A DNA stretch of 64,000 nt from Candidatus Cloacimonetes bacterium HGW-Cloacimonetes-2. GTDB taxonomy: Bacteria > Cloacimonadota > Cloacimonadia > Cloacimonadales > Cloacimonadaceae. Below are positions 1 through 64,000 of the stretch, piece by piece; the first letter of the stretch is position 1; each line of letters opens with the position of its first letter. The stretch lies in the NCBI GenBank assembly GCA_002842035.1, contig PHBP01000003.1, positions 186,001-250,000 on the forward strand, in the 5' to 3' direction. Under the pieces are notes generated by a model, which worked only from the letters and a program-made list of their open reading frames with translations, searched no databases and had not been told where the DNA came from. The position numbers and the translations under genes are program-made.

Positions 1-574
1 TGCTGATTGTGACTGGCAATTCGACCCCTTGATAACCGTAGCGAAGCTTGCTATTATCAGCGATGGATTCGACTCCTGCCCCGACTCCATAAGCTGGAAA
101 GGCTGCCAGGTAACAATCATCGCCAAGCGAGAATGATTTCTGAAGGTGGAATCTGGCATAAAATGATCCTCTCAGATCAGATACGGGGTAAGGCAGGTCG
201 CTCATATAGGAATATCCTATATTGGTAGTGTAGCCGGGTCCTATAAAGAAGGCTAACTGAGCACCTATTGCATAGTCCTTTCCCAATCCAATTGTATAGC
301 TCACAGGAGTTTGAGCCCACAGTATCTTTCTATTCTGGTCCTTTACAAAGCTATCTGCGCAGGCTGGACTATAATCCTGATTCCTGTATATGAAACTGGA
401 GGAGGATAAGCCGGAATTGGAAATAACAGTCATATGGGGGAGAGGCACGGCGTTGTGCAGGTGAGTATTGGGGATGCTGGAACATGCGCACAATGCCAAG
501 AGGCACAAGACGATTGGAACCAGCTTTGATAATGATGACAAGACTACAGGGTTAATGCTCTTTTCACGATCCAT
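1..574 (-). CDS. Truncated outer-surface lipoprotein, N-terminal part
   Basis: An open frame runs off the left window edge, so only the first ~191 residues are present. The start ATG at 574-572 follows a GGAGCTGAA Shine-Dalgarno sequence. The N-terminus has a basic stretch, a hydrophobic core and a lipobox ending LCAC at about residue 31, then SIPNTHLHNAVPLP. The rest is rich in Gly, Tyr and Ser with alternating hydrophobic residues, as in a small outer-membrane beta-barrel. It resembles the complete lipoprotein at 8931-9635: both have a lipobox followed by an 'AVPLP' segment and a barrel-like body. Substrate and function are unknown. Confidence is good for the reading frame and lipoprotein nature, low for topology. 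Confidence 0.75.
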   Translation of the reverse strand, partial: MDREKSINPVVLSSLSKLVPIVLCLLALCACSSIPNTHLHNAVPLPHMTVISNSGLSSSSFIYRNQDYSPACADSFVKDQNRKILWAQTPVSYTIGLGKDYAIGAQLAFFIGPGYTTNIGYSYMSDLPYPVSDLRGSFYARFHLQKSFSLGDDCYLAAFPAYGVGAGVESIADNSKLRYGYQGVELPVTIS

Positions 575-1008
575 TTCAGCTCCTAAGCGAATGTTATTCA
601 TCGAGAGCCAGTTAATAGCTCTTCTACGAGATGTCAAGCTTCGGATTGAGTTCTATTTTATTATTAGGCAGCGTTTATTCACTAGATCGGCATTGGTGCT
701 GCATTCAGGACTAAGCCATTAGTGGCGATACCATATCGATAGAGGGCAGTCCATTATAGCCCACCCTTTGAGCGGTAGTTTCATAAAACATTGCCGGACA
801 GCCGTATCGTGTATGTTCAAGCAGGATTCAAGCAGGATACAAGCAGGATACAAGCATCCTGTCAAAGGGAGCGCAGTTCACAAAGCACCCACTTAAACTC
901 GCTCATAGATATCTCCCTCCTTACAGCCTCTTTTCTCCCTCTTAGTGGGAGAATCGTGGGGGATAGCTGCTTGCAGTGAGCGATCGAGCGTAGGTAAAAA
1001 CAACAGCT
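575..1008. other. Intergenic region with repeat cluster
   Basis: 434 bases without a convincing gene. The short frames here have no Shine-Dalgarno sequence and no recognisable motif. It holds the 11-bp repeat element at 815-864 and a 7-bp perfect stem (TTCTCCC/GGGAGAA, 933-953) without a T-tract, downstream of the minus-strand gene that ends at 1009. Confidence 0.6.
815..864 (+). repeat. Dispersed 11-bp repeat element, copy 1
   Basis: After GTTC come three units of AAGCAGGATTC/AAGCAGGATAC (11 bp each), then a terminal inverted half AAGCATCCTGTC. The last unit and the inverted half form AGGAT-ACAAGC-ATCCT. The left flank contains GGACAG about 17 bp upstream, as in copies 3, 5 and 6. It lies in the intergenic region left of a minus-strand gene's 3' end. 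Confidence 0.85.
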
Positions 1009-2454
1009 CTATCTGAGCAGGAGGAAGCGCCGGCTGGCTTGTTGCAGGCTGCCAGTGCATTTCAGGATATAGATCCCAGCCGGGAGCTTGCCGGTATTCA
1101 TCAGCTCTGTGAGGCTGCCCAATTGATGCAAGCCGGGCTGATCGAGATCGAGCAGGCGTTCGCCCAATTTCCTGCCCTTGATATCAAATAGGGCCAGGCG
1201 GACCGGGGAGGCTGCTTTGAGCGAAAGATTGATACTGGGAGCGCTGCTGGAGGGATTGGGGTATAGCGAAAGCTCAATGGGGGAGGGGCTAAGAGAGGGA
1301 TCGATACTTCCAACGGGAATCTCCACGGAATAGCCATTGCTGGGCTCGCTTGTTCCCATGGAATAGATTGCTTCGATAGTATAGTAGTAGCTGCCGGCGG
1401 GGAGATCTAGATCGAGGTAGCTCGCAGTATCCGTGCTGCCTATCATTACGCCATCCCGGCATACTTGATAGCCCTGGACAATGTAATCGGTGAGCGGAGC
1501 GTCCCAGCTCAAAAGAACATCGCCATCCAGAGTATCGGCAGAAAGATTGGTGGGGGAGGCGAGCAGCAGATTGATATTTATATCCCAGCCCTGATCCTCG
1601 AGCATCCCAAGCACAATGGGGGCGGGATATCGCAGCACAGAGCCATAGTAGGCTGTGGTGACCCCGGAGGCATTCTCGGTACCGTTGTAAACATCGGCAG
1701 AGAGTCTGGCAGTGCGCGCCAGATTGAAGGCTCCGGCATAGAGGATGGGCTCTTGATCGCCATTGTAAAGCATCCCGTGAGCACCGGAATAGCGGAGGTT
1801 TCCGCCGGTAAGCTGGGCATTCAGAGCCGGAGAGGGATTTGGGAAGAGATTGCTATCTACAAGTGATTGTCCCTGGGCATTGCAGACGAAAGTATCGTAA
1901 ATGGCAGGGGAGCCCTGCATCTGTTCCCAGGCAAAGGAAGGAGTGAGCCCCAGAACGCTGGGATCGAGGGCACCATAGGTACCGTATCCTTGCTGGACGT
2001 AAAAGGACGATAGATAGCCGATGCCATAGGCAACGCCCTTCATCATCTCGGTGATAAAATCAAAGCTGCCGGGGGGACAATTGCCATCCAGACCGTAATA
2101 CCAATTGTTGGAGGGATTGACCACCAGGTCAAAATCGGCTTCTTCCGGATTTAGATCGACGCCGGCGATGGAATTTGCCAAAGCTGTGCTATACCAGACA
2201 TCCTGCACGGGTGCACCGGGGAAATTGCGGATCAGATTGGGGATGGTAATCTCCACAAAGCCGGGGATGGTCTGCAAGGTGGCGTTGATCCTGATCGGAA
2301 CACTGGAATTGAGTAGCGGCTCCCAGATATAGGTGGCGTGTTCAAATGCCAGGATTTGTTCATCAGTATAGCCGGTATAAGTGATCTGGATATCGGCAGT
2401 GGCAGACAAAGACACACAGATAAAGACAAAAAACAGAATCATAGTAAGTTTCAT
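1009..2454 (-). CDS. Secreted metzincin-like protein with lost zinc site, FN3 and sorting domain
   Basis: 481 residues. The start is the internal ATG at 2454 because GGGAGC lies 4 bases upstream of it and a clean signal peptide begins there (MKLTMILFFVFICVSLSATA). Residues ~20-300 resemble secreted metalloproteases whose core reads 'DGN.P.G..D..T...HELGHGLGFLSSF' and ends in 'L.D.GW'. Here YGLDGNCPPGSFDFIT (120-135), then GIGYLSSF, and LEDQGWDIN near 300 are present. The positions matching HExxH read K139-G-V-A-Y143, so both zinc histidines and the catalytic Glu are gone. A fibronectin type III domain (~305-390) and a Por-type C-terminal domain (YPNPSSS ... LPAGIYILKC ... RRFLLLR) follow. It is probably a non-enzymatic surface protein. 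The family match is by eye. Confidence 0.75.
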   Translation of the reverse strand: MKLTMILFFVFICVSLSATADIQITYTGYTDEQILAFEHATYIWEPLLNSSVPIRINATLQTIPGFVEITIPNLIRNFPGAPVQDVWYSTALANSIAGVDLNPEEADFDLVVNPSNNWYYGLDGNCPPGSFDFITEMMKGVAYGIGYLSSFYVQQGYGTYGALDPSVLGLTPSFAWEQMQGSPAIYDTFVCNAQGQSLVDSNLFPNPSPALNAQLTGGNLRYSGAHGMLYNGDQEPILYAGAFNLARTARLSADVYNGTENASGVTTAYYGSVLRYPAPIVLGMLEDQGWDININLLLASPTNLSADTLDGDVLLSWDAPLTDYIVQGYQVCRDGVMIGSTDTASYLDLDLPAGSYYYTIEAIYSMGTSEPSNGYSVEIPVGSIDPSLSPSPIELSLYPNPSSSAPSINLSLKAASPVRLALFDIKGRKLGERLLDLDQPGLHQLGSLTELMNTGKLPAGIYILKCTGSLQQASRRFLLLR

Positions 2455-2620
2455 AATAGCTCCCATGTGACAATTCTACCGATATGTATCTTTGGAGCTT
2501 ATTGATCTGTCAAGAGATATACAATAGAAAGGTATCTCACAAATACGGAATTTGTGTCATTATTTCCATAGGATTAGCCGGGAGCTAGTGGAAAGCTTGC
2601 GCTGAGACCGTGCTAAGAGC

Positions 2621-3073
2621 TTAGTGCTTTATCAGGGACTTATTTGTAATCCCCCGGGCTACCAGGGCGTCCTGCTCGCAGAGCCATGTCTCTATGCCAA
2701 GTTCCCGGATGCGCTCGCCATTTTCGATCAGGAAGGGATAGCGGGCGGTGAAATCCTTTAGCAACCGGCAGGGGAAGTCATCGCACAAAGCACAGACCTC
2801 GAGCTCTTTGGAAATAGCGCAGGCTCGGATTGCACAGCCGGGATCTCCACAGCCACCTTTGCACAAGGGGCTGGTCTCATCAAGTTGCTTTAGTTCAGAT
2901 AAAACGCTCCAAAAAGCATCAAATTCGGGATATAGCTGAGCGCCATAGTATTCCCAGCCATCTTCACGCATAATGCCCTCCAGTTTGCCGGCGGCTTGCG
3001 GTAAGCCATTTACAATGCTGCACATCTTGCAGTATAGTCCGCAATAGCAGAGATATTCTCGGGATTCTTTCAT
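2621..3073 (-). CDS. Cysteine-rich DUF3795 family protein
   Basis: 150 residues, cytoplasmic. Cysteine pairs are spread along the chain (CYCGLYCKMC near the start, CKGGCGDPGC and CALCDDFPC in the middle), the pattern of DUF3795, a putative metal-binding family of unknown function. The Shine-Dalgarno sequence is GAGGAA. It starts 10 bases after the VOC gene and is the last gene of a likely operon with the large adhesin. A second DUF3795-like protein is encoded at 45652-45993. Confidence 0.75.
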   Translation of the reverse strand: MKESREYLCYCGLYCKMCSIVNGLPQAAGKLEGIMREDGWEYYGAQLYPEFDAFWSVLSELKQLDETSPLCKGGCGDPGCAIRACAISKELEVCALCDDFPCRLLKDFTARYPFLIENGERIRELGIETWLCEQDALVARGITNKSLIKH

Positions 3074-3083
3074 AATTCCTCGG

Positions 3084-3455
3084 TCAGACGTGCTGATCCA
3101 GCATAATTACATTGCCATCGGGATCTTTGAGGACGATATGGGCGGGACCGGAGCTAGAGGGATCGGCTTCGGTTTCCAAGTGGATGCCCTGTTGCTTCAA
3201 GGTTCTTTGAATCTCCCGGACGTCAGTATAATCGGCAAGGGCTTGGGCTTCCTGATCCCAACCGGGATTGAAGGTAAGGATATTGCCTTCAAACATCCCC
3301 TGAAACAGCCCGATCACGCAGGAGTCGTTCTTGAGGATGAGCCAGTTTTGATCTATGTTTCCGCCAAAAATCTCAAAGCCCAGTTTCAGGTAAAAATTCC
3401 TGGATTTGGCTATATCTTTGACGCTGAGGCTGATCGAAAAGGCACCGAGCTTCAT
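3084..3455 (-). CDS. VOC (glyoxalase/bleomycin-resistance) family protein
   Basis: 123 residues, one vicinal-oxygen-chelate unit: N-terminal FSISLSVKDIAKSRNFYLKLGFE, and C-terminal HIVLKDPDGNVIMLDQHV with the usual 'DPDGN'. Members bind a divalent metal as dimers and act as lyases, isomerases, dioxygenases or binding proteins; the substrate cannot be told from sequence. A strong AAGGAG lies upstream of the ATG. It starts 19 bases after the adhesin stop and ends 10 bases before the DUF3795 gene, so it is probably cotranscribed with both. Confidence 0.8.
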   Translation of the reverse strand: MKLGAFSISLSVKDIAKSRNFYLKLGFEIFGGNIDQNWLILKNDSCVIGLFQGMFEGNILTFNPGWDQEAQALADYTDVREIQRTLKQQGIHLETEADPSSSGPAHIVLKDPDGNVIMLDQHV

Positions 3456-3474
3456 CTGTATCTCCTTGGGAGCT

Positions 3475-6400
3475 TTATTTTAACAGCAGCATCTTCCGGG
3501 TCTGGCTATATGAGCCTGCAAGCAGCTTGTAGTAATAGATGCCGGAGCTTACCAGACTACCGCTATCATCCCTGCCATCCCAGACGGCGCTATAGTTTCC
3601 TGTGTCCTGAGCGGCATTGACCAGGCTTCGTACCAATTGACCACGGGCATTAAAGATATCCAGCCTCACAGTCGAGGGATCGCCGATGCCATATCTGATG
3701 GTGGTTTCAGGATTGAAGGGATTGGGGTAATTGCCGTAGAGCATTGAAGCAGGAGCCGGCAGCCCGGGATCATCGATTGCAGTAATCCCGGAAGATTGGA
3801 ACTTGTCTATACCCAGGATGTAAGAATCCCAGGAGCAGCAGCGGATACCGATCCTGATATGCTGATAGTAATACTGCTCCGGAATCATATATTGATACAG
3901 CGTCCAGGTGGTGGGAACCTCTATATAATCCGGGCCACTCAGGATGGTGAAGGTATTGGGATGTGTGGTGCCGTTTGAGAAACCCACTTTGATGCGTTCC
4001 AAGCCGTATTGAGATGTGTAGGAGCGTGCCCAGAAGCTAAAGAAACCTGCCTCTACCAGCGGGCTGATCAGCCAATCGTTGTTGGGTGGATTGGTAGCTG
4101 CAAAGCTGGCTGCAAACTTTGCTCCATCATAGGGCGCAAAGTCTGCCATCGGAGGAACTGCCATCGAGGGATTGAAGACCATAAATGCCATTGGATCGCC
4201 CATATGCTGCCAGGACGAGTACATAGAGCCGTATGTATCGGACATATCGACATCGGTAAGCGTCCAGGGAGCGAAGTTGATGCTGAAATTGTCATAGCTT
4301 TCAAAGCTATCATTGAAGAAAGTTTGCTGTACTGTAAGCAGGGTAAAATTGAGCATTGTTGTTTCGTTGTTCTCGACGTAAACTCCGGTCTGAGTAGATG
4401 GATAGTAGCCGGGAGCGCTGGCATTTACGATATGGACACCGGTATTGAGAGTAAGGACGTAGTAGCCGGCGGCATTTGTAGTGGTGGTGATATCTCGTGA
4501 GGATACGGTTGCACCGGCGATGGGCTGGTTTTGGCTATTTCTTACAATTCCCGCGATAGTGCCGTATTGCAGCTCTTTTTGCAGAGGGTTGGAAAAAGCC
4601 GGTTCGGACATCACTCCGCCTGTATAGACAGTTCGGACTGCCCAGAGATAGCTACCTGCCGGCACATTCTCCCAGGAATGATCAATGAAATCCAGATCGG
4701 TGTTTATGCCGGGACTAAGGCTAGTCCAGGCAGATTCGTTGGTCTCCTGCCCCTGCAAGAGTCGCCAGAGCTTGTAGCCCAGCATTTCACGGTTTTGCGC
4801 GCCGATCGGCACCAAGACCTGCTCTCCGGTGGGAGCTGTCATTCCAGCATAGCCCTGGAGATTCCAGTTAAAATCACAATAGCTATTCACAGATAGCAGT
4901 GTAGTCCAATTGCCCTGCCAGTGGATCAGATTGCCATAGCCATTTACTGCAGGACCGTAGTCCATCCCGGCATAGGCGAGATTGACTCCTGTGACATCAC
5001 AAAGATAGCCTATCCAGATTTCTTCAGTGCCGGTAATGGGGACGGGAAATTCAAGCTGAAGCAGATTCCAGGCATTCAGCACGGGGATTACCGGCTGGCT
5101 TACTACCAGGTTTCCGGGACCTGCGGCACTACCGCCTCTCCAGACCTTTACCACAAAATTACCGCCCTGGGCAGGCCAATAGCGGATTGCCTGGAGATAA
5201 CCTCCGGCATAGGCAGCCAGCGAATCGGCAGGGAAACGGGCTGCCACATCAAAACTGAGCGAACCGCCGGTGCCAAAGGAGGTGTTGTTTTCACCGCTGT
5301 CATAATGAAGCCATCCCTCGCTGGCAAGTGTGGGGGCGTCCCAGGTGATTTGGACAGCAGTTTCCTCTTCAATCTCAGTAGCCAGGACATTGGAGGGAGC
5401 ATAAGCCAGCTCGTTTAACACAAGATCGCCCAGATTAAGATCGCTATTACCCAAAGTGAAGCTGCCGTTCAGGGTCTGATATGCCGGAGCGCTGATTGTG
5501 TAGTTATAAACGTTGTTTGCATATACTCCCGGGAAAAAGAAGATACCATCTGTATCTGTCGTAGTCTCATAGCTGGCATATCCACTGAGCGAGACAGTTG
5601 CATTTGCTATGCCCATAGCCGGGGCATCACTCCCTACGACGCGACCCTGTACAAAAAACTCCGGCAAGGGACTAAGGTAAAAATCCTGGGTTTGTGCCTG
5701 TCCGGCAGTAATCGTAAGCTGCTGGGTAGAGCTATTAAAACCGGTCTTTGTAGCGGTGACGATGTAATCTCCAGCGGCAAGATATGGGATATTGTAAGCT
5801 CCATTGGCATCTGTGATGCGATAAACCGGAGAGCCTTGGATCTGTATTCTGGCGTCTTCTACGGGGCTGGTACCCTGGAGTGCGGAACCGCTCAGGCTGC
5901 CGGTTCCGGCTGTATTTATCACAAAGCCGGTCTTGGGAAATTGACCTGTAACGCCAGTGGTGGGAGGGGCTGCGGGATCAATCTGGGTATTGTGATTGTA
6001 ACTAAATAGCGAGCGGCTGGTACCAACCGTCTGGGAATAGAAGAGATTGGAAGTCATAGAGTAATCCTCTTCCCAGGGTTTGTAAACCATCATCACCAAG
6101 TTTCCGCCTTGGTAGGAATAAGGTGTCTGGAGGGCGATGGTGATGTCGTTTTGCCCTGCCGGATAGTTCACCGTGCCATCGAAGACCTCTACGAGATGAG
6201 TCGAGGGAATCCAGCCTTGGGACAAGTCTTCGCCGAGGGTTTCACCCAGCCAGATACGGGTAGGCACATCGGAATGAGTCTCTGTAAAGTTATTAAAAAA
6301 AATGATCTGGGTGATGCTACCGGCGGCATTGATCTCGCCGGATAGATAGATAGTCTCAAACAAAGATGTGCGATAAAACAGATGCACCGGGATAGGAGCT

Positions 6401-6525
6401 TGCTGATCTCCGGAGCCTACGATCACAGAAAGGCGATTATCCTGCTCTACTATTGCACGCTCGTGGCTGGCCATAAGCGGCAAGATTACGAAGCACAGAA
6501 CCAATACTACAAACAGATTCTTCAT
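3475..6525 (-). CDS. Large secreted adhesin: carboxypeptidase-regulatory repeats, cleaved-adhesin and FlgD-like sorting domains
   Basis: 1016 residues. The ATG at 6525 is chosen because GGGAGGA precedes it and a signal peptide starts there (MKNLFVVLVLCFVILPLMA); the frame is open 177 bases further upstream without a usable start. Order: unknown beta-rich N-terminus; two carboxypeptidase-regulatory-like modules (around 225-370); a fibronectin-like segment (APSNVLATEIEEETAVQITWD); a third regulatory module (GTIAGIVRNSQNQPIAGATV); a cleaved-adhesin/choice-of-anchor-J type domain (FNDSFESYDNF ... NNDWLISP); and a C-terminal FlgD-like domain (YPNPFNPETTIRYGI ... SSGIYYYKL ... KMLLLK). It is probably exported through a type IX-like route and kept at the cell surface. 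First gene of an operon with VOC and DUF3795 proteins. Confidence 0.85.
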   Translation of the reverse strand: MKNLFVVLVLCFVILPLMASHERAIVEQDNRLSVIVGSGDQQAPIPVHLFYRTSLFETIYLSGEINAAGSITQIIFFNNFTETHSDVPTRIWLGETLGEDLSQGWIPSTHLVEVFDGTVNYPAGQNDITIALQTPYSYQGGNLVMMVYKPWEEDYSMTSNLFYSQTVGTSRSLFSYNHNTQIDPAAPPTTGVTGQFPKTGFVINTAGTGSLSGSALQGTSPVEDARIQIQGSPVYRITDANGAYNIPYLAAGDYIVTATKTGFNSSTQQLTITAGQAQTQDFYLSPLPEFFVQGRVVGSDAPAMGIANATVSLSGYASYETTTDTDGIFFFPGVYANNVYNYTISAPAYQTLNGSFTLGNSDLNLGDLVLNELAYAPSNVLATEIEEETAVQITWDAPTLASEGWLHYDSGENNTSFGTGGSLSFDVAARFPADSLAAYAGGYLQAIRYWPAQGGNFVVKVWRGGSAAGPGNLVVSQPVIPVLNAWNLLQLEFPVPITGTEEIWIGYLCDVTGVNLAYAGMDYGPAVNGYGNLIHWQGNWTTLLSVNSYCDFNWNLQGYAGMTAPTGEQVLVPIGAQNREMLGYKLWRLLQGQETNESAWTSLSPGINTDLDFIDHSWENVPAGSYLWAVRTVYTGGVMSEPAFSNPLQKELQYGTIAGIVRNSQNQPIAGATVSSRDITTTTNAAGYYVLTLNTGVHIVNASAPGYYPSTQTGVYVENNETTMLNFTLLTVQQTFFNDSFESYDNFSINFAPWTLTDVDMSDTYGSMYSSWQHMGDPMAFMVFNPSMAVPPMADFAPYDGAKFAASFAATNPPNNDWLISPLVEAGFFSFWARSYTSQYGLERIKVGFSNGTTHPNTFTILSGPDYIEVPTTWTLYQYMIPEQYYYQHIRIGIRCCSWDSYILGIDKFQSSGITAIDDPGLPAPASMLYGNYPNPFNPETTIRYGIGDPSTVRLDIFNARGQLVRSLVNAAQDTGNYSAVWDGRDDSGSLVSSGIYYYKLLAGSYSQTRKMLLLK

Positions 6526-6934
6526 CACGATTCCTCCCAGAATTCTTGTAAGAAACCTATGTAGTCCAGCCAAGGTGATTTGCGCGGGATTGTCAACAAG
6601 TATTTTTCCAAAAGCAAGGGATGTGGAATAGGGTGTGGAGAATGCGAGGCCGGAGTGTGATGTTCGGAGCGTGTGCGATGAACATCGGTTTGTGTATTCC
6701 ATAAATAGCCCGGAGCGTATGCGAAGGGCGACACATGAATGACATTAAAAATCCCAGATGATATGCGGTTGCCCGATCGGATCAGGTGTCGCCCTACGCG
6801 GTGCTCCTGGCTCTGTATAGATGGCATTCTGATAATTATTTTTCCCAATAACGTATTTATTCGCCCGGATCTGTCCGAAATCCGCAAATCTGTCCCCCAT
6901 ATAGTAGTGAGAGAATAAAACGAGGAGGCTCAAA
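6526..6934. other. Intergenic region rich in short repeats
   Basis: 409 bases with no supported gene. It contains three related copies of CGGAGYGTRTGCGA (a degenerate one at 6651, clear ones at 6665-6678 and 6711-6724), a 7-bp inverted pair GATGTTC/GAACATC (6659-6665, 6680-6686) and a longer inverted pair around AGGGCGACAC (6725-6739 against 6782-6796). It may be the remains of a small non-autonomous element. It also carries the upstream region of the adhesin gene. Confidence 0.5.
6725..6797. repeat. Inverted repeat, possible MITE-like remnant
   Basis: AGGGCGACAC at about 6725 and GTGTCGCCCT at about 6786 are perfect inverted copies, extended on both sides with a mismatch, separated by ~51 bases. 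No flanking duplication could be confirmed. Origin is uncertain. Confidence 0.4.
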
Positions 6935-7381
6935 ATGAGAGCTAGTTTTCAAATTGGTATGCCGGGATTGAGTGGAAACGCGGGAGAACTCACCTTCGTA
7001 AGGAACTACCGCAGCGGCAGGATCTATGCCAGGAAACGCCGTTATCCCCGGCTGAGCGAACATCATCACAAAACCGGGCAAATCGCCAAGAACATATTTG
7101 GACTGGAACCGAGTGCAGCTTTTATCCAGGATCTGAGGTCATATCTGCTCTTGATGCAGAAATCACGAAGATTGAAAGAACGTAGTGTGCATAGCTGGAC
7201 AAATATCTACTACAAAATGATGTTTGAGATGGCGAGAAGGATGCCAGAGCTGGACCTGGTCACCCTCACCAAAGCTGGGATATATGCGCAGGATTTGCCA
7301 TGTATATCGGTACGCAGAGCGGTTGAGGCATTGCTACTGCCCAATTATCCAGGCTATGAGAGCTTAACTGCCGAGATATGA
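6935..7381 (+). CDS. Hypothetical basic protein
   Basis: 148 residues. GAGGAGG lies 8 bases upstream of the ATG, so translation is well supported. The N-terminal third (GELTFVRNYRSGRIYARKRR) is strongly basic, and the middle is helical and Arg/Lys-rich. There is no signal peptide or membrane segment. The 'G..GELTFVRNYRSGRIYARK' start vaguely recalls small phage or Bacteroidetes proteins with a 'G..g.lvy....G..y.R' opening, but I do not recognise the family. Upstream is the repeat-rich gap, and a strong hairpin follows the stop. Confidence 0.65.
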   Translation: MRASFQIGMPGLSGNAGELTFVRNYRSGRIYARKRRYPRLSEHHHKTGQIAKNIFGLEPSAAFIQDLRSYLLLMQKSRRLKERSVHSWTNIYYKMMFEMARRMPELDLVTLTKAGIYAQDLPCISVRRAVEALLLPNYPGYESLTAEI

Positions 7382-7397
7382 TGTCGAACACAAAGGA

Positions 7398-7424
7398 AAC
7401 GAGCCTTCGGGGTGAAGGCTCGTT
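7398..7424. terminator. Hairpin between convergent genes
   Basis: AACGAGCCTTC/GAAGGCTCGTT, 11-bp perfect stem with a GGGGT loop, between the stops of the gene ending at 7381 and the minus-strand gene ending at 7444. No strong T-tract on either side, so it may act as a bidirectional or processing hairpin rather than a classic intrinsic terminator. Confidence 0.6.
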
Positions 7425-7443
7425 CTCTGAAACTGGTTTATGT

Positions 7444-8751
7444 TTACTTGATCTTGATCAGTTTGGTAGAGTTTGTTGCAGAGCCCTGATTGACCTTGAG
7501 GAAATAGATTCCGGCAGGACAGGCATTGCCGCCTTGATCAGAGCCGTTCCAGATAACTGCTTGTCCGGGCTGTGACAGGTATTGCCTGATCAATTGGCCA
7601 CGCAGGTTGTAGATGCCCATAGTGATAGGGGAGATCTCCTTGGAATCTGCCATTATCGAGATCTCGTCTTTAAAAGGACTGGGGTAGGCTATAAGACTGA
7701 GCTGGGTGGCAGGGATCAGATCTTCGTTTATCGCTGTGTATTGCTGCCAAGAGTAATCAACACGGCCTGAATCAACCAGGATGTCAAAATTGTTTTCCTG
7801 TTCGATTTCGTAGCTAAGGTTATTGTTGTCGTCATAGAAATAGTTCCTACGGTTTTCCGGGTACCAGACCTCGCCATTGTAGTACTCTTCATAGTGCATT
7901 ATCTTTAACAGCTCGGCATTATAAGTGATATCTGCACGATCTTCGGGAATCCAGCCACTACCATTCCAATAGAAAGAATCCCAATGAGTGATCAGACCGG
8001 GGAAGATGAAGTTGTTATCATTCATCATCATCCAGGGCAGGTTTTGGGACATATACTCGATGAAATCAGCACCGGTCGTGTTGTCTTGGGCGTGATACTG
8101 GTAAATCTGTTTGTAGTCATTAACCCAGTTTGTAGAATCAGGAGAGCTTGAGCTGTGTTCTTCGAGGATTCTGCCATTGGCTTCGGTAACGAAAGTAGAA
8201 TGGAAATAGTGTGACAAGCGGACGGGCTGTTCATCTTCTTCCCAGCCGTAAACTTCTACTCCGCCACCTGTAAGGTAAGACAGATGAAGGCGGAATGAAG
8301 AAATCCAACCGCCGTTTTCCATATCGGAACTATACATATACATATGGGTGATGCGGCTTTGGTTGTCAAAAGTGGCATTGAGCTTCATCATTGGAATGAG
8401 GTTTCCAAAATAGTTCAGATAAATCTCATTTGAGGTGATGCGTCCGGCGGCATTGTATTCCAGATAGGAGACCATTACGGAGGGAATCCACTCTCCGGTT
8501 TCCACATCCCAGGAATCCATATGGAGTGAATCCACCCGGGCATGGTAAGTCTCATTGTAAAAGGGATTAATCCTCATCTCGGGAATCCACTGGCTGCCGT
8601 CGGCATAGCTCTGGATTTGCTGAGACATTCTCCAGGCACGGGAGGCTGGATTTACTCGATTGTATTGGAACTTGCTAAGGCCATCAAAGGCTCCGGCAAA
8701 GACGATCACCGGAATCAATAAAAAAAGAAAGGGTGCTATGAGCTTTTTCAT
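7444..8751 (-). CDS. Secreted protein with Por-type C-terminal sorting domain
   Basis: 435 residues. Shine-Dalgarno GAGGTG and signal peptide MKKLIAPFLFLLIPVIVFAGA. The body has repeated beta-hairpin units of the type 'Y....G.....I.......G.W.P' (for example SWDVETGEWIPSVMV, SDMENGGWISSFRL, NGSGWIPEDRADI, NGEVWYPENRRNY), spaced roughly 35-60 residues apart, suggesting a repeat fold that arose by duplication. The C-terminus (AYPSPFKDEISI ... GIYNLRGQLI ... PAGIYFLKV ... STKLIKIK) is a Por secretion-type sorting domain, more divergent than those of the neighbouring adhesin. Ligand and role are unknown. Confidence 0.8.
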   Translation of the reverse strand: MKKLIAPFLFLLIPVIVFAGAFDGLSKFQYNRVNPASRAWRMSQQIQSYADGSQWIPEMRINPFYNETYHARVDSLHMDSWDVETGEWIPSVMVSYLEYNAAGRITSNEIYLNYFGNLIPMMKLNATFDNQSRITHMYMYSSDMENGGWISSFRLHLSYLTGGGVEVYGWEEDEQPVRLSHYFHSTFVTEANGRILEEHSSSSPDSTNWVNDYKQIYQYHAQDNTTGADFIEYMSQNLPWMMMNDNNFIFPGLITHWDSFYWNGSGWIPEDRADITYNAELLKIMHYEEYYNGEVWYPENRRNYFYDDNNNLSYEIEQENNFDILVDSGRVDYSWQQYTAINEDLIPATQLSLIAYPSPFKDEISIMADSKEISPITMGIYNLRGQLIRQYLSQPGQAVIWNGSDQGGNACPAGIYFLKVNQGSATNSTKLIKIK

Positions 8752-8885
8752 TATTCACCTCACTGCTTTAATGATTGATACACTGGGATCAGTTGGGATT
8801 GCTGTCAAGGAAATTCTTTTTATATGCAGGATAGAGATATCAGACAAGCTGGAGAGTCGCTCTGCAAAAGGAGATGATAAAGGTC

Positions 8886-8913
8886 TTGACATTGCCCGGG
8901 GAGTGGTTATCAT
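8886..8913 (+). promoter_or_regulatory. Sigma-70-like promoter for the lipoprotein gene
   Basis: TTGACA (8886-8891), 16-base spacer, TATCAT (8908-8913). The predicted transcription start would be near 8920, leaving a short leader with AAGGAG before the ATG at 8931. Confidence 0.6.
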
Positions 8914-8930
8914 ATGAGCAAGGAGTATGT

Positions 8931-9635
8931 ATGAAATTGTTCAGGAACTTTGCAGCAATCCTTGTAACACTCAGCTTGTCAGCTTGTGCAGTGATGGATT
9001 TGACGCATCAGAATACAGCAGTGCCACTGCCGGAAGGAGATCTGCAAGTCTCAGCTTATATGGGGCTGGGGCTTGATATGGATACGATGATCAGGGATCC
9101 TGAATCTGAAGAAGTGGAGGATCCCACCCTGGGAGCCTCTCCGGTAATGGGAATGACTGCATACTTTGGGTTAAATCCCGATCTTGAGCTACAGGGAAAG
9201 GCTTATGCCGCAACCAGCAGCTATGGGCTTAAGCTGGGGTTTAAACACCTGATCTATCACGAAGATAATCAGTATATATCTGTGATCCCTGCCTTTACAA
9301 GGGTTTCCAGCGATGTTACCAATGATTCAGATGGTGCCGAATCAAGCTATCGATCGATAGGATTGGAAGGATCTGTGATCAATTCCTGGGTGCTGAGCAG
9401 ATACTTCACAGCAAGCTTGGGCGCGAGATTTAATTATAGCAGGTTTACCCGGGTGGAGGATGATCAGGAGGAAGGCCCTTACAACATATTGCATGGCGGA
9501 TTAATGGGTAATATGCTGATTACGCTGGGGCCTGTGATTATCTTTCCCGAGATGGGGGTGGAATTTGCCCCCAACCAAAATGATGAGATCGAGATTTTGC
9601 CTTCTCCAGCCTTGGGCTTGGGAATTAAGTTCTAA
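8931..9635 (+). CDS. Outer-surface lipoprotein, beta-barrel-like
   Basis: 234 residues. The ATG at 8931 is taken rather than an upstream in-frame ATG because AAGGAG lies 7 bases before it and a lipoprotein signal starts there (MKLFRNFAAILVTLSLSAC, lipobox LSAC). After the Cys comes AVMDLTHQNTAVPLP, then an alternating hydrophobic, Gly/Tyr-rich body ending in ALGLGIKF, typical of small outer-membrane barrels. It resembles the truncated protein at the left window edge. It probably sits in the outer membrane; function is unknown. Confidence 0.8.
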   Translation: MKLFRNFAAILVTLSLSACAVMDLTHQNTAVPLPEGDLQVSAYMGLGLDMDTMIRDPESEEVEDPTLGASPVMGMTAYFGLNPDLELQGKAYAATSSYGLKLGFKHLIYHEDNQYISVIPAFTRVSSDVTNDSDGAESSYRSIGLEGSVINSWVLSRYFTASLGARFNYSRFTRVEDDQEEGPYNILHGGLMGNMLITLGPVIIFPEMGVEFAPNQNDEIEILPSPALGLGIKF

Positions 9636-9728
9636 GAATGATAGATTAAGCTCGGCAATGGCAAGGAATTGACTTGACAGGGGTATGCCGGCGAAAAAAC
9701 TGGCATTGGATCTTTTAATCAGTGCATA

Positions 9729-10077
9729 GGGGGTGATATGGTTTCGACAGGGAACTTTGAGTGTGAGAGATGCATGCCGGAGACGCTATCCACTCCGTTA
9801 ACAAGTGGCAACAAAAATTAATTGCAAACAACAACTACTCCTTAGCAGCATAAGCCGCTAACGTTCCACCTTCCCGTTCCGTCGGGGAAGAATGGGGCGT
9901 CGTAACAGTACGGACGCTCTGCAAGTAGTGCCTGGTGCTTGCAGCTAAGACTACGGGCTGGGTTCAGAATGGGTCTGATTGCCTTCCCATCTGAACTGAG
10001 ACTAAAGACAACTAAGCATGTAGATTCGCTTGCAAGCGGTTCTTTGGACGCGGGTTCGATACCCGCCACCTCCACCA
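9729..10077 (+). ncRNA. ssrA: Transfer-messenger RNA (tmRNA)
   Basis: One-piece tmRNA of 349 nt. The 5' end GGGGGTGATATGGTTTCGACAGG-type start pairs with CACCTCC before ACCA at the 3' end (seven pairs, one G-U). The T-arm GCGGGTTCGATACCCGC and an encoded CCA are present. The tag reading frame starts at GCA 9824 and stops at TAA 9851: tag ANNNYSLAA. The conserved Ala-Ala end for ClpXP-type proteolysis is kept. It rescues stalled ribosomes with SmpB. A TTGACA lies at 9674 but no clear -10 was seen. Confidence 0.95.
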
Positions 10078-10083
10078 ATTTTG

Positions 10084-10113
10084 GTTAATGAGTGAACAAG
10101 TTAATGAGTTAAT
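10084..10113 (+). repeat. Left inverted repeat flanking S23-family gene
   Basis: The core of 22 bases (10084-10105) reads GTTAATGAGTGAA, then C, AAGTTAAT; it is followed by a further TGAGTTAAT. The reverse complement matches 10515-10536 with one mismatch. It starts 7 bases after the tmRNA CCA end. Confidence 0.8.
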
Positions 10114-10133
10114 AGTGACATAGGGGCTTAGCT

Positions 10134-10499
10134 ATGATGCACACGGATTTGAAAGTATATCAGGAGAGCATCCTACTGGTAAAGGATATCTATAACCTTA
10201 CCAAAGATTTTCCCAAAGATGAGCAATGGGGACTGGTATCTCAGATGAAGCGAGCTGTTATATCAGTGCCATCCAATATTGCTGAAGGTTCCGGACGAAA
10301 AACCAGAAATGAGCTGAATCAATTCCTGAACATAGCAATGGGCTCCCTTACAGAGCTCGATACGCACCTCGAGATTGCCGGAGTTTTGGGATTTGTTGTC
10401 GATGCTGGCGTATTGACCAGGACAAAGAATCGTTTGGATGAGGTTAAGCGAATGCTGGCAGCTTTGCAGCGGAGCTTAACAGCCCCATCTCCCAGTTAG
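10134..10499 (+). CDS. Four-helix-bundle protein (S23/IVP family)
   Basis: 121 residues (or 120 from the adjacent second ATG). It has the hallmark SVPSNIAEGSGRKT motif and all-helical pattern of the '23S rRNA intervening sequence protein' family (TIGR02436-like), related to the Avd accessory proteins of diversity-generating retroelements. Members were first seen inside 23S rRNA intervening sequences but often stand alone. A weak AGGGG precedes the first ATG. The gene lies between inverted repeats and separates tmRNA from rpsO, so it looks inserted. No reverse transcriptase or variable repeat is near, so a retroelement role is not supported here. Molecular function is unknown. Confidence 0.85.
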   Translation: MMHTDLKVYQESILLVKDIYNLTKDFPKDEQWGLVSQMKRAVISVPSNIAEGSGRKTRNELNQFLNIAMGSLTELDTHLEIAGVLGFVVDAGVLTRTKNRLDEVKRMLAALQRSLTAPSPS

Positions 10500-10514
10500 C
10501 AGGTTGGAATCACG

Positions 10515-10544
10515 ATTAACTTATTCACTCATTAACTCATTAAC
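10515..10544 (-). repeat. Right inverted repeat flanking S23-family gene
   Basis: ATTAACTTATTCACTCATTA and following bases. The core 10515-10536 is the inverted match (21 of 22) to 10084-10105; an extra CTCATTAAC unit follows, mirroring the extra unit on the left side. Confidence 0.8.
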
Positions 10545-10612
10545 TTCAGATTTTCCTTTACAAATCCCGCCCCTCTCAAATCCTTGCATTATTAATTCAT
10601 CTGGAGGATGAA

Positions 10613-10882
10613 ATGCCACTAAAACCTGAGGCTAAACAAGCTATCATGGCAGAGTTTAAACTCCATGAATCAGACACAGGATCCCCTGAAGTACAGGTTG
10701 CGATGCTCTCACGTCGTATCAACGACATCACTGAGCACCTGAAAGTCCACAGTAAGGACTTCTCAACCCGTCGGGGTCTCTTGAAGCTGATCGGGCAACG
10801 CAGGCGCCTCCTTGATTATATGAAGCGTGTTGACATCGAACGTTACCGCTCCATTATCAAGGCCCTGAATATCAGAAAGTAA
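10613..10882 (+). CDS. rpsO: 30S ribosomal protein S15
   Basis: 89 residues, the usual family length. Contains the family core [16 protein letters not shown] (21-36), '[25 protein letters not shown]' and the terminal [13 protein letters not shown]. It binds helices 20-22 of 16S rRNA early in 30S assembly. GGAGG lies 7 bases upstream of the ATG. It is followed by a terminator-like hairpin and then pnp, the conserved rpsO-pnp order. Confidence 0.97.
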
Positions 10883-10907
10883 CTCAGCCAAGATATTGAT
10901 GAAACAT

Positions 10908-10959
10908 GAAAAAGCAGGATTCTCTGGCGCCGCAATGCCGGCTGAGGGAATCCCTTTTT
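10908..10959 (+). terminator. Terminator-like hairpin between rpsO and pnp
   Basis: GGATTC (10917-10922) pairs with GAATCC (10948-10953), with an inner GGC/GCC pairing, followed by TTTTT (10955-10959). The stem is interrupted, so termination may be partial, as for the rpsO-pnp intergenic terminator of enterobacteria. Confidence 0.6.
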
Positions 10960-10985
10960 CATATTTAGTAAGAAACCAGCTCTTT

Positions 10986-11050
10986 GGGAGAAACGAGCAA
11001 TAAGCTAAAGCCCGATCTTAATGGGTCTTAGCCTATTGCTTCTCTCTCCC
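10986..11050 (+). promoter_or_regulatory. Long hairpin in the pnp leader
   Basis: A 65-base imperfect hairpin. Four blocks pair in order: GGGAGA/TCTCCC, AGCAATA/TATTGCT, GCTAA/TTAGC and CCC/GGG, enclosing the loop GATCTTAAT. It ends 29 bases before the pnp start codon. In enterobacteria a comparable leader duplex is cut by RNase III and lets PNPase repress its own mRNA; the same role here is an inference. Confidence 0.65.
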
Positions 11051-11079
11051 GTGGGGTAAAACCTAAAAGGAGAAATTGT

Positions 11080-13296
11080 ATGCACAATTTCAATATTACC
11101 AAGAAAACCATCGAGTTCTGCGGGCGTCCGCTGACCATCGAGACCGGCAGAATGGCAAAACAAGCCAATGGTTCTGTCTTTATTCAATATGGCCTTACCT
11201 CTGTATTGGTCACAGCTACAATGTCAAAAGAAGCCACAGTTGGAACTGATTTCTTCCCGTTGACAGTAGATTTTATCGAGAAGATGTACGCTTCTGGCAA
11301 GATTCCCGGAGGTTTCTTCAAGCGTGAATCCAAGCCTTCTACCGGTGCCACCTTGATGGCGAGAGTGATAGATCGCTCGATCAGACCTCTTTTCCCGGAT
11401 GGATTTCGCAATGCAGTGCACGTTGTGCTAAATGTTCTATCCTATGACGGTGAGAACAATCCGGAAGTCTTGGGCGTTTTGGGAGCATCCCTAGCCCTTT
11501 CCATCTCGGATATTCCTTTCCACGGGCCTATCGCCGGCGTTACAGTGGGCTACGTCGAAGATCAGATTGTGGTAAATCCCACTATTCAACAGATCAACGA
11601 AACCTCTAAGCTCAATCTGGCTGTGGCTGGAAGCGAGAATTCGATTGTGATGATCGAATCCGCTGCATCTGAACTCTCGGAAGAGATTATGCTGGATGCG
11701 GTCTATGCCGGACACGATGAGATCAAGAAGCTTGTGGCTCTGCAGAATGAATTTGTAACTGAAATTGGCAAGCCCAAAGTGGAAGTAGCTCTCAATACTA
11801 TCCCTGTAGAGATACTCAGCCGGGTTGAAGCTGATTATGGACAGATTATTGCCAAATCCGCAGTAATCTTTGGCAAGCAAGAGCGTCAGGATGCCTTTGA
11901 TAATGCTGAGGCTGAGATGCTTGAGAAATATGCAGAGACTGATGGTGAGGAGTTTGCAGACAAAGAGAAGCTTTACAAAGAAGCTTACGAGGAGCTGATT
12001 CGCCGCTGCGTGCGTGAATCCATCATCAATCAGCATCACAGAGTGGATGGCAGAGGCTTGGACGATATCAGGGATATTACCTGCGAGATCGACGTATTGC
12101 CTTTGGTGCACGGATCATCCTTGTTTACCCGTGGAGAGACTCAATCTCTGGGTACCCTTACCCTGGGTGGTGGTTCAGACGAACAAGTAATCGATTCCCT
12201 TGAGGAAGAATACAAGAAACACTATTATCTGCATTACAACTTCCCGCCTTTCAGCGTTGGTGAAGCAGGCAGAATGGGTCCGACCGGCAGACGTGAGCTG
12301 GGTCATGGCAATCTTGCAGAGCGTGCTCTGGCAACTGTCATCCCTTCACCGGAAGTCTTCCCTTACACAATCCGTCTGGTTTCAGATATTCTGGAATCAA
12401 ACGGTAGCTCCTCAATGGCTTCTATCTGCTCTACCTGCCTGGCAATGATGGCAGGTGGCGTGCCGATCAAAGCACCGGTTGCCGGAATTGCCAATGGTCT
12501 GATCAAGGAAGGGGACAAGTTTGTAGTACTCACAGACATTATGGGTCTCGAAGATCACCTGGGTGATATGGATTTCAAGTGTGCCGGTACTCGCGAAGGT
12601 ATCACTGCTATGCAGATGGATATCAAGATAGAAGGCATCACCAAAGAGATAATGAGCATTGCTCTTCAGAAAGCCAAAGCAGCCAGAATCCAGATTTTGG
12701 ATATTATGCAGGAATGCATCGCAGAACCCCGAGAGGATCTGCTGCCCTCAGCTCCGAGAATCGAATCATTCAAGGTTCCTACCGATAAGATCGGCGAGGT
12801 AATAGGACCCGCAGGCAAGATGATCAAATCTATCATCGAGATCTGCAAAGTCCAAGTGGATATCAATGACGACGGTACAGTGCGAATCCTTTCCCCGGAC
12901 AAATCCTCCATTGATCAAGCCAAAGCTATGATCAAGGGGATAGTCGAAGTGCCCGAGATTGGCACAATCACCGAAGGTAAGGTTACACGTATTGAGAACT
13001 ATGGTGTCTTCGCGAAGATACTGGGTGGAGTCAAAGAAGGTATGGTTCACGTATCTGAGATGCACACCAGCCGCATTAATCACCCGCTGGATATGGTCAA
13101 AATCGGTGATACAATCCACGTAAAGGTCTCCAAGATCGAAAACGGTAAGATCGGTCTTTCGATGAAGGGACTTCCCGGTAATCCCGAGCCTGATCCCAAT
13201 GCACCCAAAGACCGTCCCGAGATGCATCAACGCAGGGATGATCGTGGAGACAGAGGCGATCGCAGACCACCCAGAAGGGATAACTTCCGCAGATAA
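11080..13296 (+). CDS. pnp: Polyribonucleotide nucleotidyltransferase (PNPase)
   Basis: 738 residues. Two RNase PH-like domains (about 10-235 and 330-545) joined by a helical segment, a KH domain with its GxxG loop (IGPAGKMIK, about 570) and an S1 domain ([16 protein letters not shown], about 630-695), then a basic tail rich in [11 protein letters not shown]. It degrades RNA 3' to 5' with phosphate as a trimer. The second PH domain has the phosphate-site block [22 protein letters not shown] lies upstream of the ATG. Likely autoregulated through the leader hairpin. ahcY begins 10 bases downstream. Confidence 0.97.
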
Positions 13297-13306
13297 GGAG
13301 CTTTCA

Positions 13307-14710
13307 GTGGATTACAAAGTAGCAGACATCAGCTTGCAGGACTACGGTCGCAAAGAAATTGAGATCGCAGAGATTGAGATGCCGGGTTTGATAGCCCTGC
13401 GTAATAAGTATGCGTCTTCCAAGCCTCTCAAAGGTGCCAAAATCACCGGCAGTCTCCATATGACAATCCAGACGGCTGTTCTGATTGAGACACTGGTAGA
13501 GCTTGGTGCCGAGATTCGTTGGGCAAGCTGCAATATCTTTAGCACTCAAGATCACGCTGCTGCAGCAATCGCAGCAGCCGGTATCCCCGTCTTTGCCTGG
13601 AAGGGTGAAAGCCTTGAGGAATACTGGTGGTGCACTCTCCAAGCTCTTAGCTGGAAAGAAGGCGGCCCCGATCTGATCGTTGATGATGGCGGAGATGCCA
13701 CTTTGATGATCCACGAAGGTTACAGACTCGAAGAACAATACGCTGCGACAGGCATTCTACCCAAAGCAGATCCAGATAATAACGAACTGAATATATTACA
13801 AAGCTTGCTGCTGAAGGATCTGGCAACAGATCCTCAGCGCTGGCATAGAATCGCCAAGAGCATCAAAGGCGTAAGCGAAGAGACCACTACGGGCGTACAC
13901 CGTCTGTATCAAATGCTGGAAGCAGGCTCATTGCTCTTCCCGGCTATCAACGTCAATGACTCCGTCACCAAGAGCAAGTTTGACAACCTCTACGGTTGCC
14001 GCGAATCCCTTGCTGATGGCATCAAGCGAGGTACAGACGTGATGGTTGCCGGCAAGGTCGTGGTAGTTTGCGGCTATGGAGATGTTGGTAAGGGCTGTGC
14101 TCAATCCATGAGCGGACTGGGTGCCAGAGTGATTGTGACCGAGATCGATCCCATCTGCGCACTGCAAGCAGCTATGGAAGGCTATGAAGTCAATACCTTG
14201 GACAATATGCTGGAAACTGCTGATATCTTCGTGACTGCCACCGGCAATTGTGATGTCATCCGTGCAGATCATATGATGAAGATGAAAAACAATGCCATCG
14301 TATGCAATATCGGACACTTTGACAATGAGATACAGGTGGAAAAGCTCTTCCATATCGAAGGTGTCACCAAGGTCAACATCAAGCCCCAGGTAGATAGGAT
14401 CGTGCTGCCTAACGACAAAGCCATAATCCTGCTTTCTGAAGGCCGCCTGGTCAATCTGGGCAATGCTACAGGGCATCCTTCATTCGTAATGAGCTGCTCA
14501 TTTACAAATCAAGTCCTTGCGCAGATGGATCTTTGGGCAAACGATCATCCTATCTCAGTGATGACTCTTAGCAAGAAACTCGATGAGGAAGTTGCCCGCT
14601 TGCATCTCGAAAAACTGGGCGTACAGCTTACCACGCTCTCTGAGAAGCAAGCTGCTTATATCAACGTTCCCCTCGAAGGACCTTACAAACCAGAACATTA
14701 TAGATACTAA
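13307..14710 (+). CDS. ahcY: Adenosylhomocysteinase
   Basis: 467 residues. It hydrolyses S-adenosylhomocysteine to adenosine and homocysteine, keeping SAM-dependent methylation running. The GTG at 13307 is chosen: AAGGAG lies 6 bases upstream and the protein then begins [18 protein letters not shown], as in homologues; longer frames overlap pnp. NAD-binding motif [13 protein letters not shown], substrate-site residues in '[13 protein letters not shown]' and '[15 protein letters not shown]', and C-terminal KPEHYRY are all present. It carries the ~40-residue insertion common in bacterial enzymes (around 150-195). It is tightly coupled to pnp and to the downstream sugar dehydrogenase. Confidence 0.96.
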
Positions 14711-14727
14711 ACATTGAAGGAGCCTAT

Positions 14728-16026
14728 ATGGACCTAATCTCGAAGATCAAGGACAAATCAGCGACCATAGGCGTTATCGGCCTGGGTTATGTCGGACTCC
14801 CGATGGCGGTCACAATCGCCAAAAAGGGCTTTAAAGTACTTGGGTTTGAAGTTTCAGATTATGCCATCGAGCATGTAAATGCCGGGCAAAACTACATTGG
14901 TGATGTCCAGGATGAAGACCTCGCCCAGGTCGTGAAAGACGGACTCCTCTCTGCCACCAGCGATTATTCACGTATAGCTGAAGTTCAGGCTGTGATGATT
15001 GCCGTTCCGACCCCTCTGGATCGTTATCACCAGCCGGATGTCACCTATATCAGGAAAGCCACCCAAGCGATGGCACCTTATATCAATCCGGGTACTCTGG
15101 TTGTCCTGGAGAGCACCACTTATCCCGGCACAACCCGTGAGATCATTCTTCCCGAGTTTGAGCAGAAAGGCCTCGTTGTAGGCGAAACAATCTTCCTCGC
15201 TTTCTCTCCCGAACGTGTCGATCCCGGCAATGAGACCTACAAAACTCACAATACTCCCAAGGTAGTCGGCGGTATCACTCCCAAGTGTAACGAGGTATCA
15301 AAAGCTTTATACGAGAGTATTCTGGATGCCCCGATTCATCTTGTCTCATCCCCCGAAGTCGCTGAAATGGAGAAGATTTACGAAAACACTTTCCGCAATA
15401 TAAACATTGCTCTTGCCAATGAGATGACAGTGCTCTGCGAACGTATGGGCATCAGCATCTGGGAAGTGATTGATGCTGCAAAGACCAAGCCTTATGGCTT
15501 TATGGCGTTTTACCCGGGCCCCGGAGTGGGTGGTCACTGCATCCCCATCGATCCTTTCTATCTCACCTGGAAGGCCCGTGAATTTGAATTTCACACCCGC
15601 TTGATCGAGCTTGCCGGAGAGATCAATATCGATATGCCTGAGTATGTAGTTCAAAGAGCTATCAAAGTATTGAACCGCAAGGGTATTGCCATCTCCAGAG
15701 CCAAGCTGTTGCTTTTGGGTGCGGCATATAAAAAGGATATCCGCGATATGCGTGAATCTCCGGTCGAACAGGTTATCGAGCAGCTTGAAGCTCACGATGC
15801 CGATTTCGAGATCCACGATCCTTATGTCGAGGAATTCCACAACGAGCGCAATGGCAAGACCTATGGAACAATAGCCCTTGGCAACCTGATAAAGTATGAT
15901 CTGATCATCGTGATCACCGATCATAGCTGCGTAGATTACCAAGCGATCGCCGATAGCGGCGTGAGTGTATTGGACACACGTAATGCCTTCAAAAACATCA
16001 AGGCCGAAAACGTCGAAGTCCTTTAA
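14728..16026 (+). CDS. UDP-N-acetylglucosamine 6-dehydrogenase-type nucleotide sugar dehydrogenase
   Basis: 432 residues. It oxidises C6 of a UDP-hexosamine to the uronic acid with two NAD+. N-terminal Rossmann motif GVIGLGYVGLPMA, ESTTYPGTT, substrate-site 'FSPERVDPGN', and the catalytic Cys in GPGVGGHCIPIDPF. These sequences fit the WecC/WbpA/TviB branch rather than the UDP-glucose enzyme at 17584. AAGGAG before the ATG; 17 bases after ahcY. It supplies acidic sugars for surface polysaccharide; the exact substrate is inferred. A strong terminator follows. Confidence 0.88.
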   Translation: MDLISKIKDKSATIGVIGLGYVGLPMAVTIAKKGFKVLGFEVSDYAIEHVNAGQNYIGDVQDEDLAQVVKDGLLSATSDYSRIAEVQAVMIAVPTPLDRYHQPDVTYIRKATQAMAPYINPGTLVVLESTTYPGTTREIILPEFEQKGLVVGETIFLAFSPERVDPGNETYKTHNTPKVVGGITPKCNEVSKALYESILDAPIHLVSSPEVAEMEKIYENTFRNINIALANEMTVLCERMGISIWEVIDAAKTKPYGFMAFYPGPGVGGHCIPIDPFYLTWKAREFEFHTRLIELAGEINIDMPEYVVQRAIKVLNRKGIAISRAKLLLLGAAYKKDIRDMRESPVEQVIEQLEAHDADFEIHDPYVEEFHNERNGKTYGTIALGNLIKYDLIIVITDHSCVDYQAIADSGVSVLDTRNAFKNIKAENVEVL

Positions 16027-16038
16027 TATAATACTTGT

Positions 16039-16076
16039 TCAGCCAGGTCGCAAAACCCGGTCTGGCTGACTTTTTT
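16039..16076 (+). terminator. Intrinsic terminator before the nusG-like gene
   Basis: TCAGCCAG (16039-16046) pairs with CTGGCTGA (16062-16069), followed by TTTTTT. The next gene's ATG is only 4 bases past the T-tract. Confidence 0.85.
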
Positions 16077-16079
16077 CTG

Positions 16080-16646
16080 ATGCCTACACACAAGCCTGTA
16101 GTTATCTCGGAGCTCTTTGGTGAGCTGGTTCCCAGCGATACCCAACGCTGGACCGTTATCCACACCAAACCGCGTCAGGAAAAGAAACTTGCCGATTATG
16201 CCACACGCGAAGGCATTACCTACTACCTGCCCCAGATCGAATCCAGCCACGTTTACAACCACCGTAAGGTCAGCTTTCAAGTACCTATGTTCCCCGGTTA
16301 TATCTTTGTCCGCATCAACGAGACCGAAAAGCAGCGGCTTAGCATCTCCGGATGCATTGTTAATTTCATCCGGGTACTAAATCAAGATGAATTACTGGGT
16401 GAACTGCGCAATATCTACCATACCCGAAAAAGCAAATTGGATATGGAAAACACAGTTTGGCTGGATCAGGGACTGCAAGTCGAAGTTGTCAAGGGTCCCC
16501 TCAAAGGCGTTCGAGGTGTGGTGGAAAGCCACGATAAGATAGGAGAAGTGCAGCTTCAGATTAATATTCTGCGCCAAGCCGTGCGCGTAAAAATCAAGCC
16601 AGATAACCTCAAGATTCTGGGCGAATATACTTTGGTGGAGATATAA
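16080..16646 (+). CDS. NusG paralogue of the RfaH/UpxY type
   Basis: 188 residues. NusG N-terminal domain (RWTVIHTKPRQEKKLADY, then PMFPGYIFVRI) and a C-terminal KOW domain (VKGPLKGVRGVVE). The extra ~20 N-terminal residues and its place at the head of sugar-nucleotide genes fit the specialised NusG paralogues (RfaH, UpxY, LoaP) that help polymerase through long polysaccharide operons. The housekeeping nusG normally lies next to rplK, which is absent here. The ATG at 16080 has no Shine-Dalgarno sequence and abuts a terminator; an upstream TTG lies inside the hairpin and is unlikely. The stop overlaps the next ATG (TAATG). Confidence 0.82.
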   Translation: MPTHKPVVISELFGELVPSDTQRWTVIHTKPRQEKKLADYATREGITYYLPQIESSHVYNHRKVSFQVPMFPGYIFVRINETEKQRLSISGCIVNFIRVLNQDELLGELRNIYHTRKSKLDMENTVWLDQGLQVEVVKGPLKGVRGVVESHDKIGEVQLQINILRQAVRVKIKPDNLKILGEYTLVEI

Positions 16647-17581
16647 TGAAGATACTAATCACCGGTGGTGCCGGTTTCATTGGTTCTCACGTAGCAGATG
16701 CATATCTGGCTGCCGGACACGAGCTTGTTATTGTTGACAATCTCAGTACCGGCTCTATGTCTAATGTTCCGAGCTGTGCAAAGTTTTACAATCTGGATAT
16801 CGTTTCTCCCGAGCTTAACGCTGTCTTTGAAGCTGAGAAGCCTGATCTCGTCAATCACCACGCTGCTCAGGTGAGCGTTCCTCTCTCGGTTCGCGAGCCT
16901 CTTCGGGATGCCCAGACCAACGTTTTTGGATTGCTTAATCTCTTGGAATGCTGCGTAAAGCATTCTACTAAGAAGATCATCTATATCTCATCCGGCGGTG
17001 CAATCTATGGAGAAGCGGATGAGTACCCTACAACTGAAAACTACAACCCCCAACCTCTTTCTGTATATGCGATTAACAAGATGGCGGGGGAAAGCTACCT
17101 GCGTTTTTACCATCATCAATACGGAATAGATTACGTAGTCCTGCGTTATGCAAATGTCTATGGGCCGCGCCAAGTTTCACACGGAGAAGCTGGGGTTGTC
17201 TCAATCTTTATCGAGCAGTTGCTGAGCGGCGAGATACCCACAATCAATGCCTATCCGGATGCACCCGAGGGTATGATTAGGGATTATGTTTTTGTAAGTG
17301 ACGCAGCCAAGGCAAACCTGCTGGCGCTGGATTATCCTCACCCGGATGCGTTTAATATCGGCACAGGCAAAGAGACTACAACCACTATGCTATACAACGA
17401 GATAAACAGGCAACTCGGCATAGCCGTAGAGCCCAAACGTGCTGTCCCCAGACAGGGGGATCTATCCCGTAGTTTGCTGGATTGCACAAAAGCACATAAT
17501 GAACTTGAATGGTATCCCGATTATCCATTGGAAAAAGGGATCTCTGAAGCTATAGAATACTTTAAGAAGGTCAAGAGGTAG
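16646..17581 (+). CDS. NAD-dependent sugar epimerase (GalE-like, extended SDR)
   Basis: 311 residues. N-terminal GGAGFIGSH nucleotide-binding motif, SSGGAIYG, and the catalytic Tyr-x3-Lys in [10 protein letters not shown]-terminal features [10 protein letters not shown] and [15 protein letters not shown] match UDP-glucose 4-epimerase-like enzymes. It probably interconverts UDP-sugars feeding polysaccharide synthesis; whether glucose, GlcNAc or a uronic acid is used cannot be told. GGAG lies before the ATG, which overlaps the preceding stop by one base; ugd follows after 2 bases. Confidence 0.88.
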
Positions 17582-17583
17582 TA

Positions 17584-18906
17584 ATGAAACTAGCTGTAAT
17601 TGGCACCGGTTATGTAGGTTTGGTTACGGGAACATGCTTTTCCGAGATGGGCAACAACGTCATCTGCGTTGATAGTGACCATAGTAAGATAGAGATGCTC
17701 AAACGAGGCAAGATTCCGATCTGGGAGCCCGGATTGGAGGAAATGGTCAAGCGCAATCATGGGGCAGGCAGGCTAAGCTTCACTACTGATATAAAAACCG
17801 CCGTGGAGCAGTCTTTTATGCTCTTTATCGCAGTGGGCACACCTCCAGGTGAAGACGGCTCTGCCGATCTGCAGTACGTAGTCAAGGTTGCAGAAGACAT
17901 TGCAACTTATATGAACGAATACAAAGTAATCGTTAATAAATCAACCGTACCTGTTGGTACAGCAGATCTTGTGACAAAGACCGTCAACAAGATTCTCAAG
18001 GAACGCAAGGTAAACTATAGGTTTGATGTCGTATCCAATCCTGAGTTTCTCAAAGAAGGCGCTGCAATCGAGGACTTTATGAAGCCTGATCGTGTCGTTG
18101 TCGGGACAGATAAACCCGAGGTTGGCGACTTGATGAAGGTGCTTTATTCCCCCTTCAATCGCACTACTGATCGCGTAATCGTAATGTCAATCCGTTCCGC
18201 TGAGATGACAAAGTATGCCGCAAATGCAATGCTAGCGACCAAGATCTCATTTATGAACGAGATCTCTCGCCTTTGCGAAAAATTGGGTGCAGATATCTCT
18301 GAAGTTCGCAACGGCATTGGCAGTGATTCCCGCATAGGCTACAAATTCATTTATCCCGGAGTTGGCTATGGAGGCTCATGCTTCCCAAAAGACGTTAAAG
18401 CTCTTATCCATATGGCTCGTGAACAGGATAGCGAAGCGCTGGTCTTGCAAGCGGTTGAAGCTGTAAATGCCAGCCAAAAGAAAGTATTGGTCAATAAAAT
18501 CGTCCAGAGATTTGGGGAAGATCTCTCCGGCAAGAGCTTTGCCATCTGGGGCTTGGCATTTAAACCCCAGACAGACGATATGCGCGAAGCTCCGTCAATT
18601 GTGATTATTCAGGAACTCCTCGCCCGGGGTGCCTCCGTTCAAGCCTATGATCCTGTCGCGATGAGTGAGGCCAAGAAAGCCTTCGGAGCCAAAGTTGCAA
18701 TTAGCTATGCCACAAACGAATATGATGCTCTCAAAGGTGCTTCTGCTTTGCTTTTGGTTACTGAGTGGCATCAATTCCGCTATCCGGATTTCTCCAGAAT
18801 CAAGCAGAATCTTCAATCTCCGATCATCTTCGACGGACGCAATCAATACGATCCCCGCCAGATGCGTGAATTGGGCTTTGAATACTATTCCATCGGAAGA
18901 GTCTAG
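17584..18906 (+). CDS. ugd: UDP-glucose 6-dehydrogenase
   Basis: 440 residues. Converts UDP-glucose to UDP-glucuronate. N-terminal [19 protein letters not shown], substrate segment [13 protein letters not shown], Lys/Asn region [20 protein letters not shown], catalytic Cys in YGGSCFPKD, and C-terminal [17 protein letters not shown]. Last gene of the nusG-like/epimerase/ugd operon, followed by a strong terminator. Confidence 0.95.
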
Positions 18907-18932
18907 ATTCAGCAGTAATAAATAATACAATA

Positions 18933-18975
18933 ATGCGGAACTATCTGATTAGCAGTTAGTTCCGCATTTCTTTTA
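18933..18975. terminator. Bidirectional terminator between ugd and thioredoxin gene
   Basis: ATGCGGAACTA/TAGTTCCGCAT, 11-bp perfect stem (18933-18943 and 18957-18967), followed by TTCTTTT. The two flanking genes converge here. Confidence 0.85.
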
Positions 18976-18987
18976 CTAAGGGGGATA

Positions 18988-19305
18988 TCAGGATTTGAGA
19001 AGGTTGTCCAGTCTGTCTGTGATCGAATTTTCCGAAACCAGTCCTATTGAACTCTCAACTATCTGTCCATCATTCATATAGACCAGTGTAGGAATGCTCA
19101 TAACGTCAAACTGATCAGCGAGTTCATTGAAGATGTCAACGTCTATCTTGATCACTTTTACATTATTGTAAGTATCGGCTATTTTGGCAATTATGGGTGC
19201 AAGATTGGAGCAGGGATTGCACCAACTGGCGTAAAAATCCAGCAGAACATAGCCATCTGCGCACAAAGCACTAAAGTCATCGTCAATATTAAGTTCGTGA
19301 AGCAT
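18988..19305 (-). CDS. Thioredoxin-like protein with WCNPC motif
   Basis: 105 residues, single thioredoxin domain. Active site W28-C29-N30-P31-C32, then the cis-Pro region SIPTLVYM. Classical thioredoxins have WCGPC; Gly to Asn at this position would alter redox potential or partner choice. No signal peptide, so cytoplasmic. GAGGT lies before the ATG. A monocistronic unit facing ugd. Confidence 0.88.
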   Translation of the reverse strand: MLHELNIDDDFSALCADGYVLLDFYASWCNPCSNLAPIIAKIADTYNNVKVIKIDVDIFNELADQFDVMSIPTLVYMNDGQIVESSIGLVSENSITDRLDNLLKS

Positions 19306-19430
19306 AAATCATCTACCTCGTAAGTTCTAACCTTTTTACAAGATAATCCATTCCAATCCTCAGGCAAACCGGAAAGATCGGTAAGTAAAAATCTGATAAA
19401 GTGAAATACAATACAAGTCGCTGGATCATT

Positions 19431-19492
19431 CTTCCTGCTTCTTAGGATGCTTGAATCCTGCTTCTATCCTGCTTGAATCCTGCATGAACAAG
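19431..19492 (-). repeat. Dispersed 11-bp repeat element, copy 2
   Basis: Read on the minus strand: TGTTCATGCAGGATTC, AAGCAGGATAG, AAGCAGGATTC, AAGCATCCT. The flank after it on the plus strand (GAAACAACTG ... TTTCATTGAAAGAG) is shared with copy 4 at 32449. It lies in the 313-base gap between the thioredoxin gene and the pyrD 3' end, in which no gene was found. Confidence 0.85.
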
Positions 19493-19574
19493 TATGAAAC
19501 AACTGCACTGCAATGTATTAGCATTGTTTCATTGAAAGAGAGGGCAATCAGGCTCTGATGGAGCTTCGGTTATA

Positions 19575-19600
19575 GCACCAGGTTTCTATAGACCTGGTGC
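19575..19600. terminator. Hairpin at the 3' end of the pyr operon
   Basis: GCACCAGGT/ACCTGGTGC perfect 9-bp stem, 19 bases beyond the pyrD stop. There is no clear T-tract on the minus strand, so the terminator call is tentative. Confidence 0.5.
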
Positions 19601-19618
19601 AAAGATAAATGGTTCTGT

Positions 19619-20524
19619 TTAGAAGCTGATACTGCCGATTAAGTCGCAGAGGGGAATATCGGTATCTTTGAGATACGTTTCGAGCCCCTCCAGGCAGCGG
19701 ATAGGTGCTAATGGATCATAAAACGAAGCAGTTCCCACAGCAATCGCTGAAGCACCCGCGTAAAAGAATTCCAGTGCATCCTGCCAGGTCGAGATACCTC
19801 CCATTGCCAGGATCGGGATCTGTACAGCCTGGGCGACTTTATAGACATTTGCCAGAGCGATTGGCTTGATCGCGGGACCGCTGTATCCAGCGATGCCACG
19901 TTTGATCCGGGACTTGCCGGTTTTGGGATCAATTGCCATTCCAAACACTGTATTGATCAGCGCAAGACTGTCTGCGCCGGATTCCTCGGCAGATTTGGCA
20001 ATTGACGCAATATCAGTAACGTTTGGACTCAGTTTGATGATCAATTCTCGCTCTGTTTCTGCTCTGAGGGTTTTGACTAGTTCGCTTACGATACCGGCAT
20101 CTACACCGAAGGCTATACCTTCATTTTCGACGTTTGGGCAAGAGATATTTACCTCGTATGCAGAGATGCCTACGCAGTTATCGAGTTGGATCAGCATCCG
20201 GCGAAATTCTGATACGCTGGAGCCCGAAAAGCTTACTATGATAGGGATTGAGAGCTTTTCACGCAGGAGCGGAAGATGTTCTTTGATAAATAGATCAATA
20301 CCCGGATTTTGCAGCCCGATGGAGTTGAGCAAGCCAGCTTCTGTTTCGAAAAGTCGCGGACAAGGATTGCCAGCTTTGGGATCATTGGTGATAGTCTTGC
20401 TTACATAGGCTCCCAGGCGGTTCAAATCGTAAAACGAGCCGTATTCCGTGCCGAAAGTTCCGGAAGCGACAGTCACCGGGTTGAAGAGAGGCAGCCTGCC
20501 CAGAGAGGTCTGCAGCAGGTTCAT
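19619..20524 (-). CDS. pyrD: Dihydroorotate dehydrogenase, class 1B catalytic subunit
   Basis: 301 residues. Oxidises dihydroorotate to orotate with FMN. The ATG at 20524 overlaps the pyrK stop (ATGA), and the protein then starts MNLLQTSLGRLPLFNPVTVASGT as expected; the upstream frame is a shadow of pyrK. The active-site Cys is in VNISCPNVE, with FMN-site segments AMGGIS and AVGTASFYDP. Pairing with pyrK marks it as the NAD-dependent class 1B enzyme. Confidence 0.95.
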   Translation of the reverse strand: MNLLQTSLGRLPLFNPVTVASGTFGTEYGSFYDLNRLGAYVSKTITNDPKAGNPCPRLFETEAGLLNSIGLQNPGIDLFIKEHLPLLREKLSIPIIVSFSGSSVSEFRRMLIQLDNCVGISAYEVNISCPNVENEGIAFGVDAGIVSELVKTLRAETERELIIKLSPNVTDIASIAKSAEESGADSLALINTVFGMAIDPKTGKSRIKRGIAGYSGPAIKPIALANVYKVAQAVQIPILAMGGISTWQDALEFFYAGASAIAVGTASFYDPLAPIRCLEGLETYLKDTDIPLCDLIGSISF

Positions 20525-21291
20525 ATCAGCTCCCAACGTATGTCTCTGGCATCGAAAACCGGACCGTCTTTGCAGACGCGGAGATAATTCCAGTTTTCTT
20601 TTGTGCCGATTGGAACCGTGCATCCGTGGCAAACTCCGACTCCGCAAGCCATATAGGCTTCCATTGAGACGTAAAGGGGGATATTGTGAGTATCGCATAG
20701 GGCTGCCAGAGCCTTTAGGAGAGCTTCCGGTCCGCAGCTGTAGATAGCGTCGCAAGGGTGGTCTTTAAGCCACTCTACCAGCCCTTGAGTTACCAGTCCT
20801 TTAGTTCCGGCAGAGCCATCAATCGTCCACGCTTCGTCGCAGGGGAAGATGTCCTTTTCACAGGCTCCGCCATGGAACCAACGCACCTTGATATCAGCAT
20901 TTAAACGGCTTTTCAGAAACCATAGGGGAGGGTAGCCGATACCTCCGCTTACCAAGGCAATTGACTTGCCGGTAGGCATTGGGAAGCTGTTTCCAAGAGG
21001 AGCAATGAGTTCCACCATATCGCCTTCATTTAGCTTGGTGAGTTCTTTGCTCCCGCGCCCCAAGGCTTTGATCATCAGAAAGATACTATCTGATTCTACC
21101 TTGTAGATACTGATAGGTTTGAATAAGCGTTTTAGCACTGAGCCGGCTTTGTAAGGCTTTATCTCAACGAAATTGCCGGGTTCACAGCGCCCGGCAATCT
21201 CGTCGTCAATGATCTCGAGCATTGAGTAAGATTCGTTTAGGACTGTGCAACTATGGATGCGGCACAGTCGGTAGATGGGGTCGTATGCCAT
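20521..21291 (-). CDS. pyrK: Dihydroorotate dehydrogenase electron transfer subunit
   Basis: 256 residues. Carries FAD and a [2Fe-2S] cluster and passes electrons from PyrD to NAD+. FAD-binding region FKPISIYKV, NAD-site VSGGIGYPPLW, and the cluster cysteines in MACGVGVCHGC plus a later C (RVCKDGPVF). The start overlaps the pyrC stop by one base (TGATG), and the end overlaps pyrD. Confidence 0.94.
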   Translation of the reverse strand: MAYDPIYRLCRIHSCTVLNESYSMLEIIDDEIAGRCEPGNFVEIKPYKAGSVLKRLFKPISIYKVESDSIFLMIKALGRGSKELTKLNEGDMVELIAPLGNSFPMPTGKSIALVSGGIGYPPLWFLKSRLNADIKVRWFHGGACEKDIFPCDEAWTIDGSAGTKGLVTQGLVEWLKDHPCDAIYSCGPEALLKALAALCDTHNIPLYVSMEAYMACGVGVCHGCTVPIGTKENWNYLRVCKDGPVFDARDIRWELI

Positions 21292-22559
21292 CAGGCTTCC
21301 CAGGTGATTCTGCCACCGCAGATAGTGTGTTTGATGCTGCTTTGTAGGGTTTTGCCCATCCAGGGGCTGTTCTTGCTCTTGGAAAGGGTAGTCTCCGGAA
21401 GGACTTCGGTTTTAGCTTTCAGATCGACTATCACCAGATCGGCTGCATTGCCTTCAGCAAGGCTCTTATCGCCCAAATGGAGGAGTTTTGCGGGGGCTAA
21501 GCTCATCACTTCGACCAGTCGTTCCAAGCTAAGCTGATCTTTGAGAACAAGCTCCGTATAGAGCACCGGGAAGGCAGTTTCAAAGCCGATGATGCCAAAT
21601 GGAGCGTGGTCAAACTCGCGTTCCTTCTCAAAATCTGCATGAGGAGCGTGGTCTGTAGCGACGCAATCAATCAAACCTTCTCTGAGAGCGGTTACCAGGG
21701 CTTGGCGATCCTTTTCGGCACGCAAGGGAGGCTTCATCTTGGTGTTTGTGTCAAAAGTAAGGCAAGCATCTTCATTCAGTACCAGGTGGTGAGGGGTAAC
21801 TTCGCAAGTGACGGGGAGTCCGTCGTCTTTGGCTTCTTTGACCAGCTTGAGAGCCTTGGCGGAGCTGATATGGGCGACGTGAAGCTGGCATTTGGAGTTT
21901 TCTGCGAGCATAATATCGCGGGCAATGATGATCTCTTCCGCAAGAGCCGGGATGCCGGAGAAACCAAGCTGTGAGGCAACTCTTCCACCGTGGATCTGAC
22001 CCTTTCCAGCCATATTGTAATCTTCCGGATGGATGATCACCGGGATGTTAAAGTTTGAGGCGTATTTCATACAAGAGAGCATCAAGCGGGCATTCTGGAC
22101 GCATTTGCCATCATCAGAAACAGCTACGATACCGCCATTCTTCATAGTTGCCATCTCGGAGATTTCTGCACCTTCCAGCTTCTTTGTGATAGCTCCAATC
22201 ACGTGAACTTTGCATGAACCAAGGTCTTTGGCGCGTCTTTGGACATACTCAACAGCAGCAATATTGTCTATCACAGGCTCGGTATTGGGCATTGTGCAGA
22301 CTGTTGTGAATCCACCTTTTGCAGCGCTCCGGGTACCGCTGATGATGTCTTCCTTGTAGGTTTGGCCGGGATCGCGCAGATGTGCGTGCAGATCAACAAA
22401 GCCGGGGAAGATATGGCAGCCTTTGGCGTCGATAGTCTGGTCTGCTTCGGCAGTGAATTTGGGAGCGATCTTGATGATCTTGTCATCTTCGATCAGGATG
22501 TTAACGCTGGTGAACTTACCGTCGATGTATGCTTTTCCGTTTTTAACTAAAGTCTTCAT
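21291..22559 (-). CDS. pyrC: Dihydroorotase
   Basis: 422 residues, class I amidohydrolase type. Zinc-binding HAHLRDPGQ near 58, further His in VIIHPE and HVAHIS, and the catalytic Asp in CVATDHAPH. It closes carbamoyl-aspartate to dihydroorotate. 14 bases after pyrB, overlapping pyrK. Confidence 0.95.
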   Translation of the reverse strand: MKTLVKNGKAYIDGKFTSVNILIEDDKIIKIAPKFTAEADQTIDAKGCHIFPGFVDLHAHLRDPGQTYKEDIISGTRSAAKGGFTTVCTMPNTEPVIDNIAAVEYVQRRAKDLGSCKVHVIGAITKKLEGAEISEMATMKNGGIVAVSDDGKCVQNARLMLSCMKYASNFNIPVIIHPEDYNMAGKGQIHGGRVASQLGFSGIPALAEEIIIARDIMLAENSKCQLHVAHISSAKALKLVKEAKDDGLPVTCEVTPHHLVLNEDACLTFDTNTKMKPPLRAEKDRQALVTALREGLIDCVATDHAPHADFEKEREFDHAPFGIIGFETAFPVLYTELVLKDQLSLERLVEVMSLAPAKLLHLGDKSLAEGNAADLVIVDLKAKTEVLPETTLSKSKNSPWMGKTLQSSIKHTICGGRITWEA

Positions 22560-22573
22560 TATCTCCTCCCGCT

Positions 22574-23512
22574 TTATGCTTTTCCGCCGAGTATAAGGAA
22601 CATCAGAGCCATACGGATTGCGACTCCGTTTGCGACCTGCTCCACGATGATGCTTTGTGTGCCATCAGCAATCTCCGGCAATATCTCTATACCACGATTC
22701 ATCGGGCCTGGGTGCATAATGAGTGCATCGTGCTTTGCCCACTGGATGGTGTCTTTTGAGAGTACATAGTGCTTGGAATATTCTTCCAGGCTGGGGAACA
22801 AGCCTTCTGTCTGGCGCTCAAGCTGCATCCGGAGACCCATCACGACATCAGCATCACTAAGGGCCGTTTTAAGGTCGTACTCTACTCTGCAGCCATAAAT
22901 CTCTTCCATAGAGCCTGGCATCAGAGTCTTGGGACCGCAGACAGTTACCTGAGCACCAAGCTTCTTCATTCCTATCAGGTTTGAGCGAACCACACGGCTG
23001 TTCAGGATATCACCTACGATAGTAACTTTGAGTCCGTCTAGACTGCCCAGCTTTTCCCAGATGGAGAAGATATCGAGCAGAGCTTGAGTAGGATGTGCGT
23101 GACGTCCGTCACCTCCGTTGATAACAGGTTTTCCGGAGTATTTGTGTACGAGCTGAGGGCTTCCGGGGCTGCTGTGCCTGATACAATACAGGTCTATGCC
23201 CATCGCATCGAGCGTATAGACAGTGTCCTGTAAGCTCTCTCCTTTCTGTAAAGCAGAGACCGAGGCCTGAAAGCTCACTACATCAGCAGATAACCTGCTT
23301 GCGGCAAGCTCAAAGGACATCCGAGTACGAGTACTATTCTCCACAAAGAGAGTGCAGATGGTTTTCCCTCTAAGTGTGGGGATTTTCTTGTATTCACGAA
23401 GATTGATTTCCTTCATGCCTTTGGCTGCTTCTAGAATGTAAAGGATTTCTTCAGCGGAATAATCATCAAGATCGAAGACGTTGCGTCCCAGGAATTGTGG
23501 TGTGGTGTCCAT
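22574..23512 (-). CDS. pyrB: Aspartate carbamoyltransferase catalytic subunit
   Basis: 312 residues. Carbamoyl-phosphate site ENSTRTRMSFE, the flexible loop segment ALQKGESLQDT, HPTQALLD and HPGPMNRGIE. First committed step of pyrimidine synthesis. No pyrI regulatory gene is adjacent. AAGGAG precedes the ATG. First gene of pyrB-C-K-D; upstream lies a divergent promoter region with an inverted repeat. Confidence 0.96.
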   Translation of the reverse strand: MDTTPQFLGRNVFDLDDYSAEEILYILEAAKGMKEINLREYKKIPTLRGKTICTLFVENSTRTRMSFELAASRLSADVVSFQASVSALQKGESLQDTVYTLDAMGIDLYCIRHSSPGSPQLVHKYSGKPVINGGDGRHAHPTQALLDIFSIWEKLGSLDGLKVTIVGDILNSRVVRSNLIGMKKLGAQVTVCGPKTLMPGSMEEIYGCRVEYDLKTALSDADVVMGLRMQLERQTEGLFPSLEEYSKHYVLSKDTIQWAKHDALIMHPGPMNRGIEILPEIADGTQSIIVEQVANGVAIRMALMFLILGGKA

Positions 23513-23584
23513 ATTTTCTCCTTTCTACCTCACTGGGTCAGATTAAAGGTATGTTATTTGTTCCCTTCTACAGATTGTGATCAT

Positions 23585-23648
23585 TTAGTCAAGAACTTTA
23601 TTACCCACAGCCAAAAACAGCTACCCATCAGACAAAGTACTTGACTAA
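23585..23648. promoter_or_regulatory. Inverted repeat spanning divergent -35 regions
   Basis: TTAGTCAAGAACTTT (23585-23599) and AAAGTACTTGACTAA (23634-23648) are inverted copies with one mismatch in 15. Each contains a TTGACT facing outward, one toward pyrB and one toward the TPR lipoprotein. A dimeric regulator site or duplicated promoter is possible. Confidence 0.5.
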
Positions 23649-23669
23649 TTAAGCAGCGTCAAATAGAAT
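23641..23669 (+). promoter_or_regulatory. Sigma-70-like promoter for the TPR lipoprotein
   Basis: TTGACT (23641-23646), 17-base spacer, TAGAAT (23664-23669). The start codon at 23703 lies ~27 bases downstream of a predicted transcription start. Confidence 0.6.
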
Positions 23670-23702
23670 GCCTTAAAAGAAAATTCTGTTCAGGAGACTA
23701 TG

Positions 23703-24788
23703 ATGAAGAAGATAGCTTTAATCTTGATAGTCGGAGTGCTTTTCCTTACAGCTTGCGCCGGCCCCAGACAAAAGCTCAGTCCCCAGGCCAATGTTGCCCT
23801 CAAGACTGCTAACGTTTACTACGCACAAAGAGATACCGACAAAGCTCAAGTTTACTACGAGCAAGTCCTCAGAGACAATCCCGATCACGTTCACGCGCTT
23901 ACCAGAATGGGCGATATTGCTCTTCACAATGGCGAATCCTTTGCCGATCGCAGTGTTGAATTCAACCGCTCTGCTTATGGATATTACTCCCGCGCGGTAA
24001 AGAACTATGAAGGCTTCACCGATCTTAAAGATGAAGACTACATAGAGATCAGAAACCTTAAGCGTCGTATGGATGGTGCTTGGGCTCGCGTCTTCAGAGC
24101 TGCTGAGAATCTCCAGACTGCCGGCAACTCCCGCGATGCAATCGCTACTTTCGAGATTGCCGCTGCAATGGACTCCACCAAGTTTGAGCCTCTCTACAAG
24201 ATGAAAGTGATCTATCAGGAAGACTTCAACGACAACCTCAAAGCCGAACAGCTGATGCTCAGAATCCTGACCATTCGCCCCGAAGATCCTGCCATCATCG
24301 GCGAGATTGCCGGTTTTTACTACAATGCCGGACGCTTTAGCGAGGCAATCACCTATTACCGCAGGCTAAAGGCCATTACTCCCCGAGACACAAACAATAT
24401 GCTCAATATCTCTGCCTGTTTGGTCGAGATGGGTGAATTCGAAGGAGCACTCCTCGAAACCCGCGAAATTCTCGAGCTCGAGCCCAATAACGTCGATGCT
24501 CTCTCAAACGCCCAGATGATAGCCGGCAGAATGAATAACAATGCTGCCAGGATAGACTATCTGAAGCGTTTGCTCCTGATCCGTGATAATTCTGAAGACT
24601 ACACCACTATCTGCTCACTCTTGAGCCAGAGCCAGCAGTACGTTGATCTGATCACCTATGGCGAGAAGTGGTACAACTATGACAATACCAGCCGCTATGC
24701 TGTCCAATTTGTGATCCTGGGTGCCCAAAACACAGCCAATCGCACACTGGAACAGCGTTATACCACCATCCTTCGTGGAATGCAATAA
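23703..24788 (+). CDS. TPR-repeat lipoprotein
   Basis: 361 residues. The second of two adjacent ATGs (23703) is preferred because AGGAG is then 6 bases away. Lipoprotein signal MKKIALILIVGVLFLTAC, then tetratricopeptide-like helical repeats across most of the chain (for example ANVYYAQRDTDKAQVYYEQVLRDNP, AGFYYNAGRFSEAITYYRRL, CLVEMGEFEGALLETREILELEP). Probably a periplasmic or outer-membrane scaffold. The partner is unknown. Transcribed away from pyrB, with its own promoter and terminator. Confidence 0.85.
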   Translation: MKKIALILIVGVLFLTACAGPRQKLSPQANVALKTANVYYAQRDTDKAQVYYEQVLRDNPDHVHALTRMGDIALHNGESFADRSVEFNRSAYGYYSRAVKNYEGFTDLKDEDYIEIRNLKRRMDGAWARVFRAAENLQTAGNSRDAIATFEIAAAMDSTKFEPLYKMKVIYQEDFNDNLKAEQLMLRILTIRPEDPAIIGEIAGFYYNAGRFSEAITYYRRLKAITPRDTNNMLNISACLVEMGEFEGALLETREILELEPNNVDALSNAQMIAGRMNNNAARIDYLKRLLLIRDNSEDYTTICSLLSQSQQYVDLITYGEKWYNYDNTSRYAVQFVILGAQNTANRTLEQRYTTILRGMQ

Positions 24789-24806
24789 ACTAGATTACTA
24801 GCCTTT

Positions 24807-24834
24807 GGCCTGCTCTCTGGGGCAGGCCTTTTTT
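24807..24834 (+). terminator. Intrinsic terminator after the TPR lipoprotein gene
   Basis: GGCCTGC (24807-24813) pairs with GCAGGCC (24822-24828), then TTTTTT. The next gene's ATG is 8 bases after the T-tract. Confidence 0.9.
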
Positions 24835-24841
24835 CTTTTCT

Positions 24842-25756
24842 ATGCTCAAAAATCAGACAAAGGCATACATCTACACAGGCCTCACGATTGCCGCCTGGTC
24901 AACCGTCTCTACTGCATTCAAGATCAGTCTGAGGACATTCTCGCCCGCGGGCTTACTACTGATCGCATCGGTGAGTTCGCTCCTGATTCTCGCACTGATA
25001 ATGCTTTTCTACACCAAACCCCGCAGAATCAGCATCAAAGAAGTCTTTACAGATCTCTACAAATCGCTCCTCCCGGGACTGCTCAATCCACTATTATACT
25101 ACCTCGTCTTGTTGAATGCCTACAATGTGCTCCGGGCTCAGGAAGCCCAAGTACTGAACTACACTTGGGCAATAGTACTATCTGTATTCTCGATCATCTT
25201 CCTCAAGCAAAAGTTCCGCATTAGAGATCTTATCGCCCTTACTTTCAGCCTTATAGGAGTAGTGATCATAGCCACCCGGGGAGCTGTAACAGAGCTCAGA
25301 TTTGACAATCTCACAGGCTCCGCCCTGGCTCTGGGAAGCTCTATTATTTGGGCTGCATACTGGATAATCAATCTGAAAGACAGCCGCGAACCAATCAAGA
25401 AGCTCTACTTCAACTTCCTGATCGGCTCGCTATTTCTGATTCTTTACATACTGATTGGACGCATCCCGCTCCTGCAAACAGGTGCTGCCATATCCACAAT
25501 GCCGCTTCTGGCAGGGATTTACGTCGGCTGTTTCGAGATGGGTATCACATTCTTCTTGTGGTTCAAAGCTCTTTCCCTGAGCGATAACACTGCCAAGATC
25601 TCAAACCTGATCTTCGTAACGCCTTTCATCTCATTGATATTCATAGGATTACTTTTAAAAGAAAGCATCGCTCCGGCAACCATCATAGGACTGATCCTGA
25701 TCGTCGTAAGCAACATCTATCAGAAGGCAGCGAGAGCTCAGAGCAGCGTAAGTTGA
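24842..25756 (+). CDS. EamA/DMT-family transporter
   Basis: 304 residues with about ten hydrophobic segments in two halves, the drug/metabolite transporter (EamA) pattern. First helix YIYTGLTIAAWSTVSTAFKI; the second half starts near LGSSIIWAAYWII. Inner membrane; probably exports amino acids or other small metabolites, substrate unknown. The ATG has no Shine-Dalgarno sequence and follows a terminator directly; no later Met would keep the first helix. Its 3' end overlaps the 3' end of dinB by 19 bases on the opposite strand. Confidence 0.85.
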   Translation: MLKNQTKAYIYTGLTIAAWSTVSTAFKISLRTFSPAGLLLIASVSSLLILALIMLFYTKPRRISIKEVFTDLYKSLLPGLLNPLLYYLVLLNAYNVLRAQEAQVLNYTWAIVLSVFSIIFLKQKFRIRDLIALTFSLIGVVIIATRGAVTELRFDNLTGSALALGSSIIWAAYWIINLKDSREPIKKLYFNFLIGSLFLILYILIGRIPLLQTGAAISTMPLLAGIYVGCFEMGITFFLWFKALSLSDNTAKISNLIFVTPFISLIFIGLLLKESIAPATIIGLILIVVSNIYQKAARAQSSVS

Positions 25757-26802
25757 TCGTCTGAACCGCATTCTCTGTTATCCAGTTTATTCAGGCCCAA
25801 ACCCAATAAGCGCACAGCTCTCTTACAATCCCAATTCATCACAAGTAACTGCTGCGCATATTTATAAAGCGTCTGCGCGTCACAGGTAAACTCAGGCAGG
25901 GGACAGGAGCGGGTCTGCAATTCAAAGTTATCATACTTGATTTTAATCACGAGGCTGTTTCCCGCCAGATTCTTCCGAATCATCCGTTCTGAAAGCCTCT
26001 GGCTGATCAGCTTCAGGGCTCCTGTAAGATCTTCCATATCAAAGATATCAGTATTGAAAGTATGCTCGCAACTGATCGACTTGGGCTCCCATGTCGTGAT
26101 CAATTCGCGGTTGTCTATACCTCTTACGACCTGATAGTAAAACTGCCCGGCTTTACCGAAAATCTTGGTTAGATTCTTCAAATCCCACTCGTAAAGATCA
26201 GCACCACAATGAATACCGAGTTTCTTCATTCTCGCTGCGGTCACTTTGCCAATCCCATGGAACTTGCCGATAGGCAGACTAAAGAGAATTTCCTGAGCAT
26301 TTTCAGGGCTTATTACCACTAAACCGTCCGGTTTCCTAAGATCAGAGCCGATCTTTGCCAGAAACTTGTTGTATGATACACCGGCAGAGCAGGTTAGTTT
26401 TGTTGTATCAAAGATCTCATCCTTGATTCTGCGAGCGATGACCGCTGCGTCTTCGATGCCGACTTTATTCTCAGTAACATCGAGATAAGCCTCATCGAGA
26501 GACATTGGCTCGATGATATCAGTATATCTGGCAAAGATATCCCTGATTTGGTTAGTTATTTCTTTGTAGATATTGAAGGACGAGTGTACAAAGACGGCTT
26601 CGGGACAGAGTTTCCACGCTTGATGAGATGACATCCCACTGTGAATGCCGTACTTACGCGCTTCATACGAGCAAGTCGAGACCACTCCGCGGCTATTGGG
26701 CGGACCACCAACTATAACGCACTTTCCCTTTAGAGATGGGTTCTCACGAATCTCCACCGCTGCGAAATAGGCGTCCATATCCACATGAATGATCTTTTTC
26801 AT
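25738..26802 (-). CDS. dinB: DNA polymerase IV (Y family)
   Basis: 354 residues. Error-prone translesion polymerase. Metal-binding residues in HVDMDAYFAAVE (D8) and SLDEAYLD; little-finger domain at the C-terminus. The start MKKIIHVDMDAY at 26802 matches the family; a longer frame would add 15 unrelated residues. No Shine-Dalgarno sequence; a promoter ends 8 bases upstream, so the mRNA may be leaderless. The last few residues (after NKLDNRE) carry no clear beta-clamp motif. Confidence 0.93.
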   Translation of the reverse strand: MKKIIHVDMDAYFAAVEIRENPSLKGKCVIVGGPPNSRGVVSTCSYEARKYGIHSGMSSHQAWKLCPEAVFVHSSFNIYKEITNQIRDIFARYTDIIEPMSLDEAYLDVTENKVGIEDAAVIARRIKDEIFDTTKLTCSAGVSYNKFLAKIGSDLRKPDGLVVISPENAQEILFSLPIGKFHGIGKVTAARMKKLGIHCGADLYEWDLKNLTKIFGKAGQFYYQVVRGIDNRELITTWEPKSISCEHTFNTDIFDMEDLTGALKLISQRLSERMIRKNLAGNSLVIKIKYDNFELQTRSCPLPEFTCDAQTLYKYAQQLLVMNWDCKRAVRLLGLGLNKLDNRECGSDDQLTLL

Positions 26803-26810
26803 AGGAACAA

Positions 26811-26837
26811 AATATACAGGATCAATATTTAGGTCAA
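26811..26837 (-). promoter_or_regulatory. Promoter-like sequence directly before dinB
   Basis: On the minus strand TTGACC (26837-26832), 15-base spacer, TATATT (26816-26811), then 8 bases to the ATG. The spacer is short for sigma-70, so moderate confidence. Confidence 0.4.
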
Positions 26838-26961
26838 GTAAAAACAAGTTAGTAGCGCTAACAATTTCTATGTTTCACCGTAGCTACATATCCGCCATAT
26901 ACTTATGCGCTCCTATTCGATTGATATCTCGTAACACAATGTAGGACAGTGGGATCGTCCT

Positions 26962-27020
26962 TGTTCAAGCAGGATACAAGCAGGATACAAGCAGGATACA
27001 AGCAGGAAGCAAGCATCTAT
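26962..27020 (+). repeat. Dispersed 11-bp repeat element, copy 3
   Basis: TGTTC, then three near-perfect AAGCAGGATAC units and AAGCAGGAAGC, ending AAGCATCTATTCAATAGG. The left flank has GGACAG at 26944. The longest run of identical units in the window. Lies 67 bases left of the stop of the minus-strand gene ending at 27087. Confidence 0.9.
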
Positions 27021-27086
27021 TCAATAGGGAAGCAAAAAGAAAGGGATAGCCTTAGCTATCCCTGTATCTTACTGATAATTAGTCGT

Positions 27087-30000
27087 TTATTTAACCAGAA
27101 CCATTTTTTTGATCTGATTGTCGGCGCGGCTGCTGAGCTTGTAATAGTAAACTCCGGAGGAAACGTTGTTTCCATTATCGTCTTTACCATCCCAAACAAG
27201 GCTGTGATTACCGCGCGTCAACTCACCACGATGCAGAGATTTAACGAGCTGTCCACGATTGTTGTAAACCGAAAGGTTGTAATCCGGACGACTTTCTTGG
27301 ATCTCGAAACTGATCGTAGTAGTCGGGTTGAAGGGATTCGGGTAGTTTTGGATCAATCTGAATGCAGCCGGGCTGGTGATTCCCGGATCGCAAATTGCGA
27401 CGTCCTCATTGCCGACTTTATGCATATACAAGCCCAAAATCTCGGTCTTACCACTGGAGCGACCGTCTGCCCACATCACGTATGCAGCGGTTCCGACGGT
27501 AGTGGCGATCGGTTCATACTGGAATTTGGCGACGTCGCAAAGCACGAGTCCGGCACCGGGATAAATCAAGCTGCCGTTATTGCGTATATAGTTGTAATAT
27601 ATGTCACTTTCGCCATAGGTATAATCCGACCAGGCAGCAACCAGGCCGCTATTTGCGAAACGTGCAATAGTAGGATTGGTCTGAGTGGAATCGATCTGGA
27701 CTACGTAGTTTCCGAGAGCATTCCACAGAGGGTTGCCGGTAAGGCTGTATTTGCTTGCCATTATATCGTGCATACCGTTGATATTCTCTGCCCAAACGAC
27801 TGTGACGCCGCTGGGATCGCTATTCAGAGCTGCGAATTCCTGTTCTCTGCTGTTGTCGGCAAGGCTTACACCCTCATCATTCCAGAGGCGTTCACCGGTC
27901 GGCGAAAGGATCTGGCCATAATAGTTCAGAATGAAGTCTGTGCGAATGTCTTTCCAGGCTATGAAGATACCGTTGTTGGTCAAGACAGACTTGGCTTGGA
28001 ATTGCATTGCATCATAGTTGCTGTAGCTGCTGGCACGAATACCATCGTTTGGCCATCCGGCATAAGGGGTGCCATTGGCTTGCATCCTTTTTACATAGAC
28101 TATTCTGGGATCGCCCAATGAATTGACTCTTTCCCACACGTAGTAAGTATCCACGATATCGGAAATTGTGCATTCAGCAATACCTTCGATAGTGCCAAGA
28201 TCGGATATCAGAATGCCATTTGGGCCCCATTGTTTCTGGTTATTTTGGATCTTCTGGCCAAATACTTGGTAAACATAAAGACCATTGGTATAAACCAGTC
28301 CGGACCAACCAATGTAAAAAGCACCATCAACGTAGCTGATCTTGGGCTCCATTTGCCTGAGGGGAGATTCATCAGTCATTTCAAGACCGGTATCACCCCA
28401 GAGTCTTTCACCGGTGGGGGAGATGAGCTGGGCATAGATCTTGGGATTGGCATTGCGTTTGTCTTCCCAAACTATGGCAATATGTCCATCGGGAGTGACG
28501 ACACCCTGAGGAGTAAGTTGCTCGGCACCAACGGATACAGTAACAGGACGACCATTGGTCTCAAGAGCGACTGTGTTATCGGGATTGACAATCTGGAAGT
28601 AAATCTGATAGCCAATATTGGCGAAACGAGTGTCTTGCCAGATCGCTACAACATCGGTGGAGCGCGGAAGCAGGTGATAGTTCTGCAGGGGGGTGTCGCC
28701 AGACAAACCCCAGAATACCTCGACACCGTTGTCGGCAAGCTGGGCAACTCCGGCAGTATTCAGCACTTGATAGTAGATACCAACGCTGCCATTGCGGATG
28801 TCCATCCAGTTGATAAAGATATTGTTGTTTGCCACTTTGATCAGCGAGCCGGATTGCTCGTGAGGAGCAGTGCATACTGCAAGACCACCGGGAGTCCAAA
28901 GAGCAGTACCGCTACCATTGATATGCTGGGCATAAATGTCATAGTTGGGAGCATTTCCGTTACGGGTGTCATCCCAAACCATATAGGCACCGCCGTTGTT
29001 ATCGGCAGCCAGGCGGGGACTGTATTGTCCGAAAGGAGCATCAGCGATGTTTACACCACCTGCAGCCCAGAGCAAGGAACCGGAGTTACTTATCTTCTGA
29101 GCGAAAAGATCAGGGTTTTGGTTGTCAAGACGAAAGTCTTCCCACACAACTATAACACCGTGGTCGGAGGTTGCCACGATACGGGGATTGAGTTGAGGAG
29201 CGGCAGTAGTGGCGGAATCATCAATCACTACAAAGGGATCAGGCCACATCAGTTGACCCTGCAGATTGATCTTCTGTCCATAGATATTATCATCGACTGC
29301 AGGTTGATTCTTCCATATAAGAGCAAACTCACCATTACCAAGCGGTGCCATACGGACGCTGTTTTGGTTTCCTGCTCCGGAAGCAATCAGCAGGGGTTGG
29401 GTCCAAGCCATAGTTCCTGCGGGAAGGAATCTCTTTACATAAATATCGTCATTGCCGACGTAGCTGTGTGTATAAGCAATCATCAAGCCACCCTGTCCAT
29501 CAGGGAACATAGTGTTTTGAATCTCGTCTCCAACTCCATTGGCTACAGGAATACCATTTGCTGTCCATACTGGAGCACCTGTGCTGCTGAGTCTTTGGGC
29601 ATAAAGGTCTTTGGAAGGATTACGGCTATCACCCCATACTATGTAAGCACCGCCATCAGCATCGGGCTCGATATTGAGACCTATCTGAATAGCAAAGAAG
29701 TCACATACGGGGACACCGCCGTCTTGCCACATTCTTTGGCCATTGCCATCGATCTTTTGAGCATAGACGTTTCCATCCAGATCGTTTGAGAAATCGATCC
29801 AGGCAATAATGTAGTTGTTGTCAGAGGTTCTGGTAATGACAGGGTCTTCCTGACGGTCGGGCTTTCCATCAATCAGGACAGGCTCATTCCAGAGCATCTG
29901 GCCAGTTGCGCTTACTTTCTGAGCCCAGAGATCTCGTTCTCCGAGCTTGGTATCGCTCCAAACATAAATGGCTGCACCATCAGGGGTGTCTGTGCCGGTT

Positions 30001-30116
30001 CTGAACCATTCGATATTGACGCCCTGACGAATAGGGATTGCATCATCCCAGAGAGTGTTCGCGGCAAGCACGCCACAAAGCACGGTCAGGAGCATAATAA
30101 AGCTTATCTGTTTCAC
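27087..30116 (-). CDS. Secreted repeat protein (WxxG/YAQK repeats) with FlgD-like sorting domain
   Basis: 1009 residues. The GTG at 30116 is preferred: AAGGAG lies 6 bases before it, while the upstream ATG touches the Shine-Dalgarno sequence. Signal peptide (M)KQISFIMLLTVLCGVLAA. The body is about 14 repeats of ~50 residues with consensus 'D(I/L)YAQ(K/R)(I/V)...G...W...G..V', e.g. NVYAQKIDGNGQRMWQDGG, DLYAQRLSSTGAPVWTANG, DLFAQKISNSGSLLWAAGG; likely a beta-propeller or long beta solenoid. C-terminus YPNPFNPTTTISFEI ... GVYYYKL ... KKMVLVK is a FlgD-like sorting domain. Surface exposed; ligand unknown. Confidence 0.85.
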   Translation of the reverse strand: MKQISFIMLLTVLCGVLAANTLWDDAIPIRQGVNIEWFRTGTDTPDGAAIYVWSDTKLGERDLWAQKVSATGQMLWNEPVLIDGKPDRQEDPVITRTSDNNYIIAWIDFSNDLDGNVYAQKIDGNGQRMWQDGGVPVCDFFAIQIGLNIEPDADGGAYIVWGDSRNPSKDLYAQRLSSTGAPVWTANGIPVANGVGDEIQNTMFPDGQGGLMIAYTHSYVGNDDIYVKRFLPAGTMAWTQPLLIASGAGNQNSVRMAPLGNGEFALIWKNQPAVDDNIYGQKINLQGQLMWPDPFVVIDDSATTAAPQLNPRIVATSDHGVIVVWEDFRLDNQNPDLFAQKISNSGSLLWAAGGVNIADAPFGQYSPRLAADNNGGAYMVWDDTRNGNAPNYDIYAQHINGSGTALWTPGGLAVCTAPHEQSGSLIKVANNNIFINWMDIRNGSVGIYYQVLNTAGVAQLADNGVEVFWGLSGDTPLQNYHLLPRSTDVVAIWQDTRFANIGYQIYFQIVNPDNTVALETNGRPVTVSVGAEQLTPQGVVTPDGHIAIVWEDKRNANPKIYAQLISPTGERLWGDTGLEMTDESPLRQMEPKISYVDGAFYIGWSGLVYTNGLYVYQVFGQKIQNNQKQWGPNGILISDLGTIEGIAECTISDIVDTYYVWERVNSLGDPRIVYVKRMQANGTPYAGWPNDGIRASSYSNYDAMQFQAKSVLTNNGIFIAWKDIRTDFILNYYGQILSPTGERLWNDEGVSLADNSREQEFAALNSDPSGVTVVWAENINGMHDIMASKYSLTGNPLWNALGNYVVQIDSTQTNPTIARFANSGLVAAWSDYTYGESDIYYNYIRNNGSLIYPGAGLVLCDVAKFQYEPIATTVGTAAYVMWADGRSSGKTEILGLYMHKVGNEDVAICDPGITSPAAFRLIQNYPNPFNPTTTISFEIQESRPDYNLSVYNNRGQLVKSLHRGELTRGNHSLVWDGKDDNGNNVSSGVYYYKLSSRADNQIKKMVLVK

Positions 30117-30275
30117 AGGCATCTCCTTATATTATTATCTTGATAGTCGGTATGCATTCATATGGCTTTACACAACCATATCCAATTACGTTTGTGCAAG
30201 AAGTCTTCCAAAAAGCAGGATAATCACATAATAAACGAAAGCAAGAAGCATTTGAGCCATAAATGAAGAATTCTC

Positions 30276-30303
30276 TTGACACAGAAAGGCCATTGTGAAT
30301 CTT
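30276..30303 (+). promoter_or_regulatory. Probable promoter of tRNA-Phe
   Basis: TTGACA (30276-30281), 16 bases, AATCTT (30298-30303). The -35 is perfect and the -10 is weak. It sits just upstream of the tRNA. Confidence 0.4.
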
Positions 30304-30314
30304 TGGCAAAAATC

Positions 30315-30390
30315 GGCGAGATAGCTCAGCAGGTAGAGCAGAGGCCTGAAAAGCCTTGTGTCCCCAGTTCGATTCTGGGTCTTGCCACCA
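30315..30390 (+). tRNA. tRNA-Phe (GAA)
   Basis: 76 nt with CCA encoded. Acceptor GGCGAGA/TCTTGCC, D-stem GCTC/GAGC, anticodon stem GAGGC/GCCTT with loop CTGAAAA (anticodon GAA), T-arm CCCAG-TTCGATT-CTGGG. Confidence 0.97.
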
Positions 30391-30397
30391 GATTTGA

Positions 30398-30428
30398 GGA
30401 CGTCCCCAGGGGCGTCCCTTTTCTTTTA
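30398..30428 (+). terminator. Terminator after tRNA-Phe
   Basis: GGACG/CGTCC with inner C/G pairs (30398-30417), then TTTTCTTTT. It ends 2 bases before the ATG of the next gene. Confidence 0.7.
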
Positions 30429-30429
30429 T

Positions 30430-31959
30430 ATGAACTACATCTTACGCAACCTCCGAGTGCCGGTATCGAGCAGCCCCAGCTTTGAAGCAGAGCTGAAGAA
30501 GAAGCTGCGTCTCCCATCCGATGCTTATAATGTAGAGAGAATCATCCGCAGGGCAGTAGATACACGCAGCAAAAATCATCCATACTATGATTATAGCCTG
30601 GAGCTCACTTTCCAAGGCAAAGTGCCAACCCACAATGATTTACTCCCAATCAAGCCCGCTGAAGAGCCAATATTTTCACCACACATATTGGGTGATTCCA
30701 GACCAGTTATCATTGGGATGGGTCCTGCAGGACTCTTTTGCGCTTTGGCGATGGTAGAAAATGGACTCCAGCCTATCATCTGCGATCGTGGAAAAGCCTT
30801 GGAGGATAGAGCATTGGACGTGCAAGCCAGCTGGGCTGGAGCTGATCCGGATCCCGAATCAAACGTCCAGTTTGGCGAAGGCGGTGCAGGTACTTTCTCC
30901 GATGGCAAGCTCACCAGCCGTGGTATGGACCCGGTGATCGGCAGAGTCTTTGACCTCCTGGTCGAGTTCGGGGCTGATCCCGCCATCAAATTCGAAGCCC
31001 TCCCGCACTGTGGCACCGATGGAATCAGAGCTTTGGTGCAAAGAATCCGCTCTTATCTCATCAGTAAAGGTGTAGAATTCCGCTATTCCACCTGCTTGAT
31101 AGATATCCAATTCGAAAGCCAAAGCCTGCGAAAGATTCGCCTGAACGATGATTGGCAGGACTGTGAGACACTAATTCTAGCCTTGGGTAATTCGGCCCGC
31201 GATACTTTTAGGATGCTCCACAAACGCAAGATTCCTATGGAAGCGAAACCTTTTGCCGTGGGCTATCGAATTGAGCACCATCAAGATGCCATCAATAAGG
31301 CTATCTATGGCTCTCAGAAATGGACTGAACTGCTTGGCCCCGCGACCTATCGCCTTGCCCACAAAGGAGTTTATAGCTTTTGCATGTGTCCCGGAGGTGA
31401 GGTCATTGCCGCATCATCCAGCCCCGGAACTATCGTTACAAACGGGATGAGCTATAGCCATCGCAAGGGCAAATTCTGCAACAGTGCGATCGTCTCAGGC
31501 GTCGATGAAAAGATTTATGGGGAAGGCTTGTTTGCCGGAATGGATTTCCAGGAACGCATTGAAAAGGCCTCTCACAACCCTCTAAATGCTGCTCCGGCAG
31601 AGGATTTGGATTCGTTCCTAAGCAATCAAACACCGCGTCTCTCCGATGAAGTCTCTTACCGTCCCGCGGTCGTTTGTAGAGAACTATCGACAGTTTATCC
31701 AGTGCTGGTCACGAATCAGATAAAAAGCGCTTTACAGAGATTTGGCAGCGTTTTGAGTGGGTTCAACAGAGATGCGGTTCTGATCGCTCCCGAGACTCGC
31801 ACATCCTCCCCGGTGAGGATTACAAGGGATTCTCAGACTCGCGGATCAATGGGGTTACAAGGCATATTTCCGATCGGAGAAGGTTCAGGTTATGCAGGTG
31901 GAATTATCAGCAGTGCTGCCGATGGATTCCGAACAGGCTTAATAATGAGAATCAGGTGA
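30430..31959 (+). CDS. COG2509-type FAD-dependent oxidoreductase
   Basis: 509 residues. FAD-binding VIIGMGPAGLFCALAMVENG near 98-117, an NVQFGEGGAGTFSDGKLTSR segment typical of the COG2509 'uncharacterised FAD-dependent dehydrogenase' family, and the C-terminal FAD motif GEGSGYAGGIISSAADG. The N-terminal ~90 residues are the family's small accessory domain. Soluble; substrate not known. The start MNYILRNLRVPV at 30430 has no Shine-Dalgarno sequence and follows a terminator. The upstream frame reads through the tRNA and was rejected. Confidence 0.88.
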   Translation: MNYILRNLRVPVSSSPSFEAELKKKLRLPSDAYNVERIIRRAVDTRSKNHPYYDYSLELTFQGKVPTHNDLLPIKPAEEPIFSPHILGDSRPVIIGMGPAGLFCALAMVENGLQPIICDRGKALEDRALDVQASWAGADPDPESNVQFGEGGAGTFSDGKLTSRGMDPVIGRVFDLLVEFGADPAIKFEALPHCGTDGIRALVQRIRSYLISKGVEFRYSTCLIDIQFESQSLRKIRLNDDWQDCETLILALGNSARDTFRMLHKRKIPMEAKPFAVGYRIEHHQDAINKAIYGSQKWTELLGPATYRLAHKGVYSFCMCPGGEVIAASSSPGTIVTNGMSYSHRKGKFCNSAIVSGVDEKIYGEGLFAGMDFQERIEKASHNPLNAAPAEDLDSFLSNQTPRLSDEVSYRPAVVCRELSTVYPVLVTNQIKSALQRFGSVLSGFNRDAVLIAPETRTSSPVRITRDSQTRGSMGLQGIFPIGEGSGYAGGIISSAADGFRTGLIMRIR

Positions 31960-31962
31960 GAA

Positions 31963-32334
31963 ATGCCTAGAATATTGGTAATTGAAGACGATAGCAGTTT
32001 CCGCAACGTCCTTGTTCAGATGCTTGAGAAGGCGGGGCATACTGTACGCTCTGCCGAAGATGGCAACAAAGCCCTCGAGATCTGTCCAGTTTTTCAGCCC
32101 GATGTTGTATTGACCGACATTATTATGCCGGACAAAGAAGGTCTCGAGACCATTCAGGAACTGCTGCAACTCTGCCCTCAGATGCGCATTATTGCGATGT
32201 CCGGTGGAGGAAGAGTCGGCCCCGACAGCTATCTACCTCTCGCAAAGAAACTTGGAGCCAAAGCCACACTGCAGAAACCATTTATGCGGGATGAATTGAT
32301 GGCTGCAATTTCCGAAGTACTGGAATCAGATTAA
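31963..32334 (+). CDS. Stand-alone response regulator receiver protein
   Basis: 123 residues, CheY-like. Acidic pocket E8-D9-D10, phospho-acceptor D52 (LTDIIMP), S80 and K105 (QKPF). No output domain. It starts 3 bases after the COG2509 gene, so the two are cotranscribed; no histidine kinase is nearby. It may relay a signal to an unlinked partner. Confidence 0.9.
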   Translation: MPRILVIEDDSSFRNVLVQMLEKAGHTVRSAEDGNKALEICPVFQPDVVLTDIIMPDKEGLETIQELLQLCPQMRIIAMSGGGRVGPDSYLPLAKKLGAKATLQKPFMRDELMAAISEVLESD

Positions 32335-32448
32335 TCTCCATAGGCTCCTACAATCAGTTCGCTACGGCCACTGTAAAAATCTATTCATCAGTAATATAGC
32401 CTCTCTACAGATCCGTTCCACCTAATATCGATATCCTGTTGCTCTCCC

Positions 32449-32507
32449 CTTGATAGGATGCTTGTATCCTGCTTCTACCCTGCTTGAATCCTGCATGAAC
32501 AAGCAGG
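32449..32507 (-). repeat. Dispersed 11-bp repeat element, copy 4
   Basis: On the minus strand: TTGTTCATGCAGGATTC, AAGCAGGGTAG, AAGCAGGATAC, AAGCATCCTATCAAGG. The plus-strand flank to the right (GAAACAACTG ... TTTCATTGAAAGAG) matches copy 2. Located between the convergent receiver gene and glycosyltransferase gene, in a 240-base gap with no gene. Confidence 0.85.
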
Positions 32508-32574
32508 AAACAACTGATAAACAAGTGTTTAGGATGATTTCATTGAAAGAGGGCGGATAAAGTGACTGTGCTGC

Positions 32575-33636
32575 CTATTGCCTACTCAGGTTCTCTATTA
32601 ATTCCCTAAGTGATGCTAAACGCTTATCAAAAGAGAAATTATCTTTGATCCAGGATGAGATGTCGTGAGGTGAATACTCGGAATTTAGAGCTTGTTTGAT
32701 TGCTTTTTGGAGGAGTTGAGGATCTCGGTTCTCAAGCAAATAGCCAAATCCCCCGATGACTGTCGGAATGCCGGAAACCTGTGAACCAACCGGAATGCAT
32801 CCGCATAACATTGCCTCCATCAAGGCATTAGGCATTCCCTCGGAGATCGATGCCTGCACAAAGACTTTGCTGGTCTCCAAGAGTGGAATCAATTGCGCCT
32901 GAGGCAGATAGTCCATTATCTGCAGATTATGAATAGATTCTACGCAGTATTTTTTTTGAATCTCCCCGTGCCACTGCTTTCTGATTCCCACGATGATGAA
33001 ATCTATCTCCGGCATAGACTTAGCCGCATCAAACAGCAGGTCGTAACCCTTGTTTACAATGTCCATAAATCGAGGTGTCGTACCAATTGCGATGACTCTG
33101 TTTTGACGGGTTTTGCTAAGATCGACAACACCCTGATAACTCACTGCGTTATAGACTGTTTTGCAGGGAGTAGAGAGCTTTGGAACGAGGTTTTGGACTC
33201 CTTCGAGGTGTCCTCTGGGATTGTAGTAGGTATTGGAGCTCCTGATCAAAGCCTCGTGATTAGAGACGATCAGAGAGCAGCGGCGAAGAGCGTAAGATGC
33301 TGCCATAGAGCGATATCTGTGAGTGAAAACACCCATACCGAGCTCCGGATAGGATACTGCGTCGTAACCACCTACAAAGATCAGGGTCTTCAGTTTTCTA
33401 ATACTGCAAATGGCGGTGGCAAGCGCGGAATGGTAATCGGCAAACCATATCAGCACAATCGATTGCGTAGGTGCAAAGAGCAAACGGAGACACATCGTGA
33501 TCAAGCCCCTGGCATAGGCTATTCTGCCTTGATCCTGGCGAATGTAAATGCTTGTCAGAGAGCCGATACGGCGGAGAATACGCTCTTCAAGACGGATGAA
33601 AGTTGATTGGCTGGGTTTGATCAGAATCAGCTTCAC
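32575..33636 (-). CDS. Glycosyltransferase, GT4-like
   Basis: 353 residues, GT-B fold. The C-terminal donor-binding region SEGMPNALMEAMLCGCIPV with the E-x7-E pattern, then GSQVSGIPTVIG, is typical of GT4 enzymes. Retaining transferase acting on the cytoplasmic side in polysaccharide assembly; sugar unknown. Last gene of the xseA-GHL10-flippase-GT-GT operon, 2 bases after the previous gene. Confidence 0.87.
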   Translation of the reverse strand: MKLILIKPSQSTFIRLEERILRRIGSLTSIYIRQDQGRIAYARGLITMCLRLLFAPTQSIVLIWFADYHSALATAICSIRKLKTLIFVGGYDAVSYPELGMGVFTHRYRSMAASYALRRCSLIVSNHEALIRSSNTYYNPRGHLEGVQNLVPKLSTPCKTVYNAVSYQGVVDLSKTRQNRVIAIGTTPRFMDIVNKGYDLLFDAAKSMPEIDFIIVGIRKQWHGEIQKKYCVESIHNLQIMDYLPQAQLIPLLETSKVFVQASISEGMPNALMEAMLCGCIPVGSQVSGIPTVIGGFGYLLENRDPQLLQKAIKQALNSEYSPHDISSWIKDNFSFDKRLASLRELIENLSRQ

Positions 33637-33638
33637 AT

Positions 33639-34928
33639 CTATTCCTTGAACTCGCGTATCAGCTCTGCGAGCTCTCCTGCCTGAATTTGGCGTGAATAGA
33701 GCCGGATGTATTCGGGATCGGGTTTTTGATCTATATCCGATCCTTCTGCCCAGCAGGTATAGAGCTTTAGCAACTCGTGTTTTATACGGGGGATGTCCAT
33801 ATAGTCAGAAACCAGTCCCAGACCGCTTTTAAGGACTATTTCAGCGGCTTTTCCATTGGGTGGGACGATAGCGAGGATGGGTTTGTAGCTGCGGATGTAA
33901 TCAAAGATCTTGCCAGTGATGACCGATTCAGTGTTTGCTCCGGAGGGAATGTAGAGCAGTAAAGCGCTTGCAGCCTGCATTTCTGTGAGAGTGCTGCTGT
34001 GCGTCATAAATCCCTCAATCTGTACTACAGAGCGAATCAAGGCTGAATCAATGTAACTCCCGAAGATGAAGGCAGGGTTGTTTTTGCCTATTATGCGCAC
34101 ACGGAAAAGCATTGGATCGAGCTTTTGCTCTTGCACTAAGTCTTCAATAGCTTTCCAGAGGGAATCGGGCTGGCGTCGATCGTAAAAACTGCCGGTGTAA
34201 AGCAGCGTGAATCTATCGGGCTTGGAGGGCACTGCCAGGCGTGAGAAATCAGCTTCATCAAAGCCATTTGGGATTACTCGAAAGGGACGCTTTGCGAGGA
34301 ATGAGTAGCGTTTTAGGAAGTTGCTCCGCATTTGTTCAGTAAGATAAACCATACCGGCTGTGGAAGATAAGACTCTGGCTTCCCAGAGCATTTCCCTGGT
34401 CTGAGAGCGATGAGGATAATCGCTGTTGATACGTTCGGGGTTGTTAGTCCATTCGTCACGAAAGTCGCAGATATAGCGCATATTGTATTTGGACTTGAGA
34501 CGTAATCCCAAGAATAATACCGAAGGCGGTCCGCTGCTGATTACGGCAAGTTCGAGCTTGTCTTCGATACGCAGTAAACGGTCGAGGGCAGTCTTGGCAA
34601 TCCTGCGGGATAGGATGTATTGATCGGGTATGAAGATGGATTGGCTGAAGAATTTGACCAGCTTTCCCATACGCAATCCGTAAAGGAGCTTGTAGATCCA
34701 GGAGAGATCAATCGCCGGGAACCGATAGACTTTGGTGGATTGGGGTATTTCTTTGAGTAGGCTCTTGTCTTTGGGATACTTTAGGGCAAAGGGACTCATG
34801 CATAGCACAGTACAATCTATACCATACTCTGCCAGATACTTAACCATCTTTAGACTGCGAATGGCAGCGACACCTCCCAGAGGTGGGAAGTAATAAGCAA
34901 TGTAGAGAATCCGGATACGATCTGTCAT
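33639..34928 (-). CDS. Glycosyltransferase family protein
   Basis: 429 residues. N-terminal ILYIAYYFPPLGGVAAIRSLKMVKYLAEYG is the usual GT4 acceptor-domain opening, with YICDFRDEWTNNP and RFTLLYTGSFYDRRQPDSLWKA in the donor half. The start overlaps the flippase stop by 4 bases. Probably adds a sugar to a lipid-linked glycan exported by the adjacent flippase; specificity unknown. Confidence 0.85.
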   Translation of the reverse strand: MTDRIRILYIAYYFPPLGGVAAIRSLKMVKYLAEYGIDCTVLCMSPFALKYPKDKSLLKEIPQSTKVYRFPAIDLSWIYKLLYGLRMGKLVKFFSQSIFIPDQYILSRRIAKTALDRLLRIEDKLELAVISSGPPSVLFLGLRLKSKYNMRYICDFRDEWTNNPERINSDYPHRSQTREMLWEARVLSSTAGMVYLTEQMRSNFLKRYSFLAKRPFRVIPNGFDEADFSRLAVPSKPDRFTLLYTGSFYDRRQPDSLWKAIEDLVQEQKLDPMLFRVRIIGKNNPAFIFGSYIDSALIRSVVQIEGFMTHSSTLTEMQAASALLLYIPSGANTESVITGKIFDYIRSYKPILAIVPPNGKAAEIVLKSGLGLVSDYMDIPRIKHELLKLYTCWAEGSDIDQKPDPEYIRLYSRQIQAGELAELIREFKE

Positions 34929-36394
34929 CTTGTCCTCTGGATTAATCCCTCTATGTAAGTCTTTATGCTTGCAATGTCATAGGGTAGTATTGCACCAAGC
35001 AGGTAAGCAACCGCGAGATAGCAGATGCTAAAGATGCTGCCTCCAATGATCAGATTGAGCCAAATGCTCTCGATGAAGCTGATAGTCCAAAAGCTTATCA
35101 ATCCGGCAATAAGAGCAGAGAGCAAAGTCCGGCCTATTTGCAGCCACGGTATCATAAGGCCTAGCTGGAACTTCAGCTTCGATTTGATCCAATAAAGATA
35201 TAGAGCCATACTAGCATAAGTAACAATCACTGTCGCAATAGCCGGGCCTTTCATCTTGAGAGGTGTATTCACTAAAATGAGATTTAGACCAAGGTTTAGG
35301 CTAAGAGTAAAGATAGCGTTATAGAGGATGTATTTAGTACGGTTCAAAGCCTGAAAGAGAATCCCGTAGCTGCCGATCCTTACCAGTAGGGCAATCAGAT
35401 AGATCTGAAAGTAGATACTGGCGCTGCTGTAACGATCTGAGTAGAGGATTGAGATGATGTCTGATGCCAGGACAAAGCACAAGGCTGCTATTGGTATTAT
35501 CAGAAGAGCGTTCTTGCGCATTGCTGCCCGATACAGCATTGTTACCTGGGACTTGTCCGTGTGTGAACTGATTGCTGGCAGGATGACTGAATTGACTGAA
35601 TTGGTGAGTATCCCTACGAAGGGAAGCTCCATCGCGCCAATAGAAAAGATTGCATACTGAGCCGGACTAAAGAATCCTGAGATTACAAACTTGTCCAGCT
35701 GTACTGTCAATACACCTATTATGGAGGATAGACCCAGTGGCAGTGAGTAGCTGAATTGCTGCTTGTAAAAGTCCTTGTCCCAGCTATATGCGATACTCAT
35801 AGTACGGAGTTTCAGCCTGACGTAAATCCACTGCAGGAAGGCAGAAAGCATCAAGCCCAGCACTATCATCTCCAGCTTGCGGAAGAACAAGGCAGTTCCC
35901 AGGATCAGGACAAAATCTGTGACTATTGTGAACAGGGTAAACCTGATTACTCTATCGCTGCGCTTCATTCCCATCATAATGGAGCTGTAAACCTGGCTCA
36001 GAAACATAAAGATTGGATATCCGGCAAAGATCAGTAGCAGACAGCTCAGCTGTGGATTGGAGAATGATTGTGCTATCATTCCTCTAAAGAATAGTATCCC
36101 TCCGAACATCAGCAGTGCCAGGATACTTATCATATCCACTATGCGAGATACAAGACGCTTCCTATCAAGGTCGTCGCTGATCTTTGGTATGAAGTAAAGC
36201 ATACTCTGGGGTATTCCCAGCAGGAGTACAGTCGAGAAGGTCGTGTAGATCAGGAAAAGCTGTCTGTAGCTACCATAGTCTTCAGGCGTAAGCATCCTTG
36301 CCAGAACGATGCCTATCAGAGACTTCATAATGAAGCGGAAGCTCTCTGTCGCGGAGAGCAAGCCTGCCTGCTTGGTTAGGCTTTGATCCTTCAT
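34925..36394 (-). CDS. Wzx-like polysaccharide flippase (MOP superfamily)
   Basis: 489 residues with about 12-14 membrane segments. Starts with SLTKQAGLLSATESFRFIMKSLIGIVLARMLTPEDYG, a typical Wzx opening. It likely moves undecaprenyl-linked oligosaccharides across the inner membrane. Overlaps the GHL10-like gene and the downstream glycosyltransferase by 4 bases each. No wzy polymerase is seen in the window. Confidence 0.87.
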   Translation of the reverse strand: MKDQSLTKQAGLLSATESFRFIMKSLIGIVLARMLTPEDYGSYRQLFLIYTTFSTVLLLGIPQSMLYFIPKISDDLDRKRLVSRIVDMISILALLMFGGILFFRGMIAQSFSNPQLSCLLLIFAGYPIFMFLSQVYSSIMMGMKRSDRVIRFTLFTIVTDFVLILGTALFFRKLEMIVLGLMLSAFLQWIYVRLKLRTMSIAYSWDKDFYKQQFSYSLPLGLSSIIGVLTVQLDKFVISGFFSPAQYAIFSIGAMELPFVGILTNSVNSVILPAISSHTDKSQVTMLYRAAMRKNALLIIPIAALCFVLASDIISILYSDRYSSASIYFQIYLIALLVRIGSYGILFQALNRTKYILYNAIFTLSLNLGLNLILVNTPLKMKGPAIATVIVTYASMALYLYWIKSKLKFQLGLMIPWLQIGRTLLSALIAGLISFWTISFIESIWLNLIIGGSIFSICYLAVAYLLGAILPYDIASIKTYIEGLIQRTR

Positions 36395-37857
36395 TGATTC
36401 TCCAAGCTTACCGGTATGATGTACTTGTATTTGTCAACATCACGATATAGATGGAAGAAGAGCACGTCTGTAGCTCCCAAAGAGTCCGGTAGGTTGATTG
36501 TAACCACATTTGTTCCTGCCATAAAGCTCGAGCTTGATTGCCAGAGGAGATGCTCCCTTGAATCAAGTATCTCTATCGTCCAGAGCCCTTCCCATGGCAA
36601 AGACATATTCAAGAGATACTCTCCATTGCGCTTTGTGAGGAACAAATCCGGGGCAATGTCGGCTGCCTGATGATGTGTAGCGGCATCTTCAAAGAGTGCC
36701 AGTATCTCAGGAGGCAAATCTTGTGTAGTCATCGGCTGATAAGCTCTTTGCCCCAGGTAGTCCAAACCACTACCCTTGATCAAACCATCATAGCTAAACA
36801 GCGCTATTCCAGAGAAAGCCCGATCCCTGATCCAATTGATCCTATCCAAGACATTGACTATATCATAATCCAGTACTGACGGGTTCTCGGATGGCACCAG
36901 CGATCCACCGCCTGCGTCCCAAGCCCGGATTCCCATCACAATCTTATCTGTATGTCCAAAACTGTCGATATCATCCAGTATCCTCAGGAAAGCTGTATCA
37001 TTCTTGTGATAATGCATTGGATAAATCTTATCGACGATCCCTCTGTCCAGCCAGTCCCGCCATTCCTGTGCATATTGCACCACTGCTTCATTGTAATCAG
37101 CAAACACCGCTGCTGTAAGCAAGATCTCAGGATCAATACTATCCAGCTCTGCGTGCAAAGCTTCTACAAAACTCGTGACCTGCTTAATCCGCCAGTCATT
37201 CCAGGTTGTTTCCGGATGATCCCTTTTATACTCGTAATACCTGCCCAAAGTGACCGGATGATGACCAAAGGAGGCATTGGGATAACGTATATAATCCAGG
37301 TGAATCCCATCCAACCCGGGATACCCACTGGCGATATCGCAGATAACGTTTTTGATATGCTCCTGTGCCTCGGGAACTCCTGGATCTATAAAGTAACCAT
37401 AGTTATCGATTGCCCGGCTCCTGCCATTGCCCGATTCCCTGGAGAGCCAAGCCCTACGGTTTCGATAGATATAATTCTGTTCCAAATACTGCTGGGCGGT
37501 AGGGGTAGCATTGAAAACCACTACCCAAGCCTGGACACTGAGCCCAAATCTGTGCCCCTCACTCAAAGCATAAGCCAAAGGATCAAAATATGGATCTGCA
37601 AGGATATAGCTACGATACTCAGGATTGGGATACTTACGGGACAAACGATTCTGCGTGTAGAGAGCATCGGATCGGTAACGCACCTCGACCAGGAGTTCAT
37701 TCTGCCCGTTTCTGAGCGCATCCTGGATCACTTGATCGATCTTGGCTGGTGTATTCAACGACCAGGGCAGCACCCACAAAGATCTGATTTCGCTGGAACT
37801 CAGCTCTGTAATTGCAAATAGCAGGAGAGCAATCACCAGCCCTGTACAGCGCTTCAG
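36391..37857 (-). CDS. Secreted GHL10-type glycosidase-like protein
   Basis: 481 residues from GTG 37836, or 488 from CTG 37857. The barrel starts EIRSLWVLPWSLNTPAKIDQ and has GLDGIHLDYIRYP, RDWLDRGIVDKIYPMHY and a C-terminal beta domain, matching the DUF187/glycosyl-hydrolase-like 10 family. It may trim or process polysaccharide in the periplasm. I favour the CTG: GAGGAG lies 5 bases upstream, it overlaps the xseA stop (CTGA, mirroring the ATGA overlaps downstream), and only then does the signal peptide gain basic residues (LKRCTGLVIALLLFAI). The GTG start leaves no charged n-region. Start is moderate, family is good. Confidence 0.82.
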   Translation of the reverse strand: MKRCTGLVIALLLFAITELSSSEIRSLWVLPWSLNTPAKIDQVIQDALRNGQNELLVEVRYRSDALYTQNRLSRKYPNPEYRSYILADPYFDPLAYALSEGHRFGLSVQAWVVVFNATPTAQQYLEQNYIYRNRRAWLSRESGNGRSRAIDNYGYFIDPGVPEAQEHIKNVICDIASGYPGLDGIHLDYIRYPNASFGHHPVTLGRYYEYKRDHPETTWNDWRIKQVTSFVEALHAELDSIDPEILLTAAVFADYNEAVVQYAQEWRDWLDRGIVDKIYPMHYHKNDTAFLRILDDIDSFGHTDKIVMGIRAWDAGGGSLVPSENPSVLDYDIVNVLDRINWIRDRAFSGIALFSYDGLIKGSGLDYLGQRAYQPMTTQDLPPEILALFEDAATHHQAADIAPDLFLTKRNGEYLLNMSLPWEGLWTIEILDSREHLLWQSSSSFMAGTNVVTINLPDSLGATDVLFFHLYRDVDKYKYIIPVSLENQ

Positions 37858-39200
37858 AAGGTCTCCTCTTCACTGGTGGAGTGTACTTCCAGATCAGCTA
37901 TTCCATCCGAAAGTATTAGTTTCAGGCTGTCATGTTTGTCTATTTGACGGATCGAACGCAACAGCTTATCTCCTTTTTGGACAATGGCATAACCTTTGGA
38001 GAGGATGTGCTTTGGCGAGCTCGAGCTGAGCCTCAGTTCTAGCAGGTCGATTTGTTCCTGCTTGAGTCTGATGGCATCAGCGCTCCGGATTTTAACTCTC
38101 TGTTCAATGGCATCCAGACGCCTGTCACTGCTCATAATCCTGGTCTTTAGATTGTACTTTCCGCCCGAGATAAAGGTATCACCGACCCTTTGCAGCATCT
38201 GAGCCTTTTGCTTTAGTTTTTGTCTTACGTTTTCGAGCTTCATCGTTGCCATATCAAGATCGCGTCCATAGCGATTAACCACCTGTACCGGGTTGTTTGC
38301 CTGAAGCTTGTGATCAGCAAGCTGCAAACGACCAATTTTGCTATTCAGCACGCGCTTTGCCAGAATATCCATCCTCTTGCCAAGAGCCGTTAGATAAGCC
38401 ATCAGATCTGCCTTATCCGGCACAGACAATTCGGCGGCTGCGGATGGAGTCGGAGCTCGATGATCAGCTACAAAATCACTGATCGAAAAGTCAATTTCGT
38501 GTCCCACAGCGGAGATCACCGGGATGCGCGAGGCAAATACAGCCCTCGCTAAGCCTTCGTCGTTAAAAGCCCAAAGATCTTCTTGTGATCCGCCTCCACG
38601 AGTGAGGATTATCAAGTCGATATCGTTTCTCGTGTTAAAGTACTTCATACCCTTGATAAGCTGAGGAGGAGCATCAGAACCTTGTACCAGAGCCGGATAG
38701 AGTATCACCTCCACCGGGAAACGCCGCTTCAGGATGTTCATAATATCCTGCAGAGCTGCTCCGGTGGGCGAACTCACTATCCCAATCTTTTGCGGATAGC
38801 GGGGAAGAGGCTGTTTATGTTCAGCGCTAAAGAGCCCCTCAGCTTCGAGCTTTTTCTTGAGCAGCTCAAACTGCCGTGCCAGATCGCCTTGCCCTGATAA
38901 CTGCATCGAATTGACATTGAGATTATAGGTTCCGCCTTTCTCATAAACGGTCAGCCTACCAAAGCAAATCACCTGCATACCATCTTCCGGCTTGAAATTC
39001 ATACTGAAATTCGAATTTCGGAAGAAAGTGCAACGCATCGTTGCCTTGGCATCTTTGAGGTTGAAGTACATATGCCCGGAGCTGTGGTGAGTGAAATTGC
39101 TGATTTCCCCGGTGATATACATCGGTTCGATCGTGCTTTCAATCACTTGCCTCAGGTGCATCGTGACTTCGTAAACGCTGAATACTATGATCTCATCCAT
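37854..39200 (-). CDS. xseA: Exodeoxyribonuclease VII large subunit
   Basis: 448 residues. N-terminal OB fold (YITGEISNFTHHSSGHMYFNLKD), catalytic domain with IVSSPTGAALQDIMNIL, TRGGGSQEDLWAFNDE, and HEIDFSISDFVADHRAPTPSAAAEL, then a coiled-coil C-terminus ending in a DG-containing strand. With XseB it degrades single-stranded DNA to oligonucleotides. No xseB follows; polysaccharide genes do. The ATG has no close Shine-Dalgarno sequence and sits 6 bases after a -10 box. Confidence 0.95.
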   Translation of the reverse strand: MDEIIVFSVYEVTMHLRQVIESTIEPMYITGEISNFTHHSSGHMYFNLKDAKATMRCTFFRNSNFSMNFKPEDGMQVICFGRLTVYEKGGTYNLNVNSMQLSGQGDLARQFELLKKKLEAEGLFSAEHKQPLPRYPQKIGIVSSPTGAALQDIMNILKRRFPVEVILYPALVQGSDAPPQLIKGMKYFNTRNDIDLIILTRGGGSQEDLWAFNDEGLARAVFASRIPVISAVGHEIDFSISDFVADHRAPTPSAAAELSVPDKADLMAYLTALGKRMDILAKRVLNSKIGRLQLADHKLQANNPVQVVNRYGRDLDMATMKLENVRQKLKQKAQMLQRVGDTFISGGKYNLKTRIMSSDRRLDAIEQRVKIRSADAIRLKQEQIDLLELRLSSSSPKHILSKGYAIVQKGDKLLRSIRQIDKHDSLKLILSDGIADLEVHSTSEEETF

Positions 39201-39206
39201 AGGGAG

Positions 39207-39236
39207 TTAATAAATCCACCTTGCAAATTCTGTCAA
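39207..39236 (-). promoter_or_regulatory. Promoter directly before xseA
   Basis: On the minus strand TTGACA (39236-39231), 18-base spacer, TATTAA (39212-39207), then 6 bases to the ATG at 39200, so transcription would start at or near the start codon. Confidence 0.55.
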
Positions 39237-39314
39237 CAAGCTTGCTATCAATACCTTGTGCACGCCTTTTGGATGAAGCAATCCTAAAACCTTGCAGGAC
39301 AGTTGTATGATGCC

Positions 39315-39375
39315 TGTTCAAGCAGGATTCAAGCAGGATAGAAGCAGGATTGATGCAGGATATCAAGCAGAAAGC
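39315..39375 (+). repeat. Dispersed 11-bp repeat element, copy 5
   Basis: TGTTC, AAGCAGGATTC, AAGCAGGATAG, AAGCAGGATTG, then ATGCAGGATATC and AAGCAGAAAGC. The left flank TTGCAGGACAG (39292-39302) matches the flank of copy 6. It lies 50 bases left of the stop of the C25-like gene and next to its terminator. Confidence 0.85.
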
Positions 39376-39407
39376 AAAACCCCGGATCCACGAGGGAACC
39401 GGGGTTT
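39376..39407 (-). terminator. Terminator of the C25-like gene
   Basis: AAACCCCGG (39377-39385) and CCGGGGTTT (39399-39407) form a 9-bp stem; on the minus strand TTTTGCTTT follows. Confidence 0.8.
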
Positions 39408-39424
39408 GATTTATTTATCCGGGT

Positions 39425-42400
39425 TTACTTAACGAGAAGCATTTTGCGGGTCTCGCTACGTGAACCCATTTCCAATCTGTAGAAATAGATACCGCTGGAG
39501 ACATTGCGACCTGCATCATCCAGTCCATTCCAGACTAGGCGATTTGGTCCTGCTGAGACGTTTCCATCGTGCAGAGTCCGGACAATCTGACCCTTGATAT
39601 TGCTGATCACGAGCTTGGCAGGGCCGGCTTGATCTGCATTGAAGGAGATAGTAGTGGTCGGATTGAAAGGATTAGGATAGTTTTGGGCAAGACGGAAACC
39701 GGTGATTACTACTTCGTCATCGTTTGAGACGTAGTTGTCGGGAGCCACGGTGGTAAATTTTATGGCGAGTCCGGCTTGCAGTGTAGCGGCTGTAATAGGA
39801 TACTGATTGCCGTGGGTATAGGTAAGTCCATCGAGCTGACGGTGATCTTCGATACCGACTGTGCAATAGTTTGTGGTGGTGCCTGGATTGTCAACAGTGT
39901 GATACTGCACAACGATATCGCCATCATCGTTGTTCTTGGGATAGAGGATGATCTGGAATTTCTCCAGAGATGCATCCTGTCCGGCATTGATGTTGTACTG
40001 GTTGTATGCATCGTTCCATTCAACGATATAGCGGTTGTTTGCCGCATCGTGCCAATAGCTGATGCGCATATCGTTGAATATGCCATTGCCTTCATTATCT
40101 ACACCGGTCTTCATTCCTTTGAGATCATCCCAATAGCCGGCTATCATCGCGTAAGGTCCCAAAGCGGCAGGGATGTAGTGGTTGTAGAAATCGAACATAT
40201 CGGTCTCGCCAAAGGACAGCCAGCCGTTTGAGCAGATCGAAATAGTGTCGTAGTCAATCCCGTAGTATTTGAATGTAAAGGGCAATTGAACTACGCGTAC
40301 ACCATCGTCCTGAATAGTCCAGACAGTGCCCTGTCCACCTTCATTGGGATCAATACCGACCCAGTTGTAGGTGGGCTTTTGGCTATAAGCGAGGTCTGTG
40401 CTGTCATAAGCAAAATAGCCATATTCGCAGGGACCGGTCGGATCAGAGGAACTGGGAGTGCCTGCTACAACGGAGTAGTAAGGCGAAGCGAAATAGACAT
40501 CGGTGCCATTGACTTCAAAGTGCAGCTTGATGTTTCTGCCATTGTAAGTATTAGCTGCTACCTGGATGTTGATATCGACATTCTTTGTCTCCCAGGCAGC
40601 GAACATTCCAAGCTCTATTTGAGGCGAGGTGACTGTCGCGGCATTTGTCTGGGATGTGATCTGTAGTGTAGCTGAATTTATATTGAAGTTCGAATTGTTC
40701 TTTATCTGGAAACTCACCGGGTTGTTTGCACCAAGATTGAGGGTGCCACTGTGGTTCAGGATTACCAGATCCTTGTTGTTGGGAGTAACGCTTGCGATAT
40801 GGGTGCTGCGCACGATACCGTTTTGCATAACTTGCAGTTTGAAGTAAATAGGGATTCTGGGGTTGACGCCAAAGTTCAATGTGAAGTTGAAATCAGCCTC
40901 GGGAGTAGCTGTCGGGGTGACAGAACCAAGATCGACTGTATCCGTCTGAATATTGACCAGTTCCGGTCTTAGGAAGCTGATCTTGACGCTCACATTATTG
41001 ATGGTGGCTTCTGTGTTGTTTTCCACGATGGTGGCGATATTGATCTGCTCACCGGTAACCGAGAATTCAGTATTGCTGATGGACAAAGGAGCTGCAGCGG
41101 TGGGAGTAAGTACTTTTTGCAGAGGAACCATATTGTCACGGGTGATGGTAACGGTCAGGTCGCCGGTTTGATCGGGATCAATCTGGATCAAGCCAATGCC
41201 GTGTTCGACTTTGGCATAGCTATAGGTAATTCCATCTTTTGTGGCTGTGATAGTAGCACCATCAAGATTGGCAGCGTTGATCTGAATATGGGTGTCAGAT
41301 TGGGCAAAAGTAAGCCCGTTTACGAATACCGAATCATTGATCTGATCAGGCACCAATACCCACATATTGAGGGAAGGATCGCTCAGCAGGTTGTAAACGT
41401 GGTAATAGAAGCTTACATATTGGTTTGGTGCAAGATCATTGGGGAAGTTTTTATAGAGCTCAATCTTGCCGTTGAGGACGCTGGCTCCAAAGCTGCGGAC
41501 ACCATAATCCAGTATGGCACGGAAAGAACCGGAGGAGATGGAGTTGTTTAGCCTGGTCTTGGTGTGCAGATCGGAGGGCCCTACGAATGCAACGCAACCA
41601 CCGGGACTGGTGAGTGTGCCCATACGCATCCACTTCTCACCAAAGGAGGGATTGACCGTATTGGCAAAGTCGCCTGTATTACAAACGATTGAGAAGACGA
41701 TCGGCATCTTTGCGCCATTGAAAGTGTTATTGAGATCAGCAAGGTGGAAAGAAGGATAGTGCCAGCCATTGGCATCGCCCCATCCGCGATAGCTGATGAA
41801 TTGAACACCTTGGTTGATAGAGGTTTGGATCAATGAAGTGCCGGGGTAGGTGGGTGGATAATAGACCGTATCCACTGCGGTGTATCCATAATCCAGGAAG
41901 CGGTTTCTCAACCAGCGGGACATATGAATCGGAGTGGTGGGACGCAGGTTGCCTTCTGCAAAGTTTCCTGCGATAGTGACGGCACGTTTCATCCAGTTTG
42001 TATCGGCCATCATAGGTGTCTTTTCGTATGAGACAGTTTTGTTTAGCATCACGATAAGTTCTGATACATTATTAAAAGAGAATCTTCCGGCCAGCATCTC
42101 TGGGAAGTAGTCATCACCGGTGATCAAAGTGTATTGATGATCGTCAGCGTCATTTTCCTGATACTCCGGCGAAGGATAGAAAGCTGTGGGGATTGAATAG
42201 GTACCGGTGACATCGCCAAATAGCATCAAGTAGTCGCATTGGTATTGGTTGTAATGAGCGGTAATGGCAGCCTTGAATTGATCTAGAGTTTCGCCGATAT
42301 TGCTTTTGTTTAGGACATAGACTTCGAATCCACGCTGCTGTTTCCATCTTATGTATTCGGCTTGGTAGGGTTCAAGAGCGCTATGCGAAATGATCAGCAT

Positions 42401-42943
42401 ACTTGGGCGTCCGATGGGCAGATAACGCAGATAGCAGGTATCCCAGTTGTCTGCGAGATTCTTGTATGCATCAACAAAGGCGGGGGATACGGATTGTGGG
42501 ATTGCTATCGGATTCTGTCCATTCAGTCCGAAATCAATGCTGTTCAAAGTACGAACCAGACCACTTTCTTCAAACTGGGCGCGGATCTTGACTGTGAAGC
42601 CTTTCATCTCGCGGAATGTGAAGCTGTTGGACATCACGACAGTGTCGTCCCGCAGGTTATTTTCCGTATAGAGTAAGGTCCCGTTTTGATCGAATACGTT
42701 CCAGGACATCTGGTTTACTTGTATATCAACGCTTTCATAGGGAAGCGCGAAGGTTTTGCTGACGTAGGACACGGTGTCCAAGCCATCATCATTGTCTGGG
42801 CTGTTATCTTCAACGAGGGGGGCAGCACGAAAATCGCTCAGTCTGGCACTGACGCCACTGGCTGTGCTTTGATACTGCTCCAGGCTCATCGCGGATAAGA
42901 TACTCAAGGAGAGTAGGATCGCTATAATTGCTGTCAGTCTCAT
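39425..42943 (-). CDS. Gingipain-like (C25) secreted protein with altered His motif and FlgD-like sorting domain
   Basis: 1172 residues. GGGAGAA before the ATG; signal peptide MRLTAIIAILLSLSILSAMS. Residues ~170-560 match the peptidase C25 domain: MLIISHSALEPYQAEYIRWKQQRGF, YLMLFGDV, then YRGWGDANGW (W388) and FSIVCNTGDF (C near 420). In active C25 enzymes the first block usually reads G-H-G with the catalytic His; here it is G-W-G, although a His follows the next Trp (WHYPSF). Later Ig-like domains, a YFAYDSTDLAY ... ICSNGWLSFGE module, and the sorting domain YPNPFNPTTTISFNA ... GIYFYRL ... KMLLVK. Activity is uncertain. Confidence 0.85.
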   Translation of the reverse strand: MRLTAIIAILLSLSILSAMSLEQYQSTASGVSARLSDFRAAPLVEDNSPDNDDGLDTVSYVSKTFALPYESVDIQVNQMSWNVFDQNGTLLYTENNLRDDTVVMSNSFTFREMKGFTVKIRAQFEESGLVRTLNSIDFGLNGQNPIAIPQSVSPAFVDAYKNLADNWDTCYLRYLPIGRPSMLIISHSALEPYQAEYIRWKQQRGFEVYVLNKSNIGETLDQFKAAITAHYNQYQCDYLMLFGDVTGTYSIPTAFYPSPEYQENDADDHQYTLITGDDYFPEMLAGRFSFNNVSELIVMLNKTVSYEKTPMMADTNWMKRAVTIAGNFAEGNLRPTTPIHMSRWLRNRFLDYGYTAVDTVYYPPTYPGTSLIQTSINQGVQFISYRGWGDANGWHYPSFHLADLNNTFNGAKMPIVFSIVCNTGDFANTVNPSFGEKWMRMGTLTSPGGCVAFVGPSDLHTKTRLNNSISSGSFRAILDYGVRSFGASVLNGKIELYKNFPNDLAPNQYVSFYYHVYNLLSDPSLNMWVLVPDQINDSVFVNGLTFAQSDTHIQINAANLDGATITATKDGITYSYAKVEHGIGLIQIDPDQTGDLTVTITRDNMVPLQKVLTPTAAAPLSISNTEFSVTGEQINIATIVENNTEATINNVSVKISFLRPELVNIQTDTVDLGSVTPTATPEADFNFTLNFGVNPRIPIYFKLQVMQNGIVRSTHIASVTPNNKDLVILNHSGTLNLGANNPVSFQIKNNSNFNINSATLQITSQTNAATVTSPQIELGMFAAWETKNVDINIQVAANTYNGRNIKLHFEVNGTDVYFASPYYSVVAGTPSSSDPTGPCEYGYFAYDSTDLAYSQKPTYNWVGIDPNEGGQGTVWTIQDDGVRVVQLPFTFKYYGIDYDTISICSNGWLSFGETDMFDFYNHYIPAALGPYAMIAGYWDDLKGMKTGVDNEGNGIFNDMRISYWHDAANNRYIVEWNDAYNQYNINAGQDASLEKFQIILYPKNNDDGDIVVQYHTVDNPGTTTNYCTVGIEDHRQLDGLTYTHGNQYPITAATLQAGLAIKFTTVAPDNYVSNDDEVVITGFRLAQNYPNPFNPTTTISFNADQAGPAKLVISNIKGQIVRTLHDGNVSAGPNRLVWNGLDDAGRNVSSGIYFYRLEMGSRSETRKMLLVK

Positions 42944-43089
42944 TTGATTCTCCCGTAATTAGTTTGATTTGAATAAATGCAAGAATCGTTCCTAAAAGGA
43001 CTCGGTGATTGGACTTATCAGAAATCACACGTTAGCGGGAGCTCAGAAGGCTGCTAATCGGTGTGGGAAGGGCTTAGTGTGGATGTGTG

Positions 43090-43926
43090 CTAGATACTTA
43101 CTGTGCTGGCTAGAGTCGCTATTGCCATAATTGCTTCGAAGATAATGCCATAATCCGGGTCTGCATATTCAATCGTTCTGCCATCGAGTCTTTTGACATA
43201 GGGCATCATACAGGCTTGATCAGCCATAGATGTGGAGTGTAGCTCTATAGTGAGTTTGTAAGGTGACTCCAGCGTGTAAAGCGGGATATTATCTTTGGAG
43301 AGAGTCTTGTTGATAGCCGTGAAGACAGCTTTCCTTACTAGATTGCGAGGGTAATTCTTGGCAGAGAACTTGGAGTGGGCTTCCTTGGTAGTGATGAATT
43401 CGAGCCAGGGCATAGCATCGGAAGCAAGAAGCTGATCGTGTAAGGCAAGATCACCGCTCACCAGGCTTACCGGAACTCCCAGATAACCGGCATAAGCAGC
43501 ATTGATCAGAGCTTCGCTCATTGGGATATCGTTGATCCAAATCTTCTGGAAACGGCTGTTTGAGTAGCTGTGATCCATATTTGCGCGTATTGTGCCTGTC
43601 GATGCATGGTAACCCAGGAGAAAGACATGGCTGTAGCTGCTGTCCAGCATTGGCATCATATATTGGGGACGTGGCCCGCCTGATATGAGGTAGATCCTTT
43701 CGTCCAAGGCAGTGATATCATAATCCAGGCTGTCTCCTGCAGAGTGTGAATCTGCTATAACAATCTCTGTGATATCATCGTTGTGTCTGCTTTCGCGGAT
43801 AGCTTCGATTACATCAGCGACGTGGTCGTACATTGCTTTCTTGACTGCGGGACGATTGGTTTTCTCGTGATCCCAGTTATAGGTTCCGGGCATTCCTTCC
43901 ATATCAATAGAAAAGTAAAGTTTCAT
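43090..43926 (-). CDS. M55 family D-aminopeptidase (DppA-like)
   Basis: 278 residues. Starts MKLYFSIDMEGMPGTYNWD, the zinc-binding DxEG opening of peptidase family M55, with DSHSAGD, HASTGTIRANMDHSYS and SLVSGDLALHDQ further on. It releases N-terminal D-residues or other small substrates; Bacillus DppA is the model. The ATG at 43926 is used because AAGGAG is then 7 bases away; a GTG just before it is less well placed. It overlaps the psuG stop by one base. Confidence 0.9.
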   Translation of the reverse strand: MKLYFSIDMEGMPGTYNWDHEKTNRPAVKKAMYDHVADVIEAIRESRHNDDITEIVIADSHSAGDSLDYDITALDERIYLISGGPRPQYMMPMLDSSYSHVFLLGYHASTGTIRANMDHSYSNSRFQKIWINDIPMSEALINAAYAGYLGVPVSLVSGDLALHDQLLASDAMPWLEFITTKEAHSKFSAKNYPRNLVRKAVFTAINKTLSKDNIPLYTLESPYKLTIELHSTSMADQACMMPYVKRLDGRTIEYADPDYGIIFEAIMAIATLASTVSI

Positions 43927-44858
43927 CACAAATCTCCTTGGATGCTCTTGGCAAGTCTTGCTGCCAGGATGGCGTTGTTTTCCAGCAGTGCAAGATTGGC
44001 TCTGACTGATTCACCCTCAGTTAGACGGGATAAACAGTCAAGCAGAAAAGGAGTGAGTGCTTTACCTGTGATGTTCTTAGACTTTGCTGTATCAATAGCG
44101 TTGAGGATCTGAGGCTCAATTGTCTCTGCGGGGATTTGTGCTGCAGCAGGTATTGGATTTGCTATCAGGATTCCCGAAGGCCTGTCTCTGTACTCGAGAT
44201 GATTGTAATAGAAAGCTGTAAACTCAAGCTCTGTGGAGATGCTATCTATGAAATATGTGCTGGTGGAGCTGTAGAAACATGGAAACTTATCTGTCATCCA
44301 GCCCAAGACTGGCACAGCGTTGGTTTCCAGCATCTCCAGTGTAGCAGGTATATCCAGAATGGCTTTGCATCCTGCTGAGACTACCACTACCGGTATCTCG
44401 GACAGGGCTTTGATATCCATCGAGATATCAGGGATACTTTGCCAATCCCGGTGTACTCCGCCTATGCCTCCGGTTGCAAAGACCTTGATATCGGCCAAGT
44501 GAGCCAGGAGCATCGTTGCAGATACAGTAGTTCCGCCTGTCTTTCCCTGTGCCAAAGCCAAAGCAAGATCCCGCATTGATACTTTCATCAGCTTAGTAGC
44601 AGTATCGGTCATTCTCTCTTTCAGAGTGTCTTTGTCCTGCTCAGACAAGCCTATATGGGCCTTGCCATCGATCACTGCTATGGTAGCAGGAACGCATCCG
44701 TTGTCGTAGATGGTTTCTTCGAGCCGGGAGAGTGTATCAAAATTGAGTGGATATGGCAGTCCGTGAGTTATCACAGTAGATTCAAGTGCTACTATGGGGG
44801 TATTATGAGAGAAAGCTGATGATACTTTATCAGATAAAACAATGCTAACTGGGGTCAT
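43926..44858 (-). CDS. psuG: Pseudouridine-5'-phosphate glycosidase
   Basis: 310 residues. Splits pseudouridine 5'-phosphate into uracil and ribose 5-phosphate. Family motifs VALESTVITHGLPYP, GKTGGTTVSATMLLAH, FATGGIGGVHR and VSAGCKAILDIPATLE are all present. The partner kinase psuK is not seen in the window. Transcribed with the M55 gene, with GGAG before the ATG. Confidence 0.93.
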   Translation of the reverse strand: MTPVSIVLSDKVSSAFSHNTPIVALESTVITHGLPYPLNFDTLSRLEETIYDNGCVPATIAVIDGKAHIGLSEQDKDTLKERMTDTATKLMKVSMRDLALALAQGKTGGTTVSATMLLAHLADIKVFATGGIGGVHRDWQSIPDISMDIKALSEIPVVVVSAGCKAILDIPATLEMLETNAVPVLGWMTDKFPCFYSSTSTYFIDSISTELEFTAFYYNHLEYRDRPSGILIANPIPAAAQIPAETIEPQILNAIDTAKSKNITGKALTPFLLDCLSRLTEGESVRANLALLENNAILAARLAKSIQGDL

Positions 44859-44884
44859 TGGCGTGCTCCAATCTGGTTATAATT

Positions 44885-44930
44885 ATGGAATCAATCGTTG
44901 TTCCTGCGCCCGAACAATGATTGATTCCAT
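44885..44930. terminator. Long hairpin between rlpA-like gene and psuG
   Basis: Two 19-base arms (44885-44903 and 44912-44930) are inverted copies with one mismatch, loop CTGCGCCC. It follows the rlpA-like stop by 7 bases. No T-tract, so it could be a processing or protecting hairpin. Confidence 0.55.
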
Positions 44931-44937
44931 TCCAAGA

Positions 44938-45456
44938 CTAATTCAGTGTGACTTGTTCCTGAATGGTCTGGATGTCACTTAGCTGTGTCTCTTGAGGGTA
45001 GATCAGTACTTCGACAGGCGCTACTCCGGCAGCTATCAGATCTAATTCTCTGGCGGCAGCATAAGAAATATCAAGCTGTCTGCCACGTGTGAAGGGACCA
45101 CGGTCTGTGACGCGTACGATAACGGACTTGCCGTTTCTGGGATTGGTTACTTTGAGGAGGGTGTTGAAGGGGAGGGATTTGTGTGCGCAGGTCATTGCAT
45201 TGCGGTCATAGCGCTCACCGCTTGCTGTTTTCCGACCGTGGAATCTTCCTCCATAATAGGAAGTTACCATAGTCTCCCGGATGGGAATAATCCCCGGTGG
45301 TTCTTGTGTTTGTAGCGAATCTATCACCAAAGAGCTTTGCTCCAGAGAGATTTCTTCACTACCGATTCCGCTGGCTTGTTCTGCTATTACGGGGGCGATA
45401 ATCACCAGATGTAATCCCAGAAATGTAGCCAATAGTAGTTTTGTTTTTTGATTCAT
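44938..45456 (-). CDS. RlpA-like septal ring lytic transglycosylase family protein
   Basis: 172 residues with an N-terminal signal peptide ([25 protein letters not shown]). The double-psi beta-barrel holds [41 protein letters not shown], then [20 protein letters not shown] with the RlpA catalytic Asp. No SPOR domain, so it is shorter than E. coli RlpA. Periplasmic, peptidoglycan-cleaving role inferred from the family. No strong Shine-Dalgarno sequence. Confidence 0.88.
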
Positions 45457-45651
45457 AAGTTTACCATTAAGTATAGGATGGTCTTGATAAATCTGAGGGG
45501 CTAATTTTTGTCAAGAAAAAAATGTCAAAAAAGCTAGTAACTGCATATACCGCATATCCTTGCAGCTCTGGATCGCAGGCTTCCCAAAAGCCTTTCTTGA
45601 CAGCATTCAAGGCGTGATTTCTATCAAATCAATCAAAATATTGGAGATCTT

Positions 45652-45993
45652 ATGAACAAGTCAGTATCCCCCTGCGGTATCGTATGTGCCGATTGTGAAG
45701 CCTATATTGCCACCCAGACCAATGACACTGCCCTCTTTGAGAAGCTTTCCGAAGCCTACAGACTCAATATGGGTAAAGAGATTAGCGTCGATGACTTACA
45801 CTGCTCCGGCTGCAGTTCAGAAGGGCAAAAGATCAGCTTTTGCGATATGTGCGAGATTCGTGCCTGTTGCAGAGAGCGAGGATACATTAACTGCTCTGAA
45901 TGTTCTGAGTTCCCCTGCGCCAAAGGTAGCTTTATCTGGACTGATGATTCCAAGAGCAAGGCAAAGCTCGAAGAGCTGAGGGCTTTGTTGTAA
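45652..45993 (+). CDS. Cysteine-rich DUF3795-like protein
   Basis: 113 residues, cytoplasmic, with CGIVCADCEAY near the start, CSGCSS, CDMCEIRACC and CSECSEFPC. Likely binds metal; function unknown. GGAG before the ATG. It lies upstream of the oxidoreductase operon on the same strand, 95 bases before it, and is a distant relative of the protein at 2621-3073. Confidence 0.72.
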   Translation: MNKSVSPCGIVCADCEAYIATQTNDTALFEKLSEAYRLNMGKEISVDDLHCSGCSSEGQKISFCDMCEIRACCRERGYINCSECSEFPCAKGSFIWTDDSKSKAKLEELRALL

Positions 45994-46088
45994 TCCCGAT
46001 AAGTCCAGTTTCAGAGAAATGAATTGACAGATTAAGCCCGCTGAGGAGGCTATCACTTATTAGAAAAATTAATCTAAGGAGAAACTCC

Positions 46089-46292
46089 ATGCCAAAGATG
46101 ACAGTGGATCCAAAGTACTGTAAGGGTTGTGGTTTATGTATCGTAGCCTGCCCCAAAAAGATCATCCGCTTTTCCGAAAACATCAATAGCAAAGGCTATC
46201 ACTATGCCGAATGCTTTGATCAGGACGCCTGCATTGCATGCAAGATGTGTTACCAGACCTGCCCGGATGTGGCAATCACAGTAGAGAAGTGA
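46089..46292 (+). CDS. 2-oxoacid:ferredoxin oxidoreductase, ferredoxin (delta) subunit
   Basis: 67 residues with two 4Fe-4S motifs: C11-x2-C14-x2-C17-x3-C21-P and CIACKMCYQTCP. Passes electrons from the TPP subunit to ferredoxin. AAGGAG precedes the ATG. First gene of the four-subunit operon delta-alpha-beta-gamma, 8 bases before the alpha gene. Confidence 0.92.
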   Translation: MPKMTVDPKYCKGCGLCIVACPKKIIRFSENINSKGYHYAECFDQDACIACKMCYQTCPDVAITVEK

Positions 46293-46300
46293 GGTAGATA

Positions 46301-47380
46301 ATGGCAAAAGTATTGATGAAAGGTAATGAAGCCGTAGCAGAAGCTGCAATTCGCAGTGGATGTCGCCTCTATTTCGCCTATCCGATCACACCCCAAAGCG
46401 AGCTAATTGAATACATGGCAAAGATGATGCCCAAGGTGGGGGGAACCTTCCTCCAAGCCGAAAGTGAAGTCTCCGCCATCAATATGGTCTATGGCGCAGC
46501 CGGAGCCGGCAAGCGTGTGATGACATCCTCCTCCTCTCCCGGTATCTCCCTCAAAGCTGAAGGTATTTCCTATATCGCCGGTGCAGAGCTCCCCGCTGTG
46601 ATCGTCAATGTCCAGCGTGGTGGCCCGGGTTTGGGTGATATACAGCCTGCTCAGGGTGACTATTTCCAAGCCACCAAAGGCGGCGGACATGGTGATTATC
46701 GCCAGATTGTGCTTGCACCCAGCTCAGTACAGGAATTTGCCGATATGGCATCCGAAGCTTTTGACCTGGCAGATAAGTACCGCAATCCCGTGATGATTCT
46801 TGCCGATGGTATGCTGGGCCAGATGATGGAGCCTGTGGAATTCAAAGAAGCCAGATCTCAAGCTGAGCTTGATGAGCTTGGTAAACAGCATAACGACTGG
46901 TGCATTTGTCCTAATGAAGACGGCGATAAAAAGCATCACCACGAGATCAACTCCCTCGAGATCGATCCTGCTGTCCTGGAAGCTCATGTCAACGCTCTTT
47001 ATAAAAAGTATGCTGTCATAGAGAAAGACGAGACCCGTTGGGAAGAATTCAATATTTCCGATGACAATGAGATTCTCTGTGTTGCTTGGGGAACAGCTTC
47101 CCGTATCGTAAAATCAGCCATCAACGAGATCAAAGCCGAAGGCAAGAGCATCGGTATGATCCGCCCCATCACTTGCTGGCCCTTCCCCTACGAAGCAATA
47201 GCCAAAGCCATAGGCCCCAAAGTAAAGAAAGTCTATGTGTTTGAGCTCAATACAGGCCAGATGCTGGATGACGTCAAGATCGCAGTCAACGGAAAGGTTC
47301 CGGTGGATTTCTGGGGCAAAGTCGGCGGAATCGTCTTCACCCCTGCTGAGATCCAAGAAAAACTGGAAGCCTGCTTCTAA
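46301..47380 (+). CDS. vorB: 2-oxoacid:ferredoxin oxidoreductase alpha subunit, VorB-like
   Basis: 359 residues. KVLMKGNEAVAEAAIRSGCR and YPITPQSELIEYMA are typical of the VorB branch (3-methyl-2-oxobutanoate:ferredoxin oxidoreductase), with GPGLGDIQPAQGDYFQATKGGGHGDYR and ILADGMLGQMMEP. The complex oxidatively decarboxylates a 2-oxoacid with CoA, giving acyl-CoA, CO2 and reduced ferredoxin. A branched-chain substrate is inferred from the family; 2-oxoglutarate cannot be excluded. Confidence 0.9.
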   Translation: MAKVLMKGNEAVAEAAIRSGCRLYFAYPITPQSELIEYMAKMMPKVGGTFLQAESEVSAINMVYGAAGAGKRVMTSSSSPGISLKAEGISYIAGAELPAVIVNVQRGGPGLGDIQPAQGDYFQATKGGGHGDYRQIVLAPSSVQEFADMASEAFDLADKYRNPVMILADGMLGQMMEPVEFKEARSQAELDELGKQHNDWCICPNEDGDKKHHHEINSLEIDPAVLEAHVNALYKKYAVIEKDETRWEEFNISDDNEILCVAWGTASRIVKSAINEIKAEGKSIGMIRPITCWPFPYEAIAKAIGPKVKKVYVFELNTGQMLDDVKIAVNGKVPVDFWGKVGGIVFTPAEIQEKLEACF

Positions 47381-47391
47381 AGGAGAAAGAA

Positions 47392-48141
47392 ATGGAAATT
47401 ATTGCAACCAGACCTCAATCGCTTACTTCGACTCCTTTTACCTACTGCCCGGGATGTCTCCATGGCGTGGCGCACAGGCTGATAGCCGAGTCCATAGATG
47501 AATTCGGTCTTGTAAACCAAATGACCGGCGTAGCCCCGGTTGGCTGCTCCGTCTTTGCTTACAAGTTCTTCAATTTCGACATGGCTCAAGCTGCTCACGG
47601 TCGCGCTCCCGCTGTTGCCACAGGCATCAAGAGAGCTCGCCCCGATATGCACGTCTTTACCTACCAAGGTGATGGCGACCTTGCTGCCATCGGTACTGCC
47701 GAGATCGTGCATGCCGCAAACCGCGGTGAACGCATCTCCGTCTTCTTTGTCAACAATGCCATTTATGGTATGACCGGTGGACAGATGGCTCCCACAACAC
47801 TTCCCGATATGAAGACCACGACCTCTCCCTACGGCCGCAAAGTCGATGATATCGGTTATCCCATCCGTGTGAGCGAGCTTCTTGCCACTCTCATCGCGCC
47901 TTACTATATCGAGCGTGTCTCTCTTTTGAGCCCTGCAGATATTATCAAGGCAAAGAAAGCAGTGCAAAAAGCCATAAAGTATAACAAGGAAGGACGCGGT
48001 TTCACTTTCGTGGAACTGATCTCAACCTGTCCTACAAACTGGGGCATCGATCCCGTTAAATCCCGCGAATGGGCAAAAGAAAATATGCTGCCGTTTTTCA
48101 AGCCGGGATGCTTCCGCGACAAAGGCGAGGGGGTGGAATAA
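47392..48141 (+). CDS. 2-oxoacid:ferredoxin oxidoreductase beta (TPP-binding) subunit
   Basis: 249 residues. YCPGCLHGVAHRL, AHGRAPAVATGIKRARPD, the TPP-binding GDGDLAAIGTAEIVHAANRGE ... VNNAIYGMTGGQMAPTT. Binds thiamine pyrophosphate and Mg2+ at the GDG...N site. Lies 11 bases after the alpha gene; its stop overlaps the gamma ATG (TAATG). Confidence 0.93.
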   Translation: MEIIATRPQSLTSTPFTYCPGCLHGVAHRLIAESIDEFGLVNQMTGVAPVGCSVFAYKFFNFDMAQAAHGRAPAVATGIKRARPDMHVFTYQGDGDLAAIGTAEIVHAANRGERISVFFVNNAIYGMTGGQMAPTTLPDMKTTTSPYGRKVDDIGYPIRVSELLATLIAPYYIERVSLLSPADIIKAKKAVQKAIKYNKEGRGFTFVELISTCPTNWGIDPVKSREWAKENMLPFFKPGCFRDKGEGVE

Positions 48142-48680
48142 TGAAATGTGAAATGATTTGCGCAGGATTTGGTGGTCAAGGCGTACTGACTATTGGCAAA
48201 TTCATTGCCAAAGCCGGTATGGCAGAAGGCAAAAACGTCTCCTGGCTTCCTTCCTACGGGCCTGAAATGCGTGGCGGTACAGCTAATGTCTCCGCAGTTG
48301 TTTCAGATGCTCCGATTGCTTCACCGATCGTAAGCTATCCGGATGTATTGGTTGCTCTCAATCAACCATCTCTGGACAAATTTGGCCCGATGGTCCGCAA
48401 AGGCGGAGTCGTGATTATGGATACCAATATGTGTCCTCACGGCCTGAAGCGTGACGACGTCGATTTCATCGCTGCCCCAATGAGTGATATCGCTCTTGAG
48501 ATTGGCTCGATGAAAGTCCTCAATATGTTGGCTATCGGAATGATCATCGGTAAAACCAATGTAATCAAATACGAGACCATGGAAGAAGATCTGAACGCAT
48601 TCCTCAAAGCCAAGGATCCCGACCTCCTGGAGAAGAACCTGATCGCCATCAAACGTGGCATCGAGCTCGGTAAAGCCTGA
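48141..48680 (+). CDS. 2-oxoacid:ferredoxin oxidoreductase gamma subunit
   Basis: 179 residues. The start MKCEMICAGFGGQGVLTIGK at 48141 overlaps the beta stop; the longer frame is a shadow. GFGGQGV and LPSYGPEMRGGTANVSAVVSD are characteristic of the gamma subunit, which binds CoA at the core of the complex. Last gene of the operon, followed by a terminator. Confidence 0.93.
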   Translation: MKCEMICAGFGGQGVLTIGKFIAKAGMAEGKNVSWLPSYGPEMRGGTANVSAVVSDAPIASPIVSYPDVLVALNQPSLDKFGPMVRKGGVVIMDTNMCPHGLKRDDVDFIAAPMSDIALEIGSMKVLNMLAIGMIIGKTNVIKYETMEEDLNAFLKAKDPDLLEKNLIAIKRGIELGKA

Positions 48681-48700
48681 TATTGCACTACTATAATAAA

Positions 48701-48728
48701 AGCCTCCCGATAATGGGAGGCTTTTTTT
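48701..48728 (+). terminator. Intrinsic terminator of the oxidoreductase operon
   Basis: AGCCTCCC (48701-48708) pairs with GGGAGGCT (48715-48722), followed by TTTTTT. Confidence 0.92.
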
Positions 48729-48820
48729 GTTTTAGTTTTTAGGTACCAAACCAGGTTCTTTTGGCGCTCTCTTTGAATTAAAAGCTCATAAGATCTTGCA
48801 GGACAGCTCTATCATACCTC

Positions 48821-48871
48821 TTGATGCAGGATTCAAGCAGGATAGAAGCAGGATACAAGCATCCTATCAAG
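48821..48871 (+). repeat. Dispersed 11-bp repeat element, copy 6
   Basis: TTGATGCAGGATTC, AAGCAGGATAG, AAGCAGGATAC, then inverted AAGCATCCTATCAAGG. The left flank TTGCAGGACAG (48796-48806) is shared with copy 5. It ends 17 bases before the alr stop, in the gap between convergent genes. Confidence 0.85.
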
Positions 48872-48887
48872 GAGCAAGCACCAGGAA

Positions 48888-50768
48888 TCAGTAGGCAAAG
48901 ACAACGCCGCTCATCGGGAATATCCATTGCTGAGGATCGGTTTCAACCAGTATCCGAGAGCTCCTTCGGCTGATAGCGGGATATTTGTTTTGCCCCGAGT
49001 AGATAGGGATACACTCAACGTTTTGGATGCAATCAGGACTCTCCAGCGAGATTGATACTCCTTGGGTTGGTTCTGTAATAAAAACGCTGAGTTGGTGGGA
49101 ATTTCTCGGGTAATAGGTGCGAGTATTGATTACAAAATCCTGCTCAGAGCCCACAAGGTTATTGAGGGAGGGATGCGAGCATCTGATCTCCAGACAATCC
49201 AGAGATTGCTGTACGGCGGTCTCGAGCTCAATGTCAGCAACCTTGATCGAACTAATCGAAAAACGCTGGGGAGTCAGCTCAAAATTATCATCCATCAGCC
49301 AGCGATACTCTACATCAGATCTTTTGAAGTAAGCTTGCAGTACCTCTTCACTTTGTGCGCAGGCAACTATGAAATAGTCATTATCCAGCACCTTGCGATA
49401 GCTAAGAGTAGTCTGCACTTCAAAGAAGGCAGGATCATCGCCATCAATGAGCTTGATAGTATGATGAAATCCCTTTCTATAGTGAATGTTTTGATCTTTA
49501 TCAAAGAATAGCCTGGCAAGCATTTCCTGATATACGAGAGCGCCGATCTCATCGCTACCGAGTCGTTGAGAGACAGCAGCTTCTATAATTGAGCTTAGTT
49601 TGCTGTCTGAAAAATCCGCAGGGACGAAATCCCGACGGGCAAGAGGAGCGCTGCTGAAGAGCCTGTCTTCTTTAAAGTAATAGCGCCGGGCTCTTCTTCC
49701 GACCTGGCACAGGAGTTCGTAGGCAGAGCCTCCGTAAAGCGAAGCTATGTTTTCGGCACGGGTTTCGGGATTGTCACCACCCAAGAGAACCAGTTCATCG
49801 CCTGCTTTCAGGCCCGGCATATCCGTTAGATCTATTGTAATCATATCCATAGAGACCTTGCCGATTACAGGTGATAGTCCCATAGCTGTGCTTACAAGTG
49901 CTTTATTGCCCAATAGATAGTCGTACCCATCGGCATATCCGACCGGGATGATACCATATCTTCCATCGCGAGGGGAATGCCAGGTAAGGTTGTAACCTAA
50001 ACCTTCACCTTGTTTGATTTCTTTAACAAGGCTAAGTGTGCTTTTAAAGGTCATAACTGGCTTGATATCCAGCTTGCCTTGCTGATCCGGGTGAGTATAT
50101 ATACCATAGGATAGAATTCCCAAACGCACCAGATTGCTACCAAGACCAAAGCCATTGACCACGGCACTGCTATTGGCAATGTGTCGAAAGCGGGGCTCCG
50201 CAGGAAGATCAATCTCACCAAAGGCTTGTTCCTGGATAGAGCTGTAAATTCTGTCCTGTTCACTCGCTGCGAAATGGGAGAAAATGCCTTCGATTTCAAG
50301 AGAATCCAGGGAACTAACTGAATCATAGAGACTGGCGAATTGCTCGGGACTGCAGCCGGAACGATGCATACCGGTATCGATCTTGATATGGACTTTTGCA
50401 GTGATTCCCTGTGAAGCTGCTGCTTTGGCAAGTTCGCGTGCAAATTGCGGCTCTGAGATTGAGGTGGTTAAAGAATAGTCCAAAATGCCATCAATCTCTG
50501 AGGGCAGGCTGGGTGATAGAATTAGAATTGGGGCTGTGATTCCCTGTAATCTGAGAAGTTTACCTTCTTCATAATTGGCTACGCCCAATAGCGCGGCACC
50601 CTCTTCCAGAGCGGCATTAGCGATCTCGTAGGCTCCGTGTCCGTAAGCATCAGCTTTGACAATTTGCATAAAACCGCAATCTGGGCTCAGGAAGCGTTTG
50701 AGCTCTTTCAGGTTGTGGTGGAAAGCACTGAGATCGATCTCGACCCAGCTACGATCTGTAAAAATCAT
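48888..50768 (-). CDS. alr: Alanine racemase with large C-terminal extension
   Basis: 626 residues; typical Alr is ~370. Residues 1-365 are a complete racemase: PLP lysine K38 in QIVKADAYGHGA, RHIANSSAV, LSYGIYTHP, catalytic Tyr259 in GEGLGYNLTW, PVGYADGY and SMDMITIDLT. It makes D-Ala for peptidoglycan. Residues ~366-626 form an extra region (48888 to about 49670) with alternating beta-strand patterns (FHHTIKLIDGDD, YFIVACAQSEEVLQAYF) that I do not recognise; no frameshift or second start is evident. AGGA before the ATG. Third gene after cupin and phoH genes. Confidence 0.9.
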   Translation of the reverse strand: MIFTDRSWVEIDLSAFHHNLKELKRFLSPDCGFMQIVKADAYGHGAYEIANAALEEGAALLGVANYEEGKLLRLQGITAPILILSPSLPSEIDGILDYSLTTSISEPQFARELAKAAASQGITAKVHIKIDTGMHRSGCSPEQFASLYDSVSSLDSLEIEGIFSHFAASEQDRIYSSIQEQAFGEIDLPAEPRFRHIANSSAVVNGFGLGSNLVRLGILSYGIYTHPDQQGKLDIKPVMTFKSTLSLVKEIKQGEGLGYNLTWHSPRDGRYGIIPVGYADGYDYLLGNKALVSTAMGLSPVIGKVSMDMITIDLTDMPGLKAGDELVLLGGDNPETRAENIASLYGGSAYELLCQVGRRARRYYFKEDRLFSSAPLARRDFVPADFSDSKLSSIIEAAVSQRLGSDEIGALVYQEMLARLFFDKDQNIHYRKGFHHTIKLIDGDDPAFFEVQTTLSYRKVLDNDYFIVACAQSEEVLQAYFKRSDVEYRWLMDDNFELTPQRFSISSIKVADIELETAVQQSLDCLEIRCSHPSLNNLVGSEQDFVINTRTYYPRNSHQLSVFITEPTQGVSISLESPDCIQNVECIPIYSGQNKYPAISRRSSRILVETDPQQWIFPMSGVVFAY

Positions 50769-50776
50769 CTATAATC

Positions 50777-52111
50777 CTAAAAATACTTGGCAGCCATATC
50801 GGCAAGTTTGGAGCGTTCTCCCTTTTCGAGAGTGATATGGCCTACAATCTCCTCAGTTTTTAGCTTTTCAATCGCGACTGAGAGGCCGTTGCTCTGAGAA
50901 TCCAGATAAGGTATATCAATCTGATAGGGATCACCAGTGAGCACGAGCTTGGTGTTTTCTCCGGCTCTGGTGATGATCGTCTTCATTTCGTGGGGTGTGA
51001 GGTTTTGGGCTTCATCAATGATGATGAATTGATCGGGCAGGCTTCTGCCACGGATATAGGTAAGGGGTTCGAGCTCTAGGAATCCGTAATCCAGAAAGTC
51101 GTTGAGACTTGGTTTCTTCTTAGATTTGCTGTTACCGCTTTCGTCGTGCAGAGAGAGCAGGATGTCCATATTATCATATATGGGTTGCATCCAGGGATTA
51201 AACTTGTCCGCCTTGGTGCCGGGGAGATAGCCAAGGTCTTTGCCGATAGGGGAGATGGGGCGGGAGATCACTAGCCGGGAGTATTTTTCTTCTTCCACTA
51301 CTTTGTGCAGTCCTGCAGCCATCGCCAGGAGAGTCTTGCCGGTTCCGGCTTTTCCAGAGAGGCTAACCAACTTGATATCATCGTCCAAGAGCAGATCAAG
51401 AGCCATCTCTTGCTCAAAATTGCGAGCTTTGATGCCAAAGATATCTTGGCCATTGTACTCATTCATAGCATAAAGTGATTTGTGAGCTGCGTGGTAGCGC
51501 AGGCTCTTTACTTTGGATGGATTGCCTTTATCAGTGATCCGGACATATTCATTGGGGTAGAGGTCGCCAAAGCTATTGGCAATGAAGCGTTTCTCCTCAA
51601 ACTCAGTAAATAGAGCGGTATCAACATCTGCGGACATCCAGCCGGTATAATATTCGTCAAATTTTATAGTATCGGTCTCATAGTTTTCTGCGTTTATACC
51701 TACACAGTCGGCTTTGATGCGTACATTGGCGTCCTTGGAGACCAGGGTAACGCTCGATTCGGGATACTTATCCTTGAAGTATAGAGCTGTTCCGATGATC
51801 AGATTGTCGTTGCGATCCAGGAAAAAGAGCTTGGATGCAGCGCTGGTGACTTCATTGTTGACCGTGATCTGGATAGTACCTCCGTGTTCCGTCTTGACGC
51901 CATCCTGCAGACTGCCATTCTGCCTCAGCGAATCAAGATAACGCCCTATTTGTCGGGCATTACGGCTCTTTTCATCGACACCTTTTTTGAATTGATCTAT
52001 CTCCTCTATCACTACTATAGGTATCACCACCCGGTGTTCGGCAAAGGAAAAGAGCGCTTGGGGATTATGAATGAGGACGTTTGTATCCAATACAAAGATT
52101 TTCTTATCCAA
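50777..52111 (-). CDS. PhoH-family ATPase with N-terminal PIN domain (YlaK-like)
   Basis: 444 residues. The TTG at 52111 is chosen: AGGAG lies 7 bases upstream and the PIN domain starts at once (DKKIFVLDTNVLIHNP); the longer frame reads antisense-like through the cupin gene. The PIN domain (1-~140) has acidic residues D in VLDTN and EEIDQFK. The PhoH ATPase domain has Walker A GKAGTGKTLLAMAAG and Walker B FIIIDEAQNLTP. Members are thought to be ATP-driven RNA nucleases or helicases. Eight bases before alr. Confidence 0.92.
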   Translation of the reverse strand: MDKKIFVLDTNVLIHNPQALFSFAEHRVVIPIVVIEEIDQFKKGVDEKSRNARQIGRYLDSLRQNGSLQDGVKTEHGGTIQITVNNEVTSAASKLFFLDRNDNLIIGTALYFKDKYPESSVTLVSKDANVRIKADCVGINAENYETDTIKFDEYYTGWMSADVDTALFTEFEEKRFIANSFGDLYPNEYVRITDKGNPSKVKSLRYHAAHKSLYAMNEYNGQDIFGIKARNFEQEMALDLLLDDDIKLVSLSGKAGTGKTLLAMAAGLHKVVEEEKYSRLVISRPISPIGKDLGYLPGTKADKFNPWMQPIYDNMDILLSLHDESGNSKSKKKPSLNDFLDYGFLELEPLTYIRGRSLPDQFIIIDEAQNLTPHEMKTIITRAGENTKLVLTGDPYQIDIPYLDSQSNGLSVAIEKLKTEEIVGHITLEKGERSKLADMAAKYF

Positions 52112-52124
52112 GGTATTACTCCTA

Positions 52125-52637
52125 TTACTTACTGCGTTTTGCGATATGGTCGATCTGGGCGGTAAAGCGTGGGAATTCATCTTTGAGCTTGGCAATATCA
52201 GCCATCTCAAAATCTGCATAGGTAAAAGATGGCCATAAAGTGCAACCGCAGAGAGTGTGGGAATTTGGCTCCAGGGTTTCTGCAGCATACCAGGTCTGAC
52301 GATGAATGATAATCTGGGGAATCTGACCTGCGCTGATATCACAACCAAGAGTCATCTCTTCATATCCTTTCTGTGCATTCAGCGTGTAAATCTTTAGCGG
52401 GCTACCTTCATAGAAGTGCCACATCTCATCGCAACTGATACGATGCCAGGCACTCACTTCCGAGGATGGAAGCAGATAGATAATGGAAGAGCCGATGCTA
52501 CGGGAATTAAAGAGCACCTTTTGAGTGCTGTCTTTGATATCTCCACTGAGCAGAGATTGCCAGTTTCTGCGGTAATATCCGCCTTCCGGGTGGGGAATAA
52601 GATTTAGCTTGTCGATCAGATCAGTGTAGTTCTTCAT
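52125..52637 (-). CDS. Cupin superfamily protein (DUF985)
   Basis: 170 residues. LNLIPHPEGGYYRRNW near the start, SIIYLLPSSEVSAWHRISCDEMWHFYEGSPL and a late HTLCGCTLWPSFTYADFEM segment define the DUF985/cupin_5 family. Single beta-barrel, possibly metal- or sugar-nucleotide-binding; no assigned reaction. AGGA before the ATG. First gene of cupin-phoH-alr, 13 bases before the phoH start. Confidence 0.88.
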   Translation of the reverse strand: MKNYTDLIDKLNLIPHPEGGYYRRNWQSLLSGDIKDSTQKVLFNSRSIGSSIIYLLPSSEVSAWHRISCDEMWHFYEGSPLKIYTLNAQKGYEEMTLGCDISAGQIPQIIIHRQTWYAAETLEPNSHTLCGCTLWPSFTYADFEMADIAKLKDEFPRFTAQIDHIAKRSK

Positions 52638-52755
52638 ACGCTCATCCTATATAATTCATAAGGGCAAGGAAAATGGCTTGTTGAAAACTAGTCAATCTTT
52701 TTGTTTATGTTGGATGAATCAGGCTGTTGACTGAGGAGAATTGCGGGCAATAAAA

Positions 52756-52843
52756 TGGTGCTGAAGGGGGGACTCGAACCCCCATGAGCGTATTGCTCAC
52801 TAGTCCCTGAAACTAGCGTGTATACCAATTTCACCACTTCAGC
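52756..52843 (-). tRNA. tRNA-Leu (CAG)
   Basis: 88 nt with CCA encoded, long variable arm. Acceptor GCTGAAG/CTTCAGC, anticodon stem CTAGT/ACTAG with loop TTCAGGG (anticodon CAG), variable arm GAGC...GCTC, T-arm GGGGG-TTCGAGT-CCCCC. Confidence 0.96.
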
Positions 52844-52927
52844 ACGTTTGCTTTGCTACAAATCTCCAAGGGGCGGATTTCTGTCAAGCAGAATCAGTAA
52901 AAAAGCTGATCAAATAAGTATCAATAC

Positions 52928-52954
52928 AAAAAAAGCCGGTCAGACTGACCGGCC
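52928..52954 (-). terminator. Terminator of the large lipoprotein gene
   Basis: On the minus strand GCCGGTC...GACCGGC followed by TTTTTTT (52934-52928), 24 bases beyond the stop of the gene that ends at 52978. Confidence 0.92.
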
Positions 52955-52977
52955 TTGTGATATCTGTAATTATCAGA

Positions 52978-55335
52978 TCAAAGCAGTCCGCATTCGCTAA
53001 GGATGCGATTGATAACAGCTTTGCTATCGCTGAACTGCATATAGGTTAGCGGGAAACCGATCGTATAAGCACGGCCGGCTCCGTTGATGTTGCGCACGCC
53101 AACGGTCTTGTCATTCAGGGTGTTGAATTGATCCTGGGTGGGAGGGAAGGTAGTGGACGTTGTGGGTTTGCATCCATACTTGAAGATAGCTTCGCCACTG
53201 ATATTATTAAACAGGGTGATAGCTCCCAGGCCTTGGCGGGCTGAGATAATTGAATTCACCCAAGAATCTGTACCTTCACCTGCGGCTGTAAGTCTCAGGT
53301 TGACATCTCCAAATCCCAATTGACCCTTTCCAATCTGGAAGTAAGGATTGGTCGTCAGAGATCCACCGGAGGCTACTGAAGTGGTGGAATAGGTGATTCC
53401 CAGAGCATTGAGGAAGGATTGCTGATTGAGGGTAACCATATCACCAATCATACCGGAAAGCTGCGAGGAGGAAGATACCATGAAGTTTCCATCATGCTGC
53501 ATATAGAGCACCATAGCGTCGCAATCCTGGAACAAAGTACCTTTGCTCTGGATATTATCGCTGTGATATACCACCATCTTGTAATTCTGAAGGTCAGAGA
53601 ATGACAATCTGCGGTCTCTGCGGTCGAGATTGACATCAGGAAGTCTGACAACAGTCTTAGTTCCGGAGTAATCGCCAAAGAGAGCATTGTAATAATCAGT
53701 TGTGAAAGGCTCCGGAGAAGTAGCGTTGCTGGCAGCGTCGTCATCCACGATAAGGATTCCGGTTCGACTGGCTACGGGAACAGGATCGACCAGCTCAAAT
53801 TCATATACTACGGGATCGGATGGAACGTTTTGCAGATCCACAACGCGGAGCTCAAACTTGTGATGTCCGGAAGGCATATTGTTTAGCACAATACCCTGTC
53901 CCAAGACAGAATTGAGCGGTATGCGGAGCCAACGTGTGCCATCGTTATCAACCTGTATATAAGTGGCATAAGGCGGGAAGTTGTAGGGTTGATCGTTGAA
54001 GCGAAGGTCAAAATGAGTGATCTCGCTATAGTAGTTTCCGGTCGAGTTGCTCACATTGTAGTTTAGCACGGTATCGACTTTCTTGTCATAAGGTGTTACA
54101 TCGTTGTAATCAATGTTTCCGTTTGACTGGACTTTGCCATATTCACCATGCCAGCCCCAGCGTACCCAGAGCTTGAAGTTATTGCTGTTGACAGCAGTGT
54201 TCTTTCCGTTGAAGTCTTTGAACATCGGGATAGCATACCTGACTTTACCATTGGTAACACTAAATGGCATAATTTCAGCAGGTGTCTTTTGATCGTCGTA
54301 AGCATAATCAAGATAGTGATTATCACCGACACCGTGAACTTTCTGTCCGTAGATCAAAGCTTTAGGTTTGAATCCATCTTTAACGGCAAAGAGAAGTTTG
54401 GATGAGTTTTGGTTTTCATCGGAAACTACTCCGGAAAGATCATAGGCGCGGCCCAAAACGCGAGTCTTTGTAACCTGTGTTCCATTTGTAAAATCATAAG
54501 AAAGAGCTGGGGTAGTATCGCGGGTCAACAAATACTCGTTGAGTTTGGGGTTGTTGGGCGAATCTGTTCTGATCCAATCGGTAGTTTCGAGCACATTGTC
54601 CTGCATATCGAGTTTCTGGAGCTTGAATTCATAGTACCAGGGAACCGGATCTACAAAGGGATCGGAATCGCGCATAGAAAGTGAGAGCTTCACGCCGCTA
54701 CCGACTGCTCCGCCATTGGGATTACCCTTGGTCGTGATCACGGTACATTCGGGGCGGTTTGAAGTGGAATTGAACTTTCTCCAGGCTGCGTTGGCTGTGA
54801 CATCGCCACGATTATCGATGGCGATTACTTCAAATGTACTAAGCTTGGGAAGCGGATTGCCATTGGCATCAGAGGCGGGGAAATTAATCACAGCATACTT
54901 TTGGGATGTCCAGATACTACGTCTGGCTTCGGGATTACTCAAAGGAATAGTAGTGTCTGCACCCGGGAGATAATGAATCACCCAGCCGGAACCGTGAGTA
55001 TTAAGAACGTTTGGAGGGGTGATTGATCCATCTGTATCGATAAAAGCATTACCCGGAGTAGCGATGGGATTATCTTGGGCATCCAGGACACGGTAAGCAT
55101 AACCAGCGATTACTCCATCCGGATCATTGGCATGCCAATAGATCTTTTGTTGGAAAATCAGGGTATCCTGAGAGCTGTATGTTGCACTGTCATCAAAACC
55201 TTCGTAAGAAGTGATTTTGATTGTAGGCGCTGTGTTGTTGAATCTGGTACCTGACTTGCCGCAACCGGTCATTGTGACCGATGCTAAAAGCAGAAAGATC
55301 AGGCCAATCAAGAGTTTAGAACTCTTTGCTCGCAT
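52978..55335 (-). CDS. Large lipoprotein of unknown function
   Basis: 785 residues. The ATG at 55335 is chosen because GGGAGGA precedes it and a lipoprotein signal starts there (MRAKSSKLLIGLIFLLLASVTMTGC, lipobox MTGC). Two or three Ig-like segments (APTIKITSYEG ... YWHANDPDGVIAGYAYRV) are followed by long beta-rich regions. Around residue 540 a new domain begins, TGILIVDDDAASNATSPEPF, with NYKMVVYHSDN and IGDMVTLNQQSFLNALGI, resembling a Rossmann/glutamine-amidotransferase-like fold without visible catalytic residues. Surface anchored; role unknown. Last in the rny-ymdB-folD run, 36 bases after folD. Confidence 0.8.
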   Translation of the reverse strand: MRAKSSKLLIGLIFLLLASVTMTGCGKSGTRFNNTAPTIKITSYEGFDDSATYSSQDTLIFQQKIYWHANDPDGVIAGYAYRVLDAQDNPIATPGNAFIDTDGSITPPNVLNTHGSGWVIHYLPGADTTIPLSNPEARRSIWTSQKYAVINFPASDANGNPLPKLSTFEVIAIDNRGDVTANAAWRKFNSTSNRPECTVITTKGNPNGGAVGSGVKLSLSMRDSDPFVDPVPWYYEFKLQKLDMQDNVLETTDWIRTDSPNNPKLNEYLLTRDTTPALSYDFTNGTQVTKTRVLGRAYDLSGVVSDENQNSSKLLFAVKDGFKPKALIYGQKVHGVGDNHYLDYAYDDQKTPAEIMPFSVTNGKVRYAIPMFKDFNGKNTAVNSNNFKLWVRWGWHGEYGKVQSNGNIDYNDVTPYDKKVDTVLNYNVSNSTGNYYSEITHFDLRFNDQPYNFPPYATYIQVDNDGTRWLRIPLNSVLGQGIVLNNMPSGHHKFELRVVDLQNVPSDPVVYEFELVDPVPVASRTGILIVDDDAASNATSPEPFTTDYYNALFGDYSGTKTVVRLPDVNLDRRDRRLSFSDLQNYKMVVYHSDNIQSKGTLFQDCDAMVLYMQHDGNFMVSSSSQLSGMIGDMVTLNQQSFLNALGITYSTTSVASGGSLTTNPYFQIGKGQLGFGDVNLRLTAAGEGTDSWVNSIISARQGLGAITLFNNISGEAIFKYGCKPTTSTTFPPTQDQFNTLNDKTVGVRNINGAGRAYTIGFPLTYMQFSDSKAVINRILSECGLL

Positions 55336-55371
55336 TATTCCTCCCAAATGTCGGATTCTATTATTCATCTG

Positions 55372-56280
55372 TTACGCATTAAAAATGAGGTCGAAAAAAC
55401 CGTCAATCTTTTTATTGGGGTATTTGTGACCCAATGAGGCTTTTACCAGGTTTGCCATTAGAACTGCAGTTGTTACAGTGCCTACACCGCCCGGAACAGG
55501 AGTAATGGCCAAGGCCTTGTCAATACATCCATTATAGTCTATATCACCAACGTATTTTGTCTCCCCGGGCTCGTCAGAAACTTCATTAATGCCTACATCG
55601 ATCAAAATCGCTCCATCTCTGATCATATCGGGTTTTACGAAGTGTGGAACTCCGATTGCAGAGATCAGGATATCGGCTTCCTGTGTGATCATTTCAAGAT
55701 CCTTGGTCTTGCTATGGCAAACAGTGACTGTGGCATTGGCAAAGGGTCTTTTCCACAAGAGGATATTTGCCAGAGGTTTGCCTACAACAGCGCTTCTGCC
55801 CAGGATAACCAGTTTTTTGCCCTGGGGATCAATTCCGTAATACTGCATCATTAGCCATACGGCAAAAGGAGTGCAGGGCAGAAATCCATCAGCTTCAAGC
55901 ACAATTTTTCCCAAATTGATCGGATTGAGACTGTCGATGTCTTTTAGGGGAGAGACCAGGCTGTTGATCTCGGTATCATCAATGTGGCGGGGTAGCGGCT
56001 TTTGGATCATTATTCCATGGTAAGAAACGTCATCATTGAGATCTTGAATTTTTACTGCTAGTTCTGCTTCGGTGGTCTCGACCGCCAGAGTAATCAGATC
56101 TATATGGCAGCCAAGTTTTGCTCCATTCTTGATGATGTTTTCTACGTAGAATTGGGAAGCAGGATCCTTTCCAAGTTGGATCAATGCCATAGTAGGCTGG
56201 AGTGATTCCTGTTCAATCTTGGCTTTGATGAAGTTCTTTAGTTTTGTCGCTACCGGTTTGCCGGTTAATTGCTTATCCAT
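55372..56280 (-). CDS. folD: Methylenetetrahydrofolate dehydrogenase/cyclohydrolase
   Basis: 302 residues. Converts 5,10-methylene-THF to 10-formyl-THF in two steps. Catalytic Lys region in QFYVENIIKNGAKLGC, YHGIMIQKPLPRH, NAD(P) motif GRSAVVGKPLANILL and C-terminal PVPGGVGTVTTAVLMAN. The start overlaps the ymdB stop by one base. Confidence 0.96.
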   Translation of the reverse strand: MDKQLTGKPVATKLKNFIKAKIEQESLQPTMALIQLGKDPASQFYVENIIKNGAKLGCHIDLITLAVETTEAELAVKIQDLNDDVSYHGIMIQKPLPRHIDDTEINSLVSPLKDIDSLNPINLGKIVLEADGFLPCTPFAVWLMMQYYGIDPQGKKLVILGRSAVVGKPLANILLWKRPFANATVTVCHSKTKDLEMITQEADILISAIGVPHFVKPDMIRDGAILIDVGINEVSDEPGETKYVGDIDYNGCIDKALAITPVPGGVGTVTTAVLMANLVKASLGHKYPNKKIDGFFDLIFNA

Positions 56281-57062
56281 TATATCTCCGTACTATACTT
56301 GATTCTGCTGATGGATATTGCTCTGCCGTAACCCTGATCAATCTCCAGGCATACTGCGTTGATCTGCAAACCACGGTCTGATGCCTCGTATCTTACGGGT
56401 ATTGAGGTGCGAAACTTCTCTACGATGAGATCCTTTTTTACTCCGATAACTGAATCGTGAGAGCCGGTCATACCAACGTCTGTGATATAGGCAGTCCCTC
56501 CTGGTAGAATCTCTTCATCTGCGGTCTGGATATGCGTATGTGTACCCAATACAGCACTAATCTTGCCATCTGCATACCATCCCATAGCACGTTTCTCGGC
56601 AGTGGATTCTGCATGAAAATCCAAAACTATGGCATCGGATAGGGATTGTAAGTCTTGATAACGGTTTTCCAGAGCAGAGAAGGGTGAGTCGCAAGCCGGC
56701 ATATAGACCTGGCCACAGAGATTGATAATCGTAAGGCGAAAACCATCTCTTACAAGGGTATGAAAGAAGGAACCCGGGGTAGTGCTGGGATAGTTCATTG
56801 GCTTAATAATTCGGGGATTCTTTCTGATGTAATCCAAAGACTCGGCTCTATCCCAAAGGTGGTTACCGCCGGTCATTGCATCAATTCCCGCTTCAAACAG
56901 GGGACGAGCAGTTTTCTCGGTAAGCCCCTTGCCGTCAGCCAGATTCTCTGCATTCATCACAATGAAGTCAGGCTGGTAGTTTTGCTTGAGATTATCTATT
57001 TCTTTGAGTAAGGCGATGCGCCCGGGCTTTCCGAACACATCGCCAATAAATACGAGTTTCAT
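56280..57062 (-). CDS. ymdB: YmdB-family metallophosphoesterase (2',3'-cyclic-nucleotide phosphodiesterase)
   Basis: 260 residues. MKLVFIGDVFGKPGRIAL, MNAENLADGKGLTE, GGNHLWDR, FHAESTAEKRAMGWYADGK and GTHTHIQTADEEIL carry the dimetal ligands of the TIGR00282 family. In Bacillus YmdB is a 2',3'-cAMP phosphodiesterase affecting biofilm and motility and lies next to rny, as here. TAATG overlaps join it to rny and folD. Confidence 0.93.
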   Translation of the reverse strand: MKLVFIGDVFGKPGRIALLKEIDNLKQNYQPDFIVMNAENLADGKGLTEKTARPLFEAGIDAMTGGNHLWDRAESLDYIRKNPRIIKPMNYPSTTPGSFFHTLVRDGFRLTIINLCGQVYMPACDSPFSALENRYQDLQSLSDAIVLDFHAESTAEKRAMGWYADGKISAVLGTHTHIQTADEEILPGGTAYITDVGMTGSHDSVIGVKKDLIVEKFRTSIPVRYEASDRGLQINAVCLEIDQGYGRAISISRIKYSTEI

Positions 57063-58624
57063 TATTTTGCCATTGCTATCTGACGAGTCTCTCTGATCAC
57101 TGTCACTTTGATCTGACCGGGGTATTGAACCTCTTTCTCGATCTGGGCAGCAATCTCAGTGGCAAGTAGCGGGGTCTGAGCATCCTCAACCTGACTGGGC
57201 TCGACGATAATTCTGAGCTCCCGACCGGCTTGAATTGCATAGGATTTATTAACGCCTTCTACGGAATTGGCGATTTCTTCAAGCTTGGCAAGTCGTTGCA
57301 TATAAGTCTCAAGCATCTCACGGCGAGCACCGGGGCGAGCACCGGAGATGGCATCGGAAGCTTGTACCAAAGCTCCATATACGGATAAGGCATCTACTTC
57401 CTCGTGGTGAGCTTCGATAGCATTGACTATGATCTTACCTTCACCATTCTTTCTGGCAAGGTTGGCACCGATAATAGCGTGAGTTCCATCAAACTCGTGA
57501 TCGACAGCTTTGCCTATATCATGGAGTAATCCTGCTCTGCGAGCCAGCTCTTGATCAAGTTTGAGCTCCGCTGCCAGTATTCCGCAGATCCAGGCGGCTT
57601 CGATGGAATGTTGCAGTACGTTCTGTCCGTAAGAAGTACGGTAGTTCAACCTTCCTAGCACCTTGATGAGATTGGGGCTGATATTGTGGATATTGGTCTC
57701 AAGAACGGCTTTCTCTCCAATCTTGATGAGAGTCTCATCCATTTCTTTGGTAGTCTTGGCGATTACTTCTTCGATTCGACCGGGATGGATTCTGCCGTCC
57801 GAGATGAGTTTTTCCAGAGCCAGACGGGCAATCTCGCGTCTTACAGGATCAAAACAGGACAAGACAACAGCTTCCGGAGTATCGTCGATAATCAAATCAA
57901 CGCCCGAAGCTTTTTCAAAGGTGCGGATGTTTCTACCTTCGCGACCGATGATCCTACCCTTCATTTCATCAGAAGGAAGAGATACGACGGAAACCGTTGT
58001 CTCTGATACATGATCGACTGCCATACGTTGGATAGCTGTGGAAAGGATTTCTCCAGCCTTCTTATTGGCATCGAGCTTGAGCTGTTCGATTGTAAGTTTT
58101 GCATCGTTTGCAGCAATGGATCTGGCTTGGTTAAGTAGCTCATCGCGAAGTCTTTGGAGCGCTTCATCACGGGATATCCCGGCAATCTCAACGAGCTTGG
58201 ACTTTTGATCCTGCAATACAGCTTCTGTATCTGCAAGCTTGGCTGTCAGTTCTTCTTCGCGGGTTTTCAATTTGCGTTCTTGTTCAGAGAGGTTGTTCTC
58301 TTTCTTATCCAGTGAATCGAGCCTTTTATCAAGACTGCCTAAACGCTCGTTATATTTCTTTTCCTGAATGCGCAGCTCTTTCTGTCGCTCTTTGATCTCT
58401 TCTTCCATTATGCGTTTTTGTTTGAACCATTCGTCTCTGGCTTCTATCAAAGCCGCTTTCTTTGCGCTTTCAGCATCCGTTTTGGCATTGGATTTGATTT
58501 CTTCTGCAATGGATTTTGCGTGGGCAATGGTTCTAAATGCGGAATTACGCTGGATTAGATAAATGATCAGAGCTATAAAAAACCCGATCCCGGCACCTAT
58601 GGCCGCATATATGTACTTTTCCAT
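57062..58624 (-). CDS. rny: Ribonuclease Y
   Basis: 520 residues. An N-terminal membrane anchor (YIYAAIGAGIGFFIALIIYLI), a long charged coiled coil (~30-190), a KH domain (GRIIGREGRNIRTFEKASGV) and an HD domain (GLLHDIGKAVDHE) in order. Endoribonuclease that starts mRNA decay at the membrane. Together with PNPase at 11080 it suggests a Bacillus-type decay system. Confidence 0.96.
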   Translation of the reverse strand: MEKYIYAAIGAGIGFFIALIIYLIQRNSAFRTIAHAKSIAEEIKSNAKTDAESAKKAALIEARDEWFKQKRIMEEEIKERQKELRIQEKKYNERLGSLDKRLDSLDKKENNLSEQERKLKTREEELTAKLADTEAVLQDQKSKLVEIAGISRDEALQRLRDELLNQARSIAANDAKLTIEQLKLDANKKAGEILSTAIQRMAVDHVSETTVSVVSLPSDEMKGRIIGREGRNIRTFEKASGVDLIIDDTPEAVVLSCFDPVRREIARLALEKLISDGRIHPGRIEEVIAKTTKEMDETLIKIGEKAVLETNIHNISPNLIKVLGRLNYRTSYGQNVLQHSIEAAWICGILAAELKLDQELARRAGLLHDIGKAVDHEFDGTHAIIGANLARKNGEGKIIVNAIEAHHEEVDALSVYGALVQASDAISGARPGARREMLETYMQRLAKLEEIANSVEGVNKSYAIQAGRELRIIVEPSQVEDAQTPLLATEIAAQIEKEVQYPGQIKVTVIRETRQIAMAK

Positions 58625-58674
58625 TTACTTTCCTTCTTTATCTATCAACGTCCCAAAGGACGGGTTAAAAAGAT

Positions 58675-58840
58675 GACCCGCAGATACCGTGTATGCTTGT
58701 CAGGTACAAGCCATTATTGCAGGTGGGAATCTACCTTGTCAGCTTTATGTATCCGAATTAACGGCGCGCATGCCACTAATGGCCCGACTCCCAATATATT
58801 CTCGGCTTTTCTGCAATACATATCACGAATAACGCAGGTC
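58675..58840 (-). ncRNA. ssrS: Candidate 6S RNA downstream of zapA
   Basis: A 166-base gene-free stretch that can fold as one long rod with an open centre. On the minus strand the ends pair (GACCTGC with GCGGGTC, extended past an internal loop by CGTG-TATG pairing), an inner 8-bp helix is perfect (TATTGCAG with CTGCAATA), and the 3' side holds a small hairpin GCTTGT-ACCTG-ACAAGC, as the 3' side of the 6S central bubble does. CTTTTT follows. In many bacteria 6S RNA lies next to zapA. The assignment is structural and positional. Confidence 0.55.
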
Positions 58841-58847
58841 CAAAGCA

Positions 58848-59117
58848 TCAGATCTCGCCTATGATCTTTGAGATCATCTGGTTCATTCTTTCGAGATCTT
58901 TTCTTAAATCCGTGTTTTCTGCCTGTAACCCTGAGAGACTCTCCTGCTGCTGTAATGCTACTAGTAAGAGCAGCTTACTGAAATCAAGTATCTCGTATCT
59001 TTCCTTTAATTCATGGAGCTGTTGATCCAATTGAGCTGCTATGCTCATAGTAAGAGCAGGATCATTTGTCCTAAGCCGGAAGATTCTTCCGAAGATACCA
59101 ACTTCAACTGAGGTCAT
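58848..59117 (-). CDS. zapA: Cell division protein ZapA
   Basis: 89 residues. VEVGIFGRIFRLRTNDPALTMSIAAQLDQQL and LLLVALQQQESLSGLQ followed by a coiled coil match ZapA, which bundles FtsZ filaments at midcell. The start overlaps the stop of the upstream coiled-coil gene by 4 bases. Confidence 0.88.
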   Translation of the reverse strand: MTSVEVGIFGRIFRLRTNDPALTMSIAAQLDQQLHELKERYEILDFSKLLLLVALQQQESLSGLQAENTDLRKDLERMNQMISKIIGEI

Positions 59118-59434
59118 AAACTCTCTAAATCAGGGAAGATGTCATCGAGTTTACTCAGAGCATCCGTAGCGACTGATTCAAAGCCAGCCAAGGCTTTCTT
59201 CAGCTCTACGTTTTCTTTTTCCAGCTCTGCAATACTGCGTTCCATATCGGTGACTTTTTGGCCTGCATCCTGGCCTTGCTTGGTGTGATCTTCGATCTGT
59301 TGAATCAGCTGCAGATTCTGTTCGGTCAGAAGGTTATTTTCTTCCTGTAATTCTTCCAGCTTCTTCTTGATCGTCGTGTATTGATCGATCAGCTTCTGAA
59401 TCTTATCTTGCAGATTTACTGCATAGTTTTCCAT
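59114..59434 (-). CDS. Small coiled-coil protein, ZapB-like
   Basis: 106 residues, almost wholly heptad coiled coil (KIQKLIDQYTTIKKKLEEL, IAELEKENVELKKALAGF), ending in an acidic tail DALSKLDDIFPDLESL. It lies between pheT and zapA and is translationally coupled to zapA. The size, fold and position suggest a ZapB-type partner of ZapA, but coiled coils give no safe homology, so function is inferred. Confidence 0.75.
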   Translation of the reverse strand: MENYAVNLQDKIQKLIDQYTTIKKKLEELQEENNLLTEQNLQLIQQIEDHTKQGQDAGQKVTDMERSIAELEKENVELKKALAGFESVATDALSKLDDIFPDLESL

Positions 59435-59436
59435 AA

Positions 59437-61980
59437 TTACCTCATAATGATCTGCAGTTTTTCCTGCAGTTTTTTTACGACGGATTCTACAACTTGCTCG
59501 ATGCGTTCTTCTGTCAATGTTTTTTGTTTATCGCGCAAGAATAGGTGGATGGATACGCTCCGATAACCGGAGGGAATTTGCTTTGATCTGTATTCATCAA
59601 ACACACTTAGCTCTTCAATCAGTTCCGGATCACAAGCTAAGGTTTCCTTTGATAAATCCGCATAACTATGCTGAAGGGGCAGCAGGAATGATAGATTTCG
59701 AGTGACTGAGGGATACCTTGGTAGATCAGTGTAGGTCAAGGCTCTATTGCGGCTTACTTCTATCAGCTCAGACATTTTGAGCTCTATCACCCATAAATCC
59801 TGCTTCAGGGTAAGGGTGTCGATGGAAAAGCGTTCTGCGATATCGGGACGGAGCTTTCCAAAATATGCTAGCTCAATGTCATTGTGCTTGTAGGACAAAC
59901 CAGTGCTATTGATCAGATAGTCCTTGCTTACAGCAGATTGCTCAATATTAATCCCAAGAAGCTCACAAAGCTGGCTTACAATGCCTTTGATGTGATAGAA
60001 GCTGACCGGTTCGTTTTTAACCGACCAATGCTCTTCTTTATGGTTACCTGTCACGATTGCGCATATAGAGGGGATTTCTCTGATCCCTGCGCCAGCCTTA
60101 TGATAGGTCTTGGCTGATTCAAAGAGCTTCAAGTGCTTTTCGCCACGATTGATGTTGTAAGCTGCGTTATCCAACAGTGAGGGCAACAAGGTGTTGCGCA
60201 TAACTGATTGATTTGAACTCTGTGGATTGATCAGATTAAGAACGTCTGTGGTATCGATCTCAAGTTTGCTGATCCCTGCCGGATCGGTGAAACTGAAACT
60301 CAGCGTCTCAAAGAAGCCTCGGGAGACCAGATAATCTTCCACCTTATTGGTTGTAATATAAGCATGCTGATCCATCACAGCGGAGATAGCGGTCTTATGA
60401 GGAACCCTGTCATAGCCGGCAAGCCTGGCCAGCTCTTCGATAAGATCTATCTCTCTGGTGAGGTCGAGACGTCTGTAAGGTATCTTGTAATAGTGGCTGT
60501 GAATGCAGTCGGGAGCTTCTGTAAACTCCTTCTTGCCTGCTTTTGCTTCTTCCAAATGATGGCAATGAACCTTTGAGATATCTTCTATCTGGCCTTCTAT
60601 CCAGGTGCCATATTGAATGAACTTTAATCCTAAGCGCTCCAGATAGGTTCTGATCTCTTCATCAGAAAGCTTGTAACCGATGATCTCCTCAAATCTGCAG
60701 GGTCTGATCCCCAGCACCATCGGTTTATTCATCCAGTAGTTACAATCTATTACCGGGCTCACCTCAGAAGGTGAGGAAAGCTCTACGATCAAGCTCGTTG
60801 CCAGCTCCGATACTTCATCAGTAACTTGCGGAGAAACACCTCGCTCAAAGCGATATGAAGAGTCCGTCGAGATCTTATGGAAATAGGATGTCTTCCTCAC
60901 AGCAGTTTGGTTGAAAGCTGCGGATTCCAGAACTATCTTTTTGGTGTCAGCACTTATTCCGGAAAGCTCACCACCCATTACTCCTGCGATAGCAGATGCT
61001 TTCTTGCCATCAGCAATGACCAGATCAATCTCTCTCAAGCTGTACTCTTTGCCATCCAAGGCTTTGATCTTTTCGTTCTGTTCAGCAGTTCTTACGATGA
61101 TCGAAGGCCACTTATCACCTTCGTGTTCTCTATCCAGAAGCTCGTAATCAAATGCGTGTAAGGGATGCCCGGTGCAGAGCATTACATAGTTAGTAATATC
61201 CACGATATTATTGATGGGTCTTAGTCCGGCCTTGGTGAGCAGCACCTTGAGCCAGAGGGGAGAGGGTTTTACCTCGATTCCATCAAATACTCTCGCTGTG
61301 TAGCGATAGCACAGTTCAGGATTATCTATCTTCAGCTTGATTCCGATCTGATCTGATTCTGAAGGGACACTATTCACTATTGGTAGGCGCAATTCTCTAT
61401 CGAGACTGGCAGATAGATCCCTGGCAATACCAATGTACCCCAGTAGGTCTCCACGATTGGGTGTGATCTCCAGTTCAAAGATTGTATCAGGTAATTCATA
61501 TAATGAGTTTGGCGACAAGCCGGGGCATACATCCTCTGGCAATACAATGATTCCGCTGTGATCATCAGATATCCCAAGCTCCTTTTCAGAGCATAGCATA
61601 CCATGCGAGACCACACCCCTCAGCTTTGCCGATTGAATCTTGACCTCTCCCAGGTCTGTGCCTGGCAATGCAAGGATTGCCATCTGTCCGCTGGCGCAAT
61701 TCGGCGCTCCACAGACAATCTGCAAGAGACCATCATCATCAAGGATCGAGCTATCCTGAAGTTGGTAACTGCCAATGGAAACTTTGCATATCTTCAGATG
61801 GTCACTCTTGGGAAGAGGTTCCGCAAAGACTATTTTGGCTGTAATGACCGTCTCGGGCATAGCCTTCAGCTCTGTGATCCCTTCCACTTCAATGCCGGAA
61901 AAGGTAAGAATATCACTCAGTTCAGAGGTCGTTTCACGGATGTCTATATATCTTTTGAGCCAGTTCAAGGCGATTTTCAT
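59437..61980 (-). CDS. pheT: Phenylalanine-tRNA ligase beta subunit
   Basis: 847 residues. N-terminal MKIALNWLKRYIDI, tRNA-binding EMAP-like domain (VITAKIVFAEPLPKSDHLKICKV), B3/B4 editing domain, B5 domain, and C-terminal anticodon-binding ferredoxin-like domain (YPSVTRNLSFLLP). Slightly longer than the ~800-residue norm, with an insertion near 480-510 (KVHCHHLEEAKAGKKEFTEA). Overlaps pheS by 4 bases. Confidence 0.96.
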   Translation of the reverse strand: MKIALNWLKRYIDIRETTSELSDILTFSGIEVEGITELKAMPETVITAKIVFAEPLPKSDHLKICKVSIGSYQLQDSSILDDDGLLQIVCGAPNCASGQMAILALPGTDLGEVKIQSAKLRGVVSHGMLCSEKELGISDDHSGIIVLPEDVCPGLSPNSLYELPDTIFELEITPNRGDLLGYIGIARDLSASLDRELRLPIVNSVPSESDQIGIKLKIDNPELCYRYTARVFDGIEVKPSPLWLKVLLTKAGLRPINNIVDITNYVMLCTGHPLHAFDYELLDREHEGDKWPSIIVRTAEQNEKIKALDGKEYSLREIDLVIADGKKASAIAGVMGGELSGISADTKKIVLESAAFNQTAVRKTSYFHKISTDSSYRFERGVSPQVTDEVSELATSLIVELSSPSEVSPVIDCNYWMNKPMVLGIRPCRFEEIIGYKLSDEEIRTYLERLGLKFIQYGTWIEGQIEDISKVHCHHLEEAKAGKKEFTEAPDCIHSHYYKIPYRRLDLTREIDLIEELARLAGYDRVPHKTAISAVMDQHAYITTNKVEDYLVSRGFFETLSFSFTDPAGISKLEIDTTDVLNLINPQSSNQSVMRNTLLPSLLDNAAYNINRGEKHLKLFESAKTYHKAGAGIREIPSICAIVTGNHKEEHWSVKNEPVSFYHIKGIVSQLCELLGINIEQSAVSKDYLINSTGLSYKHNDIELAYFGKLRPDIAERFSIDTLTLKQDLWVIELKMSELIEVSRNRALTYTDLPRYPSVTRNLSFLLPLQHSYADLSKETLACDPELIEELSVFDEYRSKQIPSGYRSVSIHLFLRDKQKTLTEERIEQVVESVVKKLQEKLQIIMR

Positions 61981-63008
61981 AATGATTCCCCCCGGAATTG
62001 CTTCAGCATACGAAGATCGTTCTCAAAAAGAATGCGCATATCTGGAATCCCGTACTTCAATAGTGTAATCCGATCTATACCCAATCCAAATGCAAATCCC
62101 GAGTAAATCTCAGGATCTATTCCAACTGCTTTGAAGACATTGGGATCGACCATTCCGGCTCCACCCATCTCCAGCCAACCGCTGTGTTTGCACATTCTGC
62201 AGCCTGCGCCTTTGCATACTACACAACTGATATCCATCTCTGCGCTGGGCTCGGTAAAAGGAAAGAAATGCGGGCGTATTCTGGTCTTGACGCCTTTGCC
62301 AAACATCAGCGTCGCAAAATTTTGTAGCGTATCCGTAAGGTCGCTCATCGAAATCCCTTTGTCCACAACAAGCGCTTCAACCTGGTGAAAGACCGGTGAG
62401 TGCGAGGGATCAGGCTTGTCATTGCGATAACATCTACCGGGAGATATTATCCGAATCGGTGGCTTATGACTCTCCATTACTCTGATCTGCACGGTCGAGG
62501 TCTGAGTTCTGAGCAGCATACCATTTTCCAGATAAAATGTATCAGCGAGATTCCTTGATGGGTGATCCTGTGGAGTATTAAGAGCATCGAAATTGTGGAA
62601 TTCATCTTCAATCTCAAACCCTTCCGCAATCTCAAACCCCATACTGATAAAGATCCGATCAATTTCTCTGCGGATTACTTTAATGGGATGCAAGCTGCCT
62701 CTGGATGCATACAGCCCAGGCAGGCTCAAATCCATATCGGTATTTTGTTTTGCTTCCCAAGCGCTTGCCTTGAGCTCCTGCTCTTTGGCAGATAGCTTTG
62801 TTTCCAGCTCTGTTCTTGCCTCATTGATCAGCGCTCCAAAGGCAGGACGTTCTTCTGAGCTAAGCTCTTTAAGACGTCCATACAAGCTGTTTAGAAAGCT
62901 CTTTTTCCCCAGGTATTGGGCTCTGGTATTCAGGATATCATTAGCTGTGCGGCAATTTGCTATCGCCCCGGCAGCTTCGGAAAGCATTTGCTTTAGTTCG
63001 CTCTGCAC
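61977..63008 (-). CDS. pheS: Phenylalanine-tRNA ligase alpha subunit
   Basis: 343 residues. Class II catalytic core: FHNFDALNTPQDHPSRNLADTFY, motif 2 PGRCYRNDKPDPSHSPVFHQVE and motif 3 GLGIDRITLLKYGIPDMR. The start is GTG at 63008 with GAGGAA upstream, just after the terminator hairpin, so expression may involve attenuation or a new promoter. Confidence 0.96.
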   Translation of the reverse strand: MQSELKQMLSEAAGAIANCRTANDILNTRAQYLGKKSFLNSLYGRLKELSSEERPAFGALINEARTELETKLSAKEQELKASAWEAKQNTDMDLSLPGLYASRGSLHPIKVIRREIDRIFISMGFEIAEGFEIEDEFHNFDALNTPQDHPSRNLADTFYLENGMLLRTQTSTVQIRVMESHKPPIRIISPGRCYRNDKPDPSHSPVFHQVEALVVDKGISMSDLTDTLQNFATLMFGKGVKTRIRPHFFPFTEPSAEMDISCVVCKGAGCRMCKHSGWLEMGGAGMVDPNVFKAVGIDPEIYSGFAFGLGIDRITLLKYGIPDMRILFENDLRMLKQFRGESL

Positions 63009-63026
63009 AATTTCCTCTTCCTTAGT

Positions 63027-63058
63027 AAAAAAACAGAGACGCAGGGTGGCTGCGTCTC
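63027..63058 (-). terminator. Terminator or attenuator between rplT and pheS
   Basis: On the minus strand GAGACGCAG-CCACC-CTGCGTCTC (63058-63036), then TG and TTTTTTT (63033-63027). It ends 18 bases before the pheS GTG. A nine-codon frame in the preceding gap has no Phe codons. Confidence 0.88.
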
Positions 63059-63110
63059 ATCTGATATTTATTTATTGCTTTTGACAAGCAGTTTCAGACA
63101 TTATCAGGCG

Positions 63111-63461
63111 TCAGACACCTTTGGCGATCTCTACAAGCTTGCTAAACGCTTCGGCATCGTGCCAGGCGAGGTGAGCAAGAGACTTGCGGTTGATCTCGAT
63201 ATTTGCCTTGTGAAGTCCACTGATGAATCTGCTATAAGACATATTGTTCATTCTGCAAGCAGCGTTGATACGGACGATCCACAGACGGCGGAAATTGCTC
63301 TTCTTTTGTTTGCGATGAGCAAAGGCAAATGCCATACCGCGTTCGACAGTCTGGCGAGCTAGACGGTAGGTCTTGCCTCTTAAACCAAAGTTTCCACGGG
63401 CAGCGAGCAGGTAGCTCTTTCTTCTACGATGGGCAGCGACGTTATTAGTAGTTCTCGGCAT
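63111..63461 (-). CDS. rplT: 50S ribosomal protein L20
   Basis: 116 residues, normal length. RGNFGLRGKTYRLARQTVERGMAFAFAHRKQKKSNFRRLWIVRINAA is the conserved core. Assembles early on 23S rRNA and in several bacteria represses its own operon. Downstream of rpmI by 12 bases. Confidence 0.97.
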   Translation of the reverse strand: MPRTTNNVAAHRRRKSYLLAARGNFGLRGKTYRLARQTVERGMAFAFAHRKQKKSNFRRLWIVRINAACRMNNMSYSRFISGLHKANIEINRKSLAHLAWHDAEAFSKLVEIAKGV

Positions 63462-63473
63462 CTTTTCTCTCCT

Positions 63474-63668
63474 TTATTTTCCCAGCATCCTGTAGATTCT
63501 GCCTTCGTCAACTTTGCGGACGATTGCGCTGGAGCGGAGGTTTCTTTTGAGCTTAGGGGATTTCTTGGTCTTAATGTGGGCTGCTTTAGCATGATGACGT
63601 TTGATCTTACCGGTACCGGTGAGTCTAAATCGCTTGGCAGCAGATCTGTTGGTCTTGATCTTTGGCAT
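63474..63668 (-). CDS. rpmI: 50S ribosomal protein L35
   Basis: 64 residues: [45 protein letters not shown] is the family signature. Middle gene of infC-rpmI-rplT; 47 bases after infC. Confidence 0.96.
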
Positions 63669-63715
63669 TTTATATCTCCTTTAAGATTATCTATTGATGA
63701 CCCGGCTGGGATGGC

Positions 63716-64000
63716 TTAGTCTTCTTCCGTTTCCTCAGGAACTGGTTCCGGAGCGGGTTCAGGAGCAGTTTCTGCGCCTGCCGGCTTTTCCATCTTTGCC
63801 AGGATTTTGTCGATGTCTTTTTTGGGACTCATAATCATTGATAGCAGATTGCGATCACTTACAGGCTCGGAATCCACATCGGCAATATGTCCCAGATCGA
63901 TTTTAAGGTTTTCCAATACGTCGTATCCGCGCTCTTTGTGAGCCATCTGTCTTCCGCGGAAGCGTATGGTAAACTTGACCTTGTTGTGTTGTTTCAGAAA
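63716..64000 (-). CDS. infC: Translation initiation factor IF-3, C-terminal part
   Basis: The last 94 residues; the 5' part lies beyond the right window edge. The visible start FLKQHNKVKFTIRFRGRQMAHKERGYDVL is the IF-3 C-terminal domain that binds the 30S subunit. After the domain there is an unusual tail, KPAGAETAPEPAPEPVPEE, rich in Pro, Ala and Glu, extending ~25 residues beyond typical IF-3. Heads the infC-rpmI-rplT operon. Confidence 0.93.
   Translation of the reverse strand, partial: FLKQHNKVKFTIRFRGRQMAHKERGYDVLENLKIDLGHIADVDSEPVSDRNLLSMIMSPKKDIDKILAKMEKPAGAETAPEPAPEPVPEETEED

Follow-up and report, generated by a model that had tools for sequence, protein, structure and literature searches.

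Inverted degenerate repeat arrays as the ends of S23-family gene cassettes, in a tmRNA-rpsO gap of Cloacimonadota and across bacterial phyla

A gene of the S23/IVP family (PF05635) lies between the tmRNA gene and rpsO of Candidatus Cloacimonetes bacterium HGW-Cloacimonetes-2, and we consider it probable, with a confidence of roughly 0.6, that the unit bearing this gene is one of a widespread kind of minimal mobile cassette, made of one S23 gene with inverted degenerate arrays of 7- or 8-bp units as its ends. For the class, the comparisons below reveal the anatomy and the insertion behaviour, including derivatives that consist of arms only, copying within a genome, matched change of the two arms, and a scatter of the array unit mainly in genomes that carry S23 of the fitting clade.

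Anatomy of the cassette

In the window, by which we mean the whole analysed stretch of 64,000 nucleotides, the cassette spans 10084-10544 (461 bp), with the S23 gene between inverted arms. The features are as follows.

9729..10077, + strand: ssrA, the tmRNA gene (ARAGORN; tag ANNNYSLAA), left neighbour of the cassette
10084..10118, + strand: left arm, a degenerate octamer array (GTKAAYRA x4) with a terminal TGA, its G-rich strand reading inward
10134..10499, + strand: S23/IVP four-helix-bundle gene, 121 aa, with matches to PF05635, TIGR02436 and PDB 2gsc
10510..10544, - strand: right arm, an inverted octamer array of the left arm's unit type (repeat finder, pattern match)
10613..10882, + strand: rpsO, right neighbour (ORF)

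The first-pass annotation had described 22-bp inverted repeats with one mismatch, and in fact the repeat finder pairs 10084-10105 with 10515-10536 (22 nt, 95% alike) and, in extended form, 10084-10118 with 10510-10544 (35 nt, 83% alike); but these are not simple repeats, as each arm consists of degenerate GTKAAYRA octamers, four in tandem, followed by TGA. The left arm reads GTTAATGA GTGAACAA GTTAATGA GTTAATAG TGA and the right arm, taken as its reverse complement, GTTAATGA GTTAATGA GTGAATAA GTTAATCG TGA, where the order of the units is unequal between the arms and where the extra TTAATGAG unit noticed beside each repeat finds its place as part of the array. The left arm does begin just past the tmRNA CCA end as had been stated, at a spacing of six bases. 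A three-unit octamer pattern matches only these two arms within the window, shuffles predicting zero matches, and the inverted-repeat score of the flanks of this S23 gene is 20.0 against a mean of 8.4 and a maximum of 11 in shuffles. Between the arms the S23 gene is the sole gene-like ORF, with a second ATG at 10137 just after the first, and the cassette encodes no transposase, recombinase or reverse transcriptase, which speaks against its being mobile. The T-rich / TTTACA stretch upstream of rpsO, kept by several relatives, lies beyond the end of the cassette.

The 121-aa product matches PF05635 at 9e-34 (116.3 bits, cut-off 33.8) and TIGR02436 at 3.3e-32 (110.9 bits, cut-off 24) in the profile search, is weakly similar to the bAvd model, and matches the solved relative PDB 2gsc at 3.5e-22. 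Judging from its structure paper's title, which PMC3936711 cites, this relative (2gsc / Xcc0516) is a pentamer of four-helix bundles, and by analogy the window protein may be a pentamer as well. In Coxiella the S23 protein is apparently not produced in vivo (PMC4990558), which counts against the mobile cassette favoured here. A phage collection searched for S23 yielded no match. Elsewhere in the window genome (G000:C6:41117-41329), a 257-aa frame with similar frames in several relatives gives a sub-threshold PF05635 match; its nearest octamer-like array is more than 1 kb off, and thus it is not an obvious cassette.

Recurrence of the design across S23 loci

When GTDB genomes were scanned with an S23 alignment, 80 loci came up in many phyla. 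Further loci were added by a family search, and the enlarged set holds 170 distinct S23 loci, spread over more than a dozen phyla. In the first survey, where inverted arms were called at an inverted-repeat score of at least 14, this score was reached by 86/130 S23 flank pairs and by 3/143 control ORFs from the same loci (Fisher 2e-33). In the enlarged set inverted arms are present at 118 of the 170 loci and direct repeats at 19, inverted arms or an array at 142, and about 50 loci are without clear inverted arms; the distinct S23 loci on cyanobacterial plasmids have inverted arms or an array in 6/6 cases. The period is strikingly constrained, being 7 bp on 98 sides, 8 bp on 57 and another value on four, that is 7 or 8 bp on 155 of the 159 array-bearing sides, and shuffled flanks yield no such periods. 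Moreover, the arms follow a strand rule, for among the 118 inverted-arm loci the left arm has G>C on the sense strand at 111 and G<C at 6. An array-rich genome as the cause of this picture was rejected, as the background density of 7/8-bp arrays is low in the sampled relatives (0 to 3 per 100 kb, whether or not the genome has S23 genes).

The array unit varies by lineage, and the two arms within one cassette remain alike. Cassettes whose proteins are more than 80% identical mostly share their unit, and below 60% the units are unrelated with each cassette's own arms still alike.

The ssrA-rpsO gap in related genomes

The gap is readable, with ssrA and rpsO close to each other, in nine related genomes that share the GTDB family (Cloacimonadota). 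In G025, G002, G029 and G010 it holds an S23 gene, broken in G010, with inverted arms whose units are GGTTAAYR, GATTARCA, GTTAACGG and GGTGAAC, respectively; in G021 it holds arms alone, as an AGGTGTC hairpin whose unit recurs in an S23 cassette at another place of that genome (L148); and in G016, G033, G011 and G012 it holds remnants or is empty. The six placeable ssrA-side S23 genes form one group in a 79-row tree, recovered in all of 200 bootstrap trees on a short branch of moderate support (99/49). From these sequences, the S23 gene probably arrived at the ssrA site in a single event, and both arms changed together afterwards. Since the ssrA-side genes are one clade and only few of the 170 loci lie near a tRNA or tmRNA gene, the window copy looks like an old resident insertion, probably inherited in this bacterial family, and the proposal that tmRNA 3' ends serve as insertion targets, or tRNA and tmRNA 3' ends as general ones, has to be given up. 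The first-pass annotation had also looked to this gap for presence or absence of the unit with precise ends, and the outcome is divided: some relatives carry the gene with flanks that have diverged, both together, others are empty or have arms only, and presence or absence with precise ends is seen in related cassettes (nrdB/nrdA and G005, below) and not for the window copy.

Insertion, copying and scatter of the unit

In Nostoc edaphicum pNe_5 the order is nrdB / S23 / nrdA with TAGGGAG arrays, and in Calothrix NIES-4105 nrdB adjoins nrdA with no array between; since this site is empty and free of arrays, the pNe_5 insert spans from array to array. Pseudanabaena galeata and Anabaena sp. 90 likewise have S23 cassettes in the cas6-cas4 gap, and four related plasmids have the gap without such a cassette, ABRG5-3 showing there a short AATTACG array. 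Such cas6-cas4 insertions (L180, L183) place S23 cassettes inside type I-D cas operons on plasmids of cyanobacteria, and this may account for S23 having been reported as a CRISPR-linked family; S23 genes in cas loci have been noted previously (PMC3936711). In G005, two cassettes 5.1 kb apart are 96% identical, where the match runs from array to array and the flanks are unrelated; the sister species G013 and G023 are without these two cassettes, and the homology of their flanks ends at the array start. The nrd junctions display no clear target-site duplication, the nearest empty sites being too diverged for close comparison there and likewise at the G005 sister sites. With these occupied and empty plasmid sites, the G005 copies and the recurrence at 118/170 loci, the earlier suggestion of a small mobile cassette carrying only an S23 gene is supported. 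Other small repeats and GGCCGACGCAGTCGG hairpins break up the arrays on one side of a G005 cassette (L253:600-1700), and it looks as though further small elements land in arrays.

The array unit is also scattered through genomes. AGGTGTT arrays reach at least 10 copies in G005, G030, G027, G004, G025 and G018, and other genomes have two or fewer, among them G021 with two hits, which belongs to the clade with AGGTGTC arms. The S23 clade with AGGTGTT arms is found in G005, G030, G004 and G025 by the tree and in G027 by best match. Accordingly, at least 10 copies occur in 5/6 genomes that have the matching S23 clade and in 1/44 others (Fisher 2e-5), and arrays of AGGTCGAG occur in 3/3 genomes with their matching clade and in 2/47 others, namely G029 and G061 (Fisher 5e-4), where both tests ignore shared descent and clade membership was assigned after the arms were seen, not blind. 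In G011 all four AGGTCGAG arrays are the cassette's own arms. Two genomes, G018 and G029, have scattered units with no matching S23 gene detected, and may have lost it. In the window genome, where solo arrays were sampled by pattern, about 25 array places have no S23 gene; repeats without S23 genes had been named beforehand as counting against a cassette, and they do exist, but in relatives the scatter of the unit tracks the matching S23 clade. At three places (L001, L022 and L024), solo octamer arrays adjoin a GC-rich hairpin, e.g. GCAAGGACTGCGTCCTTGC, and precede CTGCGC in a REP-type-like arrangement.

A second family with array ends

GxxExxY genes (PF13366) of the same bacterial family were intended as a negative control, ParE toxins having too few members to serve. 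In fact, inverted ends are present at 51/61 GxxExxY loci (L261-L328), and their arms are autocorrelated at 9 and 10, with no signal at 7, whereas in S23 arms the autocorrelation has its peaks at 7 and 8 and falls below zero at 9 and 10. With the control array-ended too, the class extends beyond S23, and each protein family has its own period; with GxxExxY ends comparable to S23 ends, a mechanism built on S23 only is not the whole story. Tentatively, S23 and GxxExxY might both belong to a single, so far undescribed class of minimal mobile elements, in which the protein reads the unit and the family sets the period (7-8 and 9-10 bp, respectively), and from which many unexplained heptamer arrays could stem. 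About ten PF13366 matches cluster at G011:C1:786-828 kb. The idea that arms act as translation stops in all frames was dropped as not general, the inward value being 0.55 against 0.20 in shuffled sequence for S23 and 0.04 against 0.17 for GxxExxY.

Alternative explanations

The likeness of the two arms might be kept not in DNA but in RNA. The unit would then resemble the intervening sequence (IVS) of 23S rRNA, its arms pairing in the transcript, RNase III cutting the stem and the S23 RNA leaving host transcripts, with selection on the pairing. RNase III excision of the Coxiella IVS (PMC4990558) offers a precedent; the window arms are able to form a terminal stem around the S23 ORF and pair in the predicted fold of the unit (z -2.7), and over the set the mean duplex energy is -51.9 kcal/mol for a cassette's own arms and -12.3 for swapped ones. 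Yet among transitions between the arms, those compatible with G-U pairing in the sense RNA do not outnumber those breaking the pairing (125 vs 127, in a test blind to strict Watson-Crick selection), and as the mismatches show no excess of G-U compatible changes, sense-RNA pairing is not visibly the force that keeps arms alike, so a process at the DNA level fits better. Pairing also leaves unexplained the fixed period, the tandem structure and the genome-wide scatter, and sits poorly with the unequal unit order of the window's arms; altogether we regard such an RNA element as unlikely. An origin of the arrays as ordinary slippage-prone host repeats, as proposed in the literature for heptamers, on which S23 genes merely land, is less likely still and already disfavoured. 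Heptamer arrays are indeed widespread and have been reported with no mention of S23 (PMC4692102, PMC4679880), and the 25 or so solo places, the small repeats inside G005 arrays and the short array in the ABRG5-3 gap would agree with it. But random landing in an array predicts direct repeats and no strand rule, not the inverted arms observed, the background is sparse, the empty nrd and sister-species sites are without such an array, and the scattered unit tracks the S23 clade.

About as improbable as the RNA element is a non-autonomous cassette that has S23 as its cargo and is moved by the enzyme of another element, such as a reverse transcriptase or an IS200/RAYT-like transposase. It gains from the REP-like hairpin-plus-array units in the window genome and G005, from the lack of a known catalytic fold in S23, and from the resemblance of S23 to Avd (bAvd model), the accessory protein of diversity-generating retroelements (DGRs). 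Against it, no reverse transcriptase match (PF00078) is found in the 99.55%-complete window genome, other genomes have S23 genes and no detected reverse transcriptase, and Y1 transposases went undetected in several S23-bearing genomes, and partnerships with either enzyme were rejected; moreover, the link between array unit and S23 clade is not expected of pure cargo. At G011:C1:1390132-1391257 and G004:C87:71689-72808, a reverse transcriptase stands beside a weak S23/bAvd-like hit, and these loci are probably DGRs.

Relation to known systems

The 23S rRNA IVS of Coxiella burnetii combines an S23 ORF with inverted ends of 28 bp and has GACAGAT heptamers directly ahead of that ORF (PMC4990558), and by this analogy fits as one insertion of the present cassette kind, which makes the suggested route of such cassettes into rRNA loops plausible. 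Like the window cassette, the IVS is a 0.4-0.5 kb unit with an S23 ORF and inverted ends; the window unit differs in lying between a tmRNA and a protein gene and not within an rRNA gene, in having degenerate arrays at both ends, and in its lineage-specific units. Degenerate 7-bp intergenic arrays, many per genome and unexplained, have been described in Nostoc and other cyanobacteria, Xanthomonas and Beggiatoaceae (PMC4692102, PMC4679880); there they were linked neither to S23 nor to a paired inverted orientation, whereas here they are the ends of cassettes. REPINs and MITEs are likewise short and dispersed with inverted ends, and the G021 ssrA gap has an arms-only form, but the S23 cassettes come with no identified transposase partner, and their ends are arrays with a family-specific period. 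Avd of DGRs is also a four-helix bundle and a distant homologue (PMC10053308), but it goes with a reverse transcriptase. Among the open-access papers searched for S23, PF05635 and GxxExxY, we found no report tying S23 genes to arrays.

Proposed mechanism and its meaning

For the mobile cassette that we favour, we propose that the S23 protein, a pentamer in the solved relative, would recognise the repeated unit of its own arms as DNA and would recruit replication or recombination functions of the host or of other origin. These functions could then copy the cassette, or the arms alone, into intergenic DNA, and repeated copying together with unequal exchange would make the two arms uniform even as the unit drifts.

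On this explanation, the S23/IVP family, known from split 23S rRNAs and cas loci, and the widespread heptamer arrays would share one cause, and the S23 genes listed as CRISPR-associated (PMC3936711) may in many cases be insertions. If S23 binds the unit of its own arrays, these cassettes would rank with the smallest of known mobile elements, and their two ends would rewrite themselves in step.
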